A stretch of DNA of 63,922 bases from Candidatus Saganbacteria bacterium (lineage in GTDB: Bacteria; Margulisbacteria; WOR-1; XYC2-FULL-46-14; XYC2-FULL-37-10). The stretch lies in contig JACRPL010000004.1 of assembly GCA_016223245.1 (NCBI GenBank), positions 1 to 63,922 of the forward strand, written 5' to 3'. The notes below the pieces were generated by a model. It was not told the DNA's origin, ran no database searches, and worked only from the letters and a program-made list of their open reading frames with translations. The position numbers were made by a program, and so were the translations under genes. Below, in pieces: positions 1-63,922 of the stretch (within the stretch, counting starts at the first letter, position 1; the number at the start of each line of letters is the position of its first letter).

Positions 1-179
1 GCAGTCAGCCGCGGGCTGCCATAGAACGGGGTTCGGGTATATTGCTCGTCAATCAGATTTATTAACAACTGGTTATATTCGTTTTCCGGTTGCAATTCGT
101 AGTAATAGGTGGACCGGTTCAGATCCAGCAATTCACATTGCTCCCTGATGCTAAGCTCCGGATGATTGTTTCGCACCAT
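1..179 (-). CDS. IS3 transposase OrfB, N-terminal part (partial)
   Basis: Reading the minus strand from the ATG at 179 gives about 59 residues beginning MVRNNHPELSIREQC, with RSTYYYELQPENE and ending YTRTPFYGSPRLT at the window edge. The last motif corresponds to the YYGSRRMT-type segment that precedes the DDE catalytic core in IS3 OrfB proteins. The frame also runs upstream through NGLSGRDVRDRII to the A8 slippage site at 217-224, so the product is probably made as an OrfAB fusion by -1 frameshifting. The catalytic residues would lie beyond position 1. The family assignment is firm and the subgroup is not determined. Confidence 0.8.
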   Translation of the reverse strand, partial: MVRNNHPELSIREQCELLDLNRSTYYYELQPENEYNQLLINLIDEQYTRTPFYGSPRLT

Positions 180-480
180 GATTATCCTGTCCCTCACGTC
201 CCGGCCGGATAGACCGTTTTTTTTGTAATTCATTCTCGACTTTTAGTCTGCCGATCTGCGCGTAAAGATCGGCAAGCTCCTGTTCGTGGCTTTCTTCCAT
301 TGGTTTGGCGCCCCGGGCAAAAAAATCTTTCATCCCTACCAGCGCTCGCCGTTTCCAAGCGGCAATCTGTGTGCCGTGCACTTTATACTCCGAAGATATT
401 TCCGCAATGGATTTGTCTCCCTTTATCGCCTCCAGCGCCACCCGCACCTTGAATTCCCAATCAAACTTCTTTCGTATCAT
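151..480 (-). CDS. IS3 transposase OrfA
   Basis: A protein of 109 residues starting MIRKKFDWEFKVRVALEAI, the typical N-terminal helix-turn-helix of IS3-family OrfA, followed by a short leucine-zipper-like coiled coil (ELADLYAQIGRLKVENEL). The ATG at 480 is preferred over the upstream TTG because GGGAGG lies just before it. The last 30 residues (after the AAAAAAAA run) are read only when the ribosome does not slip; slipping -1 enters OrfB. OrfA binds the terminal repeats and, fused to OrfB, catalyses transposition. The frame is intact, so the element may have been recently active. Confidence 0.85.
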   Translation of the reverse strand: MIRKKFDWEFKVRVALEAIKGDKSIAEISSEYKVHGTQIAAWKRRALVGMKDFFARGAKPMEESHEQELADLYAQIGRLKVENELQKKRSIRPGREGQDNHGAKQSSGA

Positions 481-502
481 TGTTTTTTCCTCCCTCAAAA
501 TT

Positions 503-898
503 TTACCAGTTTTTATATCTTAACTGGTGGTCCAGTTTTTTTTGATTATTTTTTGGGCCAGAAACCCTCAGATTAATTGTCGCGGTATTTCTAATGCTCT
601 TTAATGGGATGAAATATATTATATCATTTTCCGGATTATAAGCTGCCACAAAATCAAGTTCATTTTTATTATACTTTACAACTTTCCAATTATTGGCGCT
701 TCTAAGAGGAACTGTCAGATGGCCCATTTTAGGAGCGACGTATTTAACTTGAATTTTTACGAACAATCCGTTCTTTTCTGCAACCAGATCGTATCTTTGA
801 TTTTCTCCCCATGGGATTAGGACATTAAAGCCTTTTTGAATTAAAAAAGCCGCTACTTTAATTTCCGCTAAATTTCCTTTTTCTTTTGTTAATCCCAT
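503..898 (-). CDS. PD-(D/E)xK endonuclease-like protein with an IS-derived C-terminus
   Basis: 131 residues from the ATG at 898; a longer frame would start inside tRNA-Thr and is rejected. The N-terminal helix (TKEKGNLAEIKVAAFLIQKGFNV) and the RYDLVAEKNGLFVKIQVK stretch match the core of small PD-(D/E)xK nuclease-fold proteins: an Asp on the second strand, then Q-x-K. The family includes intron-associated and Holliday-junction-resolvase-like enzymes, and the substrate here is unknown. The last 12 or so residues (LDHQLRYKNW and neighbours) are read from the end of the IS3 element, so the native C-terminus has been replaced. The gene starts 12 bases after tRNA-Thr and is probably co-transcribed with it. 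Activity after truncation is uncertain because the catalytic core lies upstream of the break. Confidence 0.7.
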   Translation of the reverse strand: MGLTKEKGNLAEIKVAAFLIQKGFNVLIPWGENQRYDLVAEKNGLFVKIQVKYVAPKMGHLTVPLRSANNWKVVKYNKNELDFVAAYNPENDIIYFIPLKSIRNTATINLRVSGPKNNQKKLDHQLRYKNW

Positions 899-910
899 AA
901 AAAAACATTT

Positions 911-983
911 AGCCGACGGTCGGAATTGAACCGACAACCTGCGCATTACGAATGCGCTGCTCTACCAACTGAGCTACGTCGGC
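911..983 (-). tRNA. tRNA-Thr (CGT)
   Basis: A 73-nt cloverleaf with acceptor stem GCCGACG/CGTCGGC, a D arm with AGCTCAGTTGGTAGAGC, anticodon loop TTCGTAA (anticodon CGT) and a T arm with GGTTCAATTCC. No CCA is encoded. It sits immediately upstream of the endonuclease-like gene on the same strand. Confidence 0.95.
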
Positions 984-1052
984 ATTGCGACTCGCTTCGT
1001 TCGCTCAATGCTCCACAAAAAAATTAGACATCAGTCGGCTCGATCGCGGCCT

Positions 1053-2519
1053 CTACCAACGATTCATCAGAAGCTTCGAATTTTCGGACATCGCAACTAT
1101 ACTACGCTTATCGGTATCGACTTTCCAATCAAAATTTTCTGTTTCGGTCTTTCCGTTGCGCTCCTGCCTGCAAACATATCTTACGATAAAATCTTTGCCT
1201 TGCTTATTAACATGCCATCCGTCCTCTGATATCTTCGTGCCCAAAGACCGCGTTAACGCAAGAACCGATTTTACTGCCGATTGAACCATCGTCCCTTTCG
1301 AAGTCTTGGAGTTTTGCACAAGCACGACAGAATCCTTGACAAAATCGTTTGCAATTTTCGTATCAAGCGGTATTTTTGCCGCAACTTCAGTATATTGCCT
1401 AAGATTTTTTTCGGATGCAACAGGCACAGAGTCCTTAGCAAGCCCAAGAAGCGCCTTAACCTCGCGATTCTCCGGGTCAACCCTCAATGCTTCGGTGTAT
1501 GCCAAATATGCGTCGCCAATTAATCCCATCTTATTATATGTTTCGCCAAGCTTGACCCATGCGGAAAGCATTGTTGGGACCAGGTCAAGGGACCTCTTGA
1601 AATGCGCTATTGCACTATTGTAATATCCCAGATTGTAGTTGTTAACTGCGCGATTAAAATAGTTGCGAGAGATAACATACGCAAGGTCGCGGGCTCCAGG
1701 GTGCGACGGGTCGGCCCGCAAAACTTCTCTAAGTTGGATAGCCGCGTCATCTTCTTTTCCAAGTTTTTTGTATGTGCTTGCCAGGTAAAAGTGCGCTTTG
1801 ACATTGGACGGGTCCAAAGCTATCGATTGCAAATAATAATTTTCAGCCTGCTTATATTTTTTTTCCAAAAATGACTTATAACCGAGCAAGTTTAGCTGTT
1901 CAGTAGGCTCTTCAACCCTTGAGGCTTCAACCCATCCCTCCCTGCTGTCCGAAAGAACAACACGATAGAAAGGCGCCTTAAATAGAGCCAAGACTTTAAC
2001 GCCGGGAAGAAGCTGGCGGACTATTTCGCCCTCATCCATCACGGAGGCGGTCTTCAGCACAGAAACCGCATATGAAGGGGAGCTCGCGTAAACTGATCGG
2101 CCCTTTACAACCGCAAAATCAAGAGTGCGAGTGATCTTCCCGCAGCTCTTTCCCTCAATTATTATTTTTGCGATATGAACCCCGGTGGATATTTTTTCGG
2201 GGGTCTTGAAAACTTTGCTCCAGTTCGTCCCATTGTCGGAGATAAGCTCAATTCTCTCGCTTACTGAATTATAATCGAATTCCGCAACCACTTTCTTGAC
2301 TTTTGACGTAAGTTTCACTTCGACAAATACTTCCTGGCCTTTTTCAATATTTTTTGGATATAATGCCGCTTCAACCCAAGCGATCGACAATCCCTCGATA
2401 GGTTCTGTAGGCCCTGCCTTGAGGCTCACGCCCGCAAAATCCATATCCTCAAATGAAACTGCAAATGCGGCAGGGGCAGCCAAAAGCAAAAGCCCTAATA
2501 CCAAAAATATTTTTTTCAT
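1053..2519 (-). CDS. Secreted SH3-like and TPR-repeat protein
   Basis: 488 residues with a clear signal peptide (residues 1-20, cleavage after AFA). Residues about 25-140 look like an all-beta Ig-like domain. Residues about 145-205 resemble a bacterial SH3 domain (YAVSVLKTASVMDEGEIVRQ and REGWVEASRVEE). Residues about 212-360 hold TPR units with the usual spacing (YLQSIALDPSNVKAHFYLAS, HFKRSLDLVPTMLSAWVKLG, YTEALRVDPENREVKALLGL). The last 110 residues form an unrecognised domain. Such proteins usually scaffold periplasmic or outer-membrane assemblies; SH3 plus TPR suggests peptidoglycan contact and a protein partner, which is inference. It is the last gene of a three-gene operon and starts 13 bases after its neighbour. 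Confidence 0.8.
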   Translation of the reverse strand: MKKIFLVLGLLLLAAPAAFAVSFEDMDFAGVSLKAGPTEPIEGLSIAWVEAALYPKNIEKGQEVFVEVKLTSKVKKVVAEFDYNSVSERIELISDNGTNWSKVFKTPEKISTGVHIAKIIIEGKSCGKITRTLDFAVVKGRSVYASSPSYAVSVLKTASVMDEGEIVRQLLPGVKVLALFKAPFYRVVLSDSREGWVEASRVEEPTEQLNLLGYKSFLEKKYKQAENYYLQSIALDPSNVKAHFYLASTYKKLGKEDDAAIQLREVLRADPSHPGARDLAYVISRNYFNRAVNNYNLGYYNSAIAHFKRSLDLVPTMLSAWVKLGETYNKMGLIGDAYLAYTEALRVDPENREVKALLGLAKDSVPVASEKNLRQYTEVAAKIPLDTKIANDFVKDSVVLVQNSKTSKGTMVQSAVKSVLALTRSLGTKISEDGWHVNKQGKDFIVRYVCRQERNGKTETENFDWKVDTDKRSIVAMSENSKLLMNRW

Positions 2520-2532
2520 CTATCCACTCCCT

Positions 2533-3123
2533 TTAATATGTAAATATCAAATTATCAATTGTTAGGCCAACGCTGCCTTTCTCGGACGAAGCAACACAGA
2601 TCAATTGTATTTTGGATATCTTCCCGCCTTTTTTCGAATGAAATAAAGCCTGGTTGTTCCGATCGAGCCTAAATGAAGAAAACGGTATTGAGAACCTTGA
2701 AAACCCTTCACCCAACACAGGGACTTCGGCTATCCATTTTGCTTCTTCCGTTGATTGTTCTGATTTCTTCTCAAAAAGCTCAATTTTTAGCTTGCCCAAG
2801 CTTTCGGTGCCGTAGACATCTATTGAAAATCTAGAATACTCTACCGCATCAACATCGAGGATCGTCCCTATGCCGCCAACGTACCAATTGTCGGCTGCAC
2901 CCGCGATCTTTAATGATTTATCCCCGCAAGAATCACCTATCGAGTCTTTGTCCTGTTTTGCCGGGTTATCTACAGCGGATGCTTTTATATTATCAAACAC
3001 ATACCATTTGGAAAATGTCCCGTCCTCGAAATTGTCGACCATGTAGAACGTCAAAAGCGCATTCGCCGCAGCAAAAGACAAAATGACCGTCAAAACCCAA
3101 AGGATCCCAATTGATTTTTTCAT
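2533..3123 (-). CDS. Secreted carbohydrate-binding-like (jelly-roll) protein
   Basis: 196 residues with an N-terminal hydrophobic signal segment (MKKSIGILWVLTVILSFAAANA). The rest is beta-rich: VDNFEDGTFSKWYVFD at the start, FSIDVYGTESLGKLKIELFE in the middle and GLTIDNLIFTY at the very end. This pattern of an opening NFEDG-type strand and a closing D-N-L strand is typical of galactose-binding-like folds such as CIA30 and CBM11/CBM4 domains, so binding to a glycan is likely, but the ligand is unknown. It overlaps the upstream coiled-coil gene by 4 bases and is followed closely by the TPR gene. Confidence 0.65.
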   Translation of the reverse strand: MKKSIGILWVLTVILSFAAANALLTFYMVDNFEDGTFSKWYVFDNIKASAVDNPAKQDKDSIGDSCGDKSLKIAGAADNWYVGGIGTILDVDAVEYSRFSIDVYGTESLGKLKIELFEKKSEQSTEEAKWIAEVPVLGEGFSRFSIPFSSFRLDRNNQALFHSKKGGKISKIQLICVASSEKGSVGLTIDNLIFTY

Positions 3124-3713
3124 TTTCTCCTCTTTTTCGAACTAGCTCTGGAAGCCCCGGGCTTTTTCCTTGATAATATCTTTTTTTTATGATCTTTTGA
3201 AGAAGTTTTCTTCTGCTTTAGATCGGTTTCATTTTTGGTGGCGGTCGGCGCATCTGATAGGATCGGGACTTCAAGAGGTTTTTTCAGCTCAAGGGTCATC
3301 TGCTTTAATAAATCCTCGCCATTGATCCTTTCTTGTACAGATTTTTCCAGGCTGTAAATTTGCGCCCTTAAAGTTTCCGTCTCTACGTTCTTGCGGCTGA
3401 TCACGGATTTTAATTCTGCCGCCTCAGATTTAAGCAGATCGATCTCGGAATTATCAAATTCCATTTTTGGTTCCTCTTTTTTGCATTGCGACTTTTTGAA
3501 AACTTCATAAGCTTTTGCAAGCGACAGGGTGCTTAGTGATAAAGCAAAAAAACCAAAAACAAGAAAGCTCCAATCAGTTTGGGGAGATTGTTTCTTTAAG
3601 ACCTCGGCCAAGTCAGGCGCATGGGTCTTAGCAAAAACGCTTGCCGCAGAAACAAGGATCATAATTGAAGCAATTGCGATCGATCTTACCCGGATCTTTG
3701 AAAATTTTTCCAT
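3120..3713 (-). CDS. Membrane-anchored coiled-coil protein with a basic tail
   Basis: 197 residues. A first hydrophobic stretch (residues 10-28, ending SVFA) could be a signal peptide and a second (about 48-67) is a membrane segment. Residues about 85-145 are heptad-patterned and charged, a coiled coil (EIDLLKSEAAELKSVISRK). The C-terminus is extremely basic (KKKILSRKKPGASRASSKKRRK, residues about 175-197), which could bind nucleic acid or acidic polymers. I do not recognise the family. It is the first gene of an envelope operon with 2533-3123 and 1053-2519 and overlaps the next gene by four bases. Confidence 0.65.
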   Translation of the reverse strand: MEKFSKIRVRSIAIASIMILVSAASVFAKTHAPDLAEVLKKQSPQTDWSFLVFGFFALSLSTLSLAKAYEVFKKSQCKKEEPKMEFDNSEIDLLKSEAAELKSVISRKNVETETLRAQIYSLEKSVQERINGEDLLKQMTLELKKPLEVPILSDAPTATKNETDLKQKKTSSKDHKKKILSRKKPGASRASSKKRRK

Positions 3714-3892
3714 TATTCACTCCTTAGTTTTCTAAGATAACAACAACAATAACAAGGACAGGAATGCCTCAGGGCGTCCTACTTCGCTAAAGCTTCGTAG
3801 GACTTTCCTGTTAACAATATTTAAAAAACTTTCTCTTCAACTGGCTAAATAAATTCTCCGAAGCCCCGAGCGAAGCGAGGGGCGAAGGAGAA
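3714..3892. other. Intergenic stretch with short repeats
   Basis: There is no gene here. It holds a 14-base string (AATGCCTCAGGGCG, 3763-3776) that recurs at 3891-3904, where it is the 3' end of tRNA-Phe. This suggests a partial duplication of the tRNA end. Between them lies a repeat-like block TCCTACTTCGCTAAAGC with flanking CCTAC/GTAGG (3778-3803), and CCCGAGCGAAGCGAGGGG (about 3865-3883) can form a hairpin. Confidence 0.5.
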
Positions 3893-3965
3893 TGCCTCAG
3901 GGCGGAATTGAACCGCCGACACAGCGCTTTTCAGGCGCTTGCTCTACCAACTGAGCTACCGAGGC
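3893..3965 (-). tRNA. tRNA-Phe (GAA)
   Basis: A 73-nt cloverleaf: acceptor GCCTCGG/CTGAGGC, anticodon stem AGCGC/GCGCT around loop CTGAAAA (anticodon GAA), and T arm GGTTCAATTCC. It lies 35 bases downstream of hldD on the same strand and could be processed from the same transcript. Confidence 0.95.
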
Positions 3966-4000
3966 TTACATCAAAATGATATGCATGATAATAGAAAATT

Positions 4001-4975
4001 TTACAGTATTGCGAAGCTTTTTTCAAGGTAATTATTAACATAGTCGGAAACAGAATCTTCAAGAGGCGTAAAGCGGCTTGTAATGCCACTTTTTTTCAAT
4101 TTTGAAAGGTCGGCTTGAGTAAAATATTGGTATTTGTCCCTTATATTTTCCGGCATTTCTATATATTCTATATTAACTGGCATCTTTAGTGCTGCAAATA
4201 TTGCGGAAGCCAGATCGTTCCATGTTCTCGCTTTCCCTGTGCCGATATTATATATCCCTGACACGTTTCTTTTCCTGTAGAATTCATACATAATATTTAC
4301 AACATCTTTCACATAAACAAAATCCCGCTTTTGTTCCCCGTCCTTATAATCCGGCCTGTACGATTTGAAAAGACGGATCTTTGAATCTCTTTTAATTTGT
4401 TCGTATGCTTTTACAATTAATGAGCGCATATCCTCTTTGTGATATTCGTTCGGCCCAAAGACATTGAAATATCTATAACCCACAACTTTACCAACTAGTT
4501 TGTTTTTGATAAGCCATATATCGAATATATGTTTTGAGTAGCCATAAAGGTTCAAAGGTTTTAATTTTAACGTCAGATCGTCATCGTCGGAATACCCGAG
4601 GCTCCCATCGCCATAAGTCGCGGCGGAGCTCGCATAATGGAACGGGATATTATTATCGAAAGCGAGTTTCGCCAAAGTTTTTGAATACTCAAAATTATTC
4701 GACATCAAATAATCAAGATTGATTTCTGTAGTTGATGAGCATGCGCCAATATGAAAAATAGCACTTTTACTATCTAATTTAAATTTCCCGCTTTCAACCA
4801 ATTTTATAAACTCGTCTTTCTCAATATAATCGGTGAATTTTTTATTCGAAAGATTTTTCTTCTTAAGCGGGGAATTTATGTGATCAACTACAAGGATGTC
4901 GGTTTCGCCTTCGGAATTTAATTTCCAAAGAAAGCAATTGCCGATAAATCCAGCGCCGCCTGTGAGTATGATCAT
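4001..4975 (-). CDS. hldD: ADP-L-glycero-D-manno-heptose 6-epimerase
   Basis: 324 residues of the extended short-chain dehydrogenase family. The Rossmann NAD(P) motif GGAGFIGN is at residues 6-13, the family-specific HIGACSSTTE at about 75-84, and the catalytic YGYSKH tyrosine/lysine pair at about 143-148. GYRYFNVFGPNEYHK and the QKRDFVYVKDVV segment are also diagnostic. The enzyme converts ADP-D-glycero- to ADP-L-glycero-manno-heptose for the lipopolysaccharide inner core and acts in the cytoplasm. Its presence argues for an outer membrane carrying heptose. It begins 11 bases after tRNA-Asp on the same strand, so it may share a transcript with tRNA-Lys and tRNA-Asp upstream and tRNA-Phe downstream. 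Confidence 0.93.
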   Translation of the reverse strand: MIILTGGAGFIGNCFLWKLNSEGETDILVVDHINSPLKKKNLSNKKFTDYIEKDEFIKLVESGKFKLDSKSAIFHIGACSSTTEINLDYLMSNNFEYSKTLAKLAFDNNIPFHYASSAATYGDGSLGYSDDDDLTLKLKPLNLYGYSKHIFDIWLIKNKLVGKVVGYRYFNVFGPNEYHKEDMRSLIVKAYEQIKRDSKIRLFKSYRPDYKDGEQKRDFVYVKDVVNIMYEFYRKRNVSGIYNIGTGKARTWNDLASAIFAALKMPVNIEYIEMPENIRDKYQYFTQADLSKLKKSGITSRFTPLEDSVSDYVNNYLEKSFAIL

Positions 4976-4986
4976 AATATATTAAA

Positions 4987-5062
4987 CGGGCCCGAAGGGA
5001 TTTGAACCCTCGATCTTCTGCGTGACAGGCAGACGTGTTAAACCGGGCTACACTACGGGCCC
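4987..5062 (-). tRNA. tRNA-Asp (GTC)
   Basis: A 76-nt cloverleaf: acceptor GGGCCCG/CGGGCCC with discriminator G, anticodon loop CTGTCAC (anticodon GTC) and T arm GGGTTCAAATCCC. It is 11 bases upstream of hldD and 11 bases downstream of tRNA-Lys. Confidence 0.95.
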
Positions 5063-5073
5063 CCGTAAAAAAT

Positions 5074-5146
5074 TGAGCCGCGTGGGACTCGAACCCACCA
5101 CCACTTGCTTAAAAGGCAAGTGCTCTACCAGATGAGCTAGCGGCTC
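5074..5146 (-). tRNA. tRNA-Lys (TTT)
   Basis: A 73-nt cloverleaf: acceptor GAGCCGC/GCGGCTC, anticodon stem CTTGC/GCAAG around loop CTTTTAA (anticodon TTT) and T arm GGGTTCGAGTCCC. It is the first of the two tRNA genes upstream of hldD. Confidence 0.95.
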
Positions 5147-5293
5147 GCGAAGATTTAATTGTACCAAAATACCCTTAATTAGACAAGAAAAAGCTTATGA
5201 TATATAATAAAAATGACCAACGATGTAAATTATAATATATACAATAGTTGGGATTTGGAAATCGGGATTTGGATTTTACGAGTCTTACGAGTT

Positions 5294-5380
5294 GGAGGGA
5301 TGGCCGAGTGGTTGATGGCGCTAGTCTTGAAAACTAGTATACCTGAAAGGGTATCGAGGGTTCAAATCCTTCTCCCTCCG
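5294..5380 (+). tRNA. tRNA-Ser (TGA)
   Basis: An 87-nt class II tRNA with acceptor GGAGGGA/TCCCTCC, anticodon loop CTTGAAA (anticodon TGA), a long variable arm (TATACCTGAAAGGGTA) and T arm GGGTTCAAATCCT. The stretch just upstream (5242-5268) is a degenerate copy of the TTGGGATTTGG repeat. Confidence 0.94.
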
Positions 5381-5395
5381 TTTAAAAAGTCATAC

Positions 5396-5475
5396 GGTTG
5401 AGGTTGCGTTATGAGAAACGGCAAGCGTGATGCGTTATACGTTTCACCCGATGCAACCGCATGACGCATGACTCT
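5396..5475. repeat. Short-repeat cluster between two tRNA-Ser genes
   Basis: The spacer contains GGTTGCGTTATGAG, CGTGATGCGTTATACG, GATGCAACCGCATGACGCATGAC and similar words. They belong to the same GCGT/ACGC-rich repeat vocabulary that occurs in frame in hemW (10020-10053) and rsmA (57187-57218). GGTTGC and GCAACC form a possible hairpin. Confidence 0.5.
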
Positions 5476-5480
5476 TTCAA

Positions 5481-5565
5481 GGAGGAGTACCCAAGTGGTT
5501 CAAGGGGACGGTTTGCTAAACCGTTAGCGGCTTTGCCGGCGCGAGTTCAAATCTCGCCTCCTCCG
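5481..5565 (+). tRNA. tRNA-Ser (GCT)
   Basis: An 85-nt class II tRNA with acceptor GGAGGAG/CTCCTCC, anticodon stem ACGGT/ACCGT around loop TTGCTAA (anticodon GCT), a variable arm (AGCGGCTTTGCCGGC) and T arm GAGTTCAAATCTC. It lies 100 bases after tRNA-Ser(TGA) on the same strand. Confidence 0.94.
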
Positions 5566-5595
5566 TTTTTCAATACAATTTAGGAGGGAAATATT

Positions 5596-5985
5596 ATGAA
5601 CAAGAGAACTGGTTTATTTATAGTTTTTGCGATCGTCATGCTCTCAATTGCCCTATCGCTTGCATTTATCGATAAAGCGGCCGCGGATAGCCTGATCTGC
5701 ATGGACCGTATGGACAGGATCGATTCTTATTATGACCAGAGATATTGGAACCAGACTTTATACCAGCCATGGAACAATCCAAATATCTATTATTACGCGC
5801 CTGTAGCTCAGATGGATAGAGCGTCTGTCTACGAAACAGAAGGCCAGGTGTTCGAATCACCTCAGGCGCAATTATTTTTTGAGGAGTTCTTTGATCTTTT
5901 CTTTTGCAAATTCAGTTTTGCTCAATACTTCCGCCGCTTCGGCCCTGGTGAAAGATTTCTCGGGTTCAAAATTATACCCGCTTAA
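5596..5985 (+). CDS. Small exported peptide gene that reads through tRNA-Arg (doubtful 3' end)
   Basis: A strong ribosome-binding site (AGGAGGG, 5582-5588) stands before ATG 5596. The first 31 residues form a good signal peptide (MNKRTGLFIVFAIVMLSIAL, then cleavage near AAA/D), followed by a Tyr/Trp/Asn-rich segment to about residue 67. There is no stop before the tRNA-Arg gene: the frame continues through the whole tRNA (VAQMDRASVYETEGQVFES, a well-known false translation of tRNA-Arg) and ends at 5985 inside the opposite-strand SLH gene. Either the true 3' end was lost when the tRNA arrived, or the peptide ends at a processed RNA end. The start is convincing; the C-terminal half is not. Confidence 0.45.
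   Translation: MNKRTGLFIVFAIVMLSIALSLAFIDKAAADSLICMDRMDRIDSYYDQRYWNQTLYQPWNNPNIYYYAPVAQMDRASVYETEGQVFESPQAQLFFEEFFDLFFCKFSFAQYFRRFGPGERFLGFKIIPA
5797..5870 (+). tRNA. tRNA-Arg (ACG)
   Basis: A 74-nt cloverleaf: acceptor GCGCCTG/CAGGCGC, anticodon stem TCTGT/ACAGA around loop CTACGAA (anticodon ACG) and T arm GTGTTCGAATCAC. The A34 is presumably edited to inosine by TadA, which is not in this window. It overlaps the 3' half of the small ORF at 5596 and ends one base before the convergent SLH-protein gene. Confidence 0.95.
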
Positions 5986-7512
5986 ATATTCAAGAAGGCC
6001 TGCCTGCTTTGCCGCGGTGATAAATCTTGCGGCCCAATGGTTTTGGGTGATATCCGGAAACGGATTTGTAGAAATCGATGAGGGCTCCATAAGGCCGGCA
6101 AACTTAGAAAAGACAACTATCGCCTCCGCTCGAACCACCTCTTTCCAAGGCCTGAATTTCAGGTCAGGGTAGCCCGAAATATATTTTCGTTTCAGCGCCA
6201 TATCGATATATGGAGCAGCCCAGTGATCGATATTGACATCAGGAAATAGGTCCTGGTCGGGTTTTGCAGCTTCAAACCCTTTAGCTTTAACAAGAAGAGC
6301 CGCGAGTTCAGCACGTGTTAGAGGCTGTTCCGGATGGAAAGAATTATCCGGATAACCTGCCATGATTCCCAGTGCAGCCAGGTATTCTATCGAGTCTTTC
6401 GCCCAATAATCTTCGTCAATATCATTAAAATGCTTCAATCCTTTGGCTTCTTTTAATTCAGTTTTGAATATTCTCTCGACTTTCTCTTTAATTATTTCTT
6501 TCAATTTTTTGGGTTCCTTTTCTGCCTGGAACCCGATCGAAAAGAAATGCGCGATATTGTCCGTGAGGTCCCCATATTGGTGGTATGCGTAATCAAAACT
6601 GAACCCGCGGTGCTTGAGGGTCACGCCGCCAGTCATGTTATTGTCGATCCCAATGCCTGATTCTGTAGCCTTTGGCTTTTGGTCAAGGCCTGCCCTTAAA
6701 GCAAGCCACGGATTAAGCCAATACTCGAGCCCCGCATGCCAAACCCCCGGCCTGGGATGCAGCGGCATCATTTCAAGATCGAGATTAAATAATAATTTTT
6801 GGTCGCGGAAAGCACGGAACCCGTCATCGCCCAGTACATTAAATGAACTGCCAACCTTAACAACTGCAGGGATCGCTTCTTCAAAGCCGCTCTTCCATGA
6901 AAATTTGCCGCCGAAGGTCGTCGGCAAAATATTCTGCAGCATGATGCCCGCAGAAATAGCATTCCTCGGCTTCCATTTTATCCCAAAATCAAGATCAGTG
7001 CCAAGACCCGTTCCGCCTTCAAGAGACCCTGTGGTTTGAGAGAACCCCTGGGTGAATACTTTTATATTTGTTCCATAAGATAAATTACTGGTTAGGTTGT
7101 TCGCAAATGATAAATAATATATTGCAGAAGAATAATCGGTTGCCCCGTACTGGTTTATAACCACCTCGGTTGTAGTTACTGAAAGCGTCGTAAGCGGGAT
7201 CCCGGATGTCCCCGCATTAATATAGCCAAAACCCAAAGTCCCGAATGACACAGGGTTTGTGATCCCAAGGGATATGTATGAAATTTCATTCAACAGCTTG
7301 CCTGACATCGAAATGATGTTCATTTCAGAATTTTCGCAGAGGCCTGCCGGGTTTAAAAATATTGCGGACGCATCGCCTGCAAATCCGGCATAAGCTTTCC
7401 CTAAGCCTAAAGGCCGGGCGCCGACGCCGATCTCGCCGATGTCGGCCGATATCGCCCACGAAAACGAGCATATTAAAACAATAAATACCAGAAGAAACAA
7501 AAATTTCTTCAT
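5872..7512 (-). CDS. Outer-membrane beta-barrel-like protein with three C-terminal SLH domains
   Basis: 546 residues from the ATG at 7512, chosen because a signal peptide starts there (MKKFLFLLVFIVLICSFSWA). Mature residues begin with IGVGARPLGLGKAYAGFAGDASAIFLNPAGL, the signature of the PorV/PorQ and UPF0164 barrel family. The barrel-like part runs to about 340. From about 362 to the end there are three SLH repeats (DYWAKDSIEYLAALGIMAGY, DHWAAPYIDMALKRKYISGY, NHWAARFITAAKQAGLLEYL), each with a TRAE- or RAEA-type motif. SLH domains bind pyruvylated or aminated cell-wall polymers, so this protein may tether outer membrane to wall. In known OmpM-type tethers SLH is N-terminal, so the order here is unusual. 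A TATAAT lies 9 bases before the start. Confidence 0.85.
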   Translation of the reverse strand: MKKFLFLLVFIVLICSFSWAISADIGEIGVGARPLGLGKAYAGFAGDASAIFLNPAGLCENSEMNIISMSGKLLNEISYISLGITNPVSFGTLGFGYINAGTSGIPLTTLSVTTTEVVINQYGATDYSSAIYYLSFANNLTSNLSYGTNIKVFTQGFSQTTGSLEGGTGLGTDLDFGIKWKPRNAISAGIMLQNILPTTFGGKFSWKSGFEEAIPAVVKVGSSFNVLGDDGFRAFRDQKLLFNLDLEMMPLHPRPGVWHAGLEYWLNPWLALRAGLDQKPKATESGIGIDNNMTGGVTLKHRGFSFDYAYHQYGDLTDNIAHFFSIGFQAEKEPKKLKEIIKEKVERIFKTELKEAKGLKHFNDIDEDYWAKDSIEYLAALGIMAGYPDNSFHPEQPLTRAELAALLVKAKGFEAAKPDQDLFPDVNIDHWAAPYIDMALKRKYISGYPDLKFRPWKEVVRAEAIVVFSKFAGLMEPSSISTNPFPDITQNHWAARFITAAKQAGLLEYLSGYNFEPEKSFTRAEAAEVLSKTEFAKEKIKELLKK

Positions 7513-7544
7513 TCTGCCGCAATTATATATGATAAAATCATCAC
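7513..7544. promoter_or_regulatory. Divergent promoter between the SLH protein and lepA
   Basis: Only 32 bases separate the two start codons. On the plus strand TGA-TAAAAT (-10 at 7533-7538) ends six bases before the lepA ATG. On the minus strand TATAAT ends nine bases before the SLH-protein ATG. Both transcripts would have almost no 5' leader, and the two promoters must overlap. Confidence 0.6.
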
Positions 7545-9329
7545 ATGTCCACCGAAAAGATAAGAAATTTTTCAATAATCGCACATATTGACCACGGCAA
7601 ATCGACCCTCGCCGACCGCCTTCTGGAATATACAGGGACGATCGAAAAAAGGCAGATGAAAGAACAGGTGCTCGATACGATGGATCTTGAGCGCGAACGC
7701 GGCATTACTATCAAGGCCCAAGCGATACGCATCGAATATAACGGGTATATTTTAAATCTTATAGATACGCCTGGGCATGTAGATTTTTCTTATGAAGTTT
7801 CAAGATCGCTTGCCGCATGCGAAGGAGCTATTTTGATCGTTGACGCGACGCAAGGCATCGAGGCCCAAACCTTAGCCAACGCCTATCTCGCGATAAATAA
7901 TAATTTAACGATAATTCCCGTCATAAACAAGATCGACCTTCAGAATGCCGAAGTCGACAAAGCTTTAGAAGAATTGAAAAATGTTTTTGGGTTCAAAAAA
8001 GAAGAAGCAATATTGGCCTCCGCAAAAGAAGGTATTGGCATAAAAGAAATACTCGATGCCGTGATTGAAAGGGTCCCCCCGCCGGTTGGAGACGAAAATG
8101 CGCCCCTCCAGGCATTGATATTCGATTCACATTACGATATTTATCGCGGTGTAGTTGCGTATGTGAGGATCGTGAACGGAACTTTCAAGACGGGATCGCG
8201 CATACGGATGATGGGATCCGACTTGGATTATGAAGTTTTAGAGCTTGGGACGTTAAAGATTGGCCTTGTAAAAAGAGATTCATTAAGCGCGGGTGAAGTC
8301 GGATATTTTATTTCTGGTGTACGCAATGTGAGAGATTGCCGTGTTGGAGATACCGTGACCGACAAAAGCCGCCCTGCTTACAAGCCTTTGCCGGGATATA
8401 AGCCTATTAAGCCCATGGTCTATTGCGGAATATTCCCTGTAAATGCAGGAGATTTCGAACACCTGCAGGATTCGCTCGAAAAATTACAGTTAAACGATGC
8501 GGCATTGTTTTACGAAAAAGAAACCTCATCGGCTCTTGGCTTCGGGTTCCGATGCGGATTCTTGGGCCTTCTGCATTTGGAGATAATCCAAGAAAGATTG
8601 GAGAGGGAATATGATCTCGACCTGATCGCGACCGCTCCAAACGTTATTTACAAGATCAATTTCAAGAACAAAGAACCGATTTTTATTGATAATCCCGCCG
8701 ATTTCCCAGACCCGTCAATCATAGATTCCATAGAAGAGCCTTATTGCAAATTAACTCTCTTTACCCCAAGCCAATATGTCGGGCCTCTTATGGAAATTAC
8801 TAATGACAAACGCGGGCAATTCAAGGGTATGGAATATCTTGATCCGACAAGGGTAATGCTTAACTATGAGATCCCTTTGTCGGAATTGATATCGGAATAT
8901 CACGATCAGATGAAATCATCATCTCGAGGATATGCGTCGCTCGACTATGAACTGACCGGATACAAAGTTTCCGACTTGGTTAAAATGGATATAATGCTTA
9001 ATGCGGAGCCTGTCGATGCTCTTTCGACGATAGTTCATCGCGAAAAAGCTTATTCAAAAGGAAAACTGCTCGTTGAAAAATTAAAAGAAGTGATCCCTCG
9101 CCACCAATTCCAGATCCCTGTCCAGGCATCGATCGGAAGCAAAATTATCGCGCGCGAAAATATTGCCGCAATGAGGAAAGATGTTTTGGCCAAATGCTAC
9201 GGCGGGGACATTACTCGAAAACGAAAACTTTTGGAGAAACAGAAAGCCGGTAAGAAGAGAATGAAGCGCATAGGATCCGTAGATGTTCCGCAAGAAGCGT
9301 TTATGGCTGTGCTGCGCCTGGGGAAATGA
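7545..9329 (+). CDS. lepA: Elongation factor 4 (LepA), back-translocating GTPase
   Basis: 594 residues, the usual length. G1 is [10 protein letters not shown] (about residues 13-22), G2 RGITIKAQ, G3 DTPGHVDF and G4 NKIDL. The LepA-specific C-terminal domain is complete ([38 protein letters not shown]). The factor binds ribosomes and helps them recover from stalled or mistranslocated states. There is no Shine-Dalgarno sequence; the -10 box directly upstream suggests a leaderless mRNA. The gene is followed by hemW only 10 bases later, an order seen in many bacteria. Confidence 0.97.
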
Positions 9330-9339
9330 CCAAATCCCA

Positions 9340-10521
9340 ATGACCAATGACCAACATGGTATAAATTCTATATATATACACATTCCTTTCTGCAAGCAAA
9401 AGTGCTCGTATTGCGATTTTGTTTCGTATGCGGGAAAAGATGATCTAATAGATAAATATGTCGATGCTCTTTGCGAAGAGATCTCCACCCCCTCTTCTTT
9501 TCTCCTCCTTGGTAAGGGGGAGAATGCCGAGCAGAGCGAGGCAAGTGGGGGCACCATCTACTTTGGCGGCGGAACCCCCACTCTACTCAAACCAAAGCAT
9601 TTTGAAAAGATAATCAAAGCCCTCACCCCTTCGCTTCGCTCTTCCCCTCTCCCATTGGGAGAGGGGTTAGGGGTGAGGGCACTTGAGGTCACAATAGAAA
9701 CCAATCCCGGCACGGTCGACAAAGAATATCTTGTTGAATTAAGAAAACTTGGTATCAATAGAATTTCGTTCGGCGCGCAGAGCTTCAACGAAAAACATTT
9801 GAAACTTTTAGGCCGAATCCACGATTCTAAACAAATTTTTAATGCGGTCGAAGACGCGCGGGCGGCTGGATTTGATAATTTGAGCCTTGATCTCATCTTT
9901 GCGATCCCAGATCAAACTCTTGATGAATGGAAAGAAGATCTAAGAGCCGCCACGTCGCTTTGTCCCGAGCATGTTTCTACCTACAATCTACAGATCGAAC
10001 TTGGGACTCCACTTTTTGATCGCGTCTCGCATCACGCATTACGCATTACGTCGGAAGACCTCGATGCTGATATGTACGAATACTCAATAGAACAGCTTAC
10101 AGCAAACGGCTTTCGGCATTATGAGATCTCAAATTTCGCGAAACCTGGTTTTGAATGCCAACATAATATCAATTATTGGAAAATGAGGAATTGGATCGGT
10201 ATTGGCGCCGGGGCGCACTCTCATGTAAACGGGAACAGGTGGAATAATACTGGATCGGTAGAAGAATACATCTCTACCCCCTCTTGTCTCGCAAAGCTCG
10301 ACATTCTCCCCCTTGATAAGGGGGAGAAAAAAAGTGGGGGTGAAGTCATTTTCATGGGACTTAGGCTTCTTGAAGGGTTAGACATATCAAAGTTCGAGGG
10401 TTTCGAATCCGAAGTAACTGACTTAAGAAAAGACGGCTTGCTTGAAGAATCCGATAACAAGATACGGCTTACCAAGAAAGGCCTATTCCTCGGAAACCTC
10501 GTTTTCGAAAAGTTCGTATAG
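9340..10521 (+). CDS. hemW: Heme chaperone HemW-like radical SAM protein carrying four repeat-derived segments
   Basis: 393 residues from the ATG at 9340. The radical SAM CxxxCxxC motif is C18-C22-C25 (FCKQKCSYCDF), followed by YFGGGTPTLL, ETNPGTV, ISFGAQSFNEKHLKLLGR, FDNLSLDLIFAIPDQT, HYEISNFAKPGFECQHNINYW and GIGAGAHS, all diagnostic of HemW rather than true HemN. The protein passes heme to respiratory enzymes. Four stretches do not resemble the family and are built from dispersed repeats: residues about 49-72, 94-114, 227-238 and 311-335. All are in frame and located between conserved motifs, so the fold is probably kept. The first residues (MTNDQ) are also repeat-derived. It follows lepA by 10 bases. 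Confidence 0.9.
   Translation: MTNDQHGINSIYIHIPFCKQKCSYCDFVSYAGKDDLIDKYVDALCEEISTPSSFLLLGKGENAEQSEASGGTIYFGGGTPTLLKPKHFEKIIKALTPSLRSSPLPLGEGLGVRALEVTIETNPGTVDKEYLVELRKLGINRISFGAQSFNEKHLKLLGRIHDSKQIFNAVEDARAAGFDNLSLDLIFAIPDQTLDEWKEDLRAATSLCPEHVSTYNLQIELGTPLFDRVSHHALRITSEDLDADMYEYSIEQLTANGFRHYEISNFAKPGFECQHNINYWKMRNWIGIGAGAHSHVNGNRWNNTGSVEEYISTPSCLAKLDILPLDKGEKKSGGEVIFMGLRLLEGLDISKFEGFESEVTDLRKDGLLEESDNKIRLTKKGLFLGNLVFEKFV
9485..9555 (+). repeat. About 70-bp palindromic repeat inside hemW (copy 1, inverted)
   Basis: The stretch from CCACCCCCTC to AGTGGGGGCACC contains CTCCTCCTTGGTAAGGGGGAG. Its reverse complement matches the stretch at 10272-10343 along nearly its whole length, so it is the same element in the opposite orientation. 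It codes for STPSSFLLLGKGENAEQSEA in frame. Confidence 0.8.
9620..9680 (+). repeat. Palindromic repeat inside hemW, CCCTCACCCC type
   Basis: It begins CCCTCACCCC and ends GGGGTGAGGGC, with CCCCTCTCCC and GGGAGAGGGG inside, so it is a near-perfect large hairpin. It codes for ALTPSLRSSPLPLGEGLGVR in frame between the GGGTPT and ETNPGTV motifs of HemW. Confidence 0.8.
10020..10053 (+). repeat. CGCATTACGC-type repeat inside hemW
   Basis: A run of CGCGTCTCGCATCACGC and ATTACGCATTACG codes for RVSHHALRITS in frame. Related words occur in the tRNA-Ser spacer (5396-5475) and in rsmA (57187-57218). Confidence 0.6.
10272..10343 (+). repeat. About 70-bp palindromic repeat inside hemW (copy 2, direct)
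   Basis: CTCTACCCCCTCTTG through CATTCTCCCCCTTGATAAGG to AGTGGGGGTGA. The core CTCCCCCTTGATAAGGGGGAG is a hairpin. It codes for STPSCLAKLDILPLDKGEKK in frame and matches the reverse complement of 9485-9555. Confidence 0.8.
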
Positions 10522-10523
10522 CC

Positions 10524-10862
10524 CTATTTCAAAGTAAATGCCGCGGTCTTACTGGCGCTTTGCCCGCTAACTTTGTCGCGAACAATAAGCGTGATCTGGT
10601 ATTTCCCCGGTTTGGAATTTTTCGCGGGAGTAAATATGCCGTATGGCGATTCGGCCATCCCGTTTTTTTCGACAGCTTCACGGCCCTCGCTTTCCGGAAG
10701 CAGGCCTTTCTTTTCAAGAATGGACTTCCCATCGGGGCCCTTAACGGTCAAATCAACATCCAAAATGTATGCGCCATCGGAGCCTTTTTTGAATTTTCCG
10801 ACATTTAACATCACAATTACGACATCTTCGTTCTTGCTGAAAACAGGATTTCCTTTGTTCTG
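10524..10862 (-). pseudogene. 5'-truncated gene for an Ig-like periplasmic or surface domain
   Basis: The open frame (about 112 codons) begins abruptly after a TGA at 10865-10863 with QNKGNPVFSKNEDVVIVMLNVGKF, a mid-domain sequence with no signal peptide and no good start. The first ATG is at 10814. Residues such as FKKGSDGAYILDVDLTVKGP and GKYQITLIVRDKVSGQSASK look like an Ig-like or macroglobulin-type beta-sandwich, common in secreted proteins. The 5' part appears to have been lost at the border with the hrcA promoter. Its stop is two bases from the hemW stop, convergently. It could also be a functional short cytoplasmic protein. Confidence 0.5.
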
Positions 10863-10875
10863 TCAACCATCAATC

Positions 10876-10905
10876 TTGACAAGACCGCAAAAATAATGCT
10901 AATAT
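10876..10905 (+). promoter_or_regulatory. Predicted sigma-70-type promoter of the hrcA-dnaK operon
   Basis: TTGACA at 10876-10881, an 18-base spacer and TAATAT at 10900-10905. The -10 box touches the left arm of the CIRCE operator, so HrcA bound there would block RNA polymerase. Confidence 0.65.
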
Positions 10906-10931
10906 TAGCACTCGCAATAGGAGAGTGCTAA
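10905..10931 (+). promoter_or_regulatory. CIRCE operator, HrcA-binding site
   Basis: TTAGCACTC, nine bases, then GAGTGCTAA: a perfect match to the CIRCE inverted repeat. HrcA binds it as a repressor, and heat shock relieves repression by titrating HrcA's chaperone partner. The AGGAG at 10919-10923, inside the operator, is the likely ribosome-binding site for the GTG at 10935, so the operator also sits in the mRNA leader. Confidence 0.95.
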
Positions 10932-10934
10932 CAA

Positions 10935-11663
10935 GTGACCCCTTCGGAATTATCAGAAAGAAGACAAGCGATACTTGAAGCTATTGTCCGTGATTTTGTT
11001 GACACAGCGGAACCGATCGGATCGTTTGCCATAAGCAGGCACTATTTAAAAGATGTGTCCCCTGCAACGGTGCGAAACGAGATGAAGGAGCTCGAACAAA
11101 CAGGGTATATCACCCACCCCCATACTTCTTCCGGCCGCATCCCGACCGATAACGGCTACAGGTATTATGTCGATAATATCATGGAAACAAAAAATATCTC
11201 CGGCCATGATATCTCCCTTATAAAAAATGGAATAAAAAAGATAGGCAGCGGCATTGAAGATATCGCCCACGGGACGGTAAAGCTCCTTGCATCAATATTA
11301 AATTATGCAGCGGTATTTGTCTCTTTTGGAAAAAAGAAAGTCGTTCAGGCGGCGGGGATCTCTAATATGCTAAAACACCCTGAATTCCAGAAGATCGATT
11401 ATGCAAGGCATGTTGTTGAAACGGTTGAAAGGGAAGACATGATCGCTCGGGCTATTTATGAATACTCAAAAGCAAGCAATATCACGATAAAGATCGGGAA
11501 TGAAAATCAATATAAAGATATGAAGGACATGTCTATTGTCGTCGTAAAGTACGACCTTCAGGGAATGGAGCCTGGAGCAATCGGGATCGTAGGCCCAACC
11601 CGAATGGAGTACGCAAAAGTCAAATCGGTCCTCAATTGCATTGGAGAAACCCTTAATGGCTGA
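10935..11663 (+). CDS. hrcA: Heat-inducible transcription repressor HrcA, shortened form
   Basis: 242 residues from a GTG start. The N-terminal winged helix is intact (LSERRQAILEAIVRDFVDTAEPIGS, then ATVRNEMKELEQTGYI and HTSSGRIPTDNGYRYYVD). The C-terminal GAF-like part ends GAIGIVGPTRMEYAKVKSVL, a conserved HrcA ending. Typical HrcA is about 340 residues, so roughly 100 residues are missing from the central region, where the family's inserted dimerisation domain lies. It autoregulates through the CIRCE site just upstream. The ATG of grpE lies inside its last codons (8-base overlap). Confidence 0.93.
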   Translation: MTPSELSERRQAILEAIVRDFVDTAEPIGSFAISRHYLKDVSPATVRNEMKELEQTGYITHPHTSSGRIPTDNGYRYYVDNIMETKNISGHDISLIKNGIKKIGSGIEDIAHGTVKLLASILNYAAVFVSFGKKKVVQAAGISNMLKHPEFQKIDYARHVVETVEREDMIARAIYEYSKASNITIKIGNENQYKDMKDMSIVVVKYDLQGMEPGAIGIVGPTRMEYAKVKSVLNCIGETLNG

Positions 11664-12132
11664 AGAAGAGAACAACAAAGAAGCTGTGAACGAAAAGACA
11701 GAACTGGATATCCTAAAGGATAAATATCTTCGCGCACTGGCCGATTTTGATAATTACAAGAAGCGCCAGGCGGTAGAACAGGAAAATTTTGTCCAGTTCG
11801 CCAATGAAAACATCATTAGGGAATTGCTTCCGATCCTGGATAATTTTTCAAGGGCGATAGTCTCGTCGAAATCCCACAAAGATGCGCTCATAAAAGGAAT
11901 TGCTCTGGTAAAAAAACAATTGGAAGACACGCTTAGCAAATTCGGGGTGAAGGAAATCCAATCAATGGGGCTTTTATTTGACCCGAATATCCACGAAGCG
12001 ATCTTGCAGAAAGAATCCGATCAGCCTGAAAACACAATAATCGAGGAAACACAAAAAGGATATTTATTGAACGGCCGAGTTATAAGGCCGGCAATGGTCA
12101 TAGTAAGTAAAGGAGGAAAAAGTAATGGTTAA
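11656..12132 (+). CDS. grpE: Nucleotide exchange factor GrpE
   Basis: 158 residues from ATG 11656 (ATGGCTGA overlaps the hrcA stop). The long N-terminal coiled coil is followed by the GrpE signature: [63 protein letters not shown] and [19 protein letters not shown]. GrpE releases ADP from DnaK and works as a dimer in the cytoplasm. It overlaps dnaK by 8 bases, consistent with translational coupling. An in-frame ATG at 11641 is possible but would overlap hrcA further. Confidence 0.95.
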
Positions 12133-14026
12133 GGAAAAAATTATCGGTATCGATCTGGGTACGACAAATAGCTGTGTGGCGGTAATGATGGGCGGAGAAC
12201 CGGTCGTAATCCCAAATACCGAGGGAGGACGCACGACCCCTTCCATTGTGTCGTTTTCTAAAGAAGGCGAAAGGATCGTAGGACAGGTCGCAAAACGACA
12301 AGCGATAACAAACGCGCAAAACACTATATTTTCGATAAAAAGGTTCATGGGGCGGAGGTTCAATGAGGTCGGACAAGAACTCAAGTATGTCCCTTATCAA
12401 GTGATCGAAGGGCAAAATTCCGCGGCATCGGTTAATATTTCGGGAAAAACATATTCTCCTCCGGAAATATCCGCAATGATCCTCCAAAAATTAAAGCAAT
12501 CAGCGGAAGATTACCTTTCAGAAAAAGTGGCAAAAGCCGTGATCACAGTGCCTGCATATTTCAATGACGCGCAAAGGCAGGCCACCAAGGATGCCGGCAC
12601 AATTGCGGGACTTGATGTAGTTAGGATCATTAACGAACCGACAGCGGCTTCCCTTGCCTACGGCCTCGACAAGAAAAAGAACGAAAAGATCGCGATCTAT
12701 GATCTCGGCGGCGGGACATTTGACATCTCGATCCTCGAGATCGGCGACGGCGTTTTTGAAGTAAAGTCGACCAACGGCGACACGCATTTGGGCGGGGACG
12801 ATTTCGACCAAAAGATCATCCAATGGCTCGCGGAAGAATTCAAAAAGGAAAGCGGTATCGACCTTTCGCGGGACCGAATGGCCCTGCAAAGATTAAAGGA
12901 AGCTGGAGAAAAAGCAAAGATCGAATTATCGACCGCCGTAGAAACAGAGATCAACTTGCCCTTTATTACCGCGGATGCTTCGGGGCCTAAGCATCTTGTC
13001 GTTAAACTTACACGCTCAAAACTGGAACAGATCGTCTCGGACCTTATCCAAAGATCAATAATCCCTTGCAGGCAGGCATTAACAGACGCTGGCGTCAGCG
13101 CAGCTGAAATAGACGAGGTAATCCTCGTCGGCGGCCAAACCCGCATGCCGCGCGTTCAAGAAGAGGTCAAGCAATTTTTCGGGAAGGAGCCGCATAAGGG
13201 TGTTAATCCTGACGAAGTCGTGGCAATTGGCGCCGCGATCCAGGGAGGAATACTCGCAGGCGAAGTCAAAGAACTGGTCCTGCTTGACGTGACGCCTTTA
13301 ACTCTTGGGATCGAAACTTTAGGCAGCATTATGACCCCGATCATTGAGCGCAACACAACAATACCTACAAGCAAGTCGCAAGTATTTTCGACGGCGGCTG
13401 ACGGGCAGACATCAGTTGAAATACACGTCTTGCAGGGAGAACGCCCAATGGCCGCGGACAACAGGACACTTGGACGGTTCCATTTGGACGGCATTCCTCC
13501 GGCGCCGCGCGGCATCCCGCAAGTCGAGGTCACATTCGATATAGACGCGAACGGGATATTGAACGTCAAAGCAAAAGACAAAGGCACGAATAAGGAACAA
13601 AAGATCACGATCACATCGTCATCCGGGCTTTCAAAAGATGACATTGAAAAGATGAAAAAAGAAGCCCAATCCAACGAAGCAGACGATAAAAAGAAAAAAG
13701 AAGAAATTGAAACGCGGAACCAGGCGGACACCATGGTATATTCCGTCGAAAAAACACTTAAAGAATCAGGGGACAAGGCGGACCCGGCGACAAAAGAAAA
13801 AGTGGAAAAAGAAGTAAATGAGATGAAAGAGGCCTTGAAAGGCGGAGATCCAGGGAAGATCAAGTCACAGCTTGAAAAAATGCAGCAGGCAGTGTATGAG
13901 ATGTCGGCCCAAATATATAAAGCGCAGGAAGCTCAAAAAGGCTCGCCCTCCGAAGCTCCGACGGATGCCGGGGCGCAGGAGGGGAAAACAGTTGATGCCG
14001 AGTACGAGATGAAGGATGACAAGTAA
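12125..14026 (+). CDS. dnaK: Molecular chaperone DnaK (Hsp70)
   Basis: 633 residues, the normal length. The ATPase domain opens with [14 protein letters not shown] (about 7-20) and carries [49 protein letters not shown] and [11 protein letters not shown]. The linker [17 protein letters not shown] leads to the substrate-binding domain, then an acidic, helical lid. The C-terminus is [14 protein letters not shown] rather than the classical EEVD-like end. DnaK refolds proteins with DnaJ and GrpE, all encoded here under CIRCE control. It overlaps dnaJ by 11 bases. Confidence 0.98.
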
Positions 14027-15101
14027 AAAAGATTACTACGAATCCTTGGGGATCTCAAAAGGCGCTTCCGATTCCGATATCAAAAAAGCGTTCAGGAATA
14101 TGGCGCGCAAGTACCACCCTGATGTGAACAAAGAATCCAGTTCTTCCGAAAAATTCAAAGAAATTAACGAGGCCTACCAGGTCTTATCCGACCCTAGAAA
14201 GCGACAGCATTACGACAATTATGGGTCTTCAGGATTTGAAGGCGGCGCTCAAGGATTTTCAGGGTTCGACTTCGGCGAAAATTTTTCTAATTTTGAGGGC
14301 TTTTCCGATATTTTTGATGTATTTTTCGGCGGCGGGCGCGGCAAGAAAAGGTCCGGCAGACAGCCTGGCGACGACCTTCGCTATGACCTTGACCTATCAT
14401 TGGAAGAAGTCTTAAAAGGCATTGAAAAAGAAATAGAGATATCACACTTAACCTCATGCCAAACATGCAAAGGGTCAGGCGCAAAACCCGGGAGCAATCC
14501 TGTCAAATGTTCTCAATGCGGAGGTTCGGGGCAAATAAGGCAAATGCAAAGAACCCCGCTTGGCGCTTTTACATCTGTTGTCACCTGCCCTGCCTGCCGC
14601 GGCAGGGGCGAAACAGTTTCAACGCCATGCCCTGCATGCAGCGGATCGGGAAGGGTCAGAACAAAACACAAGATCAAAGTAAAAGTGCCGGCTGGCGTTG
14701 AAAGCGGAATAAAGCTTAGGGTTAATGGCGCGGGAGACACTGGTGTACACGGTGGAACGCCAGGCGACCTATATGTATTCTTAAATGTCAAACCTCATAA
14801 TATTTTTGAGCGCGAGGGAATGAATATTTATTATAAGAAAGTGATTACCTTTGTCACAGCGGCGCTCGGATCAGAGATCGATGTCCCGACTTTAGACGGA
14901 AAAGCAACGCTTAGGATACCGGCCGGGACCCAGAATAATACAACCTTCAAATTTAAAGGGAAAGGGCTTCCAAGCCTCGAAAACCGAGGATATGGCGATC
15001 TGCTTATAATTGTTGAGATAGAAACCCCAACAAATTTAACATCCGAACAGAAAGAAATACTGGAAAAATTCGGAAAACTTCGCGGTGAGGCTCGTGCATA
15101 G
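14016..15101 (+). CDS. dnaJ: Co-chaperone DnaJ (Hsp40)
   Basis: 361 residues. The J domain (about 5-70) has the HPD tripeptide in [10 protein letters not shown] Gly/Phe-rich stretch follows ([20 protein letters not shown]). Four CxxCxGxG-type zinc motifs lie at about 149-222 ([32 protein letters not shown]), then the two beta-sandwich domains. DnaJ delivers unfolded substrates to DnaK and stimulates its ATPase. All key residues are present. It overlaps dnaK upstream and rsmE downstream. Confidence 0.97.
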
Positions 15102-15837
15102 GTTTTTTGTCGGGTCTGACCAAATCTCAAATAATATTATTACAATCTCCGGCAGCGACGTTAACCATATCAAGAATGTTTTAAGAATGAAGCTAGGTGA
15201 TCAGATCGAAGTTTTCGACAGCAAAGAAAATTCTTACTTAGCCGAAATCACTTTATTTTCGCCGAATAACCAGCGGCTAAACGCCGCGGTTATAAAAAAA
15301 CTGAACCGCCCCGATACCACATCGGGGCAGGAGCCCAACATCACCCTCGCACAATGTCTTCCTAAAGCAAAGAAAATGGATCTTATCGTCCAAAAAGCGA
15401 CCGAACTTGGTGTTAATTCCATATTCCCCGTAACATCCGAAAGATCGGTCCCTAAGATCGAAGAAAAATCCGACAAGAAGATTTCACACTGGCAAAAAAT
15501 AGCTAAAGAAGCATCAGAACAGAGTGGCCGCTCAAGAATTCCAAAGATCGAGCCGCTTACTAGTTTTTCTGATCTCGTCAAAACAGGTAAGAATTACGAT
15601 CTAGCATTGATACCATGGGAAGGTGAAAAGACAAATAGATTAAAAGACATAGTGACAAAGAAACATAGCGGCAAAATATTAGTTGTCATAGGGCCTGAAG
15701 GTGGTTTTTCAAAAGAAGAAATATCAATCGCACAACTTGAAGGTTTAATCTCAATTAGCCTCGGAAAAAGGATATTGAGAACTGAAACTGCTGGAATAGT
15801 TCTGCTGTCTCAACTGTTTTATGAATTTGATATTTAA
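15085..15837 (+). CDS. rsmE: 16S rRNA (uracil1498-N3)-methyltransferase, with two repeat-derived segments
   Basis: 250 residues from a GTG at 15085; a GTG at 15094 ([10 protein letters not shown]) is equally possible. The N-terminal PUA-like part reads [20 protein letters not shown]. The SPOUT/trefoil-knot domain has [45 protein letters not shown] and [15 protein letters not shown]. It methylates U1498 of 16S rRNA using SAM. Residues 62-69 (NQRLNAAV) are exactly one copy of the 24-bp palindromic repeat and residues 75-82 (RPDTTSGQ) one copy of another hairpin. Both lie in the linker between the two domains. It is the last gene of the heat-shock operon; dnaJ-rsmE is a common pairing. Confidence 0.93.
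15268..15291 (+). repeat. 24-bp palindromic element A inside rsmE
   Basis: It starts AACCAGCGGC and ends GCCGCGGTT, codes for NQRLNAAV in frame, and nearly equals intergenic copies at 49135-49158 and 54977-55000. The same element encodes NLRLNVAV in lipA (60268-60291). Confidence 0.85.
15307..15330 (+). repeat. CCCCGAT-ATCGGGG hairpin element inside rsmE
   Basis: CCCCGAT, a five-base loop and ATCGGGG, coding RPDTTSGQ. Similar CCCGAT...ATCGGG hairpins occur at 41935-41955, at 63479-63498 and in the trpC terminator. Confidence 0.65.
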
Positions 15838-15841
15838 TTTT

Positions 15842-15874
15842 TATTTGGTCATTGGGATTTGGCCATTGGTCATT
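15842..15874. repeat. TTTGGTCATTGGGATTTGG repeat, intergenic copy
   Basis: The words TTTGGTCATTGGGATTTGG and CCATTGGTCATT follow the rsmE stop. The same repeat is found at the lepA/hemW junction (9327-9357, inverted), upstream of tRNA-Ser (5242-5268), inside the signal peptide of the lipoprotein at 21467, and in pilD (62020-62066). Confidence 0.7.
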
Positions 15875-15886
15875 CTTTTTTTGCTC

Positions 15887-15958
15887 TACAAAAAAAGGAA
15901 CGAGGGCAACTCGCTCTTCATAAGTTTCCATGTTTCCTTAAGAAAAACTATGCCCTCG
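15887..15958 (-). terminator. Predicted rho-independent terminator of the beta-barrel-like gene
   Basis: On the minus strand CGAGGGCA (15958-15951) pairs with TGCCCTCG (15908-15901) across a 42-base loop. After GTTCC, seven T residues follow. It is six bases past the stop of the gene at 15964. The large loop makes it weaker than a standard terminator. Confidence 0.55.
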
Positions 15959-15963
15959 CTCGC

Positions 15964-16686
15964 TTAGAAATATATATTCTGACCTACTAACACTGAAACA
16001 CTCTTTGATGAGTGTACAGGTGCAGTCGTGCCTGATTTCACAATTGAGTAACCAAGCTCTGCGTAAGTCTTTCCGCCTAAGCCGATATCGCCCTGCGCGC
16101 CAGCGTATACTTGGCCGCCGACAGTCCCTGCTTTGGAACCTGAACGTGTAACTACATAATTTAAACCTCCACCAATGAAGGTTTCAATCCCTCCCATCAT
16201 ATCGGCAGGTAAATTGATTACGCCGTCGAATACGACTGGAACTGCTCTCCAGGATTTGCTTGCTGAGTCGTTTCCTGTGACATAACCTGCTCCAAGTTTC
16301 CATTCGATCGCTTTATCTGACAAGCCGATCATTGGTCCTAGGCCGATCACATCCGAGAGAACTATGTTGCCTGTAACCCCCATCATACCTCCAACCAATC
16401 CAACTTCTGCTGCTGTCTTCAATCCTAGTCCCAACAATCCTGCTGGAGCCGCGGATACAGGAGCAACTTTAACTGGAGCTGGTGGCGGCGGCGGCGTTAC
16501 AACTGTTGGCGCAGGAGGTGGAGGGGTAACTACTGGAGCTACCGGTGCAACCTTCTTTACCGCCTTCTTTACGACTTTTTTAACAGCCGCTTTCTTCATG
16601 CCTTTTTTAGCCGGAGCCGAAAAAGCTGGAGCAGCAGTTGTGGCCACAAATGCTAACACTACTAATAATGCAAATACTCTTTTCAT
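15964..16686 (-). CDS. Exported Lys/Pro-rich and beta-barrel-like outer-membrane protein
   Basis: 240 residues. The signal peptide is residues 1-23 (MKRVFALLVVLAFVATTAAP, then AFSA). A Lys/Ala/Val segment (KKAAVKKVVKKAVKKV) and two proline runs (TPPPPAPTV, TPPPPPAPV) reach about residue 75. This is probably a periplasm- or wall-spanning linker. The remainder is glycine- and aromatic-rich with alternating hydrophobicity and ends in VLVGQNIYF, a terminal Phe typical of outer-membrane barrels, although about 160 residues would make only a small barrel. I do not recognise the family. It has its own promoter, a leader hairpin and GAGAGGTG as ribosome-binding site. Confidence 0.7.
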   Translation of the reverse strand: MKRVFALLVVLAFVATTAAPAFSAPAKKGMKKAAVKKVVKKAVKKVAPVAPVVTPPPPAPTVVTPPPPPAPVKVAPVSAAPAGLLGLGLKTAAEVGLVGGMMGVTGNIVLSDVIGLGPMIGLSDKAIEWKLGAGYVTGNDSASKSWRAVPVVFDGVINLPADMMGGIETFIGGGLNYVVTRSGSKAGTVGGQVYAGAQGDIGLGGKTYAELGYSIVKSGTTAPVHSSKSVSVLVGQNIYF

Positions 16687-16690
16687 TTAA

Positions 16691-16754
16691 ATATCACCTC
16701 TCTTTGCCTAGAGTTAGGCAGATATAATCATACGTTACCCCATATTTTTGTCAA
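16691..16754 (-). promoter_or_regulatory. Promoter and leader hairpin of the beta-barrel-like gene
   Basis: On the minus strand TTGACA (16754-16749), a 16-base spacer, then TATGAT (16732-16727). The leader then forms TGCCTA-ACTC-TAGGCA just before the GAGAGGTG ribosome-binding site. A very similar hairpin in the same position is seen before the lipoprotein at 19336, which suggests a shared mRNA-stability or translation-control element. Confidence 0.6.
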
Positions 16755-16800
16755 GGGGTATTTTCAATGCCCAAAACCCGATATAGGAATCAAGTAAAAA

Positions 16801-16884
16801 GGGGCTGTCTCCTCTGATATAATTGCAATTATTCACGATTGCGATTGCACCCAATGGGTGATAACCAAAAGGAGGCACAGCCCG
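16801..16884 (+). promoter_or_regulatory. Leader hairpin that may sequester the transposase ribosome-binding site
   Basis: GGGCTGTCTCCT at 16802-16813 is nearly complementary to AGGAGGCACAGCCC at 16870-16883, which contains the GGAGG ribosome-binding site for ATG 16885. Transcripts entering from outside would fold this way and reduce translation, a usual safeguard in insertion sequences. TGATATAAT (16815-16823) lies between the arms and could be the element's own -10, giving an RNA without the left arm. Confidence 0.5.
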
Positions 16885-17694
16885 ATGATAAATATACAAG
16901 AAAAACTGCTCGATTTCCCAAAATCCAATCGCGGGCTAAAACCGGCTGAATATGTCATGCCTTTGGCTCTGATGTTTTGCGGCGGTGGTCGAACGATGGA
17001 AGACATCCGGGAAATCGAAATAGACAGGGGATTGCGCAAAATTTGCGGGCTGACAAAAGTCCCTGGTTCGGACGCGATCGGCCAATGGATTAGAAAAACT
17101 GAAAATCTCGCGGGGTTGAAATCTATCAACGAACGGTTGGTGAAAGAGATTATTGCGCGCAGTGGGAAAAACAATTTCACTCTGGATACGGACGCGACTT
17201 TGATCGAAACTGAAAAAGAGTGCGCGGAAATGCACTACGAAGGATTTACAGCTTTTTCCGTTTTGTTGAGTTTTCTGGCTGATCTCGGCCTGTGCGTTTG
17301 CAGTGATTATCGCAATGGCGCTGTCCATGCCGGGGTCGGGACAAAAGACCAAATTGAGCGCGCCGATGACCTGCTGAAATCTCTGGGGAAAAAGCTCAAA
17401 TACTCTAGAAGCGATTCGGCCGGATACAGCGCGGACGTTTTCAACTCCTGTTCTGACAGGGGCATTATCTTTACTATCACTGCCGACCAGGACGCAGCGG
17501 TTAAGCGGCTATTTCTGGAGGGAAATTGGGCGGTGAAAACCATAGCCACCCTGCGCTGGCAGTTGATCTTCATCGCCGGCAAAGTAATTGAGCACGGCCG
17601 GCAATTATTCCTGAAAGTCGAAGACGCCTATTTTCTTCTGCTAAAAACTATTCGAGACAAGATTCGTTCGTCACTGGCGCCGGCCCCCGTCTGA
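16885..17694 (+). pseudogene. IS1380-family transposase with an in-frame internal deletion
   Basis: 269 residues from ATG 16885 (GGAGG nine bases upstream). The N-terminal part is typical: LKPAEYVMPLALMFCGGGRT, the first catalytic Asp region FTLDTDATLIETEKE, YEGFTAFSVLLSFLADLGLC and the RNGAVHAGVGTKDQ segment. After FTITADQDAAVK it jumps to WAVKTIATLRWQLIFIAGKV and HGRQLFLKV, which belong to the C-terminus. Family members have about 430 residues, so about 150 are missing, including the region expected to hold the third acidic residue. It is probably inactive, though the frame is preserved and it might be mobilised by a full-length relative. Confidence 0.75.
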
Positions 17695-17711
17695 AATTTT
17701 CTTCTAGTTGA

Positions 17712-17734
17712 AACCGCGACTTCAGTCGCAGGTT
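17712..17734. repeat. Palindromic element A, 23-bp copy
   Basis: AACCGCGACTTCAGTCGC plus AGGTT: inverted arms GCGACT/AGTCGC flanked by AACC and GGTT. It lies just inside the right end of the deleted IS1380 element. Confidence 0.8.
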
Positions 17735-17830
17735 CCATTCCTATATCGGGTTTTGGGATTGTTTGGTAGAATATGCTTAATGCATGTTCGTCCCGCTTAT
17801 CGGGAAATACGGTTGGCCTAGATAAAGAGC

Positions 17831-19336
17831 TTACATTCCTGACGGAGCCATTGTAACCCCTGATGGCAACACAAGCCCAGAACCAAGGTTTACTCCACTT
17901 GGGATCACCATGCCAGAACCAAGGTTTACTCCGCTTGGGATCACTAAGCCAGAGCCAAGGTTTACTCCGCTTGGGATCACTAAGCCAGAGCCAAGGTTTA
18001 CTCCGCTTGGAATCGCTAAGCCAGAACCAAGGTTTACTCCGCTTGGAATCGCTAAGCCAGAGCCAAGGTTTACTCCGCTTGGAATCGCTAAGCCAGAGCC
18101 AAGGTTTACTCCGCTTGGAATCGACAAGCCAGATCCAAGAATTACTCCGCTTGGCATTGATAGACCAGGATTTAGGACTACTCCGCTTGGGATAGACAAG
18201 CCAGGTCCAAGAACTACTCCACTTGGCATTGATAGACCAGAATTTAGGACTACTCCGCTTGGGATAAGAAAGCCTGATCCAAAGAATATCCCGCTTGGCA
18301 TAACGATGCCAGAGGGTATGCCACAACCGCTTCCAAAAAAAGCGCCCGAAGGCATTCCACTGTTATATGCAGAAGGAATCGTAAAACCGGACATAAAACT
18401 TATGCCTGAAGGAAGCGTAAACCCGCTTGGAAGGAAGCTTGCTCCCAATGGTGAATAGCTGAACACTGCCCCAACCGGGATTGGAAACCCCGTAGGAATG
18501 ACAAATCCGCTGTATCCAACAGGCATCGTCATCCCTGTCGGGAATGTTGCGCCAGAAATCGCTAAAGTTGTTACGTTAGATTGAAACGATGCCAGGTCAG
18601 AAGCCCATGAGCCCAATGACGACGCGGATCCGAACTCCGTAGCAGTTTTCCCGCTTATTTGCTCATACTGGAGTTTTTGAATATCAGCTAATGTCAGGCC
18701 CGATGAGCTGTAGGCTAAAGTCGGGATATTCCCCGAAGTGATAGTTCCGATAATTGATTTAGCCTCCAAAAACATCTTTTCCATCAAAGCCAAAATACTG
18801 GCCTTTTGCGCGGCGTCAAGGGTTGAGGCCTTTGAAAACAAGTCGCCGGCTTTTGTCGCCAATTCTTCTTTTAGCTTGGCGGTGGCCATGGTTGTCCCTG
18901 CATTGATGTTTGCCTCTTCGGAATTCGAAGACAAGGTTTTTACCAAGATAGTTGTACCGCCTGTAGTCTTGCTTGCAACAAAAAGAATCTTTCCTGATGC
19001 CGGAAGATTTGTCTTGTCGATTGTAAAAGCGCCGCTTGCATTTGAAGCAACTGTCGGCGTTCCTGTGATTTGCAATTCGGTAACAGGATCGCATGCAATA
19101 ATTGAAGCCCCGCTTACGGCAGTATCTGAAACCCCGTCATCCGCGGTAGCCGATGCTTTGACACCCTTGATCCCAAGGCTTGAGATAGAGGAACTTGGCA
19201 CCAATATTGAACCTGAAACGGTGCTTGAAGCAAGCGTAGTTGTTGTTGTTGAAGAAGTGCTTGAAACATTTCCGCAGCTATAAACAAAGAAAGCCAACAA
19301 AACCAAAACTGCCGCCAACAAAATATTTTTATTCAT
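17831..19336 (-). CDS. Lipoprotein with a Thr tract and thirteen 12-residue Gly/Ser/Pro repeats
   Basis: 501 residues. The lipobox cysteine follows the hydrophobic stretch LLAFFVYSCGN, so this is a lipoprotein, followed by STSSTTTTTLASST. Residues about 35-130 resemble a carboxypeptidase-regulatory or Ig-like domain. A helical part (about 145-255) follows. From about 255 to the end proline-serine-glycine motifs build up and become regular: thirteen consecutive 12-residue units of the form LGSGLxIPSGVN, ending in MAPSGM. The regular spacing suggests a beta-solenoid or fibre on the cell surface. No sorting signal is visible at the C-terminus. It has its own promoter. The antisense frames are open only because the 36-bp unit is a multiple of three. 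Confidence 0.85.
   Translation of the reverse strand: MNKNILLAAVLVLLAFFVYSCGNVSSTSSTTTTTLASSTVSGSILVPSSSISSLGIKGVKASATADDGVSDTAVSGASIIACDPVTELQITGTPTVASNASGAFTIDKTNLPASGKILFVASKTTGGTTILVKTLSSNSEEANINAGTTMATAKLKEELATKAGDLFSKASTLDAAQKASILALMEKMFLEAKSIIGTITSGNIPTLAYSSSGLTLADIQKLQYEQISGKTATEFGSASSLGSWASDLASFQSNVTTLAISGATFPTGMTMPVGYSGFVIPTGFPIPVGAVFSYSPLGASFLPSGFTLPSGISFMSGFTIPSAYNSGMPSGAFFGSGCGIPSGIVMPSGIFFGSGFLIPSGVVLNSGLSMPSGVVLGPGLSIPSGVVLNPGLSMPSGVILGSGLSIPSGVNLGSGLAIPSGVNLGSGLAIPSGVNLGSGLAIPSGVNLGSGLVIPSGVNLGSGLVIPSGVNLGSGMVIPSGVNLGSGLVLPSGVTMAPSGM
17852..18319. repeat. Tandem repeat, thirteen 36-bp units
   Basis: Each unit encodes 12 residues of the lipoprotein (xGSGLxIPSGVx). The last eight or nine units are almost identical in DNA (AAGCCAGAGCCAAGGTTTAC followed by TCCGCTTGG on the plus strand), and units toward the N-terminus are more divergent. 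The gradient suggests recent expansion at the C-terminal end by slippage or unequal recombination. There are no spacers, so this is not a CRISPR array. Confidence 0.95.
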
Positions 19337-19352
19337 AATAGACTCCTTCTTT

Positions 19353-19404
19353 TGCCAAGGTCTGGCACTACCGAATAGTGTATCTCATTGTTTACAAATG
19401 TCAA
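19353..19404 (-). promoter_or_regulatory. Promoter and leader hairpin of the repeat lipoprotein
   Basis: On the minus strand TTGACA (19404-19399) overlaps the TGA stop of the upstream gene. A 16-base spacer leads to TACACT (19382-19377). The leader folds TGCCA-GACCT-TGGCA (19367-19353), followed by AAGGAG as ribosome-binding site. The layout is the same as before the gene ending at 15964. Confidence 0.6.
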
Positions 19405-21383
19405 TATGTTTTTTTGCCGGGACCAAGTTCTTTAATAATCCAAAAAATCCCAATGATCGAGAACACAATACCCAAGTAATCAATAAATGTCTTTTCATAT
19501 GACAATCTTATTTCGCCCTTGCCATAGATCAGCATCAGAGAGGGCGCAACTTGATATATTTTTATCTGCCGCCCATTTTTATAAGCTTTCCATCTTGGGA
19601 AATATGAAATTTTTATCAGAACAGGGATCTCTTTATCCGACAAGATATTAAATCTCAACCGGGCGGGAGAAATGCTGTTCTCGATAATTTGAATTGAATC
19701 GTTCTTGCCCGCAAGGTTTGGGGGAAGGGTTTTGGCCTTTACTAGGATCTTTGGGTCGATCCCTTCGGCCCAGGCCTTGACCGAATTGCCCCAATTTTCT
19801 TCGGTAAATAATGGCTTCTCCATTATCTTCTCTACGAGCTCGCTTGAGCCCGTGCTGTATAAATAGAAATCGGGCTTATCGCTCCGTACTGCGACCCTTT
19901 TTACCAATTGAGCGTTATTTATGGAATATTCGCTCAACAAGAAATTAATATTGAACAAATTGAACAATTTGTTGATATTTTGAAGTCGCCAAAACAACTC
20001 CAATTTCTTTGACGGATCGTTCGGGAAAGAAAAAAGGCCCAGCATTTTTGCCTGCAGAGCCTCAAGATAAGGAACATTCCCAAGATCGCCAAAAAGCCCC
20101 TTTAGCGTAAAATTGCCGGTTTTTAGCGATATTAAATGCGACATCGCCCTTGGCGTAAGAGGGTATGAGCCTTCCAAGAGCATGAGCCTTCCATTGAGTT
20201 TCTCGAGGCCGAATTTTTCAAGGAACGGGACCTGGGCTTTTTGATAAGAAAATAGGTGGTTATAATTTATCTCGATCCTTGGATTATTATTAAGCAGAAT
20301 TGAAAATTGCCAAACCATTAAGACCGCGAACGCCGCAACAAACCCGATCTTGATGTTTACATCCTTTATACTATTGAACAAAAGCTTTACAGGAAGCATC
20401 ATGCCAAAGATCATAAAAAATAGAACAAAACGGTATGCGTGCATCGGAAGGCCTACCTGCCCGAAATCTATGAAAAGGAGTACGCCAAAAGATGCAAGAA
20501 GCATAAAATAAGACTTATCAAACCTTGTATCGGCATCCAATATGCTTGCGGCACCGCCGAGGACCATCAATAAGAACATGGGTATCGTCAAAAAGAAACC
20601 CATTGATAAAATAGTACTGCTATTTATCGACAAACCGGAATACGCGATAAGCGGAACAAAGAAAAAACTCGAAAGCAGGAACGTAATCGCGGAATGCTTC
20701 AACGCGAACGCTATGACTTTCTTGCTAAGGTTATTAGCGGTTAATAGTAGGCCGGCCAGGATTGCGGCAAAAGTTACCACAAAATGGGTCAATACTATTG
20801 AAGCGGCAAGCAGGGAAAGCATGGCGAAATCAATTTTAGAAATTCTTTCAATTTCTCCTTTCCCCAATTTTTCAATTTGCTCTTTAAGTTTGCCGAAATA
20901 AACCAGAAAGATCGGAAGGCCCAGCGCGTTTGTCCCAAGACCAACTATGAATTGGGAAAAAAGCGTCCCGCCGCATGCAAGCGAAAGGCCGCAAACCGGG
21001 ATCATGGCCAAGAATGTAATTACCGCGGATTCATCAGGATCAAACTTAAATTTTCGTGCAAGGTAAAATAAACAGAAAGGCAAAATTGCTATTGAAGCAA
21101 CTGTTGCAAATTTAAACGCAAGATCAAGCCCCAAAGGGAAACTAAATAATGCAATTATATAATGGTATATGGGGGCATAATATGTATCCTGGGGGTATCC
21201 GCAGAAAAAGAACGGGTTCCATCCGAAAGGATCGGGGAATGAGTATGTCCTTAAAAACCAAGCGGCAAAATAATGCCCTATCGCATCCCAAAACAAGAAC
21301 TGATCGTATTTTATATAAGGAATTAAGACATATGAAAATAAATACGCTTCAATTGCAATAAAAACAACCGCGGCAAAAATCAT
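19401..21383 (-). CDS. Multispanning membrane protein, PTPS-related / GT-C-like
   Basis: 660 residues from the ATG at 21383; a TTG 33 bases further upstream is rejected because a TATAAT ends six bases before this ATG. Many membrane segments fill residues 1-400. An early loop with DAIGHYFAAWFLRTYSFPDPFGWNPFFFCGYPQDTYY and WDAI resembles the acidic first loop of GT-C-fold polyprenyl-phosphate-dependent glycosyltransferases and the PTPS-related membrane family. The C-terminal 250 residues are extracytoplasmic, ending with a membrane segment. It probably transfers sugars to envelope glycans or proteins, which is an inference from the fold. The gene at 24056 is a distant paralogue (shared SYFPRWKAYKNGR and SYHPNWKVEG endings). 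Confidence 0.7.
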   Translation of the reverse strand: MIFAAVVFIAIEAYLFSYVLIPYIKYDQFLFWDAIGHYFAAWFLRTYSFPDPFGWNPFFFCGYPQDTYYAPIYHYIIALFSFPLGLDLAFKFATVASIAILPFCLFYLARKFKFDPDESAVITFLAMIPVCGLSLACGGTLFSQFIVGLGTNALGLPIFLVYFGKLKEQIEKLGKGEIERISKIDFAMLSLLAASIVLTHFVVTFAAILAGLLLTANNLSKKVIAFALKHSAITFLLSSFFFVPLIAYSGLSINSSTILSMGFFLTIPMFLLMVLGGAASILDADTRFDKSYFMLLASFGVLLFIDFGQVGLPMHAYRFVLFFMIFGMMLPVKLLFNSIKDVNIKIGFVAAFAVLMVWQFSILLNNNPRIEINYNHLFSYQKAQVPFLEKFGLEKLNGRLMLLEGSYPLTPRAMSHLISLKTGNFTLKGLFGDLGNVPYLEALQAKMLGLFSFPNDPSKKLELFWRLQNINKLFNLFNINFLLSEYSINNAQLVKRVAVRSDKPDFYLYSTGSSELVEKIMEKPLFTEENWGNSVKAWAEGIDPKILVKAKTLPPNLAGKNDSIQIIENSISPARLRFNILSDKEIPVLIKISYFPRWKAYKNGRQIKIYQVAPSLMLIYGKGEIRLSYEKTFIDYLGIVFSIIGIFWIIKELGPGKKTY

Positions 21384-21466
21384 GGCGTGATTATACCATA
21401 AATTATGTATTGACAAATATATTTTGGAGCATATAATGCTGTATAATATTAAATCGGGAGGGAATC
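21384..21466. promoter_or_regulatory. Back-to-back divergent promoters with overlapping -35 boxes
   Basis: Plus strand: TTGACA (21410-21415), a 16-base spacer, TATAAT (21432-21437), then GGGAGG before ATG 21467. Minus strand: TTGTCA (21416-21411), a 15-base spacer, TATGG-TATAAT (21395-21390) and six bases to the ATG at 21383. The two -35 hexamers occupy the same bases, so the polymerases must compete. One transcript has a normal leader and the other is predicted to be leaderless. Confidence 0.75.
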
Positions 21467-23170
21467 ATGAAAAAAATGAATAGAGTGATGTGTGGCGAAT
21501 TGCGCGTGATTGGATTATATTTGGTCATTGGGATTTGGTCATTGGGATTTGCCGCGTTAGTGGCAGGTTGCGGCCAGACCACATCATCGGCCACAACAAC
21601 AACAATCGCTGCAACTACTACTACAACTACTACTACAACTACTACAACGACATCAAGCACGACCACAACTACAATGGGACTCGAAACAGTTATTGCAGGA
21701 ACAGCGGCAACAAGTACAACCAGCCTTTCCGTGTCAAACATAAGAAGTTCGGCTGCATCCCTAACGGGCGCAGCCGTGAAAATATATACCGGATCATCCG
21801 GAACTGACGAGATCGCTTTAGCCGGTACCGGCACTTGCGCCGCCGATGGGAGCTATTCGGTCAATGTCCCCGTGACCTCTCTTGCAAGCACTACGGCAAC
21901 TTCCGGCCTTGCGGCAAATCTTATGGTTGAAATATCATTATCCGATGGGACAACGCTTGGAGCCGTCATTCCTGCAATAAGCCCAGAAGCCGGAGTTACA
22001 AACTATGCCCCTGCCTGCAACCCGGGCGGATATAAAAAATCATTAATAACCCGAACTGCTTTCAAAAAGGGCAGCGATCCAAAGAGTTTCGATTATACTG
22101 GAGGCGTTGGTAATAAATATTCTGATGACGCGGTAAAAGACTGGGATTCGACAAAAACTGCCGCAGCCGGAGATGCTTCGTACAACGCCGAAACCGCGGA
22201 ATCAAGCATTGGTGCAGGGCTAGGGATCAGTTCTACCATCCTTTCACAATTAAGACAGAAAGGCATCCAATTGTTCAAGACCTATTTAGAGCCGATCATG
22301 CAGTCGGCTCATGCGACAAAAACACCTCCGAACAAGGCGCTCATAGACCTCGCGTCTTCTTCCATGGAGGCTGAAATGCTCACATATGCTACTTCACTTG
22401 GTCTAACAGCACAGCAATTGTCAGATCTTAAAGCCATGAAAGACAAGCAATTTGAAAATAAAATGAGCGAATCGGGGTCATTTACTGGCGACGCAGGGTT
22501 TGAGGAATCAAAACGCCGAATGAAAGGAGCAAAGATCGTCTCGCTATTTCTTTCACAGCATGCCGCCGCTAAAACCCTTGCAGATGTTTCTACGGCGACA
22601 AAATCAAGCTTTGCGATCGCGCAACCTGTAATATATTTGCAATTTCTTGCCACAAAAGAAACAATAGTCAACAGACTCAATGCATATGTTACAGACGGCA
22701 GCGGCATAAGCGGCGATATCGGGTCTTATCTTCGTACCGCGTTTTTTGACGCTTACCTTTTTCCCTCTGCGACCGACCAGTCGGGAGTTTCAAAAGAAGT
22801 GATCATGTTGACTTTCAAAGGCAACAGGATAATGATGTATTTCATGCAGACATTCTTTTCGACAGCCGATGCCGGGACTGTTTTCACCGCCATGGGGTCA
22901 ACAATGCAGGTTGTATTTTCAAACAGGTTCTCAAATGCTTCATCCGCGTATTACATGGGCGAGCAATTCTGGAACGGAACAACGCTTGGGCATAGGCCGA
23001 CCGCAGCGGAGATCCAAGCAAGGCTTGCTTTATTTGATACCGCTTTAACAGATGCAGTCGATAATAATGTTACGGTAAAAACGATATTTACCAATATTTT
23101 TAGCGCAACCACTACGACAAGCCTGTTAAAAGCATTAAGGATCATAAGCGCGCCGCCGGACGCATTTTAG
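21467..23170 (+). CDS. Lipoprotein with a long Thr tract and a repeat-derived signal peptide
   Basis: 567 residues. The lipobox is LVAGCGQ (Cys about residue 35). Just after it comes a Thr tract with 13 consecutive threonines (encoded by ACT/ACA/ACG triplets) and a second shorter one, probably an extended or glycosylated stalk. The mature part has an Ig-like or regulatory segment (about 75-160) and then a large helical domain of unknown family. The hydrophobic core of the signal peptide (GLYLVIGIWSLGF) is encoded by the dispersed TTTGGTCATTGGGATTTGG repeat. The promoter has consensus -35 and -10 boxes. A hairpin terminator follows. Its organisation (signal, Cys, Thr tract, Ig-like domain) parallels the lipoprotein at 17831-19336. 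Confidence 0.8.
   Translation: MKKMNRVMCGELRVIGLYLVIGIWSLGFAALVAGCGQTTSSATTTTIAATTTTTTTTTTTTTSSTTTTTMGLETVIAGTAATSTTSLSVSNIRSSAASLTGAAVKIYTGSSGTDEIALAGTGTCAADGSYSVNVPVTSLASTTATSGLAANLMVEISLSDGTTLGAVIPAISPEAGVTNYAPACNPGGYKKSLITRTAFKKGSDPKSFDYTGGVGNKYSDDAVKDWDSTKTAAAGDASYNAETAESSIGAGLGISSTILSQLRQKGIQLFKTYLEPIMQSAHATKTPPNKALIDLASSSMEAEMLTYATSLGLTAQQLSDLKAMKDKQFENKMSESGSFTGDAGFEESKRRMKGAKIVSLFLSQHAAAKTLADVSTATKSSFAIAQPVIYLQFLATKETIVNRLNAYVTDGSGISGDIGSYLRTAFFDAYLFPSATDQSGVSKEVIMLTFKGNRIMMYFMQTFFSTADAGTVFTAMGSTMQVVFSNRFSNASSAYYMGEQFWNGTTLGHRPTAAEIQARLALFDTALTDAVDNNVTVKTIFTNIFSATTTTSLLKALRIISAPPDAF
21519..21550 (+). repeat. TTTGGTCATTGGGATTTGG repeat inside a signal-peptide coding region
   Basis: Two tandem copies of the TTTGGTCATTGGGA word sit in frame, coding YLVIGIWSLGF. 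The same words are intergenic at 15842-15874 and at the lepA/hemW junction. Confidence 0.75.
21595..21680 (+). repeat. ACN-triplet microsatellite coding for a threonine tract
   Basis: Runs of ACT ACT ACT ACA and ACAACAACAACA code for the Thr tract of the lipoprotein at 21467. Length changes in units of three would alter the stalk without breaking the frame. Confidence 0.8.
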
Positions 23171-23189
23171 TTTAATTATTTTAATTATA

Positions 23190-23224
23190 GGGCCCTGAAG
23201 AAATATCAGGGCCCTTATTGTTTG
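23190..23224 (+). terminator. Predicted rho-independent terminator
   Basis: GGGCCCTGA, a seven-base loop, TCAGGGCCC, then TTATTGTTTG. It lies 20 bases after the lipoprotein stop, immediately before the next gene's promoter. Confidence 0.75.
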
Positions 23225-23256
23225 TGAAACCGCAATATATATAGTATAATTTTTTT
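23222..23256 (+). promoter_or_regulatory. Promoter of the 23257 operon, predicted leaderless
   Basis: TTGTGA (23222-23227), a 17-base spacer, TATAAT (23245-23250), six T residues and the ATG. The spacing places the transcription start on the A of the ATG. No ribosome-binding site fits. The -35 box overlaps the T-rich end of the preceding terminator. Confidence 0.75.
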
Positions 23257-24069
23257 ATGCCAAAGAAATATTTCCCCGTGATGCTTCTATTGATGTTTTT
23301 TCTACAATCATTTTCTTTTGCCTCTTATATCAGCTTGAACACGACAACAACGGTATCCTTTGAGAACAACATGCTTTTAGTCAATGTTCGATCACAAAAC
23401 AAAGGGGACGAATCCGCCCATAATGTCCAGGCGGAATTTTTTTTTATGGGCAAGAGAACTATATCCGAAAAAAAACAGGAATTAAAGGTCAATGAAAAGA
23501 TAGTTTATGATGCGCCAATAAGAACAGGAGTTTTAAGCCCCGGCCAATATCCTGTGATACTGATATTGCATTATACCGATGCCAACCAATACCCCTTTTC
23601 GGCACTGTCGGCCCAAACAGTAAATATCAATTCCCCTTCGGTCATAAGCGATGTATTCGGGAAATCCCACAGCGCAAGCTTTTGGAAAGAAGGTGAATTC
23701 AAGGTCGACCTAAAGAACATGTCTGACATCCCAATAAAAGCCAAGACAACGCTTTTTGCTCCGCGGGAGCTGGATACCCAAAACAATCCGCAAGAGACAA
23801 TAATTAACGGCAAAGCAGAGGTCTCCTTATCATATAAAGTCAGGAATTTTTCGGCGCTTTCGGGAAGCTCCTACCAAGTAGTTGCAATATCGGAATACGA
23901 CAGCAATGATGCGCATAAAACGGCAATAACTCCGGGGACGGTCATTATTTCCGAAACAAGAACAATTGCGGGGATCGGGACCAATACTCTTATGCTTGTG
24001 CTGATTTCATTGGCAATAATATTCTTGTCCCTGCAATGGCTTCCATTTTTCAAAAGTGAAAAGAAATAA
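23257..24069 (+). CDS. Exported protein with a C-terminal membrane anchor (Ig-like / COG1361-like)
   Basis: 270 residues. The signal peptide (about 1-22, ending SFSFA) is followed by two beta-sandwich-like repeats (about 28-125 and 130-230; LLVNVRSQNKGDESAHNVQAEF is typical of NEW3 or CARDB-like domains) and a single membrane segment near the C-terminus (LMLVLISLAIIFLSLQWLPF) with a short basic tail. This topology puts the Ig-like domains outside. The family is archaeal/bacterial S-layer or glycosylation-associated in other genomes, but the function here is unknown. It overlaps the next gene by 14 bases and heads the glycosylation operon 23257-29506. Confidence 0.65.
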   Translation: MPKKYFPVMLLLMFFLQSFSFASYISLNTTTTVSFENNMLLVNVRSQNKGDESAHNVQAEFFFMGKRTISEKKQELKVNEKIVYDAPIRTGVLSPGQYPVILILHYTDANQYPFSALSAQTVNINSPSVISDVFGKSHSASFWKEGEFKVDLKNMSDIPIKAKTTLFAPRELDTQNNPQETIINGKAEVSLSYKVRNFSALSGSSYQVVAISEYDSNDAHKTAITPGTVIISETRTIAGIGTNTLMLVLISLAIIFLSLQWLPFFKSEKK

Positions 24070-26110
24070 CTTAATAGACCTCATAATATTGGCATTTTCT
24101 TTAATATTCATCTTCTCATATTTGGATCTCCGATATATATTTTCATTAACCACAACAACCGGCGGGGATATGGGCTCCCATTACCCAACTGCGGTCTACT
24201 TGAAAGAAGTTTTATTCCCTCATGGAAAAATAATGGGCTGGATGCAGGGGAATTATTCCGGCTTCCCTCTTTTTTACCATTATTTCCCTCTCCCATTTAT
24301 ATCTATTGCGCTATTAAGCTATGTGATCCCTATGCAAATATCATTTAAACTTATAACAATTCTTGGGACTTTATTATTGCCGATCTGTACATATTTTACG
24401 CTTAGGCTCATGAAATACCCCTTCCCTATCCCCTCGATCGGAGCCGTCTTTTCGATAATATTTTTATTCAACGAATCAAACTCCATGTGGGGAGGAAATA
24501 TCCCAAGCACGCTGGCAGGCGAATTCTCATATAGTTTAAGCCTAGCGCTCATGGTCCTATTTATTGGCTCGATCTACTATGGGATAAATAACAACAAAAA
24601 CATCATCATCAATGCTCTGCTTATTTTTCTGCTGGGATTCAGCCATGGGTTCACATTGATATTTTCATTTGTCATCTCATCGTTTTTTATCTTCACAAAG
24701 AAAATGTTCTTAAATAATTTTAAATATTTATTCAAGATATATTCTTTGGGCGGCCTCTTGCTATCCTTTTGGTTCCTACCGTTTATTAGCACGCTTCCGT
24801 TCGTGACCGAATATGTCGATAGGTGGCGCATAAATTCGATCCTAGAAGTGCTTCCAATAATAATGATGCCCCTTGTCATCTTAGGCGTAATTTCGCTCTT
24901 TATGAATATTTTCGACAGAAGGACCTGGTATTTCGCCTATTTGGTCGCGGCATGTTTTTTGCTTTATCAAATAAGCCCGTCGATCGGCCTGCTTGATATT
25001 AGGTTTGTGCCATTTATCCAATTGTTCTTATTGGCTTTTGCGGCAACTTTTCCACTCATATTTCTTGGCCAGGTCAGGTCAAAAGAAATGCTTCCGATGA
25101 TTGTTTTTCTTATCGTAATACTTTGGACAGCCGCCAACACCGCATATATTAAGAACTGGGTGAAATGGAACTATGAGGGATTTGAACAGAAGGCGTCGTG
25201 GCAATTATTTTCAAATATCAATGCGCACTTATCACAAACATATGCCGGCCGTGTAGTTTATGAACACTCCCCCCTCAACAATTCGTTTGGGACGGAGCGG
25301 GCATTTGAAAACCTACCCTATTTTGCCAAAAGAAACACTCTTGAAGGCCTTTATATGCAGTCATCAATAAGCTCTCCATTTGTTTTTTATATTCAATCCG
25401 AGATATCCAAAGTCTGCTCTACCCCTTTCCCGCAATACAAATACAGCAATTTAAATCTGCCTGCGGCAATGGAACATCTTGCCCTATATAATGTAACGCA
25501 ATATATTGCAAGAAGCCCCGAAGCAAAACTTCAAGCCAGATCAACCCCGGGATTAAAGCTCGAAAAGACATTCGATGATTATGAAATATACAGGCTGGCA
25601 AATAGCGATGGCCATTACGTTGTTCCTCTAAAAAATGAACCCATCCTTCTTGAGACGTCAAATTGGAAAAAAGATTTTTTTGAATGGTTCATAGATGCGA
25701 ATAATTTGAACATTCCCCTGGTCTATTTAAAGTATCCGTCAATGAAAGACAAAGACAGATTCAAATACAAAGCAGTCGACCTGTCAAGGCTTATAACAAA
25801 TCCGATCAAGTCCCCTAAGCCGATCATCAAGGAAGAACTTAAGGCCGAGGAGATCGATTTTACGACAAATCTCACAGGATATCCTCATATGATCAAAGTT
25901 TCATATCATCCCAACTGGAAAGTCGAGGGGGCCGACAAGATATATCTTGTATCCCCTTCTTTTATGCTGGTTTATCCGAATAAAGACCATGTCAGATTAT
26001 ATTTTGGAAAAACGGCATTCAATTACGTTGGCGAGGCCCTAAGCCTTATTGGGTTATCAATCATTCTTTTTTCTGTTATAATTAGCTTTATAAATGCAAG
26101 AAAATCCTAA
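24056..26110 (+). CDS. Multispanning membrane protein, PTPS-related / GT-C-like (paralogue)
   Basis: 684 residues from a GTG at 24056. The first periplasmic loop has TTGGDMGSHYPTAVYLKEVLFPHGKIMGWMQGNYSGFPLFYHYFPLPF, in which the GGDxGSHY motif marks the PTPS-related membrane family, and there are about a dozen membrane segments in all. The C-terminal third is extracytoplasmic, with a last membrane segment at the end. The fold belongs to the GT-C glycosyltransferase group that uses lipid-linked sugars. With the GT2 enzyme just downstream supplying such a donor, a role in surface glycan assembly is likely, but this is inferred. It overlaps both neighbours by 14-17 bases. Confidence 0.75.
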   Translation: MKRNNLIDLIILAFSLIFIFSYLDLRYIFSLTTTTGGDMGSHYPTAVYLKEVLFPHGKIMGWMQGNYSGFPLFYHYFPLPFISIALLSYVIPMQISFKLITILGTLLLPICTYFTLRLMKYPFPIPSIGAVFSIIFLFNESNSMWGGNIPSTLAGEFSYSLSLALMVLFIGSIYYGINNNKNIIINALLIFLLGFSHGFTLIFSFVISSFFIFTKKMFLNNFKYLFKIYSLGGLLLSFWFLPFISTLPFVTEYVDRWRINSILEVLPIIMMPLVILGVISLFMNIFDRRTWYFAYLVAACFLLYQISPSIGLLDIRFVPFIQLFLLAFAATFPLIFLGQVRSKEMLPMIVFLIVILWTAANTAYIKNWVKWNYEGFEQKASWQLFSNINAHLSQTYAGRVVYEHSPLNNSFGTERAFENLPYFAKRNTLEGLYMQSSISSPFVFYIQSEISKVCSTPFPQYKYSNLNLPAAMEHLALYNVTQYIARSPEAKLQARSTPGLKLEKTFDDYEIYRLANSDGHYVVPLKNEPILLETSNWKKDFFEWFIDANNLNIPLVYLKYPSMKDKDRFKYKAVDLSRLITNPIKSPKPIIKEELKAEEIDFTTNLTGYPHMIKVSYHPNWKVEGADKIYLVSPSFMLVYPNKDHVRLYFGKTAFNYVGEALSLIGLSIILFSVIISFINARKS

Positions 26111-27023
26111 AATATCGGTTATCGTCCCCATATATAACGAAGAAGAAAGCATTGTCGAATTTTATAACAGGCTTAAATTAGCCCTAAAGGATATTGCACA
26201 CGAAATTATCATGGTCGACGACGGGTCGACAGACGCTTCGCTTGAACTGATCAAAGAACTTAATAATAAGGATCCCATGGTTAGAGCGATCAGCTTCTCA
26301 AAGAATTTTGGACATATGGCCGCCCTATCGGCCGGCCTTGATTTTGCTAAGGGCGATGCGGTGATCACAATCGATGCCGACCTCCAACACCCGCCCGAAT
26401 TGATACCGGAACTTATAAAAAAATGGCAGAGCGGAACAGAGATCGTAAACACAATAAGAATAGAGACAAAAGGCGCAGGCTGCCTCAAAAACATCACGGC
26501 GAACATTTTTTACTGGGTCATGAAAAAGACCGCAAAGATCAACCTGCCGGCAAACGCGGCCGATTATCGATTGATCGACAGGAAAGCCGTCGAAGCCCTA
26601 AAAACCATCAAAGAGCGGTCGCGTTTCCTGCGCGGGCTTGTAGGATGGATTGGATTTAAGCAGGAATCAATAGAATATAAGGCGGACCGAAGGTTTGCGG
26701 GCAAAACAAAATACAGCATTGGGCGCATGTTCGCTTTTGCAGTGGACGGGATTACTTCATTTTCAACTTTTCCATTAAAATTATCGATGTATTTTGGGCT
26801 AGCGATCGCGTTTTTAAGCTTTATATATATCCTTTACGCGATCTATATTAAACTTTTTACGGACCAAGCGATCGCAGGTTGGACGTCAGTGCTTGTGGCT
26901 GTATTATTCATCGGCGGGATACAGCTTATCTTCCTTGGGATTTTAGGGGAATATTTGAGTAGGGTTTATGATGAAACAAAGCAGAGGCCTCTTTATATCG
27001 TAAGCGGGAAAGTCGGGTTTTGA
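26094..27023 (+). CDS. GT2 glycosyltransferase, polyprenyl-phosphate hexose synthase type
   Basis: 309 residues. The N-terminal GT-A domain has ISVIVPIYNEEESI, MVDDGSTDAS, KNFGHMAALSAGLDFAKGDAV and the metal-binding DADLQHPPE. The C-terminal part has two membrane segments (about 228-252 and 262-286) and ends YLSRVYDETKQRPLYIV. This is the layout of GtrB, DPM1-like and ArnC-type enzymes, which put a sugar on undecaprenyl phosphate at the inner face of the membrane. The sugar cannot be told. It overlaps the upstream gene by 17 bases and shares a base with the next start (TGATG). Confidence 0.88.
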   Translation: MQENPKISVIVPIYNEEESIVEFYNRLKLALKDIAHEIIMVDDGSTDASLELIKELNNKDPMVRAISFSKNFGHMAALSAGLDFAKGDAVITIDADLQHPPELIPELIKKWQSGTEIVNTIRIETKGAGCLKNITANIFYWVMKKTAKINLPANAADYRLIDRKAVEALKTIKERSRFLRGLVGWIGFKQESIEYKADRRFAGKTKYSIGRMFAFAVDGITSFSTFPLKLSMYFGLAIAFLSFIYILYAIYIKLFTDQAIAGWTSVLVAVLFIGGIQLIFLGILGEYLSRVYDETKQRPLYIVSGKVGF

Positions 27024-29506
27024 TGGAAAAAGAAGGCCCTACCGTTAAAAGCACTCTGGATAATTACAAAAGATTTTTCAGCTGCGCAGGGAACCTGTTC
27101 AAAAATATCGATCTCAACGATGTTCCCTTCTATTTATTATTGTTTTCAATAGCCTATTATATAGCCGCATTCTCCTTGTTCTCGATCTTCACCCATGAGA
27201 ACTTTTCTTTTGGCGCCCACGATGCTGGCGTCTATGACCAGGGCATCTGGCTATTAAGCCGATTCATGTCACCCTATTGTACGCTTGGCGGGACACTGCT
27301 TTTTGGCATCCATGTATCAGGTTATTGTATCTTTCTTGCGCCTCTTTTTTGGCTATGGCCTAGCATCCATATTCTTTATGTCGCCCAAACCGTGCTGCTG
27401 GCTGTTTCGGCAATTCCGTTGTTCAAATATGCCAAAACAAAACTTAAGAATCCATTTCTTGCGCTTGTCGTCGGTTTATCGTTTTTACTGTATCCAGCCC
27501 TACAGAATATGAATTTAGAAAACTTTCATCCAGAAGTCTTGGTCGTATTCTTTTTAACTTTGGCGATATATTTCATGTTAACCGAGAATTTCAAATATTT
27601 CTTTATTTTCGCGGTTCTATCAATGTTTGGCAAGGAAGAAATGGGACTAGTCGTTGCCTTCATGGGCCTCTACCTATTGCTCTTTAAAAAAGGCAGGGCA
27701 AAAGAGGGCTTTATCGCTTTAGGCGCAGGGATAGCATGGTTCTTATTGTGTTTCAGGGTTATTATGCCACTTTCAAACCATGTTGGCTTATTTTCGACTT
27801 CAAAACCGCTCGTCTATTCCCATTGGTTCGGGGGATATGCAAATAATTTATTCAATTTTTCTTATTATTGGAGCAGTTTTTTTAATCCCCAAATAGCGGG
27901 ATACTTGGGAAATTTATTTGGGCCAATTTTATATATTCCTCTGTTTAGTTCGCAAATCCTCATAATGGCATTGCCTGAATTTGCATTAAACGTGTTGAGC
28001 AACAGCGGATATTTCACTTCGATCAATTATCATTATAATTATGTGATAACGGTAGTATTTTTCTTTGCTTTGATCGAGAGCCTCTCGCTAATAACTGCAT
28101 TCAAATTCAAATCCGCAAAGACTAGGGCTTGGGCAATGATATTCATCGGGGCAATGTTTTTCCTCAACAGTTACATTCAAAGCAACAAATTGAGCGGATT
28201 TCCCGTAAATAAACATTTTGCGATTATAGCCGACAGGCTTAACGGCTCGCGATCTGTCGGAGCGCTCGATAGATTTGACGGGTTAAAATTGATCCCCAAG
28301 GATAGCCCCGTTTCCGCATCATACTCCCTATTTTCACATCTAAGCCACAGGAAAGAAATATATATTTTCCCGAATCCATTCATGGAAGCATTTTGGGATA
28401 AGGATCCACGCCCAAATGTCGAGCATGCAGACTATATCGCTTTGGCTTTAGGCAATCATTCCGAAGAAGAAAAACAAGTGATAGGATTCCTCGCTAAAAG
28501 CAATTATTACAAACAAATATATAATGAAGGAGACGTGATCATATTAAAAAGAGACAGAGGCTATAAAAAGAGCTCGTATTTAGGCGCAAATTATATCCTA
28601 AACTCAAAAACAAAAGGCATCATTCCAACTCTTTTCTTTCCCGATTCTGGACTTGAGCTAAAAGACCTCCTGGGAGAATTGATCCCGACATATAACGGGA
28701 TCAGCCTAGAAATATTCGGATATCTGTTCATACCCGAGACAAATGAATATCAGATCAATCTTTCAAGCGACGCGCCATCCCAAATTGAAATAGATAATAA
28801 ATTCATAAGAAATACCGCTCATCTAAGCCAGGGATTCCATAAATATGCGATCAAATACATGAACAACGGGACAAGAAGATACAACTTAAAATTATTGTTA
28901 ATTCCGAAAAATGGCAGTCCTTATATCATATCCGATAAAGACCTATTCTTGGAAAATGATCCGGTCCGGTTTGGAAAACATATCCAAGAATACAATGAAC
29001 TCAAGAGAGAAGCGAAAGAATTTTCAGCCCAACAGCCTAATCTTATAAAAAACGGCGATTTTGAGGACATTATAGGGAACCAGGCCAAAGACTGGCAAAC
29101 AGAAGGTTGGCAAGACGAAAAAACAATACGTTTATTTGAAGCTGATCGGTCGACAAATGTTTCTGGCAAGTATTCCTTAAAAATCACCCACAAAGGCTTG
29201 GCCGATTCCCGATTATTCCAGGGAATTAATGTTAAGCCTAGTGCTTATTATAAGCTTTCCGGCTGGATCAAAACAAAAAGCATTCAAAATAAGGGGGCCG
29301 GCGCTTATCTAATGCTGGAAGGGACATCTCTTAGAACGCAGCCAATCACAGGAGACAATGACTGGAAATACGTTGAAACAACGGGAAAAACAAGCAGGAA
29401 CCAAAAAATATTAAGTATAATTTGCCGCATCGGCGACTACGGCGCCCCTAATGAAGGCACAGCCTATTTTGACGACGTTGCTTTTAGGGAATTGCCGAAG
29501 GAGTGA
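27023..29506 (+). CDS. DUF2079 multispanning protein with PA14-like and CBM4/9-like C-terminal domains
   Basis: 827 residues from ATG 27023 (TGATG overlap with the GT2 stop). The membrane part (about 30-390) carries FGAHDAGVYDQGIWLLSR and the NLENFHPEVLVV motif of DUF2079, a GT-C-related family. After about residue 540 comes a PA14-like stretch (ISLEIFGYLFIPETNEYQIN, then a Q-I-E-I-D-N-K strand). Residues about 670-825 form a CBM4/9-like domain opening NLIKNGDFEDI and closing AYFDDVAFREL. A membrane glycosyltransferase-like protein with two lectin-like outer domains may bind the glycan it helps to assemble. This is an inference. Confidence 0.78.
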   Translation: MEKEGPTVKSTLDNYKRFFSCAGNLFKNIDLNDVPFYLLLFSIAYYIAAFSLFSIFTHENFSFGAHDAGVYDQGIWLLSRFMSPYCTLGGTLLFGIHVSGYCIFLAPLFWLWPSIHILYVAQTVLLAVSAIPLFKYAKTKLKNPFLALVVGLSFLLYPALQNMNLENFHPEVLVVFFLTLAIYFMLTENFKYFFIFAVLSMFGKEEMGLVVAFMGLYLLLFKKGRAKEGFIALGAGIAWFLLCFRVIMPLSNHVGLFSTSKPLVYSHWFGGYANNLFNFSYYWSSFFNPQIAGYLGNLFGPILYIPLFSSQILIMALPEFALNVLSNSGYFTSINYHYNYVITVVFFFALIESLSLITAFKFKSAKTRAWAMIFIGAMFFLNSYIQSNKLSGFPVNKHFAIIADRLNGSRSVGALDRFDGLKLIPKDSPVSASYSLFSHLSHRKEIYIFPNPFMEAFWDKDPRPNVEHADYIALALGNHSEEEKQVIGFLAKSNYYKQIYNEGDVIILKRDRGYKKSSYLGANYILNSKTKGIIPTLFFPDSGLELKDLLGELIPTYNGISLEIFGYLFIPETNEYQINLSSDAPSQIEIDNKFIRNTAHLSQGFHKYAIKYMNNGTRRYNLKLLLIPKNGSPYIISDKDLFLENDPVRFGKHIQEYNELKREAKEFSAQQPNLIKNGDFEDIIGNQAKDWQTEGWQDEKTIRLFEADRSTNVSGKYSLKITHKGLADSRLFQGINVKPSAYYKLSGWIKTKSIQNKGAGAYLMLEGTSLRTQPITGDNDWKYVETTGKTSRNQKILSIICRIGDYGAPNEGTAYFDDVAFRELPKE

Positions 29507-29529
29507 TATTATGCTAAAATACATGAATT

Positions 29530-30888
29530 ATGGCAGAAGAACTTGGAGCAACTTCATTTAATTCGGGCAAAGGCGCCTCGGGCGAATATGATGTCGATGC
29601 ACTGATAGCCGGAGCCCTAAAAGAACTTGAAGAAAAGAAGCCGGTACAAAAAAGATCAGAAGAACCCGCCCTAAAAGCGACTCCAATGAAGCCATCGCGC
29701 CTTGACGCAAAAAAACCAGTCCCATCGCAGGATGAGTACGAGGGGACATTTAAGGATTTTAAAGTCGGGGCTATTGTCACTGGCGTTGTTTCAACCATGA
29801 ACCAATCAGGCGTTCTAGTTGACATAGGCTACAAATCTGACGGATTCGTGCCAAACGAAGAGATCACAATCCCGCTCAAGGTCGGGGACTCTGTTCGCGT
29901 CATGATCGAAAATCTTGAAAACAAAGAAGGATATGTGGTCCTATCGAAAAAGAGCGCAGATTTCGAGATTACATGGGAAGAAGTAAACGAAGCCTTTAGG
30001 GACAAATCGGTCCTCCAGGCAAAAGTAACTGGCGCGGTTAAAGGCGGGCTTGTTGTCGATTTCCAGGGGATCAGGGGCTTCATCCCGGCCTCGCAAGTTC
30101 TAAAAGAGCCTTCTGAATCGCTCGAAAGTTTTGTCGGCAAGATGATCCCAGCAAAGATCATTGAATTAAACCGCAGACAAAGCAAAGTCATCCTGTCCCA
30201 TAAGTTCGGCGTAAGCGAAAGCAAGCGCAGTGAGGCCCATAAGATTTTTGACGAGCTTGAAGCCGGGCAGGTCCGTCGCGGAATTGTCAAAAGCATCAAG
30301 AGCTTCGGGGCTTTTGTCGACCTAGGCGGGGTCGAAGGGCTTATCCACCTGACCGAACTTTCATGGAAGAGGGTAAAACACCCAAGCGACGTATTAAAAG
30401 TCGGGCAAGAGCTTGATGTTTTTGTGCTTGGGATCGACCGCGCGCACAACAGGATATCGCTCGGTTTAAAAGAGCTCCAGTCAGACCCCTGGGCGACTGT
30501 ACTTGAAAAATACAAGGCGGGACAGGTAGTAAAAGTGAAGGTCCTGCGTTTGGCAAAATTCGGCGCTTTTGTCGAGCTCGAGGAAGGCCTCGAAGGGCTG
30601 ATACATATTTCAGAGCTTTCAAAAGACAAGATCGATTCGCCCGATAAAGCGGTTAAGCCCGGGGACGTAGTCGAGGCGCACATATTGCGCATTATCCCGG
30701 ACGAGCAAAAGATTGGATTATCCATCAAAGAAGTTCAATTATCGAAAGAAAAAGAACTGGCAGAAGAACAGAAGAAAGAAGAAAGCAAGATCACTATCGG
30801 CGAGGTGCTTGCGCAAAAAGAAAAAACAAAAGCAGAACGCGACCTGGAATTCGCGCCGGAAATTACAGAACAAGACCCCGAAGAATAA
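29530..30888 (+). CDS. rpsA: 30S ribosomal protein S1 (four S1 domains)
   Basis: 452 residues. After an acidic, low-complexity N-terminus there are four S1/OB domains at about 78-143, 160-225, 243-312 and 328-398 (for example GAIVTGVVSTMNQSGVLVDIGYKSDGFVP and GQVRRGIVKSIKSFGAFVDLGGVEGLIHL). The charged tail contains EITEQDPEE. E. coli S1 has six domains; four is common elsewhere. S1 helps the ribosome bind structured or leader-containing mRNAs, which matters here since many mRNAs seem leaderless. A TGC-TAAAAT box lies nine bases before the ATG. Confidence 0.9.
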   Translation: MAEELGATSFNSGKGASGEYDVDALIAGALKELEEKKPVQKRSEEPALKATPMKPSRLDAKKPVPSQDEYEGTFKDFKVGAIVTGVVSTMNQSGVLVDIGYKSDGFVPNEEITIPLKVGDSVRVMIENLENKEGYVVLSKKSADFEITWEEVNEAFRDKSVLQAKVTGAVKGGLVVDFQGIRGFIPASQVLKEPSESLESFVGKMIPAKIIELNRRQSKVILSHKFGVSESKRSEAHKIFDELEAGQVRRGIVKSIKSFGAFVDLGGVEGLIHLTELSWKRVKHPSDVLKVGQELDVFVLGIDRAHNRISLGLKELQSDPWATVLEKYKAGQVVKVKVLRLAKFGAFVELEEGLEGLIHISELSKDKIDSPDKAVKPGDVVEAHILRIIPDEQKIGLSIKEVQLSKEKELAEEQKKEESKITIGEVLAQKEKTKAERDLEFAPEITEQDPEE

Positions 30889-30896
30889 GGCCTAAA

Positions 30897-31670
30897 ATGA
30901 AGTTTGTACAACAGCTGGACCTGACTTCACAAAAAAACAAAGGCCAATTATGTATCGGCCTCGATATCGACCTTTCAAAGATAGATAAGGATATTTTAGC
31001 GCAGGAAGACCCCATATTTGAATTCAACAAAAAAGTGATCGACGCAACCCATGACCTTGTTTGCGCATACAAGCCCAACATCGCATTTTATGAGGCTTAT
31101 GGCATATATGGCATGGAAGCGCTGATGAGTACGATCGATTATATTCAAGAAAAAGAGATCCCAGTTATATTGGACGCAAAACGCGGGGACGTTGGCCACA
31201 CGGCCGCGGCGTACGCGAAAGCCGTATTCGAAGTCTATAAGGCTGATGCTGTCACGGTTAATCCGTACATGGGCCACGATTCTATCGAGCCATTTTTAAA
31301 TTACCACAACAAAGGCATCTTTGTCCTTTGCTTAACGAGCAATATCGGCGTATCTGACTTCCAAAAAGTCGGCGATCGCGAACCGCTATATATTTCCGTC
31401 GCAAAACATGTTAAAGAATGGAATCATTACGGCAATTGCGGATTGGTCGTTGGGGCCACAAAACCCGACGAATTGAAAGAAATTAAAAAGATCGTCGGAG
31501 ATATGCCGATTCTCATTCCCGGTGTCGGCGCACAGGGTGGGAGTTTGGAACAATCCGTAAAATTTGGTGGAAGAAGAGCAATTATCAATGTTTCAAGAAA
31601 TGTGATTTTTAGTGACAATCCTAGATCTGCGGCAGAAGAATTCAGAAGCAAGATCAACGCGGCTTACTAA
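30897..31670 (+). CDS. pyrF: Orotidine 5'-phosphate decarboxylase, type 2
   Basis: 257 residues. Substrate-binding and catalytic motifs are CIGLDIDLSKI near the N-terminus, YKPNIAFYEAYG, and DAKRGDVGHTAAAYA, which contains the Asp-Lys-Asp catalytic array, then VNPYMGHDSIEPF. The length and the PYMG segment place it in the longer type 2 group. It makes UMP in pyrimidine synthesis. It follows rpsA by eight bases, so the two are probably co-transcribed. Confidence 0.95.
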   Translation: MKFVQQLDLTSQKNKGQLCIGLDIDLSKIDKDILAQEDPIFEFNKKVIDATHDLVCAYKPNIAFYEAYGIYGMEALMSTIDYIQEKEIPVILDAKRGDVGHTAAAYAKAVFEVYKADAVTVNPYMGHDSIEPFLNYHNKGIFVLCLTSNIGVSDFQKVGDREPLYISVAKHVKEWNHYGNCGLVVGATKPDELKEIKKIVGDMPILIPGVGAQGGSLEQSVKFGGRRAIINVSRNVIFSDNPRSAAEEFRSKINAAY

Positions 31671-31671
31671 A

Positions 31672-32061
31672 CTATTTTCTAGGAAATCTCGCTATAACCG
31701 TAGTGCTCAATCCTCCGCGTGCCGTAAATTCGCCCAATACTTCTGCCCATTCGGGATTGCAAGCGGACACAACATCATCTAGTATCCTATTTACGACATT
31801 CTCATTAAATATCCCAAGATTTCGATAGCCAAGAAGATACATTTTAAAAGATTTGAGCTCGATACATGATTTTTTGGGCATGTAATGGATAATAATTTTA
31901 CCAAAATCCGGAAGCCCTGTTTTTGGGCAAATAGAAGTAAATTCCGGCATATTGATCTCGATCTCGTATTTCTTGAAGTGGTTGGGAAATGTTTGGATAG
32001 GCGGCAGTTTCACCTGCAATCCGCTTAATGAATGTTCTTTTGTATATTTTTCGTGTTTCAT
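31672..32061 (-). CDS. queF: NADPH-dependent 7-cyano-7-deazaguanine reductase
   Basis: 129 residues of the single-domain (YkvM) type. The catalytic cysteine is in TSICPKTGLPDFG, and the QueF motif ELKSFKMYLLGYRNLGIFNE binds NADPH. The enzyme makes preQ1 for queuosine in tRNA. Its stop is one base from the convergent pyrF stop. A copy of the ATTTGAC/AAATTTC repeat lies just before the start. Confidence 0.95.
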   Translation of the reverse strand: MKHEKYTKEHSLSGLQVKLPPIQTFPNHFKKYEIEINMPEFTSICPKTGLPDFGKIIIHYMPKKSCIELKSFKMYLLGYRNLGIFNENVVNRILDDVVSACNPEWAEVLGEFTARGGLSTTVIARFPRK

Positions 32062-32075
32062 TTGAAATTTGTCAT

Positions 32076-32612
32076 TTAATACGTGCTATCCGCTCGATCA
32101 AGAAGGTCCATATAAACATCGCCTTTTATTTTACGCGTATCATGGTCTGCGACTTCTCTTATTATATCCTGATTTTCGCCAATTCTTTCGAGCATCTTAG
32201 CCCCTATCATGCCGTGATGCTTGTGGACATAATATTTCCTAAAAGATCTGCTCGCATTTTCCGGTTCGCCCTTCTGTGCCAAGAAATTATAAAGCGGCGG
32301 TATCGCCCGATGCAAAACCACAAGAATAGTTTTGTCGAAAATTGAAAGCCTGACCGCGGCCTTTCCAATATCATGAAGCAGCCCAAGCCTTATAAGCTTT
32401 CTCTGGTCGACGCTTTTCATTCCTTTGGCAAACCCCGCCATCTTTTCGGCGACAACGACTGCGTGTTTTTGTTCGAATGGCGGGAGGCTAAAGAACAAAG
32501 CAGATTCTTTGATATCAAGATATTGCCTAGCAAACGCCGTATCGCGATCGTGCATGCGCGCTGACATTGAAAAAAGGAACTGCTGTATCCTATAAATTAT
32601 CCTAGATAGCAT
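32076..32612 (-). CDS. HD-domain (HDIG-type) phosphohydrolase
   Basis: 178 residues. Metal ligands are seen in KHAVVVAEKMAG, GLLHDIGKAA, HKHHGMIGAKML and EVADHD, the order found in HDIG phosphohydrolases. The N-terminus ([15 protein letters not shown]) is amphipathic and may touch the membrane. Substrates of such proteins range from (p)ppGpp and cyclic dinucleotides to nucleotides, and nothing here fixes the choice. It overlaps the end of trpA by 11 bases and is followed by queF, so it lies in a trpB-trpA-HD-queF series. Confidence 0.8.
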   Translation of the reverse strand: MLSRIIYRIQQFLFSMSARMHDRDTAFARQYLDIKESALFFSLPPFEQKHAVVVAEKMAGFAKGMKSVDQRKLIRLGLLHDIGKAAVRLSIFDKTILVVLHRAIPPLYNFLAQKGEPENASRSFRKYYVHKHHGMIGAKMLERIGENQDIIREVADHDTRKIKGDVYMDLLDRADSTY

Positions 32613-33372
32613 TTAATGCCTTTCTCATTTTAGAAACCAATAGTTTGGCGCCTTTGTAATTCTTTTGGCCGATCAAATTAACGATAGCCGACCCTACTAT
32701 CACGCCGTCCGCAATTTGCGCCGCTTCTTTCGCCTGAATAGGATTCCCTATCCCAAAACCGATCGCAATTGGCTTGTCGGTATATTTTCTAATATTAGAA
32801 ACGATATCTTTCAGATCGTGAGAAACGCTTGCCCTTTTTCCGGTCACACCTGCGACTGAAACCAAGTAAATAAATCCGGAAGAAGCGTCAGCGATCTCTT
32901 TGATGCGTTCTTCTTTCGTCGTCGGAGCAATGAGCCTAATCCTATCAATCCCTGCTCCTCCTCGCCTCTCCCTCTTAATCCCTGCTACTCCCTGATCCTC
33001 ATCCGGCACAATCACGCCATCAACTCCGAACTTCCCACAATCTGAATAGAATTTGTCCGCCCCATATCTTTCAATAATGTTCTCGCTCAACATGAAAACT
33101 AAAGGGATCCGCGTTTTTTTACGAAGCTTTTTTACTAGATCGAAAACATCGGATATCGAAGTATTACTTTTTAAGGCCCTTAGGTGCGATGCTTGAATGA
33201 CAGGCCCATCAGCCAGTGGATCCGAAAATGGAATGCCAAGTTCGATGATATCCGCACCGGCTAATTCAAGATCATACACAAGCTTTTCGGTAACTTCTAA
33301 ATTTGGGTCCCCTGCCGTAATAAAAGGGATAAGAGCTTTACGAAGCTTAAATGCTTCCGATATTTTCGACAT
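32602..33372 (-). CDS. trpA: Tryptophan synthase alpha chain
   Basis: 256 residues from ATG 33372, chosen because AGGAGAT precedes it and MSKISEAF is the usual N-terminus. Catalytic Glu is in [21 protein letters not shown], and [26 protein letters not shown] and [10 protein letters not shown] follow. It cleaves indole-glycerol phosphate to indole, which is channelled to TrpB. Residues just after VPDED ([16 protein letters not shown]) depart from the family and the DNA there is a CTCCTCCTCGCCTCTCCCTC-type low-complexity stretch, perhaps a repeat-derived loop. It overlaps trpB by 26 bases. Confidence 0.94.
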
Positions 33373-34504
33373 CTTTATCTCCTCTTCCGGATAAGCAAAC
33401 AATAATTGATCTTGATCTATCAAGTTTCGGAGCTAATTTCCGCAAATATGCGATCGCATGGGACGATTCAAGAGCCGGGATGATCCCTTCAGTCCTAGAT
33501 AGCGTCTTAAAGCCCCAAAGAGCATCTTTGTCATTCTCTGTCACATATTCAACACGACCGATATCTTTTAAATAACTATGCTCTGGGCCAACAGCCGAGT
33601 AATCTAGCCCTGCCGAAATTGAATGAGTATCAAATATCTGGCCTGACTTGGATTGAAGGACATATGTGCGAGCGCCATGCAATACGCCAATGGTTCCCTT
33701 GCAGAGTGAAGCGGCGCCTTCGGCTTCAACGCCTATTATCTTAACTTCAGGGTCGTTTAGAAATGGGAAAAATAGGCCGATGGAATTTGATCCGCCGCCT
33801 GTACATGCAACCAAGTAATCAGGCTCTTTCTTTTCCATTTCGAAATGCTGCCCTTTGGCTTCTTTCCCAATGACGGATTGAAAATCTCGCACGATCGTAG
33901 GATATGGATGCGGCCCGACAGCTGATCCTAAGCAGTAAAATGTATTCAGTGATTGTGCCATCCAATCTCTCAATGCTTCGTTGATCGCATCTTTTAAGGT
34001 TTTGCTGCCGGAAGAAACCGAAATAACTTTTGCGCCGAGAAGTTTCATGCGAAATACATTTAATGCTTGGCGCCTAATATCTTCTTCGCCCATATAAACG
34101 ACGCATTCCATTTTAAAAAGCGCGGCTCCTGTCGCCGTCGCAACTCCATGCTGGCCAGCGCCTGTTTCGGCGATTATCCGCTTCTTCCCCATCCGTTTTG
34201 CCAAAAGCAGCTGGCCGATCACATTATTTAGTTTATGAGAGCCTGTATGGCAAAGATCTTCCCTTTTTAGGTAAATTTCCCCGCCGCCGAGCTCTTCGGT
34301 CAATCGCTTTGCAAAATATAGAGGAGTTGGCCGCCCCACGAAATGCTCAAGATAATATTCAAGATCGTTCTTGAATTCATCTTGGTCCTTATATTTTTCG
34401 TAAGCGAAAGTTAATTCGTCCAAAGCCGCGACCAGGGTTTCGGGAACAAAGCGTCCGCCGAATTTTCCAAAATAGCCTTTTTTGTCCGGAAGGTTGGTAT
34501 ACAT
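33347..34504 (-). CDS. trpB: Tryptophan synthase beta chain
   Basis: 385 residues from ATG 34504 ([22 protein letters not shown]). The PLP lysine is in [18 protein letters not shown], with [45 protein letters not shown] and the C-terminal CLSGRGDKD. It joins indole and serine to tryptophan. A TGT-TAAAAT box lies 11 bases before the start on the minus strand. Only trpB, trpA and trpC of the pathway occur in this window, with trpC about 7 kb away. Confidence 0.97.
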
Positions 34505-34537
34505 AGCTTTTACTGATTTTAACAGAAATATTACAGC

Positions 34538-34572
34538 TTGACAAATCACCCGTTACAATTAGAATTAATTTG
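34538..34572 (+). promoter_or_regulatory. Promoter of speD-speB, predicted leaderless
   Basis: TTGACA (34538-34543), a 16-base spacer, TAGAAT (34560-34565), then seven bases to the ATG. No ribosome-binding site is present. Confidence 0.7.
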
Positions 34573-34944
34573 ATGGTAACCGGAAAGATCGACCAAAATC
34601 TCGGCCTGCATATGATAATAGATTGCTACGACTGCGATGAAGCAAAATTATCAGATCCGGCTATGATAACCGAATCGCTTGATGTGTTTTCCGAAAAGAT
34701 CGGGAATAAAAAGCTTATGCCGCCTTATGTCTTTAAGTTCAATGGGAACAACCCGCAGGAACATGGCATCACAGGGATCGTGCTCTTGGTCGATTCACAT
34801 ATAACCATCCATACTTTCCCGGGAAAAAAACACGCATTTGTCGATATATTCTCTTCGAGGGATTTTGACACCGACCATGCCGTCTCCTTTATGACCACGC
34901 TGTTTTCCGCAAAGGCCCACGATGAAAAAATTCTTAGAAATTGA
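34573..34944 (+). CDS. SpeD-family pyruvoyl decarboxylase, possibly for arginine rather than AdoMet
   Basis: 123 residues, the size of single-chain bacterial SpeD. The self-cleavage serine that becomes the pyruvoyl group is in VDSHITIHTFPGKK, and the histidine five residues on is present. In AdoMet decarboxylases a cysteine 20 residues after that serine (VDVFTCG) acts as proton donor; here the segment is VDIFSSRD, with serine instead, and the usual Pro-Glu after the cleavage motif is Pro-Gly. The gene overlaps agmatinase by 23 bases and no spermidine synthase is nearby. Some SpeD homologues are known to have become arginine or ornithine decarboxylases. An arginine decarboxylase feeding SpeB is therefore the likelier role; this is inference. 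Confidence 0.8.
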   Translation: MVTGKIDQNLGLHMIIDCYDCDEAKLSDPAMITESLDVFSEKIGNKKLMPPYVFKFNGNNPQEHGITGIVLLVDSHITIHTFPGKKHAFVDIFSSRDFDTDHAVSFMTTLFSAKAHDEKILRN

Positions 34945-35743
34945 CAAGGGATCTTCGGAATATAACAATTCAAAATTTGTAATAATTCCCTGCCCTCATG
35001 AGAAAACGACATCTTACGGAAAAGGTACCAAGAACGGACCGAACGCAATCCTTACAGCATCCCAAAATGTCGAAAACTTCGATGAGGAACTGGAATTTGA
35101 CCCATCTAAAAAGTCAGGTATCCATACTATAAAATATACATCTATCGCAAATCTGGGGGAAAAAATTTCCGCGCTTATTTCCGATAACAAAATTCCAATA
35201 ATTCTCGGCGGAGAACATTCTTTAACCTCATTTGCCGTTAAAGCTGCCAAAGAAAAATATAAAGACTTATCAGTCCTACAATTTGATGCCCATGCTGATC
35301 TGCGAGACTCGTACAAAGGCAGCAAATTAAGCCACGCAAGCGCCATGAGGCGCGTTATAGAGTTGTGTCCTCTTGTCCAGGCTGGAATTAGGAACATATC
35401 GGAAGAAGAGTGGCTTTTCGCAAAAAAAGAAAACCAAATTGCAAATATCCATCTCGCACAGCATTTGGATGTCGTGAAAAAAATAATCTCTCAGCTATCT
35501 AAAAACGTATATATTACTTTCGATGTCGACGTGCTTGACCCGTCCATCATGCCATCAACGGGAACGCCGGAGCCCGGCGGCCTATTTTGGTACGAGATCT
35601 TGGATATTCTAAAAGAAGTCTGCACACAAAAGAATATTGTTGGAGCCGATTTTGTGGAACTCATGCCGATCAAAGGGATGCCCGCTCCCGATTTCACCGT
35701 TGCGAAGTTGATATATAAGCTAATAGGATATTTATCAAAATAA
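34922..35743 (+). CDS. speB: Agmatinase (ureohydrolase family)
   Basis: 273 residues. Manganese ligands are in LGGEHSLTS, QFDAHADLRDSYKGSKLSHAS and TFDVDVLDPSIMPSTGTPEPGG. The substrate-loop ending GADFVELMPIKGMPAPDFTVAKL is as in agmatinases. It hydrolyses agmatine to putrescine and urea. It overlaps the SpeD-family gene by 23 bases, so the two are translationally coupled and probably form a two-step arginine-agmatine-putrescine pathway. The usual GGDHS is GGEHS here. Confidence 0.9.
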   Translation: MKKFLEIDKGSSEYNNSKFVIIPCPHEKTTSYGKGTKNGPNAILTASQNVENFDEELEFDPSKKSGIHTIKYTSIANLGEKISALISDNKIPIILGGEHSLTSFAVKAAKEKYKDLSVLQFDAHADLRDSYKGSKLSHASAMRRVIELCPLVQAGIRNISEEEWLFAKKENQIANIHLAQHLDVVKKIISQLSKNVYITFDVDVLDPSIMPSTGTPEPGGLFWYEILDILKEVCTQKNIVGADFVELMPIKGMPAPDFTVAKLIYKLIGYLSK

Positions 35744-35744
35744 C

Positions 35745-36449
35745 ATGGAACGCCTTCAAAAATTCTTAGCCAATTCGGGCATTGCATCACGCCGCTCATG
35801 TGAAGAACTCATAGTCAAGGGCAAAGTCAAAGTTAACGGAAAAGTTGTTACAGAACTTGGGACAAAGATCGATCCGGAAAAAGATGCTGTTGAATACCAC
35901 GGAAAAAGGATCGAGAAACCCAATAAAAAGTTATATATCAAACTCAACAAGCCCGCAGGATATATAACATCCTGCAGAAGTTTTGAAGGCGCAACGATAT
36001 TCGACCTGCTCAAAGGAATAAAAAAAAGAGTTTATCCGATTGGACGGCTCGATAAGGATTCAAGCGGTCTTCTTCTACTAACAAACGATGGGGATCTGGC
36101 TTTAGAGCTATCCCATCCACGCTATGAACATGAAAAAGAATATGAGGTTGAAGCAGAATTCACATTATCGGACGGACAGATACAAACAATGCGTAATGGG
36201 ATCAATTTGGTTGAAGGCAGAACGCTTCCCGCCGATATTAAAAAAACCGGAAGAAATACTTTCAAAATAATCATCCGCGAAGGCAAGAATAGACAAATTA
36301 GAAGAATGCTTAGGGCTGTGAATAATGTAGTCTCAAAGCTTAAAAGGGTTCGTATCGACAAAATAACACTCGAAAAACTCAAAGAAGGCGAATGGAAACG
36401 CCTTGATAAAGAAGAACTAACTTCTCTCGGCCTCAATTTATTGCTCTAA
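35745..36449 (+). CDS. 23S rRNA pseudouridine synthase, RluB/RsuA family
   Basis: 234 residues. An N-terminal S4 RNA-binding domain (RLQKFLANSGIASRRSCEELI) precedes the catalytic domain with the active Asp in GRLDKDSSGLLLLTNDGDLA. GKNRQIRRML near the C-terminus is the RsuA-family signature. RluB modifies U2605 of 23S rRNA and RsuA modifies U516 of 16S; RluB is more likely for this length and context. It starts one base after the speB stop. Confidence 0.92.
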   Translation: MERLQKFLANSGIASRRSCEELIVKGKVKVNGKVVTELGTKIDPEKDAVEYHGKRIEKPNKKLYIKLNKPAGYITSCRSFEGATIFDLLKGIKKRVYPIGRLDKDSSGLLLLTNDGDLALELSHPRYEHEKEYEVEAEFTLSDGQIQTMRNGINLVEGRTLPADIKKTGRNTFKIIIREGKNRQIRRMLRAVNNVVSKLKRVRIDKITLEKLKEGEWKRLDKEELTSLGLNLLL

Positions 36450-36486
36450 GCGTGAAATCTACGTCGATTTAATCCGATAAATATTT

Positions 36487-37086
36487 ATGGAAAACAGAAA
36501 CTCATTCTCAACGAACCAGCGAATAAATTTGCGGTTCCTCGTATTCCTTATGATAGCATCTAGCATTTTTGGTGGTATTTTCGGATATTTTTACAATATC
36601 GAGACCCCAAGCTATGAGAGCGTACGCCTATTGTACCTAAAACAAAAAGTTCTTGAATTCGCCGGAAAATATAATGACAAGGATGTTATTGTCGTCAGCA
36701 AAAAGGACCATTTGCTCTATTATTGTAAAAATGGAGACATTGTCACAAATGACAACTGGAATGGCTTTAAGATCACATTCCCGGTCAAAGTTTCATTAGC
36801 GAGCAAATATTATAAAACACCTGAAGGTGAAATGTTCATTGATGACAAGAACCCAAATAGCAGATATATCCTATTTTTGCACTTTAGTTATCCGGGGGCG
36901 TACGGGATCCACAGCGCGCAAACAAGATTAAGATCCTATCTTGAAGCGAACGAAAAAAAAGATCCCGATTTTGAGTTTGTCACAAAAAAGGACGATACAA
37001 GAGGCTGCGTTGCGGTGGAAAACAGGGTCATAAAGTATCTCTACGCAAAAGTTGAGCCGAAAACCCCAGTTCTAATTATGCCTTAA
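36487..37086 (+). CDS. Membrane-anchored L,D-transpeptidase (YkuD-like)
   Basis: 199 residues. One N-terminal membrane segment (about 18-38) is followed by VIVVSKKDHLLYYCKNGDIV, the usual opening of the YkuD fold, then TPEGEMFI, GAYGIHSAQTR with the catalytic His, and DDTRGCVAVENRVIKYL with the catalytic Cys, and finally TPVLIMP. Such enzymes crosslink peptidoglycan or attach proteins to it, in the periplasm. The His and Cys spacing is right, although the usual HG(T/S) is HSA. Confidence 0.85.
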   Translation: MENRNSFSTNQRINLRFLVFLMIASSIFGGIFGYFYNIETPSYESVRLLYLKQKVLEFAGKYNDKDVIVVSKKDHLLYYCKNGDIVTNDNWNGFKITFPVKVSLASKYYKTPEGEMFIDDKNPNSRYILFLHFSYPGAYGIHSAQTRLRSYLEANEKKDPDFEFVTKKDDTRGCVAVENRVIKYLYAKVEPKTPVLIMP

Positions 37087-37114
37087 TCTAACTTGCGCTC
37101 CGCCCCCAAAGTTG

Positions 37115-37143
37115 TTGACTTTCTGATTTTTGCACAGTATACT
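37115..37143 (+). promoter_or_regulatory. Predicted promoter of the ATPase gene
   Basis: TTGACT (37115-37120), a 17-base spacer and TATACT (37138-37143). A small inverted repeat (TGTGCAGAAAAGGCAC) follows in the leader. Confidence 0.6.
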
Positions 37144-37191
37144 ATATATAATGTGCAGAAAAGGCACTTTTTGAACAATATAAGATAAAAA

Positions 37192-38460
37192 ATGATAAAA
37201 AACGCAATTTTAAAGCAAAAACAAGAAAAAGAAAGGCTTTTATCTCTTTCATACATCGAAAGAACTAAAATGAATGAAGCCCGGAAGTGGCTCGATTCCG
37301 ATCTTATAAAAGTCGTATTGGGCCCGCGCCGTGCCGGAAAATCCGTGTTTTCATTAATGCTTTTAAAAAGCCATCCTTTCTCCTATTTTAATTTCGATGA
37401 TGAGGCTGTTTCGGGAAACAATTTCAACTATGATGAGCTGCTGCAGGAGCTGTATGCCGCTTACGGAAAAACAAAATATCTCCTGTTTGACGAAATACAA
37501 AACCTTCCCAAATGGGAATTATTTGTCAGCCGCTTGCATCGGGAAGGTTACAACATGGTATTAACCGGCTCAAATGCAAACCTGTTAAGCAAAGAGTTGT
37601 CTTCTGCCCTCACAGGCAGGCATATTCCTATAGAGATACTTCCTTTCGACCTTAAAGAATACCTGCACGCCAAGCAATTTGAAGTTCCGCAAGACAATAA
37701 ATTCCTCCCGGAAAAAAAAGGCCTCTTCTTGAATTTATTGGGACAATATCTTTTAAGCGGAGGCTATCCTGAAATAGCCGTTAAAGATCTTGATCCAAAA
37801 GAATATTTATCGGTTCTTTTTGATTCATTGCTTTTCAAAGATGTGGTCAAAAGGCATAAAGTCAGGTTTTCAGATCAAATAGATGCCCTGGGTTCGTATT
37901 TGATAAGTAATGTAGGTAACCAATATAGCCTCCGAAAATTAACCGCCGCATTAGGCTTTAAAAGTGGTGTTACATTGGAAAAATATGTAAGCTACCTGAT
38001 CGAAGCTTATTTAATATTCTTATTGCATCGCTATTCATACAAAGCCGGGGAAAGGCTAAAGTCGCCAAAAAAAACTTATACGGTAGATAATGGATTTATA
38101 AGCGCAAAAGCGATCCAGCATTCTCCGGACAATGGAAAATTATTTGAGAACATGCTGTTTATTGAACTGGTAAGAAAAGGATTTGAGCCCAATCGAGAGC
38201 TGTTCTATTATAAGACTAGAAATGGCCGCGAAATTGATTTTGTATTAAAAAAAGGGGATGAGGTAATAGAGTTGATCCAGGTTGCATATGAATTGAATAG
38301 TTCGAGTACCAGAGAGCGGGAAATAAAGGCGCTACTCGAAGCGGGCCAAGAACTAAAGGCTGAAAAGCTAACAATCATAACCTGGGATGAGAAAAAAGAA
38401 ATAACAAAAGGCGGCCAAAAAATAAGTTTTCTCCCTTTATGGGAAAAGCTGTTGTTTTGA
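37192..38460 (+). CDS. AAA_14/DUF4143 ATPase
   Basis: 422 residues. Walker A is VVLGPRRAGKSVFSLML (about 42-58), Walker B YLLFDEIQNLPKW, followed by the sensor VLTGSNANLLSKELSSALTGRH. The C-terminal DUF4143 part contains EIDFVLKKGDEVIELIQV, which resembles a PD-(D/E)xK nuclease core. Families of this kind occur in many copies in some bacteria and archaea; their function is not known, although mobility and defence roles have been suggested. It stands alone with its own promoter. A distant relative is at 52189. Confidence 0.85.
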   Translation: MIKNAILKQKQEKERLLSLSYIERTKMNEARKWLDSDLIKVVLGPRRAGKSVFSLMLLKSHPFSYFNFDDEAVSGNNFNYDELLQELYAAYGKTKYLLFDEIQNLPKWELFVSRLHREGYNMVLTGSNANLLSKELSSALTGRHIPIEILPFDLKEYLHAKQFEVPQDNKFLPEKKGLFLNLLGQYLLSGGYPEIAVKDLDPKEYLSVLFDSLLFKDVVKRHKVRFSDQIDALGSYLISNVGNQYSLRKLTAALGFKSGVTLEKYVSYLIEAYLIFLLHRYSYKAGERLKSPKKTYTVDNGFISAKAIQHSPDNGKLFENMLFIELVRKGFEPNRELFYYKTRNGREIDFVLKKGDEVIELIQVAYELNSSSTREREIKALLEAGQELKAEKLTIITWDEKKEITKGGQKISFLPLWEKLLF

Positions 38461-38480
38461 CAATAATTCCAGCATCTTAC

Positions 38481-39908
38481 TTATAGTTTAACTGCCCTGG
38501 TCAATCTCGCTATTACTTTTTCTTTGCCTAATACCTCAACAACATCGTAGATCCCCGGCGATTCTACCCTTCCGGTCAGTGCCGCGCGGGCAGGATGAAT
38601 AACAATACCAAGTTGAACATTTAGATCTTTTGCCAATTGTTTGAAGGCAATTTCTATTTCCGGCTTTGTAAACGGTTCGATTTTTTCAAGAACAGCTTTC
38701 AATTTACCCAACACCTCGCAGGCATTTTCGGCTTTAAGATATTCAAGCGCTTTAATTTCAAAATCCCAATTCTCGGTGAAAAAGTATCCGGTCAAAGGGA
38801 CAATTTCGGGTATTATTTTTATCCTATCGAGGAATATTGTTACAACTTTTGTCATATATGCTAGATCTTTAACGCCAAAAGCATCAATAAGCAGAGGTTC
38901 GCACAGGTCGACAATCCGTTCAGGCAAAGCTGTCCGAATATAATGTCCATTCAGCCAATTTAATTTCTCCATATTGAACACTGCCGAGCTCTTGGTCACA
39001 TGGTCCAGGTCGAATTTTTCGATCAATTGATCTCTTGTGAATACTTCTTCGTCTTTATACCCCCACCCTAGCTTTGCAAGATAATTAATAACCGCTTCCG
39101 GAAGATATCCCATATCCCTGTAGGCGATGACGGATGTCGCGCCATGGCGTTTTGAGAGCCTTGTCTTATCTTCTCCCAAGATCATCGATATGTGGGCGAA
39201 TTTGGGCGGCTCAAAACTAAAAGCCTGGTATAAAAGCATTTGCCGCGGGGTATTTGAAAGATGGTCGTCTCCGCGGATGACATGCGTTATTTCCATAAGA
39301 TGATCGTCGATAACCGCGGCGAAATTGTAAGTTGGAAACCCGTCGGATTTTAGTATTACGAAATCATCGAGGACATCATTATCAAATGAGATCTTTCCGC
39401 GAACAAGATCGTGAACCTCCGTCTTCTCCCCCTGCGGCATCCGGAATCTCACAACACACGGCTTATTTTCCGATAAGTTTTTGGCAACATCAACGTCGGT
39501 TAGTTTTCGGCAATTATTATCGTATTTTGGAGCCTCTTTCCTAGCTTCGGTCTCTTCTCTTTTTTTGGCTAGCTCATCGGCAGTACAAAAACAATAATAG
39601 GCTTTCTTTTCGGAGATAAGTTTATTGATATACTCTTTATATATTTCCAGCCTTTCGGTTTGAAGATACGGCCCAAAATCGCCGTCGGCTTTTGGCCCCT
39701 CGTCCCAATCAAGCCCAAGCCACTCAAGCCCATCATATATCGCTTTAACGGCCTCGCCTGTTGATCTTGTTTGGTCTGTATCTTCTATTCGAAGGATGAA
39801 TTTCCCTTTATTATGCCGAGCAAAAAGCCAGTTAAAAAGGGCGGTTCGTGCGCCGCCCACATGCAGATGGCCTGTCGGGCTTGGGGCAAACCTTACGCGA
39901 ACCATCAT
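38481..39908 (-). CDS. gltX: Glutamyl-tRNA synthetase
   Basis: 475 residues. The class I HIGH motif is RFAPSPTGHLHVGGARTA and the KMSKS motif is KTRLSKRHGATSV. GDDHLSNTPRQM and PTYNFAAVIDDHLMEITHVIRG are also family signatures. It charges tRNA-Glu. ATG 39908 or 39905 could be the start. It follows the ftsL-like gene directly (TAAATG junction), so it belongs to the rsmH-ftsL-gltX transcript. Confidence 0.97.
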   Translation of the reverse strand: MMVRVRFAPSPTGHLHVGGARTALFNWLFARHNKGKFILRIEDTDQTRSTGEAVKAIYDGLEWLGLDWDEGPKADGDFGPYLQTERLEIYKEYINKLISEKKAYYCFCTADELAKKREETEARKEAPKYDNNCRKLTDVDVAKNLSENKPCVVRFRMPQGEKTEVHDLVRGKISFDNDVLDDFVILKSDGFPTYNFAAVIDDHLMEITHVIRGDDHLSNTPRQMLLYQAFSFEPPKFAHISMILGEDKTRLSKRHGATSVIAYRDMGYLPEAVINYLAKLGWGYKDEEVFTRDQLIEKFDLDHVTKSSAVFNMEKLNWLNGHYIRTALPERIVDLCEPLLIDAFGVKDLAYMTKVVTIFLDRIKIIPEIVPLTGYFFTENWDFEIKALEYLKAENACEVLGKLKAVLEKIEPFTKPEIEIAFKQLAKDLNVQLGIVIHPARAALTGRVESPGIYDVVEVLGKEKVIARLTRAVKL

Positions 39909-40184
39909 TTATTTCGCCTCCGTCGATAAAATAATATAATTCACGCGCTCGGGATAAGCCATGCCGATCTTTGACGCCAATTGTTCGATCTTGGGCAGGG
40001 CTTCTTTTTGCGCCAATATGTACGACAAATCCCTAAAGTCGCTTTTCATTTCCTTATATTTTAATTTCAAATTGGTCACCTCGTATTTCAGCGCGACGCT
40101 TTGCGTAAAAATATAGAGGTGCAGCAATACAAAAGAAAGTAAAATGCCGCCCATATAAAAATAGATCATGTTTTTTCTGCGCAT
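39909..40184 (-). CDS. ftsL: FtsL-like cell-division membrane protein
   Basis: 91 residues: a short basic N-terminus, one membrane segment (about 7-29), then a heptad-patterned coiled coil (VALKYEVTNLKLKYKEMKSD) and the ending IEQLASKIGMAYPERVNYI, similar to FtsL and DivIC-type proteins. Sequence similarity in this family is low. The strongest argument is position: it overlaps the end of rsmH by 19 bases, the standard place of ftsL in the division and wall cluster. It would form the FtsQLB complex at the septum. The rest of the cluster is absent here; gltX follows instead. Confidence 0.8.
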   Translation of the reverse strand: MRRKNMIYFYMGGILLSFVLLHLYIFTQSVALKYEVTNLKLKYKEMKSDFRDLSYILAQKEALPKIEQLASKIGMAYPERVNYIILSTEAK

Positions 40185-41035
40185 CGTAATTTTGCACTTC
40201 TCGCCCTGGGATTTGCCAATATTTCTTCTTCGCTCGGCAATATCGGCTTCTTAGTGATTATCTTAAGTATACCATTTTTGTGGAGATCCCGGAAAAACCA
40301 TTTAACGATCCTGTCTTCGAGTGAATGGTATGAAATAACGACGATCCTGCCGCCAGGATTAAGCTTTTCGACAGCAGCAGAAAACCCCTTCTTCAAACTT
40401 TCAAGCTCATGGTTGACTTCTATTCTTAGTGCTTGGAATATTCGAGTGACGGATTCCCGCTTCTTCCAGGTAGGGATAGCTTTTTCGATGATATCTTTTA
40501 GCTGAAAAGTGGTTTTAATCGGGTTCGCGTCACGCGTCTGCCATATCGCATTGCTTACCCTCTTAGAAAACCTCTCTTCCCCATATTCAAAAAAAATACG
40601 CGTAAGTTCTTCTTTCGAGTACCCGTTCACGACGCTGTAAGCCGTAAGCTGTGAGCCTTTATCCATGCGCATATCGAGAGGCGCGTCAGATCTGATGCTA
40701 AATCCCCGAGATTCCTCGTTTATCTGATGGGAAGATATGCCTAGATCGAATAAAAAGCCGTCAACGGGCTTATTGATAAGTTTTCCAATATCAGAGAAAT
40801 TTCCGTGAACATATTCAATGTCGCTATGTTCCTTTGTTTCTAAGTTTCTGTGTGCCTCTGCTAAAGCCTCGTTATCTTGATCTATTCCGATCAATTTGAC
40901 ATTTGACATTTGACATTTGACATTCTCGGCGTGCCCTCCCCCGCCGAGGGTGCAATCGACGTAAGTCCCGCCTTTTTTTAAATTGAGGGATTCTATTGTC
41001 ACTATTGGCATTACGGGGTTGTGAAAATTTGACAT
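40166..41035 (-). CDS. rsmH: 16S rRNA (cytosine1402-N4)-methyltransferase, with repeat-derived segments
   Basis: 289 residues. Motifs are HNPVMPIVTIESLNLKKGGTYVDCTLGGGGHAE (SAM site), FLFDLGISSHQINEESRGFSI, PLDMRMDKG, RIFQALRIEVNHELESL and ISYHSLEDRIVKWFF. Residues about 38-47 (NVKCQMSNVK) are encoded by four tandem copies of ATTTGAC, a word used in intergenic repeats elsewhere. Residues about 59-70 (AHRNLETKEHSD) match the hairpin repeat at 56175-56256. It methylates C1402 of 16S rRNA. On the minus strand TATAAT ends six bases before the ATG. Confidence 0.95.
   Translation of the reverse strand: MSNFHNPVMPIVTIESLNLKKGGTYVDCTLGGGGHAENVKCQMSNVKLIGIDQDNEALAEAHRNLETKEHSDIEYVHGNFSDIGKLINKPVDGFLFDLGISSHQINEESRGFSIRSDAPLDMRMDKGSQLTAYSVVNGYSKEELTRIFFEYGEERFSKRVSNAIWQTRDANPIKTTFQLKDIIEKAIPTWKKRESVTRIFQALRIEVNHELESLKKGFSAAVEKLNPGGRIVVISYHSLEDRIVKWFFRDLHKNGILKIITKKPILPSEEEILANPRARSAKLRCAEKT
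40895..40924 (-). repeat. Tandem ATTTGAC heptamers inside rsmH
   Basis: Four copies of the 7-bp word ATTTGAC in direct tandem, in coding sequence, giving NVKCQMSNVK. Variants are found before queF (32057-32078) and between pdxA and rsmA (57604-57632). Confidence 0.8.
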
Positions 41036-41071
41036 ACCTCTATTATATCGTTTTTCTGATATAATATGCTA
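41036..41071. promoter_or_regulatory. Symmetric divergent leaderless promoters of rsmH and trpC
   Basis: Minus strand: TATAAT (41047-41042) with six bases to the rsmH ATG. Plus strand: TGA-TATAAT (41060-41065) with six bases to the trpC ATG at 41072. The two -10 boxes are 12 bases apart, and the whole spacer is 36 bases. No -35 of good quality is visible for either. Confidence 0.75.
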
Positions 41072-41851
41072 ATGATACTCGATGAAATCATAGAAAATAA
41101 AAAAGGCGAAGTTGCGGTATTGAAGGACCAGCTCAACAGGTTCATTAAGCTCCCAAATATAGAAGACCTGTTCCCGCCATTGCTCGATTTTGAGCCCGCA
41201 ATAAGAAAGGACAAGATCAACCTTATCGCTGAAGTGAAGAAAGCTTCCCCGTCTTCGGGCGTTATAGTCGAAGATTTCGACCCGATCAAGATCGCTGAAA
41301 CATATAAGAAATCCGGAGCAGCTGCTGTATCGGTAATAACTGACGCAAAATTCTTCCAGGGCATGCTCGCCTACCTGAAAAATATAAAAGAAACTCTTTC
41401 GATCCCGGTTTTACGCAAGGATTTCATTATCGATGAAGCCCAGATACTCGAATCGAGAATGGCTGGGTCAGATGCGGTTCTTCTTATTGCGCGGATATTA
41501 GATGCGAATCAGCTCAAGATGTTCCTTGAAAAAAGCGCATCCTACAAGCTGTCATCTTTAGTCGAGGTCCATGATGAAAAAGATGTTGAAAAAGCCCTTT
41601 CGGCCGATCCAAGGATTATTGGGATAAACAACCGCGATCTGGACACCCTTGAGGTGGATTTCAATACGTCATTCAATCTAGTATCAAAATATCCGGAATT
41701 AAGGTCAAAAGTATTGGTTTCCGAAAGCGGCATAAATTCCAGATCTCAAATAGATGAGCTTAAGTCCGCTGGTTTCTCCGCGGTTTTAATTGGAGAAAGC
41801 TTGCTCAAAAGCCGCGATGTCCCGCAAAAAATCAGAGAATTATTCGCATAA
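41072..41851 (+). CDS. trpC: Indole-3-glycerol phosphate synthase
   Basis: 259 residues from ATG 41072; an ATG six bases earlier directly touches the -10 box and is less likely. Active-site motifs are LIAEVKKASPSSG, SVITDAKFFQG, VLRKDFIIDEAQ, GSDAVLLIARIL, SLVEVHDEKD, IGINNRDLDTLEVD and VSESGI. It makes indole-glycerol phosphate, the substrate of TrpA. It stands apart from trpBA and is followed by a terminator. Confidence 0.96.
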   Translation: MILDEIIENKKGEVAVLKDQLNRFIKLPNIEDLFPPLLDFEPAIRKDKINLIAEVKKASPSSGVIVEDFDPIKIAETYKKSGAAAVSVITDAKFFQGMLAYLKNIKETLSIPVLRKDFIIDEAQILESRMAGSDAVLLIARILDANQLKMFLEKSASYKLSSLVEVHDEKDVEKALSADPRIIGINNRDLDTLEVDFNTSFNLVSKYPELRSKVLVSESGINSRSQIDELKSAGFSAVLIGESLLKSRDVPQKIRELFA

Positions 41852-41885
41852 AAAAGGAACCCGATATTGCATCGGATCCCTTTTA
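41852..41885 (+). terminator. Rho-independent terminator of trpC
   Basis: AAAAGGAACCCGAT, a short loop, then ATCGGATCCCTTTT, starting at the stop codon. The core CCCGAT/ATCGG belongs to the dispersed hairpin vocabulary. Confidence 0.8.
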
Positions 41886-41893
41886 GAGAATCT

Positions 41894-42037
41894 GAGACCA
41901 GTTAGCAACTCGGAAACCAGCGACTAAATCCCGATGTGGGAATCGGGACAAGCGTCGCGGTTTCCTCGTGGATTTTAGGAACCGCGAGCCGTGCCTACCG
42001 GCAGGCAGGGTTCACTCGCAGGTTCCTAACTAGTCTC
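41894..42037. repeat. 144-bp composite repeat (copy 1, with a 21-bp insertion)
   Basis: It begins GAGACCAGTTAGCAACTCGG and ends GGTTCCTAACTAGTCTC. The reverse complement of 63411-63533 (123 bp) matches it throughout, except for 21 extra bases here at 41989-42009 (CCGTGCCTACCGGCAGGCAG plus G). The unit contains element A, a CCCGAT hairpin and outer inverted ends (GAGACC/GGTCTC-like), so it looks like a small mobile unit of its own. Confidence 0.9.
41989..42009. repeat. 21-bp palindromic element B, inserted in element A
   Basis: A GCCTACCGGCAGGC core with CCGT and AGG ends. The empty counterpart is at 63424-63447. Another A+B composite with B at the same place is at 48552-48596. Coding copies are in fumB (50047-50067) and pilD (62033-62053). 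Confidence 0.85.
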
Positions 42038-42049
42038 AATCTACTAAAA

Positions 42050-43243
42050 TTACTTGTTGATCTTTATTCCTGCTACGATAGTATCAATAACTCCGTCAAT
42101 CTTTGCTTTTTCATCCGCGGAGAGCTTTTTTGTTTGGCCGGAGTTTTTATCTTCATATGACTTATCATAAATCCCATAAGCAATAACTATGTAACCCCCT
42201 TTTTGGGCAACATATATTGGCAAAGAAAAACCATCTCGAGATAATGGAAGCTGTGCCTTTTCGCCTGAAATGCCTGCAATATTTGCCGCTTGCCAGATTA
42301 CCCTGAATTGAGTAGGATCGATCCCTTCTCCTACAGCTCCAAAGTAGGCAGGGTTGCCTCTACCACCCCCTCCACCAACAAAATATGACCATCCAAGATC
42401 AAGCCTTTGGTCCAGGTTTTTTCTTTCGTCGTAGCCAATAGCGCCGTCATATGCCTGATTTATATCATCTTTTATCGCATCATACAGGTTGGGGTAATCT
42501 GTAAACTTTGAAGCATCAAGGAGAAAGGCCTGCACGGTCACATCGCGCCCGTCAATTTTTCCGTACACGTAAGCTGAAAAATACTGCCTTCTTTCGCCAT
42601 ATCCTCCGCTAACTTTCTCATCATTGCCGCTCCACGAATCATCTGGAAATGCGATGGTAAGATTCCCTTTTGAGTCAGAAACGGAAGTCAACTTTCCTTC
42701 AATAACTGTATATTTTGGAGATTGGGCGAGAACAGTTCCCGCGTTCCATATAGGGATTGTTTCTGTTTGCCAACTTGAATTCGTTTTATCCCAATATGTA
42801 TTATATTTCTCGCCTGTTTTCTTGAATATCTTTAATTGAACATCGGCTGTAATTTTATCCAGCTTCTGCTTCATCGGAACATCCACGAAATCTTTTCTTC
42901 CAAAACTTCCGCCATATGGATCTTTTATATCCTGTAAAAGATCCACGGTTATTGTATTTGAATCCTTCCAATTATCCGGAAGGTCTGGCCTGTCATAATA
43001 TATTGAACCCTTTATGTCAAGATGGGAAAGCGTTAAGAATACGCTAGCCTGATCGAATTTGTAGGCGCCAAGTTTTTTTGGAAGAGTGATCTTTGCCTGA
43101 AGGGATTGTATATCCGAGCTCTTGAAACTTGACGGGGCTGGCGACCCGTTCAATAATAACGTAACCGTTCCCGCAGCATGAACCGAAGACGCCAAAACGA
43201 ACCCGATTAACATCGAAAACACTAAACAAAGAAACTTTTTCAT
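42050..43243 (-). CDS. Exported protein of unknown function
   Basis: 397 residues with a signal peptide (about 1-23, ending SVHAA). The first half looks beta-rich (VTLLLNGSPAPSSFKSSDIQ, then VFLTLSHLDIKGSIYYDRP). A glycine run (YFVGGGGGRGNPAYFG) divides it from a C-terminal part ending KIDGVIDTIVAGIKINK. I do not recognise a family. It has a good promoter on the minus strand (TTGACA 43301-43296, 16-base spacer, TAGAAT 43279-43274) and GGGGGGGAT as ribosome-binding site. It is monocistronic. Confidence 0.65.
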   Translation of the reverse strand: MKKFLCLVFSMLIGFVLASSVHAAGTVTLLLNGSPAPSSFKSSDIQSLQAKITLPKKLGAYKFDQASVFLTLSHLDIKGSIYYDRPDLPDNWKDSNTITVDLLQDIKDPYGGSFGRKDFVDVPMKQKLDKITADVQLKIFKKTGEKYNTYWDKTNSSWQTETIPIWNAGTVLAQSPKYTVIEGKLTSVSDSKGNLTIAFPDDSWSGNDEKVSGGYGERRQYFSAYVYGKIDGRDVTVQAFLLDASKFTDYPNLYDAIKDDINQAYDGAIGYDERKNLDQRLDLGWSYFVGGGGGRGNPAYFGAVGEGIDPTQFRVIWQAANIAGISGEKAQLPLSRDGFSLPIYVAQKGGYIVIAYGIYDKSYEDKNSGQTKKLSADEKAKIDGVIDTIVAGIKINK

Positions 43244-43273
43244 ATTATCCCCCCCCGATTGAATTTTGTATAT

Positions 43274-43301
43274 ATTCTACACTAGACTTGCCCTATGTCA
43301 A
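43274..43301 (-). promoter_or_regulatory. Promoter of the exported protein at 42050-43243
   Basis: TTGACA (43301-43296), a 16-base spacer with TG before the -10, and TAGAAT (43279-43274). Confidence 0.7.
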
Positions 43302-43316
43302 GAGCAATAAATATGC

Positions 43317-43328
43317 TATTATTAATGT
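43317..43328 (+). promoter_or_regulatory. -10 box of the NHL gene, predicted leaderless
   Basis: TGC-TATTAT (hexamer 43317-43322) followed by exactly six bases and the ATG at 43329. Confidence 0.6.
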
Positions 43329-44312
43329 ATGAAGCTTCGGCTTTATATCCTATTTTTTCTTCTATTTTCAACCTCATGCGCACATGCTATGGGGACTGCG
43401 CCGCAGATCGAATCCACTCTTGAGGCAAAAGATATATCTATCATATATGTCCAAGAATTTGGCTTCCCGGGCTCCGGCGATGCCCAGTTTTATTTTCCTC
43501 AAGACGTTTATGTGGCAACGATCGGAGACATTACAACGGGCCTTGGCAACATTTTTGTGGCCGATACCGGCAATAACAGAGTACAAAGGCTCGACAGCAA
43601 CGGAACCTATGCCTACCAGTTTGGGAAGTTCGGTTTTAGCGCTTCACAGTTTAATACTCCGACAGGCATTGTCGTCGACTTCAATCATTATGTATATGTC
43701 GTGGACCAAGAAAACCATAGGATACAGAAATTTGACATAAGAGGCAACCCGCTGCTGCAATTCGGAAGCTATGGAAAACAGAATGGACAATTCATCAGGC
43801 CCGCGGGGATCGCGATCGACAGCACCGGCATATTATATGTAGCAGATTCCGGCAACGACCGGATCCAAAAATTCGACGGCAGCGGCAATTTCATAGAAAC
43901 AGTCGGAGGCTTTGGATTTGGAGCCGGATTTTTTGATTTGCCCGCTGATGTTGCTGTCGACTTAAACCGCGATATTTATGTCGTGGATACGGGAAACAAC
44001 AGGATACAAAAATTGGATATTTTCGGTAAACCTGTCTTTTCATTCGGGAGCGCCGGTCGCGGGGCTTCCGAATTCGACAGGCCCCGGGGTATCGCAGTTG
44101 ATAATAAATATATATATGTGGCCGATTTTGGGAATAATCGGATTGAAATCTTCGACAAAAAAGGACGATATATATTAGCTTATGGCAGTCGAGGTTACAA
44201 AAGCGGGGAATTCAATGGGCCCGCGGGAATTTCGCTTGGCTCAAATGGCGAGATTTATGTCGTAGATTCCGGCAACCACAGGATTGAGCAATTTAAACTC
44301 ATAAGCAAATGA
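43329..44312 (+). CDS. Exported NHL-repeat beta-propeller protein
   Basis: 327 residues. The signal segment ends SCAHAMG; the cysteine could be a lipobox, but the preceding STS is weak. About six NHL repeats follow, each with the pattern YVADxGNxRIQKFD: NIFVADTGNNRVQRLD, YVYVVDQENHRIQKFD, ILYVADSGNDRIQKFD, DIYVVDTGNNRIQKLD, YIYVADFGNNRIEIFD and EIYVVDSGNHRIEQFK. They would close a six-bladed propeller that binds a partner outside the inner membrane. It is separated by only seven bases from the large envelope protein downstream, which suggests they act together. Confidence 0.88.
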   Translation: MKLRLYILFFLLFSTSCAHAMGTAPQIESTLEAKDISIIYVQEFGFPGSGDAQFYFPQDVYVATIGDITTGLGNIFVADTGNNRVQRLDSNGTYAYQFGKFGFSASQFNTPTGIVVDFNHYVYVVDQENHRIQKFDIRGNPLLQFGSYGKQNGQFIRPAGIAIDSTGILYVADSGNDRIQKFDGSGNFIETVGGFGFGAGFFDLPADVAVDLNRDIYVVDTGNNRIQKLDIFGKPVFSFGSAGRGASEFDRPRGIAVDNKYIYVADFGNNRIEIFDKKGRYILAYGSRGYKSGEFNGPAGISLGSNGEIYVVDSGNHRIEQFKLISK

Positions 44313-44319
44313 TGTATAT

Positions 44320-47300
44320 ATGCCTTTTTGCAGGATCGCTCTTTCGTTCCTGATCCTTATTGCAATAAGCGCCCCAAAAATATTCGCTGATGAAGATCTG
44401 CGAAGATTGCCGTTCGACCGCGAATATAAAACACAGGAATTCAGCATTAGTTTTTTCCCATCATATCCGCTTGTTGTAGGTGAAAGCACAAAGATCGCGG
44501 TCAGAACCGCTCTGAAAGCCGAAAGCATTTCCTTGTCATTTGACGGGAAGAGCGTATTAGACCTAAAAAAAGAAGAGAACGCATGGCGCGCATCTTTCAA
44601 TGTTGCCGATAAAGGCGAGGAAGGTTGGCGACCCCTCTATATTTACATAAAATACCAGAAGGATATTGAAAAGTCATTTTTTGACCAGCTTCTCGAACTT
44701 GTCCGGATCTCTAACGGCAAAAAATATACTACAGAGTTTATAACAAAAAGGATATGGTATCGGGCATTTAAGTCTCAAGACAGGCCGGCATCCCAAAGGT
44801 CATCGCCTAGAGCGGAACGGTCTTTGTTTAAATCCGCTTCAAAAGAAGCCTTTGGGCTCGAGCTTTCGCCGCAAACGGAATTTATATCGCAAGAAGCGCC
44901 AAGCCTCGTAATAAAAGGCAGCCGTGTGTTTTCTTTTTCACAAAAAAGCATCGAAGGGACGAAAGAGGGATTCTTGCCTGGCATTAACCGCGAAGAATCA
45001 TTGAGGATAAATGTGTCGGGCGTGATCCAAAGCGCGGAAGTAAATGCGAATTTTTTCTCGACTTCGCAGATCGGAGCGACGCAAACAGCTTCAAGAGAGG
45101 AAAATGTCAGCATTCTTTTGAAAAAAGGGCCGCTTGAAGCATATTTCGGGGACTTTTCGCCGAACATCGACGACCTTGAATTTTCAAACATCAACAAAAA
45201 GCTTTCAGGTTTGCAGGTAAAAGGCGAAAACGACCGGTTCGGGTTCAAGGCAATAGCTTCGTCCCCAAAGGGACAGCCAAAAATAAAAAGGATGTACGGC
45301 GACAATACGCAGGGGCCGTATAATCTTGGCTATTCCCCTTTGGTCGTCGATTCCGAACAAGTGTACCTGGATGGGATCATTCAAAAAAGAGGGAACGATT
45401 ATGAAGTCGATTACCAGGCAGGGACAATAACATTCAAATATAAGACGATAAAGAGCATATCGATCATCGAAACTTCTTTCGACCTAAGGGATACGCCCTA
45501 TCAGCATTCCACGTATGTAATAAGGGGCAAGGCCTCTCCCTCCGGCAATTTGAAGCTCGGCGCGACATATATAAATGACTCGGACCTTTTGAATAATGCG
45601 GCGGTCATCTCGCAAAATGTATCGCAGGAGCCAAAAAGCCACTACATATTCGGGGTGGACGGGACATACTCCGCAGGTGACATATTAACTATCGGCGGCG
45701 AAGCGGCATATTCTGTAAAAAAACAAAATATCCTTTCGAGCAATTCTACGGATGAAACAGGGCGAGCGGGAAAGGTCACCTTATCTTCCCAAATTGGCCC
45801 GATATCTATCGCCTCAAAATACAAAAAGATCGGGGCGCAATTCCTTCCCGCATCGGAAGCCTCGCCAAAGAAAAACCTGACGGAATATTCAAACCTTCTT
45901 TCTTTTAGGCCGAATGAATTATTATTTATCTCATCAAACGCCGACGAATCAAGATATTTGCAGGAAAATGTCAATTATAGGATCTTAAACAAAGGAATGC
46001 GGGCAAAATTGTCGTTAAAAAACCTGCCGTCCGCGGAATATACATTAAGCGACATATTGGAAAGCAACGACCCAGTGACAACACAGCCGATAGACCGGCT
46101 AACGGTCAGGAATTTCCTGGAACTTCAACACTCGCTTGGGCTTGTTAAAATGAGTTTGAAAGGCGGGAAAGAAAAAAGAACGATAACGTCCCCGTCCGAA
46201 GAAGCAACAACTTATAAGACCTTAAATGCGGCCGTATCTCTGCTTCCTCAAGACTACTTTCAGGCTGCAAGCAATTTTGAGCTTAAAGAAACAAGCCTTC
46301 CAAGCGGCCTCCGCCCTATCACCAAAACATATATCGTCAATCTATCCGCATCCCCGAAAAGGGAGTACCTTATTGCTTCAACGCTTAATTATGTGGACGA
46401 TGCGCAAGCAGGCATCAGCCAATCGACCGACCTATCCTTCAAAGCCGATCCGATCTCGCAATTAAAGACAACTGGAAAATACACGGTAAGCACCCTAAAA
46501 GAAACTTTTGGCTCAACTGAAGAAGGGATAAGAAAAGAAGAAGGATCGTTCAATCTTGAATTCCGCCCCCTCGATAAATTAAGGCTGCGCTATTACAACA
46601 AACCCAATCTCAAAGTATTGAGCCGGTCGCAAGGGGTCTCTTACAACAATCAAACACAGCAAATGGAAGCCAATATATTTATTTTTTCGGAAACCATGCT
46701 TGGATATTCCCTCCAATTGAACAATGGATATAATATCGACAAGAACGATTATCCCAATTATTCAAGAAAACAAAATATGCTCGACGGCTCAACTACGATA
46801 TATTCGCTAAAAACCGCTCCGTTAAAATTTATGTCCTGCGAATTTAACTATATCCTGGATAACTCCAAAGCTTTGACGCTTACATCAACAAGCGAGCCGG
46901 CCTCATACAGCACAAGCAATGCCGGCAACAAAGAATTTGACGCGATCATAAAAACATCGCTTTCCGAAGTATTGGCGATCGACGGAAGCTATATAAGAAA
47001 AACTTTGAGAAGCGGATCGGGAGAGGCAATTGATAATGCGATTTCAAGTCTTGCGCAAATAGGCAGCCTCAAGCTCATATATAATTTGAACAACTGGCTT
47101 ACAATAAGCCCGTCATACGCGTATTCGCAGACAACAAATTATTTGGCATCGGCTAATAATGAGATATATTCGATCCAGCCCGGATGCGGAATAATAATTA
47201 GGATCATGGACAAATTGAGGATCGACGGTGACTTCCAATATTCAAAGTCATATGCGGGAGCTGCAGCCGAAAAAACAAATTTCTCGGTCCGAGGGCGATA

Positions 47301-47409
47301 TGATATGTCCGACATTGTGCACATAACGGCTAGGCTTGATACCGAGATCGGGAGATCCCCCGACTATAAAACCTCGGAGTTCTCGGGAATTGTTGAGATA
47401 AACCTGTGA
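44320..47409 (+). CDS. Large outer-membrane beta-barrel-like protein
   Basis: 1029 residues. The signal peptide ends IFADEDL (cleavage about 23). Residues 35-130 form an Ig-like domain, and an Arg/Ser-rich linker follows. From about 250 to the end there are many alternating strands of 10-12 residues with aromatic girdles (GLQVKGENDRFGFKAIASSP, NLKLGATYINDSDLL, IDGDFQYSKSYAG), ending in EFSGIVEINL. This is the style of a large barrel, although the final residue is Leu rather than Phe. I do not recognise the family. It probably forms a pair with the NHL protein. Its stop is 12 bases before ruvC. Confidence 0.75.
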   Translation: MPFCRIALSFLILIAISAPKIFADEDLRRLPFDREYKTQEFSISFFPSYPLVVGESTKIAVRTALKAESISLSFDGKSVLDLKKEENAWRASFNVADKGEEGWRPLYIYIKYQKDIEKSFFDQLLELVRISNGKKYTTEFITKRIWYRAFKSQDRPASQRSSPRAERSLFKSASKEAFGLELSPQTEFISQEAPSLVIKGSRVFSFSQKSIEGTKEGFLPGINREESLRINVSGVIQSAEVNANFFSTSQIGATQTASREENVSILLKKGPLEAYFGDFSPNIDDLEFSNINKKLSGLQVKGENDRFGFKAIASSPKGQPKIKRMYGDNTQGPYNLGYSPLVVDSEQVYLDGIIQKRGNDYEVDYQAGTITFKYKTIKSISIIETSFDLRDTPYQHSTYVIRGKASPSGNLKLGATYINDSDLLNNAAVISQNVSQEPKSHYIFGVDGTYSAGDILTIGGEAAYSVKKQNILSSNSTDETGRAGKVTLSSQIGPISIASKYKKIGAQFLPASEASPKKNLTEYSNLLSFRPNELLFISSNADESRYLQENVNYRILNKGMRAKLSLKNLPSAEYTLSDILESNDPVTTQPIDRLTVRNFLELQHSLGLVKMSLKGGKEKRTITSPSEEATTYKTLNAAVSLLPQDYFQAASNFELKETSLPSGLRPITKTYIVNLSASPKREYLIASTLNYVDDAQAGISQSTDLSFKADPISQLKTTGKYTVSTLKETFGSTEEGIRKEEGSFNLEFRPLDKLRLRYYNKPNLKVLSRSQGVSYNNQTQQMEANIFIFSETMLGYSLQLNNGYNIDKNDYPNYSRKQNMLDGSTTIYSLKTAPLKFMSCEFNYILDNSKALTLTSTSEPASYSTSNAGNKEFDAIIKTSLSEVLAIDGSYIRKTLRSGSGEAIDNAISSLAQIGSLKLIYNLNNWLTISPSYAYSQTTNYLASANNEIYSIQPGCGIIIRIMDKLRIDGDFQYSKSYAGAAAEKTNFSVRGRYDMSDIVHITARLDTEIGRSPDYKTSEFSGIVEINL

Positions 47410-47421
47410 TATAATCGCCTT
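47410..47421 (+). promoter_or_regulatory. -10 box of ruvC, predicted leaderless
   Basis: TGA-TATAAT (hexamer 47410-47415) and six bases to the ATG. The TGA is at the same time the stop codon of the preceding envelope gene. Confidence 0.7.
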
Positions 47422-47898
47422 ATGAAAACACTCGGAATCGATCCGGGAACTGCAATAATGGGTTTTGGCTTGGTAACTGATTCCGAAAGATCGCTAAAAG
47501 CTTTGGAGTTTGGCTGCATCAGGACCACAAAAGAAAACCTCCCTCACGAAAGGTTGCGTATCCTTTACGAGAAATTGGGAAAACTCCTAAAAGAACTTCG
47601 TCCCGATTGCATCGCTATCGAACGGCTCTTTTTTGCAACAAACAGCAAAACAGCGATTTCTGTCGGGGAAGCTAGAGGAGTGGCCCTTTTGGCTGCAGCG
47701 AGAGCAAAAGTTGTTGTAGCAGAATACACCCCTCTTCAAGTAAAGCTTGCGATAACAGGTTATGGGAAAGCGGATAAAAACCAAGTCGGACAGATGGTTA
47801 AGAATCTTCTCAAGCTTGAAGAAGTCCCAAAACCGGATGATACAGCCGACGCTCTTGCCATTGCCATTTGCCACCTTCACTCATATCATATAATATAG
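47422..47898 (+). CDS. ruvC: Holliday junction resolvase RuvC
   Basis: 158 residues. The catalytic acids are Asp7 in LGIDPGTA, Glu in CIAIERLFFATNSKTAISVGEARG and the pair in DDTADALAIAICH. It cuts Holliday junctions after RuvAB branch migration. It is followed by ruvA 50 bases later, with a hairpin (GGCCCTAAAGGGCC) between. RuvB is not in the window. Confidence 0.95.
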   Translation: MKTLGIDPGTAIMGFGLVTDSERSLKALEFGCIRTTKENLPHERLRILYEKLGKLLKELRPDCIAIERLFFATNSKTAISVGEARGVALLAAARAKVVVAEYTPLQVKLAITGYGKADKNQVGQMVKNLLKLEEVPKPDDTADALAIAICHLHSYHII

Positions 47899-47948
47899 AG
47901 AGAAGATAAGGCCCTAAAGGGCCCAGGAAGTGATTGAGGGCTAAAAAA

Positions 47949-48545
47949 ATGATTTCACATATTGTGGGAATACTAGATCAAATAGACTTAAATTCGATAA
48001 CTGTCGATGTAGCAGGTATTGGCTATAAAATATTCGCAACGACAGCTCTTATAAACGAAATAGGCTCTATAGGCGATAAAGTAAAAGTTTATACCGAACA
48101 AATTGTAAGGGAAGACTCGAATTCTCTCTATGGTTTCAGGTCAAAAGAAGAAAGAAATCTATTTAACGCCCTACTTTCAGTTTCAGGAATAGGGCCTAAG
48201 AGCGCAATGTCTATCATATCAGGACTTCCGCTCGAAAAGCTTATTTCAGCGATATCCCAGGGCGATGCAACGCTATTATCATCAATTCAAGGTGTCGGAT
48301 CAAAAACGGCCCAGAGAATAATAATAGAACTCAAAGAAAAAATTGGAAAAACCTATGGGATAAAGCCATCTGAAATTGGCAAAGGTATTTCTGGTGACAC
48401 GACAATGATATCGGATGCGATATCCGCTTTAATAACGCTTGGATATTCGCCGCGTGAAGCGCGCGACGCGATAATGAAGCTAAATATCGAGAACGCAAAG
48501 AGTGTTGAAGAAATAATTAAATTAGCTCTGAAAAATCTGATTTAA
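47949..48545 (+). CDS. ruvA: Holliday junction DNA helicase subunit RuvA
   Basis: 198 residues from ATG 47949, since GAGGG lies just upstream (a TTG at 47934 is in frame but poorer). The N-terminal OB domain starts MISHIVGILDQIDLNSITVDV. The two helix-hairpin-helix motifs are LLSVSGIGPKSAMSIISGL and LSSIQGVGSKTAQRIIIELKEKI. The C-terminal three-helix domain (EEIIKLALKNLI) contacts RuvB. It forms the tetrameric platform that holds the junction. Confidence 0.96.
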   Translation: MISHIVGILDQIDLNSITVDVAGIGYKIFATTALINEIGSIGDKVKVYTEQIVREDSNSLYGFRSKEERNLFNALLSVSGIGPKSAMSIISGLPLEKLISAISQGDATLLSSIQGVGSKTAQRIIIELKEKIGKTYGIKPSEIGKGISGDTTMISDAISALITLGYSPREARDAIMKLNIENAKSVEEIIKLALKNLI

Positions 48546-48551
48546 CGAACA

Positions 48552-48596
48552 AACCTGCGAGTAAACCCTGCCTGCCGGCAGGCACGGCTCGCGGTT
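48552..48596. repeat. Elements A and B combined, between convergent genes
   Basis: AACCTGCGAGTAAAC, then the 21-bp element B (48567-48587, GCCTGCCGGCAGGC core), then CTCGCGGTT. It is the mirror of 41980-42024. It lies between the convergent ruvA and YqeG genes and could serve as a hairpin terminator for both. Confidence 0.85.
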
Positions 48597-48602
48597 TGTT
48601 TA

Positions 48603-49118
48603 TTACAAACTTAATTGCTTCAAAACCCAATCTTCCGCCTGGCGCATAACCTTTCTGATCCATAATTTTTCAGGATTCATCGGCCTTACCATTATTGTAT
48701 ACATTCGAGCCCAGTTCCCGCCCAAAATATCCATAAATAACTGGTCGCCGATCACAGCCGTCTCGGAATTTATAACGCCCAGCTCTTTCATTGCGGAATT
48801 ATATGAAAACGGCAAAGGCTTCATGGCATATGTCATATAAGGGATCTTAAATGTGCTCGCCACATGCTCGACGCGTTTTTCTTTTGAGCTATTAGACATC
48901 AAATAGATCGAAAAGCCTTTATCTTTTATCCCCTCGATGAACGAGAAAAGGACAGGGGAGATTTCTAGTAGTTCTTTTGGTAGAAGTGTTTCATCAAGAT
49001 CCAAAATTAATGCTTTGATCCCTTTTTTCCGAAGAGTTGTGAAGTCAACTTGATATATCGAATCCAAATATTCATTTGGTCGAAAAGTTTCGAGAAAATT
49101 TTTAAAGTATTCGTTCAT
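48603..49118 (-). CDS. HAD-superfamily phosphatase, YqeG family
   Basis: 171 residues. The HAD motif I is LILDLDETLLP, motif II SIYLMSNSSKEKR, the lysine is in AMKPLPFSYN and motif III is VIGDQLFMDILGGN. WARMYTIMVRPM is typical of YqeG. The substrate may be phosphatidylglycerol phosphate by analogy to related PgpA-independent enzymes, but that is not certain. Confidence 0.88.
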   Translation of the reverse strand: MNEYFKNFLETFRPNEYLDSIYQVDFTTLRKKGIKALILDLDETLLPKELLEISPVLFSFIEGIKDKGFSIYLMSNSSKEKRVEHVASTFKIPYMTYAMKPLPFSYNSAMKELGVINSETAVIGDQLFMDILGGNWARMYTIMVRPMNPEKLWIRKVMRQAEDWVLKQLSL

Positions 49119-49134
49119 ACAAGGTTCCTTTATA

Positions 49135-49197
49135 TACCAGCGGCTAAACGCCGCGGTTAAAGTTAATCAAAGTAACCGCGAAGTTCATTCGCAGGTT
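49135..49197. repeat. Two copies of element A in tandem
   Basis: 49135-49158 (ACCAGCGGCTAAACGCCGCG then GTT) is the same sequence as the coding copy in rsmE. 49174-49197 is AACCGCGAAGTTCATTCGCA then GGTT. They fill the gap between two minus-strand genes. Confidence 0.85.
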
Positions 49198-49414
49198 AAT
49201 TTGATTTCTCAATTTTCAACTTCAATCTTTTAATTAATTTCTTGAAATCATGGATAAAATCGGGAGAAACCAAGAACTGCAAGAATGCTTCATTGCCTTT
49301 TGGCGGCTTCGGCGTCCTCTGTGAAAGCATGCCCTGGTATGCGTCAAAAAAAGGCGCGTAAAATACAAGGTTCTGCTTTTTTACTTTTATAAAGAATTCT
49401 TTACAGTCTTTCAT
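49196..49414 (-). CDS. Small DUF4911-like protein
   Basis: 72 residues: CKEFFIKVKKQNLVFYAPFFDAYQGM, then RTPKPPKGNEAFLQFLVSPDFIHDFKKLIKRL. The pattern of a beta strand, an E/DAYxG helix, a short acidic or polar turn and a final DFxxxFxKLI helix fits DUF4911, small proteins of unknown role. The stop overlaps element A. The start ATG 49414 has no strong ribosome-binding site. Confidence 0.55.
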   Translation of the reverse strand: MKDCKEFFIKVKKQNLVFYAPFFDAYQGMLSQRTPKPPKGNEAFLQFLVSPDFIHDFKKLIKRLKLKIEKSN

Positions 49415-49422
49415 ATATTATA

Positions 49423-49510
49423 AACCTGCGAATAAATTCGCGGTTAAAATAAAATCTGTAGAATTAATTCTACAGATTTTTAGGCGGAACCGAGACTTTA
49501 GTCTCAGGTT
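49423..49510. repeat. Element A copies flanking a perfect 30-bp palindrome
   Basis: 49423-49445 and 49488-49510 are 23-bp A copies (the second is the TAGTCTCAGGTT variant and overlaps the last codons of fumB). Between them 49451-49480 is a perfect palindrome (AAAATCTGTAGAATT and its complement), followed on the minus strand by ATTTTATTTT, so it is a good terminator for the fumarase genes. Confidence 0.8.
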
Positions 49511-50076
49511 CCGTATTTTTTTCGTCCTTCCTCAAAAAGGTCTCCGCCATTGGAATCATACGCGACAATTACCGGGAATTTCGAAACTTCGAGTTTTAAG
49601 ATCGCTTCTGGCCCAAGTTCGGGGAATGCGACCATCTCCGCGCTTATAACCTTCTCGCCTAGAAGCGCCGCCACTCCACCGGTTGCGATAAAATAGACAG
49701 CCCTATATTTTTCTAAAACTTTTTTAACATCGGGATTTCTTGGCCCTTTCCCTATTGTCGCTTTTATTCCTTGTGCGAGAAGCTCTTCATGAAATTTGTC
49801 CATGCGCGATGCCGTGGTAGGCCCAATTGTTGAAACCAAACTATTTTTACCCGGCGTTGGCCCCGCATAAAATATTATTTGGCCTTTCATATCGAATGGA
49901 AGAGGTTTTTTCTTCTCTATTAGTCCAATAATTCTCATATGGGCTAGATCACGAGCAACATATAGGATCCCATTGATAAAAACCCGGTCTCCAACTTTCA
50001 GTTTTGATATTTCTTCGTCTTTTAATGGAGCTTTTATAGTTATTTCCTGCCTGCCGGCAGGCATGGCTTCGCTCAT
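49504..50076 (-). CDS. fumB: Fumarate hydratase class I, beta subunit, with a seven-codon insert
   Basis: 190 residues corresponding to the C-terminal domain of class I fumarases and tartrate dehydratases: LKVGDRVFINGILYVARDLAH, IIFYAGPTPG, VSTIGPTTASRMDKF, GKGPRNPDVKKVLEKY and AYDSNGGDLFEEGRKKYG. It forms the active enzyme with the alpha subunit. Residues 4-10 (AMPAGRQ) are exactly the 21-bp palindromic element B; homologues usually run directly from the start Met into the EITIKAPL-like strand. It overlaps the alpha gene by four bases. The symbol denotes the beta subunit, not the E. coli FumB isozyme. Confidence 0.93.
   Translation of the reverse strand: MSEAMPAGRQEITIKAPLKDEEISKLKVGDRVFINGILYVARDLAHMRIIGLIEKKKPLPFDMKGQIIFYAGPTPGKNSLVSTIGPTTASRMDKFHEELLAQGIKATIGKGPRNPDVKKVLEKYRAVYFIATGGVAALLGEKVISAEMVAFPELGPEAILKLEVSKFPVIVAYDSNGGDLFEEGRKKYGT
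50047..50067 (-). repeat. 21-bp element B inside the fumarase beta gene
   Basis: GCCATGCCTGCCGGCAGGCA plus G, in frame, codes AMPAGRQ as residues 4-10. Confidence 0.85.
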
Positions 50077-50909
50077 AATATTATTTCTTTATACCTATTC
50101 GCATGACAACCAAAATTCACGGCAACAGGAAGACTCGCGATGTGGCATGGCGCTGTAATTATATGGACAGCAAGCGCCGTAATGTTGCCGCCAACGCCCA
50201 TAGGCCCAACACCCGTTTTGTTAATTTTTTCGAGCATTTCTTTTTCAAATTCGGCTATTTCGAATGCACTATTATGGCTTTTTACCGGACGGATCAAGGA
50301 TTTTTTAGCAAGATAAGCTACCGTATCGAACGATCCGCCAATTCCAACACCTACAATTATTGGAGGGCAAGCTTTTGGCCCGTTTTCTTTGACTTTTTTT
50401 ACAATAAAATCGACGATCTCTTCTTTTTTTGCGGTTGGCAGGAACATTTGCACAAAACTCGCATTCTCGGCTCCCCCGCCCTTTAGCAAAACCGTAATTT
50501 TTATTTTATCCCCCGGAACAATTTCTAAATGAATATTTGCAGGCGTGTTATCATTTGTATTAACTCTGTGGAATGGATCGGACACGATTGATTTTCGGAG
50601 ATCTTTGTATCCGAGGCTAACACCCTCATTGATCGATTCGGTGATATCCCCGTCCAAAATGTGCACATCCTGGCCCAATTCAACAAAAACGCATGCCATA
50701 CCTGTATCTTGGCATATTGGCAGCTTCTTATGTCTTGCGATCTCTGCGTTTTTTATAATTTCAGAAATTATTTGGCGGCCAAGCGGGGATGTCTCGTGCG
50801 CTAGATCGTGGTTCAACACTTCCTCGAGGTCTTGCGGCAGGTCATACGCCGCAAGCGAACACAAGTTCGCAACGGAAGCTTTTATTTTTGAAGCGGCAAT
50901 TTCTCGCAT
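50073..50909 (-). CDS. fumA: Fumarate hydratase class I, alpha subunit
   Basis: 278 residues. The iron-sulfur cysteines are in LPICQDTGMACVFVELG, GPKACPPIIVGVGIGGSFDTVAYLAKKSL and IITAPCHIASLPVAVNFGCHANR. KGGGAENASFVQMFLPT and GVGPMGVGGNITALAVHI are further signatures of the two-subunit type. The oxygen-sensitive 4Fe-4S enzyme interconverts fumarate and malate. Together with the malate dehydrogenase gene next door it suggests a partial, probably anaerobic, dicarboxylate pathway. The symbol denotes the alpha subunit of the split enzyme. Confidence 0.94.
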   Translation of the reverse strand: MREIAASKIKASVANLCSLAAYDLPQDLEEVLNHDLAHETSPLGRQIISEIIKNAEIARHKKLPICQDTGMACVFVELGQDVHILDGDITESINEGVSLGYKDLRKSIVSDPFHRVNTNDNTPANIHLEIVPGDKIKITVLLKGGGAENASFVQMFLPTAKKEEIVDFIVKKVKENGPKACPPIIVGVGIGGSFDTVAYLAKKSLIRPVKSHNSAFEIAEFEKEMLEKINKTGVGPMGVGGNITALAVHIITAPCHIASLPVAVNFGCHANRYKEIIL

Positions 50910-51124
50910 TTAAGCACTGGTATAATTATACTCCAATTATCACGAATTTGGGTTGTCACTTATTACTCTAATTGGGAGGTCTCTAATTCCTCAAATTATC
51001 ACTTATTTACATAAATCCGAATTAGAGTAAATTTGCGTTAATTCGGGGGATAAGGGTATGCCTCAATTCGAATAATTGGAGATAAGTAAATTAGTGATAA
51101 TAAGTGACGCCACTCCCATTCGAG
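50910..51124. repeat. Intergenic region with imperfect nested inverted repeats
   Basis: This is an A+T-rich spacer between fumA and mdh. CTCCAATTATCACGAATT (about 50931-50948) resembles the complement of AATTCGAATAATTGGAG (about 51067-51083). GTCACTTATTACTCTAATT resembles the complement of AATTAGTGATAATAAGTGAC. The pieces are not collinear, so the structure is a cluster of related words rather than one clean hairpin. No ORF is visible. Confidence 0.5.
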
Positions 51125-52048
51125 TTACACAGGCAGTTTGTTGCAAAGTTTTTTTACGGCCTTAGCCGATGTTTGGAGCTGTGATAACTCGTCAGCCGTT
51201 AGATCGAGTTTAACTATTTCTTCAATGCCATTTTTCCCGAGTTTGGCTGGAACTCCGAGATAGACATCGTTTATTCCGTATTCGTCGTTCAAGTATGCGC
51301 AAACGCCTAGGACTTTCTTACTGTCTTTAACGATCGCTTCGGTCATTTCAGCGGCGGAACTTCCTGGCGCATAATATGCGGAACCTGTTTTTAAGAGTTT
51401 AACTATTTCCGCCCCACCATCTCTCGTCCTTTGAACGATTGCATTGATCTGCTCCGGAGTTAAAACTTCCGTTAATGATTTCCCATCAACAGTTGAAAGT
51501 CTTGGGATCGGAACCATAAGATCTCCATGGCTGCCCATGACTTCCGCATAAACATCTTTAAGGTCGGCATGTAGAGCTTCAGCGATGAAGAGTTTCATTC
51601 GAGCCCCGTCCAATACAGGAGCCATACCAATTACCCTATTTGGCTTAAAGCCCGAAAGCTTTAGTGCGTAATAGGTCATGGCATCCAGTGGATTTGTGAC
51701 TATTATTAAAATAGCATTCGGAGAATTTTCTTTTAATGGTTTGACTATTGAAGCTAAGATCTCGGCATTTTTTGCGATAAGATCGTCGCGGGACATTCCA
51801 GGTTTCCTCGCAAGTCCAGCTGTAATAACTACAACATCGGAGCCTTTGGTATCTTTATAATCGTTTGTGCCTTTGATATTAGCGGTGAACCCATCAACGG
51901 ATCCTGCCTGCATCATATCAAGGGCTTTGCCTTGAGGGAGTCCTTCAACAACGTCAATTAATACAATATCTTTGAATCCCTTTTGGGCTAAGCGATATAC
52001 GCACTGCCCTCCGACATTCCCTGCGCCGACTACAGTTATTTTTGGCAT
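51125..52048 (-). CDS. mdh: Malate dehydrogenase (LDH-like family)
   Basis: 307 residues. The NAD site is ITVVGAGNVGG with acidic Asp in VLIDVVEG. Malate specificity is given by the Arg in ARKPGMSRDDL; IIVTNPLDAMTYYALK and the catalytic His in VMGSHGDLMVPI follow. It is of the compact bacterial/archaeal type (MDH3). The usual GMAGVLDSARFR segment is GMAPVLDGARMK, a change close to the active site. A TGC-TAAAAT box ends six bases before the ATG, so the mRNA is probably leaderless. A second copy of its first 14 codons lies at 53326-53367. Confidence 0.93.
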   Translation of the reverse strand: MPKITVVGAGNVGGQCVYRLAQKGFKDIVLIDVVEGLPQGKALDMMQAGSVDGFTANIKGTNDYKDTKGSDVVVITAGLARKPGMSRDDLIAKNAEILASIVKPLKENSPNAILIIVTNPLDAMTYYALKLSGFKPNRVIGMAPVLDGARMKLFIAEALHADLKDVYAEVMGSHGDLMVPIPRLSTVDGKSLTEVLTPEQINAIVQRTRDGGAEIVKLLKTGSAYYAPGSSAAEMTEAIVKDSKKVLGVCAYLNDEYGINDVYLGVPAKLGKNGIEEIVKLDLTADELSQLQTSAKAVKKLCNKLPV

Positions 52049-52054
52049 AGGTGT

Positions 52055-52060
52055 ATTTTA
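52055..52060 (-). promoter_or_regulatory. -10 box of mdh, predicted leaderless
   Basis: TAAAAT on the minus strand (52060-52055) preceded by TGC and followed by exactly six bases to the mdh ATG. Confidence 0.65.
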
Positions 52061-52117
52061 GCATGGATTCCTCATATTCTGCAACAGACCCATGAATTCT
52101 ATTATTATTTCCATCAC

Positions 52118-52146
52118 TTGACAAATCAATTAAATTGCATCATTAT
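52118..52146 (+). promoter_or_regulatory. Possible promoter of the 52189 ATPase
   Basis: TTGACA (52118-52123), 17 bases and CATTAT (52141-52146). The -10 is poor. GGAGGG precedes the ATG at 52189. Confidence 0.4.
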
Positions 52147-52188
52147 TGGAGTCAATTATTCCATTTTTAGACCATATATGGAGGGATT

Positions 52189-53322
52189 ATGAGCAATATT
52201 AAAAGGTCTTTCGTCCCGCCCAACCAAAGCTTCTTCTTGTTTGGCCCTCGCGGAACAGGAAAATCTACATTGGTAAAAGAATTCTTTCCCAATTCTTTTT
52301 ATGTTGATTTCCTTCTTCCGGATTGGTTTAGGCGCCTAAGCTCCCGCCCGGAGGAGCTCCTTGACCTATTATCAGGAAGAATTGGATCGCAAACAGTTGT
52401 TTTGGATGAAGTGCAAAGGGTGCCGGAAGTTTTGAGCGTTATTCACAAGCTAATAGAAGAAAAAAAAGGCTTTCAATTTGTACTGACCGGCTCAAGCGCA
52501 AGAAAACTTAAAAAGGCCGGCATAAATCTTTTGGGCGGGCGCGCCCTGATGAAACATCTCCATCCCTTTACCGCACCGGAGCTAAAAACTCTTTTTAATA
52601 TTGATAGCGCGATCCAATTTGGCCTGGTCCCTGTTGTTTTAGCTGGAGATAACAAAGAAGAATCTTTAAAAGCTTACATTGATCTATATATCCGAGAAGA
52701 AGTTAAAATGGAAGAATTGACAAGAAATGTCGGCAATTTCTCGAGATTTCTGGAAATTGCGAGCTTTTCACATGGTTCCATATTAAATCTTAGCAATATA
52801 GCAAGGGAATGCCAAATAGGGAGAAAAACAGTTGAAAGTTACATAGATATTATCGTGGATCTTTTGATCGCGTTCAAAGTCCCGATTTTTTCGACCAAGG
52901 CAAAAAGGGTGCTTTCGAATCATCCCAAACTGTATTTCTTTGACCCGGGCGTTTTTCGCATGCTTCGCCCCCATGGCCCGCTCGATAAAAACAGCGAACT
53001 TGCCGGCCCCGCGCTTGAAGGGCTAGTAGCGCAACAATTAAGGGCTTGGATGGACTATAAAAATATGGACGCAAAACTTTTTTTCTGGAGGACTTTATCC
53101 GGGAACGAGGTTGATTTTATTGTTTATGGAGAAAACACATTTCTAGCGATCGAGGTCAAAAACACCGCCATAATCCACCCGAAAGACACAAGCGCCCTCA
53201 AAGCTTTCGGGCAAGATTATCCTGAAGCAAAACGAATATTCTTATATAGAGGGAAAGAAACATTCACGAAGGACAATATTTTATTCCAACCTTGCGAGGA
53301 ATTCTTAATAAATTTGACTTAA
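52189..53322 (+). CDS. AAA_14/DUF4143 ATPase, inserted between two copies of the mdh start
   Basis: 377 residues. Walker A is FLFGPRGTGKSTLVKEFF, Walker B TVVLDEVQRVPEVL, then FVLTGSSARKLKKAGINLLGGRAL. The C-terminal DUF4143 part has FFWRTLSGNEVDFIVYGENTFLAIEVKN, a nuclease-like E-x-D...E-x-K arrangement. Function unknown. The gene is flanked by direct copies of the first 14 codons of mdh (52007-52048 and 53326-53367), so it was probably brought in by an insertion or recombination event. It is only distantly related to the gene at 37192. Confidence 0.85.
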   Translation: MSNIKRSFVPPNQSFFLFGPRGTGKSTLVKEFFPNSFYVDFLLPDWFRRLSSRPEELLDLLSGRIGSQTVVLDEVQRVPEVLSVIHKLIEEKKGFQFVLTGSSARKLKKAGINLLGGRALMKHLHPFTAPELKTLFNIDSAIQFGLVPVVLAGDNKEESLKAYIDLYIREEVKMEELTRNVGNFSRFLEIASFSHGSILNLSNIARECQIGRKTVESYIDIIVDLLIAFKVPIFSTKAKRVLSNHPKLYFFDPGVFRMLRPHGPLDKNSELAGPALEGLVAQQLRAWMDYKNMDAKLFFWRTLSGNEVDFIVYGENTFLAIEVKNTAIIHPKDTSALKAFGQDYPEAKRIFLYRGKETFTKDNILFQPCEEFLINLT

Positions 53323-53325
53323 CGC

Positions 53326-53367
53326 CTCCCCGACATTCACGGCACCAACTACAGTTATTTTTGGCAT
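53326..53367 (-). pseudogene. Remnant of the mdh 5' end
   Basis: On the minus strand from the ATG at 53367: MPKITVVGAVNVGE, which differs from the real mdh start (MPKITVVGAGNVGG) at two of 14 positions. It breaks off near the ATPase stop. The sequence upstream of the ATG is also partly similar. It forms a direct repeat with 52007-52048. Confidence 0.85.
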
Positions 53368-53404
53368 GGGTATAGTTTGGGACCGCTGAAAAACCCCTAA
53401 AAAG

Positions 53405-53428
53405 AACCTGCGACTGAAAGTCGCGGTT
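53405..53428. repeat. Palindromic element A, 24-bp copy
   Basis: AACCTGCGACTGAAAGTCGC then GGTT, intergenic, next to the IS5-like remnant. Read in the same frame as in lipA it would give NLRLKVAV. Confidence 0.85.
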
Positions 53429-53501
53429 TCTTTTTTTTCTGCTCCAGTTCTTCCTCCAAATATGAGAAAATAAAGCAACACAATATGGAGGTGTTGTTTT
53501 A

Positions 53502-54086
53502 TGATCAAAAAAGAGACGAATCCTTCGGTAACCTCCGTGGATGTCTGGCTCTCACACACGGAAAAGAATTGGGATAGACACTGGCTAAAGAAAGTATCCG
53601 AAAAAGTTAATTGGAATAAGTTCGGCTATCGATTCGAGAAATTATATGACGAAAATAATGGCCGGCCTGCCTGACATCCGATTATCATTTTCAAAGCGCT
53701 CCTGCTGGCGCAGTGGCACGACTTAAGCGATCGAGATTTGGAAGAAGCGCTAAACGATCGGATCAGTTTCCGAAAATTCGCCGGGCTCAAGTGGGAAGAG
53801 CAAGCGCCTGATGCTTCTACCTTTGCCGTCTTTCGGGAAAGGATCCGCCATAAAAGACGGCATTCACGACAAAGGTTTTAGAAATCGGCCATTGACCCAA
53901 GTCCAGATCGCCAGAAACAAAAGCATTTCCAAACGTCGGAGCATTGTCGAGGGTGTTTTTGGTTCTTGGAAACAATTGTATGGCTGGGTTAAGACTAAGT
54001 ATTACGGCCTTGAGAAAAATTATCTTGCCGCAACTCTGACCGCACTGAGTTGGAATATGAAAAAATGGGCTTTTTCATCAGCGTAG
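53502..54086 (+). pseudogene. IS5-family transposase remnant (nonsense codon and internal deletion)
   Basis: From ATG 53502 the frame gives FGYRFEKLYDENNGRPA, a TGA at about 53672, then HPIIIFKALLLAQWHDLSDRDLEEALNDRISFRKFAGL and APDASTFAVFRERIR. This is the N-terminal half of an IS5-type transposase. After about 53850 the matching frame shifts to IKDGIHDKGFRNRPLTQVQIARNKSISKRRSIVEGVFGSWK and LAATLTALSWNMKKWAF, the C-terminus. The middle, with most of the catalytic core, is missing. The TGA replaces what is normally a Tyr or Trp codon; since TGA is a regular stop elsewhere in this window, it is read as a nonsense mutation. Confidence 0.85.
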
Positions 54087-54328
54087 AAAATCAAGGGCGT
54101 AGTATGTCCAGAATCAGAAATTCGAAGAAAATGCCCTGATAATCAGCAGGAAAACGGCTTCGTTGGCTTAATTTTTACCCTTTATCCATTAGACGAGAAC
54201 TTTTTCGCTACTTTTTCATCACTCCCATTTTATGAATTCATAGGCCGAAGTTATTACTTTAGGTACTTCCATTCTTTCCTCTCAATTTTCCGGAAGTGTA
54301 AAAGACTAAAAGTATAAAGAGTAAATTA
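54087..54328. other. Intergenic stretch without recognised content
   Basis: About 240 bases of A+T-rich DNA between the IS remnant and the SUMF1 gene. The right end of the IS probably lies here, but I see no clear inverted repeat. There is no ORF of note and no tRNA. Confidence 0.5.
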
Positions 54329-54910
54329 TTATATGTCCTCGACAAGACGGACCGCATCGCTGCTACAACGATCCTCTGGACCGTTGAAGTCGCGGTAGTC
54401 GCTGCCCAGGTGACGGAGAACATAAGTATCGCCAGAATATTTAGTTTCTGTCCAAGTCCAGTTGTTTCCTGACAATTGGTCTCTAGCCTTTGACCATTCA
54501 TTTTCAGTTTGAACTCTGAATTTTCTGCCGGTTTGGGCGCTCAACCATTTGGCAAATTCTCTAGCATCCAATAACCTTACATAAGTTAGGGCTGTTTCCG
54601 CGGCTTTAGGCTCATCAATAAGAGCTTTAAGCTTATCGGCGTTATGGCCGATGATTTCATATCCTTTCATCACTTGTTTGAACAAACCAACAGTAACTTC
54701 AGGCTTCATAATGCTAAGCTTCTGTGAAAGGGCGATCATTTCTGGAAGTGCTATTTGTCGAGTACCGCGCAAAGCTATAAGTTCAGCCAAATTCGATAAA
54801 TCGTCTCCGGCTCTTATTCTCCTAGGATCGCCTGCTAATGTTGCTCTTTGCCTTAATGCTCCCCAGTTCCTGGTTTCCCCTGCTCTTAATTTAACTTCAA
54901 AACCTGCCAT
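54329..54910 (-). CDS. SUMF1 (formylglycine-generating-enzyme-like) domain protein
   Basis: 193 residues with AGGAGG before ATG 54910. The N-terminal 70 residues are a short helical region (DDLSNLAELIALRGTRQIALPEMIALSQKL). Then comes a compressed SUMF1 fold: MKPEVTVGLFKQVM, ALTYVRLLDAREFAKWLSAQTGRKFRVQTENEWSKAR, NNWTWTETKY and a closing FNGPEDRCSSDAVRLVED, close to the GFR-type end of the family. True sulfatase-activating enzymes need two cysteines for copper; only one cysteine (RCSSD) is visible near the end, so another role is likely, such as a binding scaffold. Its neighbours are IS debris and a toxin-antitoxin-like pair. Confidence 0.75.
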   Translation of the reverse strand: MAGFEVKLRAGETRNWGALRQRATLAGDPRRIRAGDDLSNLAELIALRGTRQIALPEMIALSQKLSIMKPEVTVGLFKQVMKGYEIIGHNADKLKALIDEPKAAETALTYVRLLDAREFAKWLSAQTGRKFRVQTENEWSKARDQLSGNNWTWTETKYSGDTYVLRHLGSDYRDFNGPEDRCSSDAVRLVEDI

Positions 54911-55187
54911 TTTATTTTCCTCCTATTTACCTTTACCTCGACATCAATTCTTGGTACAATTAGAACATAAGCTCATAACCTGCGGCTGAACGCCGCGGTT
55001 ATTCGTGCTTTATGCCCTCCTGATGAGACCTCTGAAAAATCAACCCATTTTCCCATGGATTATCTTTTTCTTTTTGGCCCGCATATATATCGACAGCCCC
55101 CCCGAAAATTTTACTTTTTTGAAAATATTTTTTTTAATTGGCTTGATGGCTTGTAGCATGATGAAGCACCAATTTCAACAAGTTAGT
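54911..55187. other. Intergenic stretch with element A and possible IS end
   Basis: 54977-55000 is a 24-bp copy of element A (AACCTGCGGCTGAACGCCGC then GGTT). TGAGACCTCTGAAAAATCAACCC at about 55022 resembles the terminal sequence of IS5-type elements and the GGGACCGCTGAAAAACCCC at 53380-53398. A 68-codon frame across 55005-55211 has no ribosome-binding site and is not accepted as a gene. Confidence 0.45.
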
Positions 55188-55619
55188 TCAGGTCAAACTT
55201 TGGGCGTTTAATATTTTCTCGATTAATCGCAGAATTAATCCCTTTTGTTCGGAAAAAGCCTTCACGGCCTGCCATTTCAAATCAAGATAGCGGTGGGCCA
55301 GCCGGTTTCTCTGCACCGCAAGCTTTGCCAAATTTTTTTGGCTTTCAAGGTCAAATCCAAATAAATCAGCCGCTTTGCTTAGCACCTCGCTGTAATTTTC
55401 AGCAGAAATCCCTTTTTCGGCCAAAAGCGTTCCGCAAACTTCGATCAGGGCTGTTAAAACATTTTCAACCGTCCTATCAACCAACTTTTGGAGTTTTATG
55501 TCTTTTTGGTACTCTTCCCATGTTCTCGCGCCGTAGTCATTTTCATATTCTTTCATTTCGTTCGCAATAAAATGCAATGAATCCCCTACTCTTCCTTTTG
55601 CGTAAGAAAACTCCGCCAT
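55188..55619 (-). CDS. hepT: HepT-like (DUF86) toxin
   Basis: 143 residues, mostly helical. The HEPN catalytic motif R-x4-H-x-Y is present in VQRNRLAHRYLDLKW near residues 108-118. HepT proteins are RNases or tRNA/mRNA interferases. The MNT partner blocks them by adding AMP to the tyrosine of this motif. The start lies one base after the stop of the MNT gene, the standard operon order. All motif residues are present, so the toxin should be functional. Confidence 0.88.
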   Translation of the reverse strand: MAEFSYAKGRVGDSLHFIANEMKEYENDYGARTWEEYQKDIKLQKLVDRTVENVLTALIEVCGTLLAEKGISAENYSEVLSKAADLFGFDLESQKNLAKLAVQRNRLAHRYLDLKWQAVKAFSEQKGLILRLIEKILNAQSLT

Positions 55620-55620
55620 A

Positions 55621-56055
55621 TTACACCCCTTTTAATATATTTTTAGCCGCTTCAAGCTGAAGCCGGCCGCCGAAAAGATTAAAATCTTCCATATTAAACA
55701 AGGCGGCATTGTAAAGGCCGGAATAAAGCTCTCTGTTTTTCATATACAGTGGGACGCCCAAAACAATGGCATTATAATAAAGGAAAGGCTTTCTGAAATC
55801 ATTGTATATCGGTATAACATCAACTTGCTTATGGGTTTCAAGCTCTAAATCAGTTGCGATATCCGCCGCCATATCGGCGGTTTCCTTGTCGGACATTGCT
55901 CCGTTGGGAAAAACGACGGCGATGTCAATATCGGATTCCTTTTTAACAAAACCTCTTGCGAATGACCCAAAAAGAAAAGCCGAATTTATGCCGCATCTTT
56001 CAGAATTTTTCTTAAAGTACTTTTTTAGCTTGGAAAGGACCTCGAATTCTTTCAT
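55621..56055 (-). CDS. mntA: MNT nucleotidyltransferase antitoxin (MntA-like)
   Basis: 144 residues from ATG 56055. The minimal nucleotidyltransferase motif is FLFGSFARGFVKKESDIDIAVVF (G-S-x10-D-x-D), with a third acidic residue in HKQVDVIPI. In characterised pairs this enzyme AMPylates HepT and thereby neutralises it. An in-frame ATG nine codons upstream is less likely because a TATAAT lies between the two starts and ends nine bases before the chosen one. Confidence 0.88.
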   Translation of the reverse strand: MKEFEVLSKLKKYFKKNSERCGINSAFLFGSFARGFVKKESDIDIAVVFPNGAMSDKETADMAADIATDLELETHKQVDVIPIYNDFRKPFLYYNAIVLGVPLYMKNRELYSGLYNAALFNMEDFNLFGGRLQLEAAKNILKGV

Positions 56056-56082
56056 TGTAAAGATATTATACTTTAAAACCAT

Positions 56083-56364
56083 CCATGTTTCACTATGAAT
56101 TTATATTCCGAAATAAAAAATAGCCCTTATCTGCATAAAATTTTTCAAATATCCTTCAGATAATAATCTGGAAAGTTTCTATGTCGCTGTGTTCCTATGT
56201 CACTGAGTTTCTGTGTCTTAAGACACAGAAACAAAGAAGCATAGCGACAAAGAGACAAAGTGCAATTTTTTATTTTAAGGAGAAAACAATAATGTTAAGA
56301 GAACTTTTTAGCCCCCTGTTATAATTGGACTAACTGGAAAGAGAGTTTTAAGGGGGTTCAGGGA
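56083..56364. other. Intergenic stretch with a large hairpin repeat
   Basis: 56175-56256 holds an imperfect inverted repeat centred on TTTCTGTGTCTTAAGACACAGAAA, with outer arms TCTATGTCGCT...AGCATAGCGACA and GTCTCT-like ends. Its left arm resembles the coding stretch at 40826-40862 in rsmH. No gene is visible in the rest. Confidence 0.65.
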
Positions 56365-56510
56365 ATGACGCACAGGAAATGGACGGCGGAGGAAAAAATG
56401 TCAGTTGTGCTGGAGATGTTTAGGCAGGCGCGACCGGTAACGCACGCGCAGGCGTACAAATGGCGGGATGAGGCGCTGGCCGCGCAAAACCGGGAGATCC
56501 AATTGACCAC
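56365..56510 (+). pseudogene. IS3-family OrfA remnant
   Basis: From ATG 56365 the frame reads MTHRKWTAEEKMSVVLEMFR, the standard OrfA start, then AQAYKWRDEALA with the recognition helix partly deleted. After about residue 48 the similarity ends. A GGGGG-rich leader and the IS3-like ATAATTGGACTAACTGG upstream (about 56318-56338) support an old IS end. It is not related in detail to the IS3 element at 1-538. Confidence 0.7.
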
Positions 56511-56555
56511 GGTGTTGGAGCCGCAGATCTCGCTCTTGTTGGTGCTCGGGTTGAA

Positions 56556-56691
56556 GAAGGAGGCCTTCTCGCTGTCATTTATGCAAATAGCGTTGGGAGT
56601 GCAAGGATAGCTGAATCTCGCATCAGAAATGCTTATACAATTGGCGATGAGCAAATTATACCTCCCGAATTGATCAATAAGATTATTTTGT
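56556..56691 (+). pseudogene. C-terminal gene fragment of unknown family
   Basis: In the frame ending with the TAA at about 56691 the sequence reads LLAVIYANSVGSARIAESRI, then RNAYTIGDEQIIPPELINKIIL. It looks like the natural end of a protein joined to the transposase remnant without a start. I do not recognise it. Confidence 0.4.
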
Positions 56692-56785
56692 AAAAGTGAA
56701 ATTTCGGTTTGGATCTGACGATATATATGTAGAAAGATTGTTTATGCTGAGCCTGTCGAAGCAATTGCCTCTTATTTGGTTAAAA

Positions 56786-56812
56786 AGAGCCCGAGCCTGT
56801 TCGGGCTTTTTT
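56786..56812. terminator. Bidirectional rho-independent terminator
   Basis: GCCCGA, a six-base loop, TCGGGC and six T on the plus strand. On the minus strand the same stem is followed by TCTTTTTAA. It serves rsmA, whose stop is at 56818. Confidence 0.85.
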
Positions 56813-56817
56813 GTTGC

Positions 56818-57606
56818 TTAAGTCTCCTTAGAAATTCTCTCAAATTCTTCTAGGCTTAAAGTCTCTGCTCTTCTTCTCGAATCGATGCCAATCTTTTCGA
56901 AATCAAGATTGTATTTTTTTAGCGTACTTCGTATCATCTTGCGGCGCTGGGAAAAAGCCGCACGCACAACTTCTTCTTTAATATCGTAACGCAAATGTTC
57001 CAATGGTTTGAGTATAAGAACCGCCGAATCTACATTAGGCGGCGGATAAAACGATCGTCTTGAAATATGAGATGCGATCTCAACATCCGCCCTGTTTTGG
57101 ACAAAAACACTGAACGACCCGAACTTCTTTGTCCCGGAATTGGCGCATATTCTTTCCGCTACTTCTTTTTGCACCGTTAACACAATACGCGTCACGTGTC
57201 TCGCGTCTCGCATCTCGTTTAAAAGTTTTTCAATAATCGGAGAAGTTATATAATACGGAACATTCGCAACAACTTTAGTAAATGGGCGATCTATCAACCA
57301 CTCCAAGAAATCGGCATGGACGAAATTGACATTTTGAAAATTCGATAAGACTTCTTTAGTTATCTGTATCATTTCGCGGTCAAGATCGAGCGTTGTTACA
57401 TGCTTGGCTTTTGAAGCCAAAGCTTGTGTTAATACGCCAAGCCCGCACCCGATCTCTAACACATCATCATCAGGAGTAAGTTCTGCGGCAGCAACAATTC
57501 GATCTAACGCGGCTTGATCGACAAGAAAATTTTGTCCCAATCGTTTTTGAGCGTGTCGGTTGTATGCGGAAAGTAATTCTTTAGTAGTTCTTAATAAGTC
57601 GTTCAT
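56818..57606 (-). CDS. rsmA: 16S rRNA dimethyladenosine transferase, with one repeat-derived segment
   Basis: 262 residues. SAM and target motifs are QKRLGQNFLVDQAALDRIV, DDVLEIGCGLGVLTQAL, LDLDREMIQI, VANVPYYITSPII and RRSFYPPPNVDSAVL. It dimethylates A1518 and A1519 of 16S rRNA. Residues about 130-140 (EMRDARHVTRI) are encoded by a GTCTCGCGTCTCGCATC-type repeat at 57187-57218. The start lies behind a copy of the ATTTGAC-type repeat that fills the gap to pdxA. Confidence 0.95.
   Translation of the reverse strand: MNDLLRTTKELLSAYNRHAQKRLGQNFLVDQAALDRIVAAAELTPDDDVLEIGCGLGVLTQALASKAKHVTTLDLDREMIQITKEVLSNFQNVNFVHADFLEWLIDRPFTKVVANVPYYITSPIIEKLLNEMRDARHVTRIVLTVQKEVAERICANSGTKKFGSFSVFVQNRADVEIASHISRRSFYPPPNVDSAVLILKPLEHLRYDIKEEVVRAAFSQRRKMIRSTLKKYNLDFEKIGIDSRRRAETLSLEEFERISKET
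57187..57218 (-). repeat. CGCGTCTCGCATC-type repeat inside rsmA
   Basis: GCGTCACGTGTCTCGCGTCT then CGCATCTCG on the plus strand, coding RDARHVTR on the minus strand. Compare hemW 10020-10053 (CGCGTCTCGCATCACGC). Confidence 0.6.
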
Positions 57607-57632
57607 TTGACATTTGTCATTTGAAATTTGTC
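57604..57632. repeat. ATTTGAC/AAATTTGTC repeat between pdxA and rsmA
   Basis: TTTGACATTTGTCATTTGAA then ATTTGTCAT: repeated and partly palindromic. It sits exactly in the gap between two co-directional genes, as in front of queF (32057-32078). Confidence 0.65.
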
Positions 57633-58629
57633 ATTTATTCGCGCGGGCAAACGATGCCGCAACTTTTATGGCCTGTATCATACTGCCCGGGTTAGCATCC
57701 CCGCGCCCTACTATGTCAAAACCTGTCCCGTGATCGACTGATGTGCGAATAAAAGGAAGCCCCACCGTGACATTTACAGATTTGTTGAAAGACAAAAGTT
57801 TAAGAGGAATAAGGCCTTGATCGTGGTACATGGCAACTACGATATCGAAAGCTCCGGCGGATGCCAAATTAAATATTGCATCGGGAGAAATTGGGCCTCT
57901 GACATTGATCCCCATTTTTTTTGCTTCATCAACAGCGGGCTTTATTATTTTTATTTCTTCCGACCCAAAAATGCCGGCTTCGCCAGCGTGAGGATTAAGT
58001 CCTGCAACACCTATCTTGCCTTTTTTTCTTTTGGCTTTACTTAATGCGTCATTCGCCATAATAATTTTTTCCAATACGTTGGCTTTATTAATGCTTCGCG
58101 ATACGGATTTCAAAGGCAAGTGTGTTGTAACGAGTATTACCCAAAGTTTGTCGGAGACGAACATCATCCCGTATTTTTTTGTCTTGGACTTTTTAGCGAA
58201 TATCTCGGTATGGCCTTGGAATTTGTACCCGGCTTTGTGAATAGCTTCTTTATTTATTGGCCCAGTTGTAATGCCATCGATTTTTTTACTAAGCGCCAGC
58301 TTTGTCGCCTCTTCGATATATTGAAACGAAGCTTTTCCGCACATGGATGAAACTTCTCCCAATTTCAGCTTGTTCATATCGACATTATCGAGATCCAGCA
58401 CATCGATCTGATTTCTTTGGAATTTGGCGTCTTCGATCTTTTTTATTGGATTTACGGTAACTCCCGGCAGATGTGCGATCTTTATCGCGTATTGGATCAC
58501 TTTTCTGTCGCCTATAACAACGATCCTTGCAACATTTGTAATCTCGGGATTTGTGGCAGCCTTAACAGTTACCTCTGGCCCAATTCCAGATGGGTCTCCC
58601 ATAGTGATCGCAATTATCGGTCTATTCAT
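57631..58629 (-). CDS. pdxA: 4-hydroxythreonine-4-phosphate dehydrogenase
   Basis: 332 residues. Signatures are IAITMGDPSGIGPEV, GITTGPINKEAIHKAGYKFQGHTEIF with the metal-binding His, VTTHLPLKSV, LNPHAGEAGIFGSEE, GPISPDAIF, AMYHDQGLIPLKLL and VTVGLPFIRTSVDHGTGFDIVGRGDA. It makes a precursor of pyridoxal phosphate, or acts in a paralogous pathway (PdxA2). GTGAGGC precedes the ATG. It lies between an aminotransferase gene and rsmA; pdxA-rsmA is a frequent pair. Confidence 0.95.
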   Translation of the reverse strand: MNRPIIAITMGDPSGIGPEVTVKAATNPEITNVARIVVIGDRKVIQYAIKIAHLPGVTVNPIKKIEDAKFQRNQIDVLDLDNVDMNKLKLGEVSSMCGKASFQYIEEATKLALSKKIDGITTGPINKEAIHKAGYKFQGHTEIFAKKSKTKKYGMMFVSDKLWVILVTTHLPLKSVSRSINKANVLEKIIMANDALSKAKRKKGKIGVAGLNPHAGEAGIFGSEEIKIIKPAVDEAKKMGINVRGPISPDAIFNLASAGAFDIVVAMYHDQGLIPLKLLSFNKSVNVTVGLPFIRTSVDHGTGFDIVGRGDANPGSMIQAIKVAASFARANK

Positions 58630-58636
58630 GCCTCAC

Positions 58637-59812
58637 CTATTTGTAGGTTATATTCGCTTTTTTGATGCGTTCGAGAGCTTCTCTTATTCTGTCTTCTGAT
58701 GCTACAAGCGCTATCCTCACGTATCCTTCGCCGATATCGCCGAATGCGACTCCGGGGGAAACAACTACTCCGGCCTTTTCTATGAGGTGCATCGTAAATT
58801 CGGTAGAATCAAATCCCTGCGGGACCGGTATCCAAACATAAAGTGAAGCTTGTGGCTTTTTGACGTTCCAGCCCAAGGAATTTATCCCGTCAACAAAAAC
58901 ATCCCTTCTTCTTTGATATGTGGCACGGACATTATCCATGTAACCGTTCTTATGGTTGAACGCGACGATCGCGGCTTTTTGTACGGCCGTGAACAGGCCG
59001 TAATCCAAATTTGTTTTGATCTTTCTTAAGCTTTCGATCAATGTTTTGTTCCCGACCGCAAATCCGCATCTCCATCCGGGCATCCCGAATGTTTTTGATG
59101 TTGTGTGGAATTCGATAGCGACATCTTTTGCCCCGGGGATCGAAAATATTGAAATGGGTTTGTTCCCTTCGAAATAAATTTCGGCGTAAGCGAAATCATG
59201 GGCCAAAATAATATTGTGCTTTTTGCAGAATGCGACCGCTTCCGCGAAAAACTCCTTTGTTGCGAGAACTCCTGTCGGGTTTGTAGGATAGCTCAATATA
59301 AGCATTTTTGCTTTCTTGATAACATGCGGCTCGATCAATTTGAAATCCGGAAGATATCCTCTATGCTCGGTTGTCGGAAGGATTATCGGTTCGCCGCCGG
59401 CTAATATCGGGCCTCTGAAATGGGCGGGATACGCGGGCATAGGGACCAATACCGCGTCCCCGGGATTTATATACGCGAATGAAAAATGGACAACGCCTTC
59501 TTTTGACCCAATAAGCGTTACAACTTCATCTTTGGGATCGATATCAATATGGTATTGCCGCTTGCACCAATGCGCGCAAGCTTCTTTGAATTCGGGAGCG
59601 CCTTCAAACGAAGGATACCGGTGGTTTTCCGGATTTGATACGGCTTCGCATAAAGCCGATACAACATCCGGCGGCGGCGGGATATCGGGGTTTCCCATGC
59701 CGAGGTCGATCAGGTCTGCGCCTTTTGCCTGCATTTCCGCTTTGATCTTATCGAGTTTCGCGAAAACATAGACCGGCAGCTTTAATAACCTTTCTGATTG
59801 TTCGGGGAGCAC
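58637..59812 (-). CDS. PLP-dependent aminotransferase, LL-diaminopimelate/alanine type
   Basis: 391 residues of the class I fold. DLGMGNPDIPPPPDVV is at the N-terminus. The PLP-binding segments are GSKEGVVHFSFAY, LSYPTNPTGVLA, HDFAYAEIYFEG and FHTTSKTFGMPGWRCGFAVG with the Schiff-base lysine. EGYVRIALVAS is near the end. The sequence fits the group with DapL2-type and AlaA/AlaC enzymes, which interconvert keto acids and alanine or diaminopimelate. The exact substrate cannot be told from sequence. It overlaps lipA by 31 bases. Confidence 0.88.
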   Translation of the reverse strand: MLPEQSERLLKLPVYVFAKLDKIKAEMQAKGADLIDLGMGNPDIPPPPDVVSALCEAVSNPENHRYPSFEGAPEFKEACAHWCKRQYHIDIDPKDEVVTLIGSKEGVVHFSFAYINPGDAVLVPMPAYPAHFRGPILAGGEPIILPTTEHRGYLPDFKLIEPHVIKKAKMLILSYPTNPTGVLATKEFFAEAVAFCKKHNIILAHDFAYAEIYFEGNKPISIFSIPGAKDVAIEFHTTSKTFGMPGWRCGFAVGNKTLIESLRKIKTNLDYGLFTAVQKAAIVAFNHKNGYMDNVRATYQRRRDVFVDGINSLGWNVKKPQASLYVWIPVPQGFDSTEFTMHLIEKAGVVVSPGVAFGDIGEGYVRIALVASEDRIREALERIKKANITYK

Positions 59813-60648
59813 AAAATTTCCTCCGCTTTGTATGAACTTCTGACAAATGGCCCTGAAAATACTTTTTCAAATCCGAGTTCTCGGCCTATACGGGAATACC
59901 ATTCAAATGTTTCGGGTTCGACAAATCGAGATACCGGAAAATGTTTGGATGATGGCGGAAGATATTGGCCGATCGTCACAATATCGCAAAAAACTGATCT
60001 TAAATCCCGCAAAAGAGAAATTATCTCTTCATCCGCTTCTCCCAATCCTACCATAAAACCGGACTTTGTGTAAATAGAAGGTGACAGCTTTTTGGCCATT
60101 TCAAGCAATTTTAACGACCTTATATAATCGGCTTGAGGACGGACTTTGGGATAAAGCCTGGAAATAGTTTCGACGTTATGGTTTAGGACGAACGGCTTGG
60201 CATCTAAGACTGTTTTTAACGCCGCTTCATCTCCGCAAAAATCAGGGATTAAAACCTCGATTTTGGAAACCGCGACGTTCAGTCGCAGGTTTTCAATAAC
60301 TTTTGCATAATGCGCTGCGCCGCCATCCGGCAGATCATCTCTTGTGGCAGAAGTTACCACGACATATTTTAATCCGAGTTTTTTTACCGCGTCTAGAACT
60401 TTTTTGGGCTCGTCGGGATCGACTGTTTGAGGAATGCCGCCCGCTACCGCGCAAAAAGAACAATTCCTGGTACAGACGTCGCCCAATATCATAAAGGCCA
60501 AAGAATGTTTTTCAAAACACTCGCCCAAATTCGGGCAATGCGCCTCTTCGCAAACCGTATGGATAGATGGATCATTTAGAAGCGCTCGGATTTTTACAAG
60601 ATTTCCGTGTTTAGATATCTTCTTCAATAAATGTGATGGGTAACGCAA
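59782..60648 (-). CDS. lipA: Lipoyl synthase, with element A inside
   Basis: 288 residues. The auxiliary-cluster cysteines are CEEAHCPNLGEC and the radical SAM cysteines CTRNCSFCAV. SATRDDLPDGGAAHYAKVI, EVLIPDFCGD, NHNVETISRLYP, KSGFMVGLGE and YLPPSSKHFPVSRFV follow, and FSGPFVRSSYKAEE closes. It inserts sulfur into octanoyl groups of lipoate-dependent enzymes. Residues 120-127 (NLRLNVAV) are exactly one 24-bp palindromic element A; in homologues this loop before the KVEVLIPDF strand has about the same length but other residues. It starts four bases after the pilT stop. Confidence 0.95.
   Translation of the reverse strand: MRYPSHLLKKISKHGNLVKIRALLNDPSIHTVCEEAHCPNLGECFEKHSLAFMILGDVCTRNCSFCAVAGGIPQTVDPDEPKKVLDAVKKLGLKYVVVTSATRDDLPDGGAAHYAKVIENLRLNVAVSKIEVLIPDFCGDEAALKTVLDAKPFVLNHNVETISRLYPKVRPQADYIRSLKLLEMAKKLSPSIYTKSGFMVGLGEADEEIISLLRDLRSVFCDIVTIGQYLPPSSKHFPVSRFVEPETFEWYSRIGRELGFEKVFSGPFVRSSYKAEEILCSPNNQKGY
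60268..60291 (-). repeat. 24-bp palindromic element A inside lipA
   Basis: AACCTGCGACTGAACGTCGC then GGTT on the coding strand, codes NLRLNVAV. It uses the same strand and frame as the rsmE copy (NQRLNAAV). Confidence 0.9.
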
Positions 60649-60652
60649 TAAT

Positions 60653-61708
60653 TTACGCCAATTTCAGTTTTTTTGCCATTTCATCGGGGTTTCTGGAATT
60701 TTCGATCGCGGCCTCTTCGGAAATTAACTTTGCCCGATATAGGTCTTTTAACGCGTTATCCATGCTTACCATCCCAAACTTGCTTCCCGTTTCGATCGTC
60801 GAATACAAGTCTTGGGTTGCGGATTTGCGGATGATGTTCCTGACGGCGCCGTTCGCGGCCAAGATTTCAACGGCAGCCACAACGCCGCTCTTATCTTTTT
60901 TCTGTAAAAGTTTTTGGGCAACGACTCCCTGTATCGTAAGTGAAAGCTGCAGCCTTATCTGCGCCTGCTGCGCCGGAGGGAATACATCTATCATCCTGTC
61001 TATTGCCTGAGCGGCGTCGGGCGTGTGGAGGGTCGATATGACCAAATGTCCTGTCTCGGCGGCGGTTATCGCGGTTTGGATCGTTTCAAGGTCCCTCATT
61101 TCGCCGACAAGTATCACGTCAGGGTTCTGCCTCAACACGCGCCTCAATGCCGACGCAAAAGTTTCCGTGTCGATGCCGACCTCGCGCTGTTCTACAATGG
61201 ACTTTTTATTCGCATGAATGTATTCGATCGGATCTTCTATCGTAATGATATGGCATGGCCTTGATTGGTTGATAAGGTTTATCATCGAAGCCTGGGTCGT
61301 GCTCTTTCCAGCGCCTGTAACGCCGGTTACGAGGATTAGCCCTTGGGTCAAACGGCTAAAATCCTCTACGGCTTTCGGCATCAGCAATTCCTGCAATGTT
61401 GGTATCCTCGACGATAATCTTCTTATCGCGCAAGCGGCATTTCCCCGCTCGTAATGCACATTCACGCGGAATCGGGTTTCTTTTAATTGATATGCGATAT
61501 CGATCTCTTTTTCTTTCTCGAAATCGGCCTTTTGTTCTGCAGAAAGCATTTGATAAATAATTTCTTTCGCTGTTTCTTTTGTAAAAGCCGGCTGGTTTGA
61601 GCGGACAAGGTCTTTGCTTATCCTGAAAACAGGAGGATTGTTGACAGTAATTATCAAATCGGAGGCATTTTGTTTGCCCATTATCTCAAGCAAGGCATCT
61701 ATTTGCAT
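60653..61708 (-). CDS. pilT: Type IV pilus retraction ATPase PilT
   Basis: 351 residues. The N-terminal PAS-like part has NASDLIITVNNPPVFRI. Walker A is LVTGVTGAGKSTTQASMI, the Asp box is PCHIITIEDPIEYIHANK, Walker B LRQNPDVILVGEMRDLETIQTA and the His box HLVISTLHTPDAAQAIDR. AIRRLSSRIPTLQEL and VAQKLLQKK also fit. PilT depolymerises the pilin fibre at the inner membrane. The Walker A has Val and Ala where GPTGSGKS is usual. With pilD upstream in divergent orientation this suggests a type IV pilus; the assembly genes are not in the window. Confidence 0.95.
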   Translation of the reverse strand: MQIDALLEIMGKQNASDLIITVNNPPVFRISKDLVRSNQPAFTKETAKEIIYQMLSAEQKADFEKEKEIDIAYQLKETRFRVNVHYERGNAACAIRRLSSRIPTLQELLMPKAVEDFSRLTQGLILVTGVTGAGKSTTQASMINLINQSRPCHIITIEDPIEYIHANKKSIVEQREVGIDTETFASALRRVLRQNPDVILVGEMRDLETIQTAITAAETGHLVISTLHTPDAAQAIDRMIDVFPPAQQAQIRLQLSLTIQGVVAQKLLQKKDKSGVVAAVEILAANGAVRNIIRKSATQDLYSTIETGSKFGMVSMDNALKDLYRAKLISEEAAIENSRNPDEMAKKLKLA

Positions 61709-61710
61709 AT

Positions 61711-61747
61711 TTGACTACCCATTAAGGCTACTATATAATTTTGGGCA
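61711..61747 (+). promoter_or_regulatory. Promoter of pilD, predicted leaderless
   Basis: TTGACT (61711-61716), a 17-base spacer, TATAAT (61734-61739) and eight bases to ATG 61748. Confidence 0.7.
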
Positions 61748-62536
61748 ATGTTTGTCAATATATTCGTCTTCACAGCCGGCCTGATAGTCGGAAGTTTTCT
61801 AAATGTGTGCATATCGCGCCTTCCTGAAGAGAAATCGGTCGCCTATCCACCGTCCCACTGTCCAAACTGCAATAAACTCATCAACTTTTACGACAACATC
61901 CCTGTTTTAAGCTATTTAATACTTGAAGGAAAATGCCGCACCTGCAAACAGCCGATTTCTTTGAGATATCCCATCGTCGAATTGCTGACTGGTTTTCTTT
62001 TTATTCTAATAAATTCATTGTTGGGATTTGGGACCTGCCTGTCCGGCAGGCAGGTTTGGGATTTGGGATTTTATTTCTACGCTTCCTTTATTTCATTTCT
62101 ACTCATCTCTTTTTTCTCCGATCTTGAAACGCAAATAGTCCCGGACCAGCCGTTCTTTGTGATCATCCCGCTCGCTCTAATATATAATTTTATCTCCGGG
62201 AACATTATTTCGTCCATGCTTGGCCTTGTTTCAGGATTTTCTATACTCTATACAATAGGATTTCTTGGAAAACTATATTACAAGAAAGATGTCCTGGGCG
62301 GCGGAGATATAAAATTAGCCGCCGCATTTGGAGTAAGCCTTGGATATCAAGGCTTATTCTTAGCATTACTGCTAGGATATTTTATTGGGGCCGCATCCGC
62401 GGCAATCCTTGTCATCCTCAAGAGAAAAACAATGAAAGATTACATCCCCTTCGCTCCGGCGCTTACAACCGGCGCGCTGGTTGCCCTTTTCTGGGGTAAA
62501 TTTATTATTAATTATTATATTGCCAATTTCCTTTGA
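61748..62536 (+). CDS. pilD: Prepilin peptidase / N-methyltransferase, with a seven-codon insert
   Basis: 262 residues. The N-terminal VGSFLNVCISRLP and the zinc-binding cysteines CPNC...CRTCKQPIS belong to the methylating domain. The catalytic aspartates are in FSDLETQIVPD and LGGGDIKLAAAFG. About seven membrane segments are seen. It cleaves prepilin signal sequences and methylates the new N-terminus. Residues 96-102 (TCLSGRQ) are the 21-bp element B, and the flanking VWDLGF and LLGFG come from the TTGGGATTTGG repeat, all in a loop between membrane segments. Translation starts behind a -10 box without a ribosome-binding site. Confidence 0.94.
   Translation: MFVNIFVFTAGLIVGSFLNVCISRLPEEKSVAYPPSHCPNCNKLINFYDNIPVLSYLILEGKCRTCKQPISLRYPIVELLTGFLFILINSLLGFGTCLSGRQVWDLGFYFYASFISFLLISFFSDLETQIVPDQPFFVIIPLALIYNFISGNIISSMLGLVSGFSILYTIGFLGKLYYKKDVLGGGDIKLAAAFGVSLGYQGLFLALLLGYFIGAASAAILVILKRKTMKDYIPFAPALTTGALVALFWGKFIINYYIANFL
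62033..62053 (+). repeat. 21-bp element B inside pilD
   Basis: ACCTGCCTGTCCGGCAGGCA plus G, in frame, codes TCLSGRQ. It is flanked by two TTGGGATTTGGGA words. Confidence 0.85.
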
Positions 62537-62561
62537 ACTTGGTAGAATTAATTGATAAAAG

Positions 62562-62822
62562 ATGCGAATTAGATTTTGGGCGATGTTATTGTTTGCAATT
62601 GCCTTATTTTATTTTTTATATCTTATAAGGGAAGACATATTACAGCGCAACGGGCTTATTTCGGAGCGTACTGCGCTTCTTGCAAGGATCAGTACAATTA
62701 CGCAGAAGAACGATGAATTGTCGGACACCTTGGCAAAAAACGATAAAAATTTGGAAAGATTAGCCAGAGAAAGATTAAATATGGCCAAAAAAGGAGAAAT
62801 TGTTTACAAAATATGCCGCTAG
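62562..62822 (+). CDS. FtsB/DivIC-like septum-formation protein
   Basis: 86 residues: one membrane segment (about 5-22), then a coiled coil (ERTALLARISTITQKNDELSDTL) and the conserved ending LERLARERLNMAKKGEIVYKI, close to the (A)RExLxMxKxGE motif of FtsB and DivIC. It would work with the FtsL-like protein at 39909-40184 in the divisome. It overlaps the S1-domain gene by 10 bases, as divIC precedes yabR in Bacillus. Confidence 0.85.
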   Translation: MRIRFWAMLLFAIALFYFLYLIREDILQRNGLISERTALLARISTITQKNDELSDTLAKNDKNLERLARERLNMAKKGEIVYKICR

Positions 62823-63232
62823 ATATTGGCAGTGAAGTTGAAGGAAAGGTTACTGGAGTTACAAATTACGGCGCTTTTGTCGATCTTGGCAGCGGCAATG
62901 TAGGCTTGGTCCATATAAGCCAGGTTTCTGACACTTATGTCACGGACATCAACCAGCATCTAAAAGTCGGGGACATAATTAAAGTTAAAGTCCTAGGCCT
63001 CGTAAAAGAAGGCAAATACGACCTTTCGATCAAACTTGTCGGAAAACAGGCAAACCAAGGGTTTGCTGGAAGTTTCAAGGATAAGCGCAAGAAAGACGGC
63101 GGGAAAGAGAAGCCTCAACCGGGGTCGTTTGAAGACAAGATCACCCAATTCTTAAAGACCAGCGAGGAACGCCTCTTGGACATCAAACGCAACATCGAAG
63201 GCAAACAGGGAACCGCAAAGAAAAGACGCTGA
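62813..63232 (+). CDS. S1 RNA-binding domain protein (YabR/GSP13-like)
   Basis: 139 residues. One S1 domain fills residues 5-75 (GSEVEGKVTGVTNYGAFVDLGSGNVGLVHISQV). The rest is a basic and polar tail (KDKRKKDGGKEKPQPGS), a helix ITQFLKTSEERLLDIKRNI and a basic end AKKRR. Such proteins bind ribosomes or RNA. The position directly after a DivIC/FtsB-type gene is conserved in Firmicutes. Confidence 0.88.
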   Translation: MPLDIGSEVEGKVTGVTNYGAFVDLGSGNVGLVHISQVSDTYVTDINQHLKVGDIIKVKVLGLVKEGKYDLSIKLVGKQANQGFAGSFKDKRKKDGGKEKPQPGSFEDKITQFLKTSEERLLDIKRNIEGKQGTAKKRR

Positions 63233-63245
63233 TTCTCTAAGCCCG

Positions 63246-63350
63246 GGTGCCCGCCAAAGGCGGATAAATTGGAATTGGTAGATTTACCTGCCGCAGGCAG
63301 GCGCAAGAGGCATGTTGCTTATCGGTTGCATAAACCGTGCCAGTCTATTG
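63246..63350 (+). pseudogene. tRNA-Leu-like remnant interrupted by palindromes
   Basis: The pieces GGAATTGGTAGA, CGCAAGAGG, CGGTTGCATAAACCGTGCC and AGT follow the order of the intact tRNA-Leu at 63544. They are separated by CCGCCAAAGGCGGATAAA (a small palindrome) and by ACCTGCCGCAGGCAGG (an element-B-like palindrome inside the D-arm region). No proper acceptor stem or T arm can be closed. The original anticodon cannot be told. Confidence 0.65.
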
Positions 63351-63410
63351 CGATATTTTAATATGTATTATGTTTATGTCCTCAAAAGCTTAAAAGATTC
63401 AAAACTATAT

Positions 63411-63533
63411 GAGACTGGTTAGGAACCTGCGAGTGAACCTCGCGGTTCCTAAAATCTACGAGGAAACCGCGACGCTTGTCCCGATTCCCACATCGGGATT
63501 TAGTCGCTGGTTTCTGAGTTGCTAACCGGTCTC
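63411..63533. repeat. 123-bp composite repeat (copy 2, empty site)
   Basis: It begins GAGACTGGTTAGGAACC and ends GAGTTGCTAACCGGTCTC. Its reverse complement matches 41894-42037 except that the 21-bp element B is missing from its element A (63424-63447). It ends ten bases before tRNA-Leu. Confidence 0.92.
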
Positions 63534-63543
63534 ATACTATGAT

Positions 63544-63628
63544 GCCGCGGTGGCGGAATTGGTAGACGCAAGGGACTTAAAATCCCTCGGTTGCATAAAC
63601 CATGCCGGTTCGATTCCGGCCCGCGGCA
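63544..63628 (+). tRNA. tRNA-Leu (TAA)
   Basis: An 85-nt class II tRNA: acceptor GCCGCGG/CCGCGGC, D arm TGGCGGAATTGGTAGACGC, anticodon loop CTTAAAA (anticodon TAA), long variable arm (CGGTTGCATAAACCAT) and T arm CCGGTTCGATTCCGG. Confidence 0.95.
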
Positions 63629-63633
63629 TTAAA

Positions 63634-63720
63634 TGTAACCTTGTTGGAATTGAAACCCTTGAAACTACGGCCAAAATCGTCCAAATGTTAGGCGTTTCAA
63701 TTGATGCGTTAATGAAATAA
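63634..63720 (+). pseudogene. C-terminal end of an XRE-type helix-turn-helix regulator
   Basis: The frame ending at the TAA of 63720 reads VGIETLETTAKIVQMLGVSIDALMK. The stretch from TTAKIVQMLGVSIDALMK matches the last helices of Cro/C1-type HTH domains (typically ETAKKIAKALGVSVDELM). There is no start, and the frame begins straight after tRNA-Leu. This suggests debris of a mobile element that used the tRNA end. Confidence 0.6.
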
Positions 63721-63922
63721 CGAATTCTATCAGATTTTTATTGATAAGATAAAAAAAATAAATAAACCGTGCCGGTTCGATCCTGCCTGCAGAAATATTA
63801 ACCTTTGCGCGAACCTTTTTCCAATCGCGGAGCGATTGACTTTCCGCCAGAGGCGGACAGGCACACGCGCCGAGCGCGTGGTGGCTTGAAACCCAATCGT
63901 ACGCGCGGAGCACCTGCCAACG
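63721..63922. other. Repeat debris at the window end
   Basis: ATAAACCGTGCCGGTTCGATCC (about 63761-63782) copies the variable and T arm of tRNA-Leu. TCCGCCAGAGGCGGA (63842-63856) is the same palindrome type as in the tRNA remnant. CGCGCCGAGCGCG is a further hairpin. An ORF on the minus strand (63913-63665) consists of such repeats and is not believed. Confidence 0.6.

Follow-up and report, generated by a model that had tools for sequence, protein, structure and literature searches.

Palindromic elements and heptanucleotide arrays in frame within hemW and other genes of a Candidatus Saganbacteria genome and its relatives

Reports of palindromic repeats lying in frame within protein-coding genes come chiefly from Rickettsia and from a few genomes with REP sequences. 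The Rickettsia palindromic elements (RPE) described by Ogata et al. are non-autonomous palindromes of 105-146 bp, found between genes as well as in frame within genes for conserved proteins, where they are translated and apparently tolerated, as in Gmk (PMC2229807); truB is among their hosts (PMC3733652). REPs of the GTAG/CGTC type are mostly intergenic overall, but these short palindromes also occur within ORFs, sometimes two per gene, with tRNA synthetase genes and truB among the hosts, and recB of two Xanthomonas species was struck at approximately the same site (PMC3733652). Heptamers inside genes have a precedent in the heptanucleotide elements of Geobacter metallireducens, which form one fixed family (PMC2700814).

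Here we describe two palindromic families, A and B, and a set of heptamer arrays. Judged by features and not by sequence, A and B resemble the RPE in being palindromic, dispersed and in frame within genes, with truB as a host once more. They differ from them in size (47-82 nt), in belonging to an unrelated lineage, in being commonly intragenic and in the reuse of the same codon positions across bacterial families. With the intragenic REPs they share short palindromes inside ORFs, sometimes twice per gene, and synthetase and truB hosts; in contrast to REPs, they lack a GTAG or CGTC end tag, and the analysis found no RAYT with A or B on its flanks. By analogy, the elements appear to act like RPE and intragenic REPs, yet belong to neither class. 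The heptamer units, unlike the single family of Geobacter, change from one genome to the next but keep to fixed loops of the proteins throughout the class. In a 2008 study cited in PMC3116915, Elhai and co-workers reportedly found tiny structured dispersed repeats and tandem heptamers together in one cyanobacterial genome; here, by contrast, both kinds would be translated inside essential enzymes, and family A is generally not embedded in heptamer arrays.

The window, a stretch of 63,922 nucleotides (contig JACRPL010000004.1 of assembly GCA_016223245.1), carries at 9340-10521 (+) an intact ORF of 393 codons that scores 302 bits with the HemW model TIGR00539 (cut-off 205.4; residues 10-381) and contains the CxxxCxxC and GGGTP motifs. 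HemW, a radical SAM heme chaperone, is kept in 29 of 31 genomes of the class, and its protein core is 62-73% identical in the class comparison while fourfold-degenerate sites are saturated. As far as sequence can tell, the hemW of the window is a working gene under purifying selection, with no signs of being dead. A lepA-like ORF (7545-9329) lies directly upstream, and an Rfam search of the window returned tRNAs only. The start codon (ATG at 9340) and a second ATG at 9347 fall within a heptamer array, (CCAATGA)2.6 at 9337-9354 (+), detected by TRF on own-genome DNA. Similar arrays are found just 5' of ileS (L052:16507-16536) and elsewhere in the genome, so that heptamer arrays may supply start codons.

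When the whole genome was searched with the hemW DNA, secondary matches were confined to gene nt 1-45 (the start-codon array), 144-212, 277-342 and 933-1008. The initial annotation had proposed that four internal segments of the gene derive from hairpin-forming repeats, two of them the same element in opposite orientations. Site 1 (9487-9552, +) is a 66-nt palindromic element of family A in canonical orientation that encodes TPSSFLLLGKGENAEQSEASGG, and its hairpin gave z -2.9 when DNA folding was compared with shuffles. Site 2 (9619-9680, +) is a 62-nt hairpin element of family B encoding ALTPSLRSSPLPLGEGLGVRA (z -6.4), and a copy elsewhere in the genome is 95% identical to it. Site 4 (10276-10341, -) is again a 66-nt family A element, reverse to the site-1 copy and encoding TPSCLAKLDILPLDKGEKKSGG (z -5.8); the predicted peptides of the hemW segments include TPSSFLLLGKGENAEQSEASGG and ALTPSLRSSPLPLGEGLGVR. 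Site 3 (10021-10050, +), identified by TRF and lag-7 analysis, is a heptamer tandem array with the units CGCGTCT CGCATCA CGCATTA CGCATTA CG (TRF 10028-10050), encodes about RVSHHALRIT and shows a fold z of -0.09. Hence segments 1, 2 and 4 are indeed hairpin-forming and dispersed, and segment 3 is not a hairpin. The two family A copies form an inverted repeat (9483-9551 / 10277-10345; 69 nt, 81% complementarity), recovered at E 4e-13 in a search of 456 kb; together with the genome-wide copies, this bears out the claim that a working hemW contains repeat-derived segments and that two of these are copies of a single element, one in each orientation. The proposed segments were correctly located, with boundaries that move by a few bases, and the aligned proteins place the conserved HemW motifs outside them, as had been claimed. 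The four internal segments total approximately 223 of the 1179 nt of hemW (19%), close to the suggested fifth of the protein, but since HemW lengths range from 348 to 428 aa across the class the net gain from repeats is smaller than that. It is also true that the element is open and in frame on both strands in one gene; this is, however, a weak sign of anything special, because four of the six frames of the family A consensus contain no stop (three to six in single copies), and two-way openness therefore requires no special selection.

The genome contains about 35 copies of family A and about 12 of family B. The family A core CTCCCCCTTNNNAAGGGGGAG occurs exactly 30 times in the 1.65-Mb genome, against 0 occurrences of a reversed-pattern control. 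The element consists of an arm ACCCCCTCT, a hairpin TCTCCCCCTTnnnAAGGGGGAGA, a second, variable hairpin and an arm AGAGGGGGT; its ends read ACCCCC..GGGGGT, and among copies that range from 47 to 82 nt, lengths of 66-67 and 58-59 nt are the most frequent. In the small second hairpin, compensatory changes amount to four pairs only, so covariation supports its structure weakly. We sampled approximately 550 kb of the genome in stretches, of which 456 kb comprised the window contig and three further contigs picked for their matches to HemW protein segments. A palindrome search of the full sample found 34 family A copies, the majority within long ORFs and in frame. In-gene copies run in either direction and use each of the three phases, giving ..LPLDKGE.., ..SPPYQGGDV.. 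and ..SPLIRGR... Within the 456 kb, where the interior coding fraction is 0.82, 9 of 12 A copies and all four B copies recovered as palindromes were in ORF interiors. Host genes of family A, as named by NCBIfam, include leuS, ileS (twice), miaA (twice), truB, miaB, queA, trpE and bioA. Some of them hold several repeats, as hemW does: in leuS (L048:7414-9924) both palindromic families are represented alongside a heptamer array, and ileS (L052:13638-16484), a second synthetase gene with multiple repeats, has two A and one B. Family B-like hairpins also lie 17-26 codons from apparent ORF starts (L055:8804, L091:1413, L092:1508, L093:1592, L094:1481 and L096:1377), where they share the longer context ..ALTQFFQFSEHKPISPLPVGEGL..; these are perhaps a 5' leader element and not coding sequence. 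The arm and hairpin of family A were also seen in five IMG/VR contigs (L129-L133), which may be of viral or of host origin. The plasmids searched for family A gave no match.

Family A has several features of a MITE: terminal inverted repeats (ACCCCCTCT / AGAGGGGGT), short length, about 35 copies and no transposase of its own. A target-site duplication was looked for and not found: its flanks, T-rich on the left and A-rich on the right, showed no excess match for k = 1-6 (p > 0.2 in every register tried). A PF01797 search of the genome yielded a single Y1 transposase, scoring 65.4 against 55 for IS200 and 47.7 against 80 for RAYT. This IS200-like gene (L089:1800-2330) has TGCGAATAAATTCGC hairpins on both sides, which form a family distinct from A and B. 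A RAYT was consequently rejected as the mobiliser, the genome's sole Y1 transposase falling below the RAYT cut-off and being flanked by hairpins other than A or B; the PF01797 search gave no transposase linked to either family.

Among the tandem repeats that TRF detected in the 456 kb of own-genome DNA, a period of seven far outnumbers every other, and 36 of the 55 merged arrays lie in ORF interiors. Further heptamer arrays in the window are located at 21519-21551, 40894-40924, 57188-57217 and 57603-57636, with the units ATTTGGTCATTGGG, ATTTGAC, CGCGTCT and CATTTGA. We also considered whether palindromic elements sit embedded in such arrays. The flanks of 34 A copies have a lag-7 self-identity of 0.29 against a background of 0.257 (sd 0.021), so embedding is not general.

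To see what relatives hold at the four sites, we aligned HemW proteins of the class and searched the hemW DNA of three relatives against their own genomes. Lengths differ strongly at these four places. Dispersed repeats were found at all four sites in G008 (f2; gene nt 114-189, 257-299, 633-672 and 882-936), at three in G028 (f7; 124-216, 284-314 and 661-711) and at two in G029 (f9; 250-289 and 616-748), and nowhere else in any of these genes. Loop contents vary by genome and comprise family A, family B, other hairpins and heptamer arrays, among them (GTCATTC)n, (CGTTACC)n and (GAGTCGC)n, while some relatives (L019, L020 and L025) have much shorter loops. Across the class, lag-7 self-identity in the four loops reaches z 6.8, 13.0, 8.9 and 7.2, with 0.257 in the HemW core. 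By the reasoning of the initial annotation, the segments would count as old parts of the protein if relatives shared them, unchanged in length and diverged at synonymous positions; in the relatives, however, the repeats at these four sites vary in both kind and length.

The same pattern recurs in IleRS. Its loops at about residues 211-230, 681-700 and 801-820 hold heptamer arrays in most genomes and palindromic elements in some, and lag-7 bins at these three loops are 0.40-0.64 against a median of 0.257. The phenomenon thus belongs to these genomes and their tolerant loops, and not to HemW alone.

Structure prediction is consistent with a loop location. An AlphaFold model of the HemW of the window (5-sequence alignment, mean pLDDT 70), whose closest fold is E. 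coli HemN (1olt), has three low-confidence stretches that lie between helices and strands and coincide with segments 1, 2 and 4 (57-70, 100-113 and 322-336). Since inserts without homologous columns are expected to have low pLDDT, this agreement with the predicted mapping on loops is partly circular and lends it weak support. In the model, segments 1 and 2 each connect a helix to the barrel strand that follows it. In radical-SAM barrels the connections from a helix to the next strand face away from the cluster, and these two segments would then be on the barrel face away from it.

We consider it probable that hemW is functional and that small repetitive DNA, which turns over and survives in the loops of essential enzymes, has settled in those of its loops that tolerate it. 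Two kinds of repeat would contribute: palindromic, MITE-like elements of approximately 47-82 nt (A, B and others), capable of forming hairpins and present in tens per genome, and short heptanucleotide tandem arrays that grow and shrink. Both may land or grow nearly anywhere, genes included. Copies that preserve the reading frame in a permissive loop would be translated and retained, and others purged; as most frames lack stops, such copies would simply be read through as protein. Survival in permissive loops would also explain why the same four HemW and three IleRS loops are refilled in different lineages. The palindromic elements would move through a hairpin DNA or RNA intermediate with the help of a putative enzyme, and we infer that the repeats are expressed and neutral for the enzyme. 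Support for the initial interpretation is partial: segment 3 turned out to be a heptamer array, and hemW is not singular, many genes of this genome and class-wide loops being affected.

Colonisation of tolerant loops by random insertion and selection does not account for family A at fixed positions. Family A occupies the same site-4 codon of hemW in G000 (f1), G008 (f2), G011 (f7) and G017 and G018 (f9; one codon off in G018), in the window in the orientation opposite to that of the relatives. These elements are 82-95% identical between genomes, far above the identity of their host genes at fourfold-degenerate third positions (28-39%, at saturation). At residue 681 of ileS, a 67-nt element is 99% identical in G000 and G008, which are of different families, at the same position but in opposite orientations, with fourfold sites at 29%; G018 also carries family A there. 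Both the shared hemW codon in several families and the ileS position shared by three genomes run counter to random insertion plus selection. So does a private subfamily of the hemW copies: the signature CTTCTTTTC..GGAGAATG is present in all six of them and in none of the 48 other A copies of G000 and G008. Plain inheritance and random insertion both misfit this sharing of sites, and the sequences suggest recurrent return to fixed sites. Site preference, an old insertion with constraint at the DNA level, and homogenisation are the candidate explanations.

A first possibility, which we regard as unlikely though serious, is that family A behaves in a homing-like manner, returning to preferred sites (hemW loop 4 and ileS loop 681) irrespective of orientation and spreading between lineages. 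The five genomes in which the full-length A query has at least three matches (G000, G008, G011, G017 and G018) all have a hemW site-4 copy, and 3 of the 47 exact A palindromes in relatives lie in hemW, where 0.034 would be expected; these censuses use similarity thresholds on draft genomes and give lower bounds. The near-identity of the ileS element between families despite its inverted orientation, the T-rich and A-rich flanks, and the absence of family A from G001 and G002, of the same family as the window genome, agree with such return. However, most A copies are at unrelated single sites, the target motif is weak, a handful of tolerant loops in which copies survive well could look like targets, and a subfamily proper to the hemW copies is compatible with descent too. 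Tentatively, and with somewhat less conviction, one may go further and picture a tiny palindromic mobile element that, whichever way round, keeps returning to the same nucleotide of the essential genes hemW and ileS across families, passes from one lineage to another and is read in frame where it lands, as an unspliced, protein-tolerated counterpart of a homing element. Other bearers of the hemW-type signature were noted in two genomes. In G011 the only one adjoins hemW, outside the gene (L137, C1:105650-105950). G018 has two more outside hemW; a hemW-type element there lies in a stretch matching IleRS at 35% (L146, G018 C78:26506), likely a paralogous synthetase such as valS, so that a third synthetase gene seems to carry family A.

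Descent offers a second possibility, likewise doubtful: a single ancient insertion at hemW site 4, inherited through the class, turned round in the window genome when its arms recombined, lost from most lineages, and kept similar by a DNA or RNA structure constraint or by gene conversion. The identical codon position in f1, f2, f7 and f9 and the signature shared by all six hemW copies but missing from the 48 other copies of G000 and G008 are what descent would leave, and the outer arms of family A, being inverted repeats, make flipping in place possible. Against it, the identity of the elements relative to fourfold sites demands an extra constraint, about 20 members of the class lack the site-4 element, and the ileS copies pose the same puzzle without a private subfamily.

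It is highly improbable that the segments are ancient, functional portions of HemW whose composition merely happens to be repetitive. They are in frame in a conserved gene, but the same DNA is found in dozens of unrelated genes and at intergenic sites, and relatives differ there in sequence and length, down to the much shorter loops already mentioned. An assembly artefact or a pseudogene is less credible still, for although the genomes are drafts the repeats are shorter than 100 nt, the same loops are affected in independent assemblies of many species, and purifying selection is acting on an unbroken ORF.

Compared with the systems known so far, what is new in these genomes is a separate lineage, a repeat family with most of its copies intragenic, two types of repeat in the same loops, and class-wide refuges in essential enzymes. 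Element identities of 82-99% in hemW and ileS, against saturated synonymous sites at 25-39%, constitute a clean quantitative puzzle. Furthermore, these loops make it possible to test which protein sites tolerate the insertion of raw DNA, and to tell targeting from mere survival.
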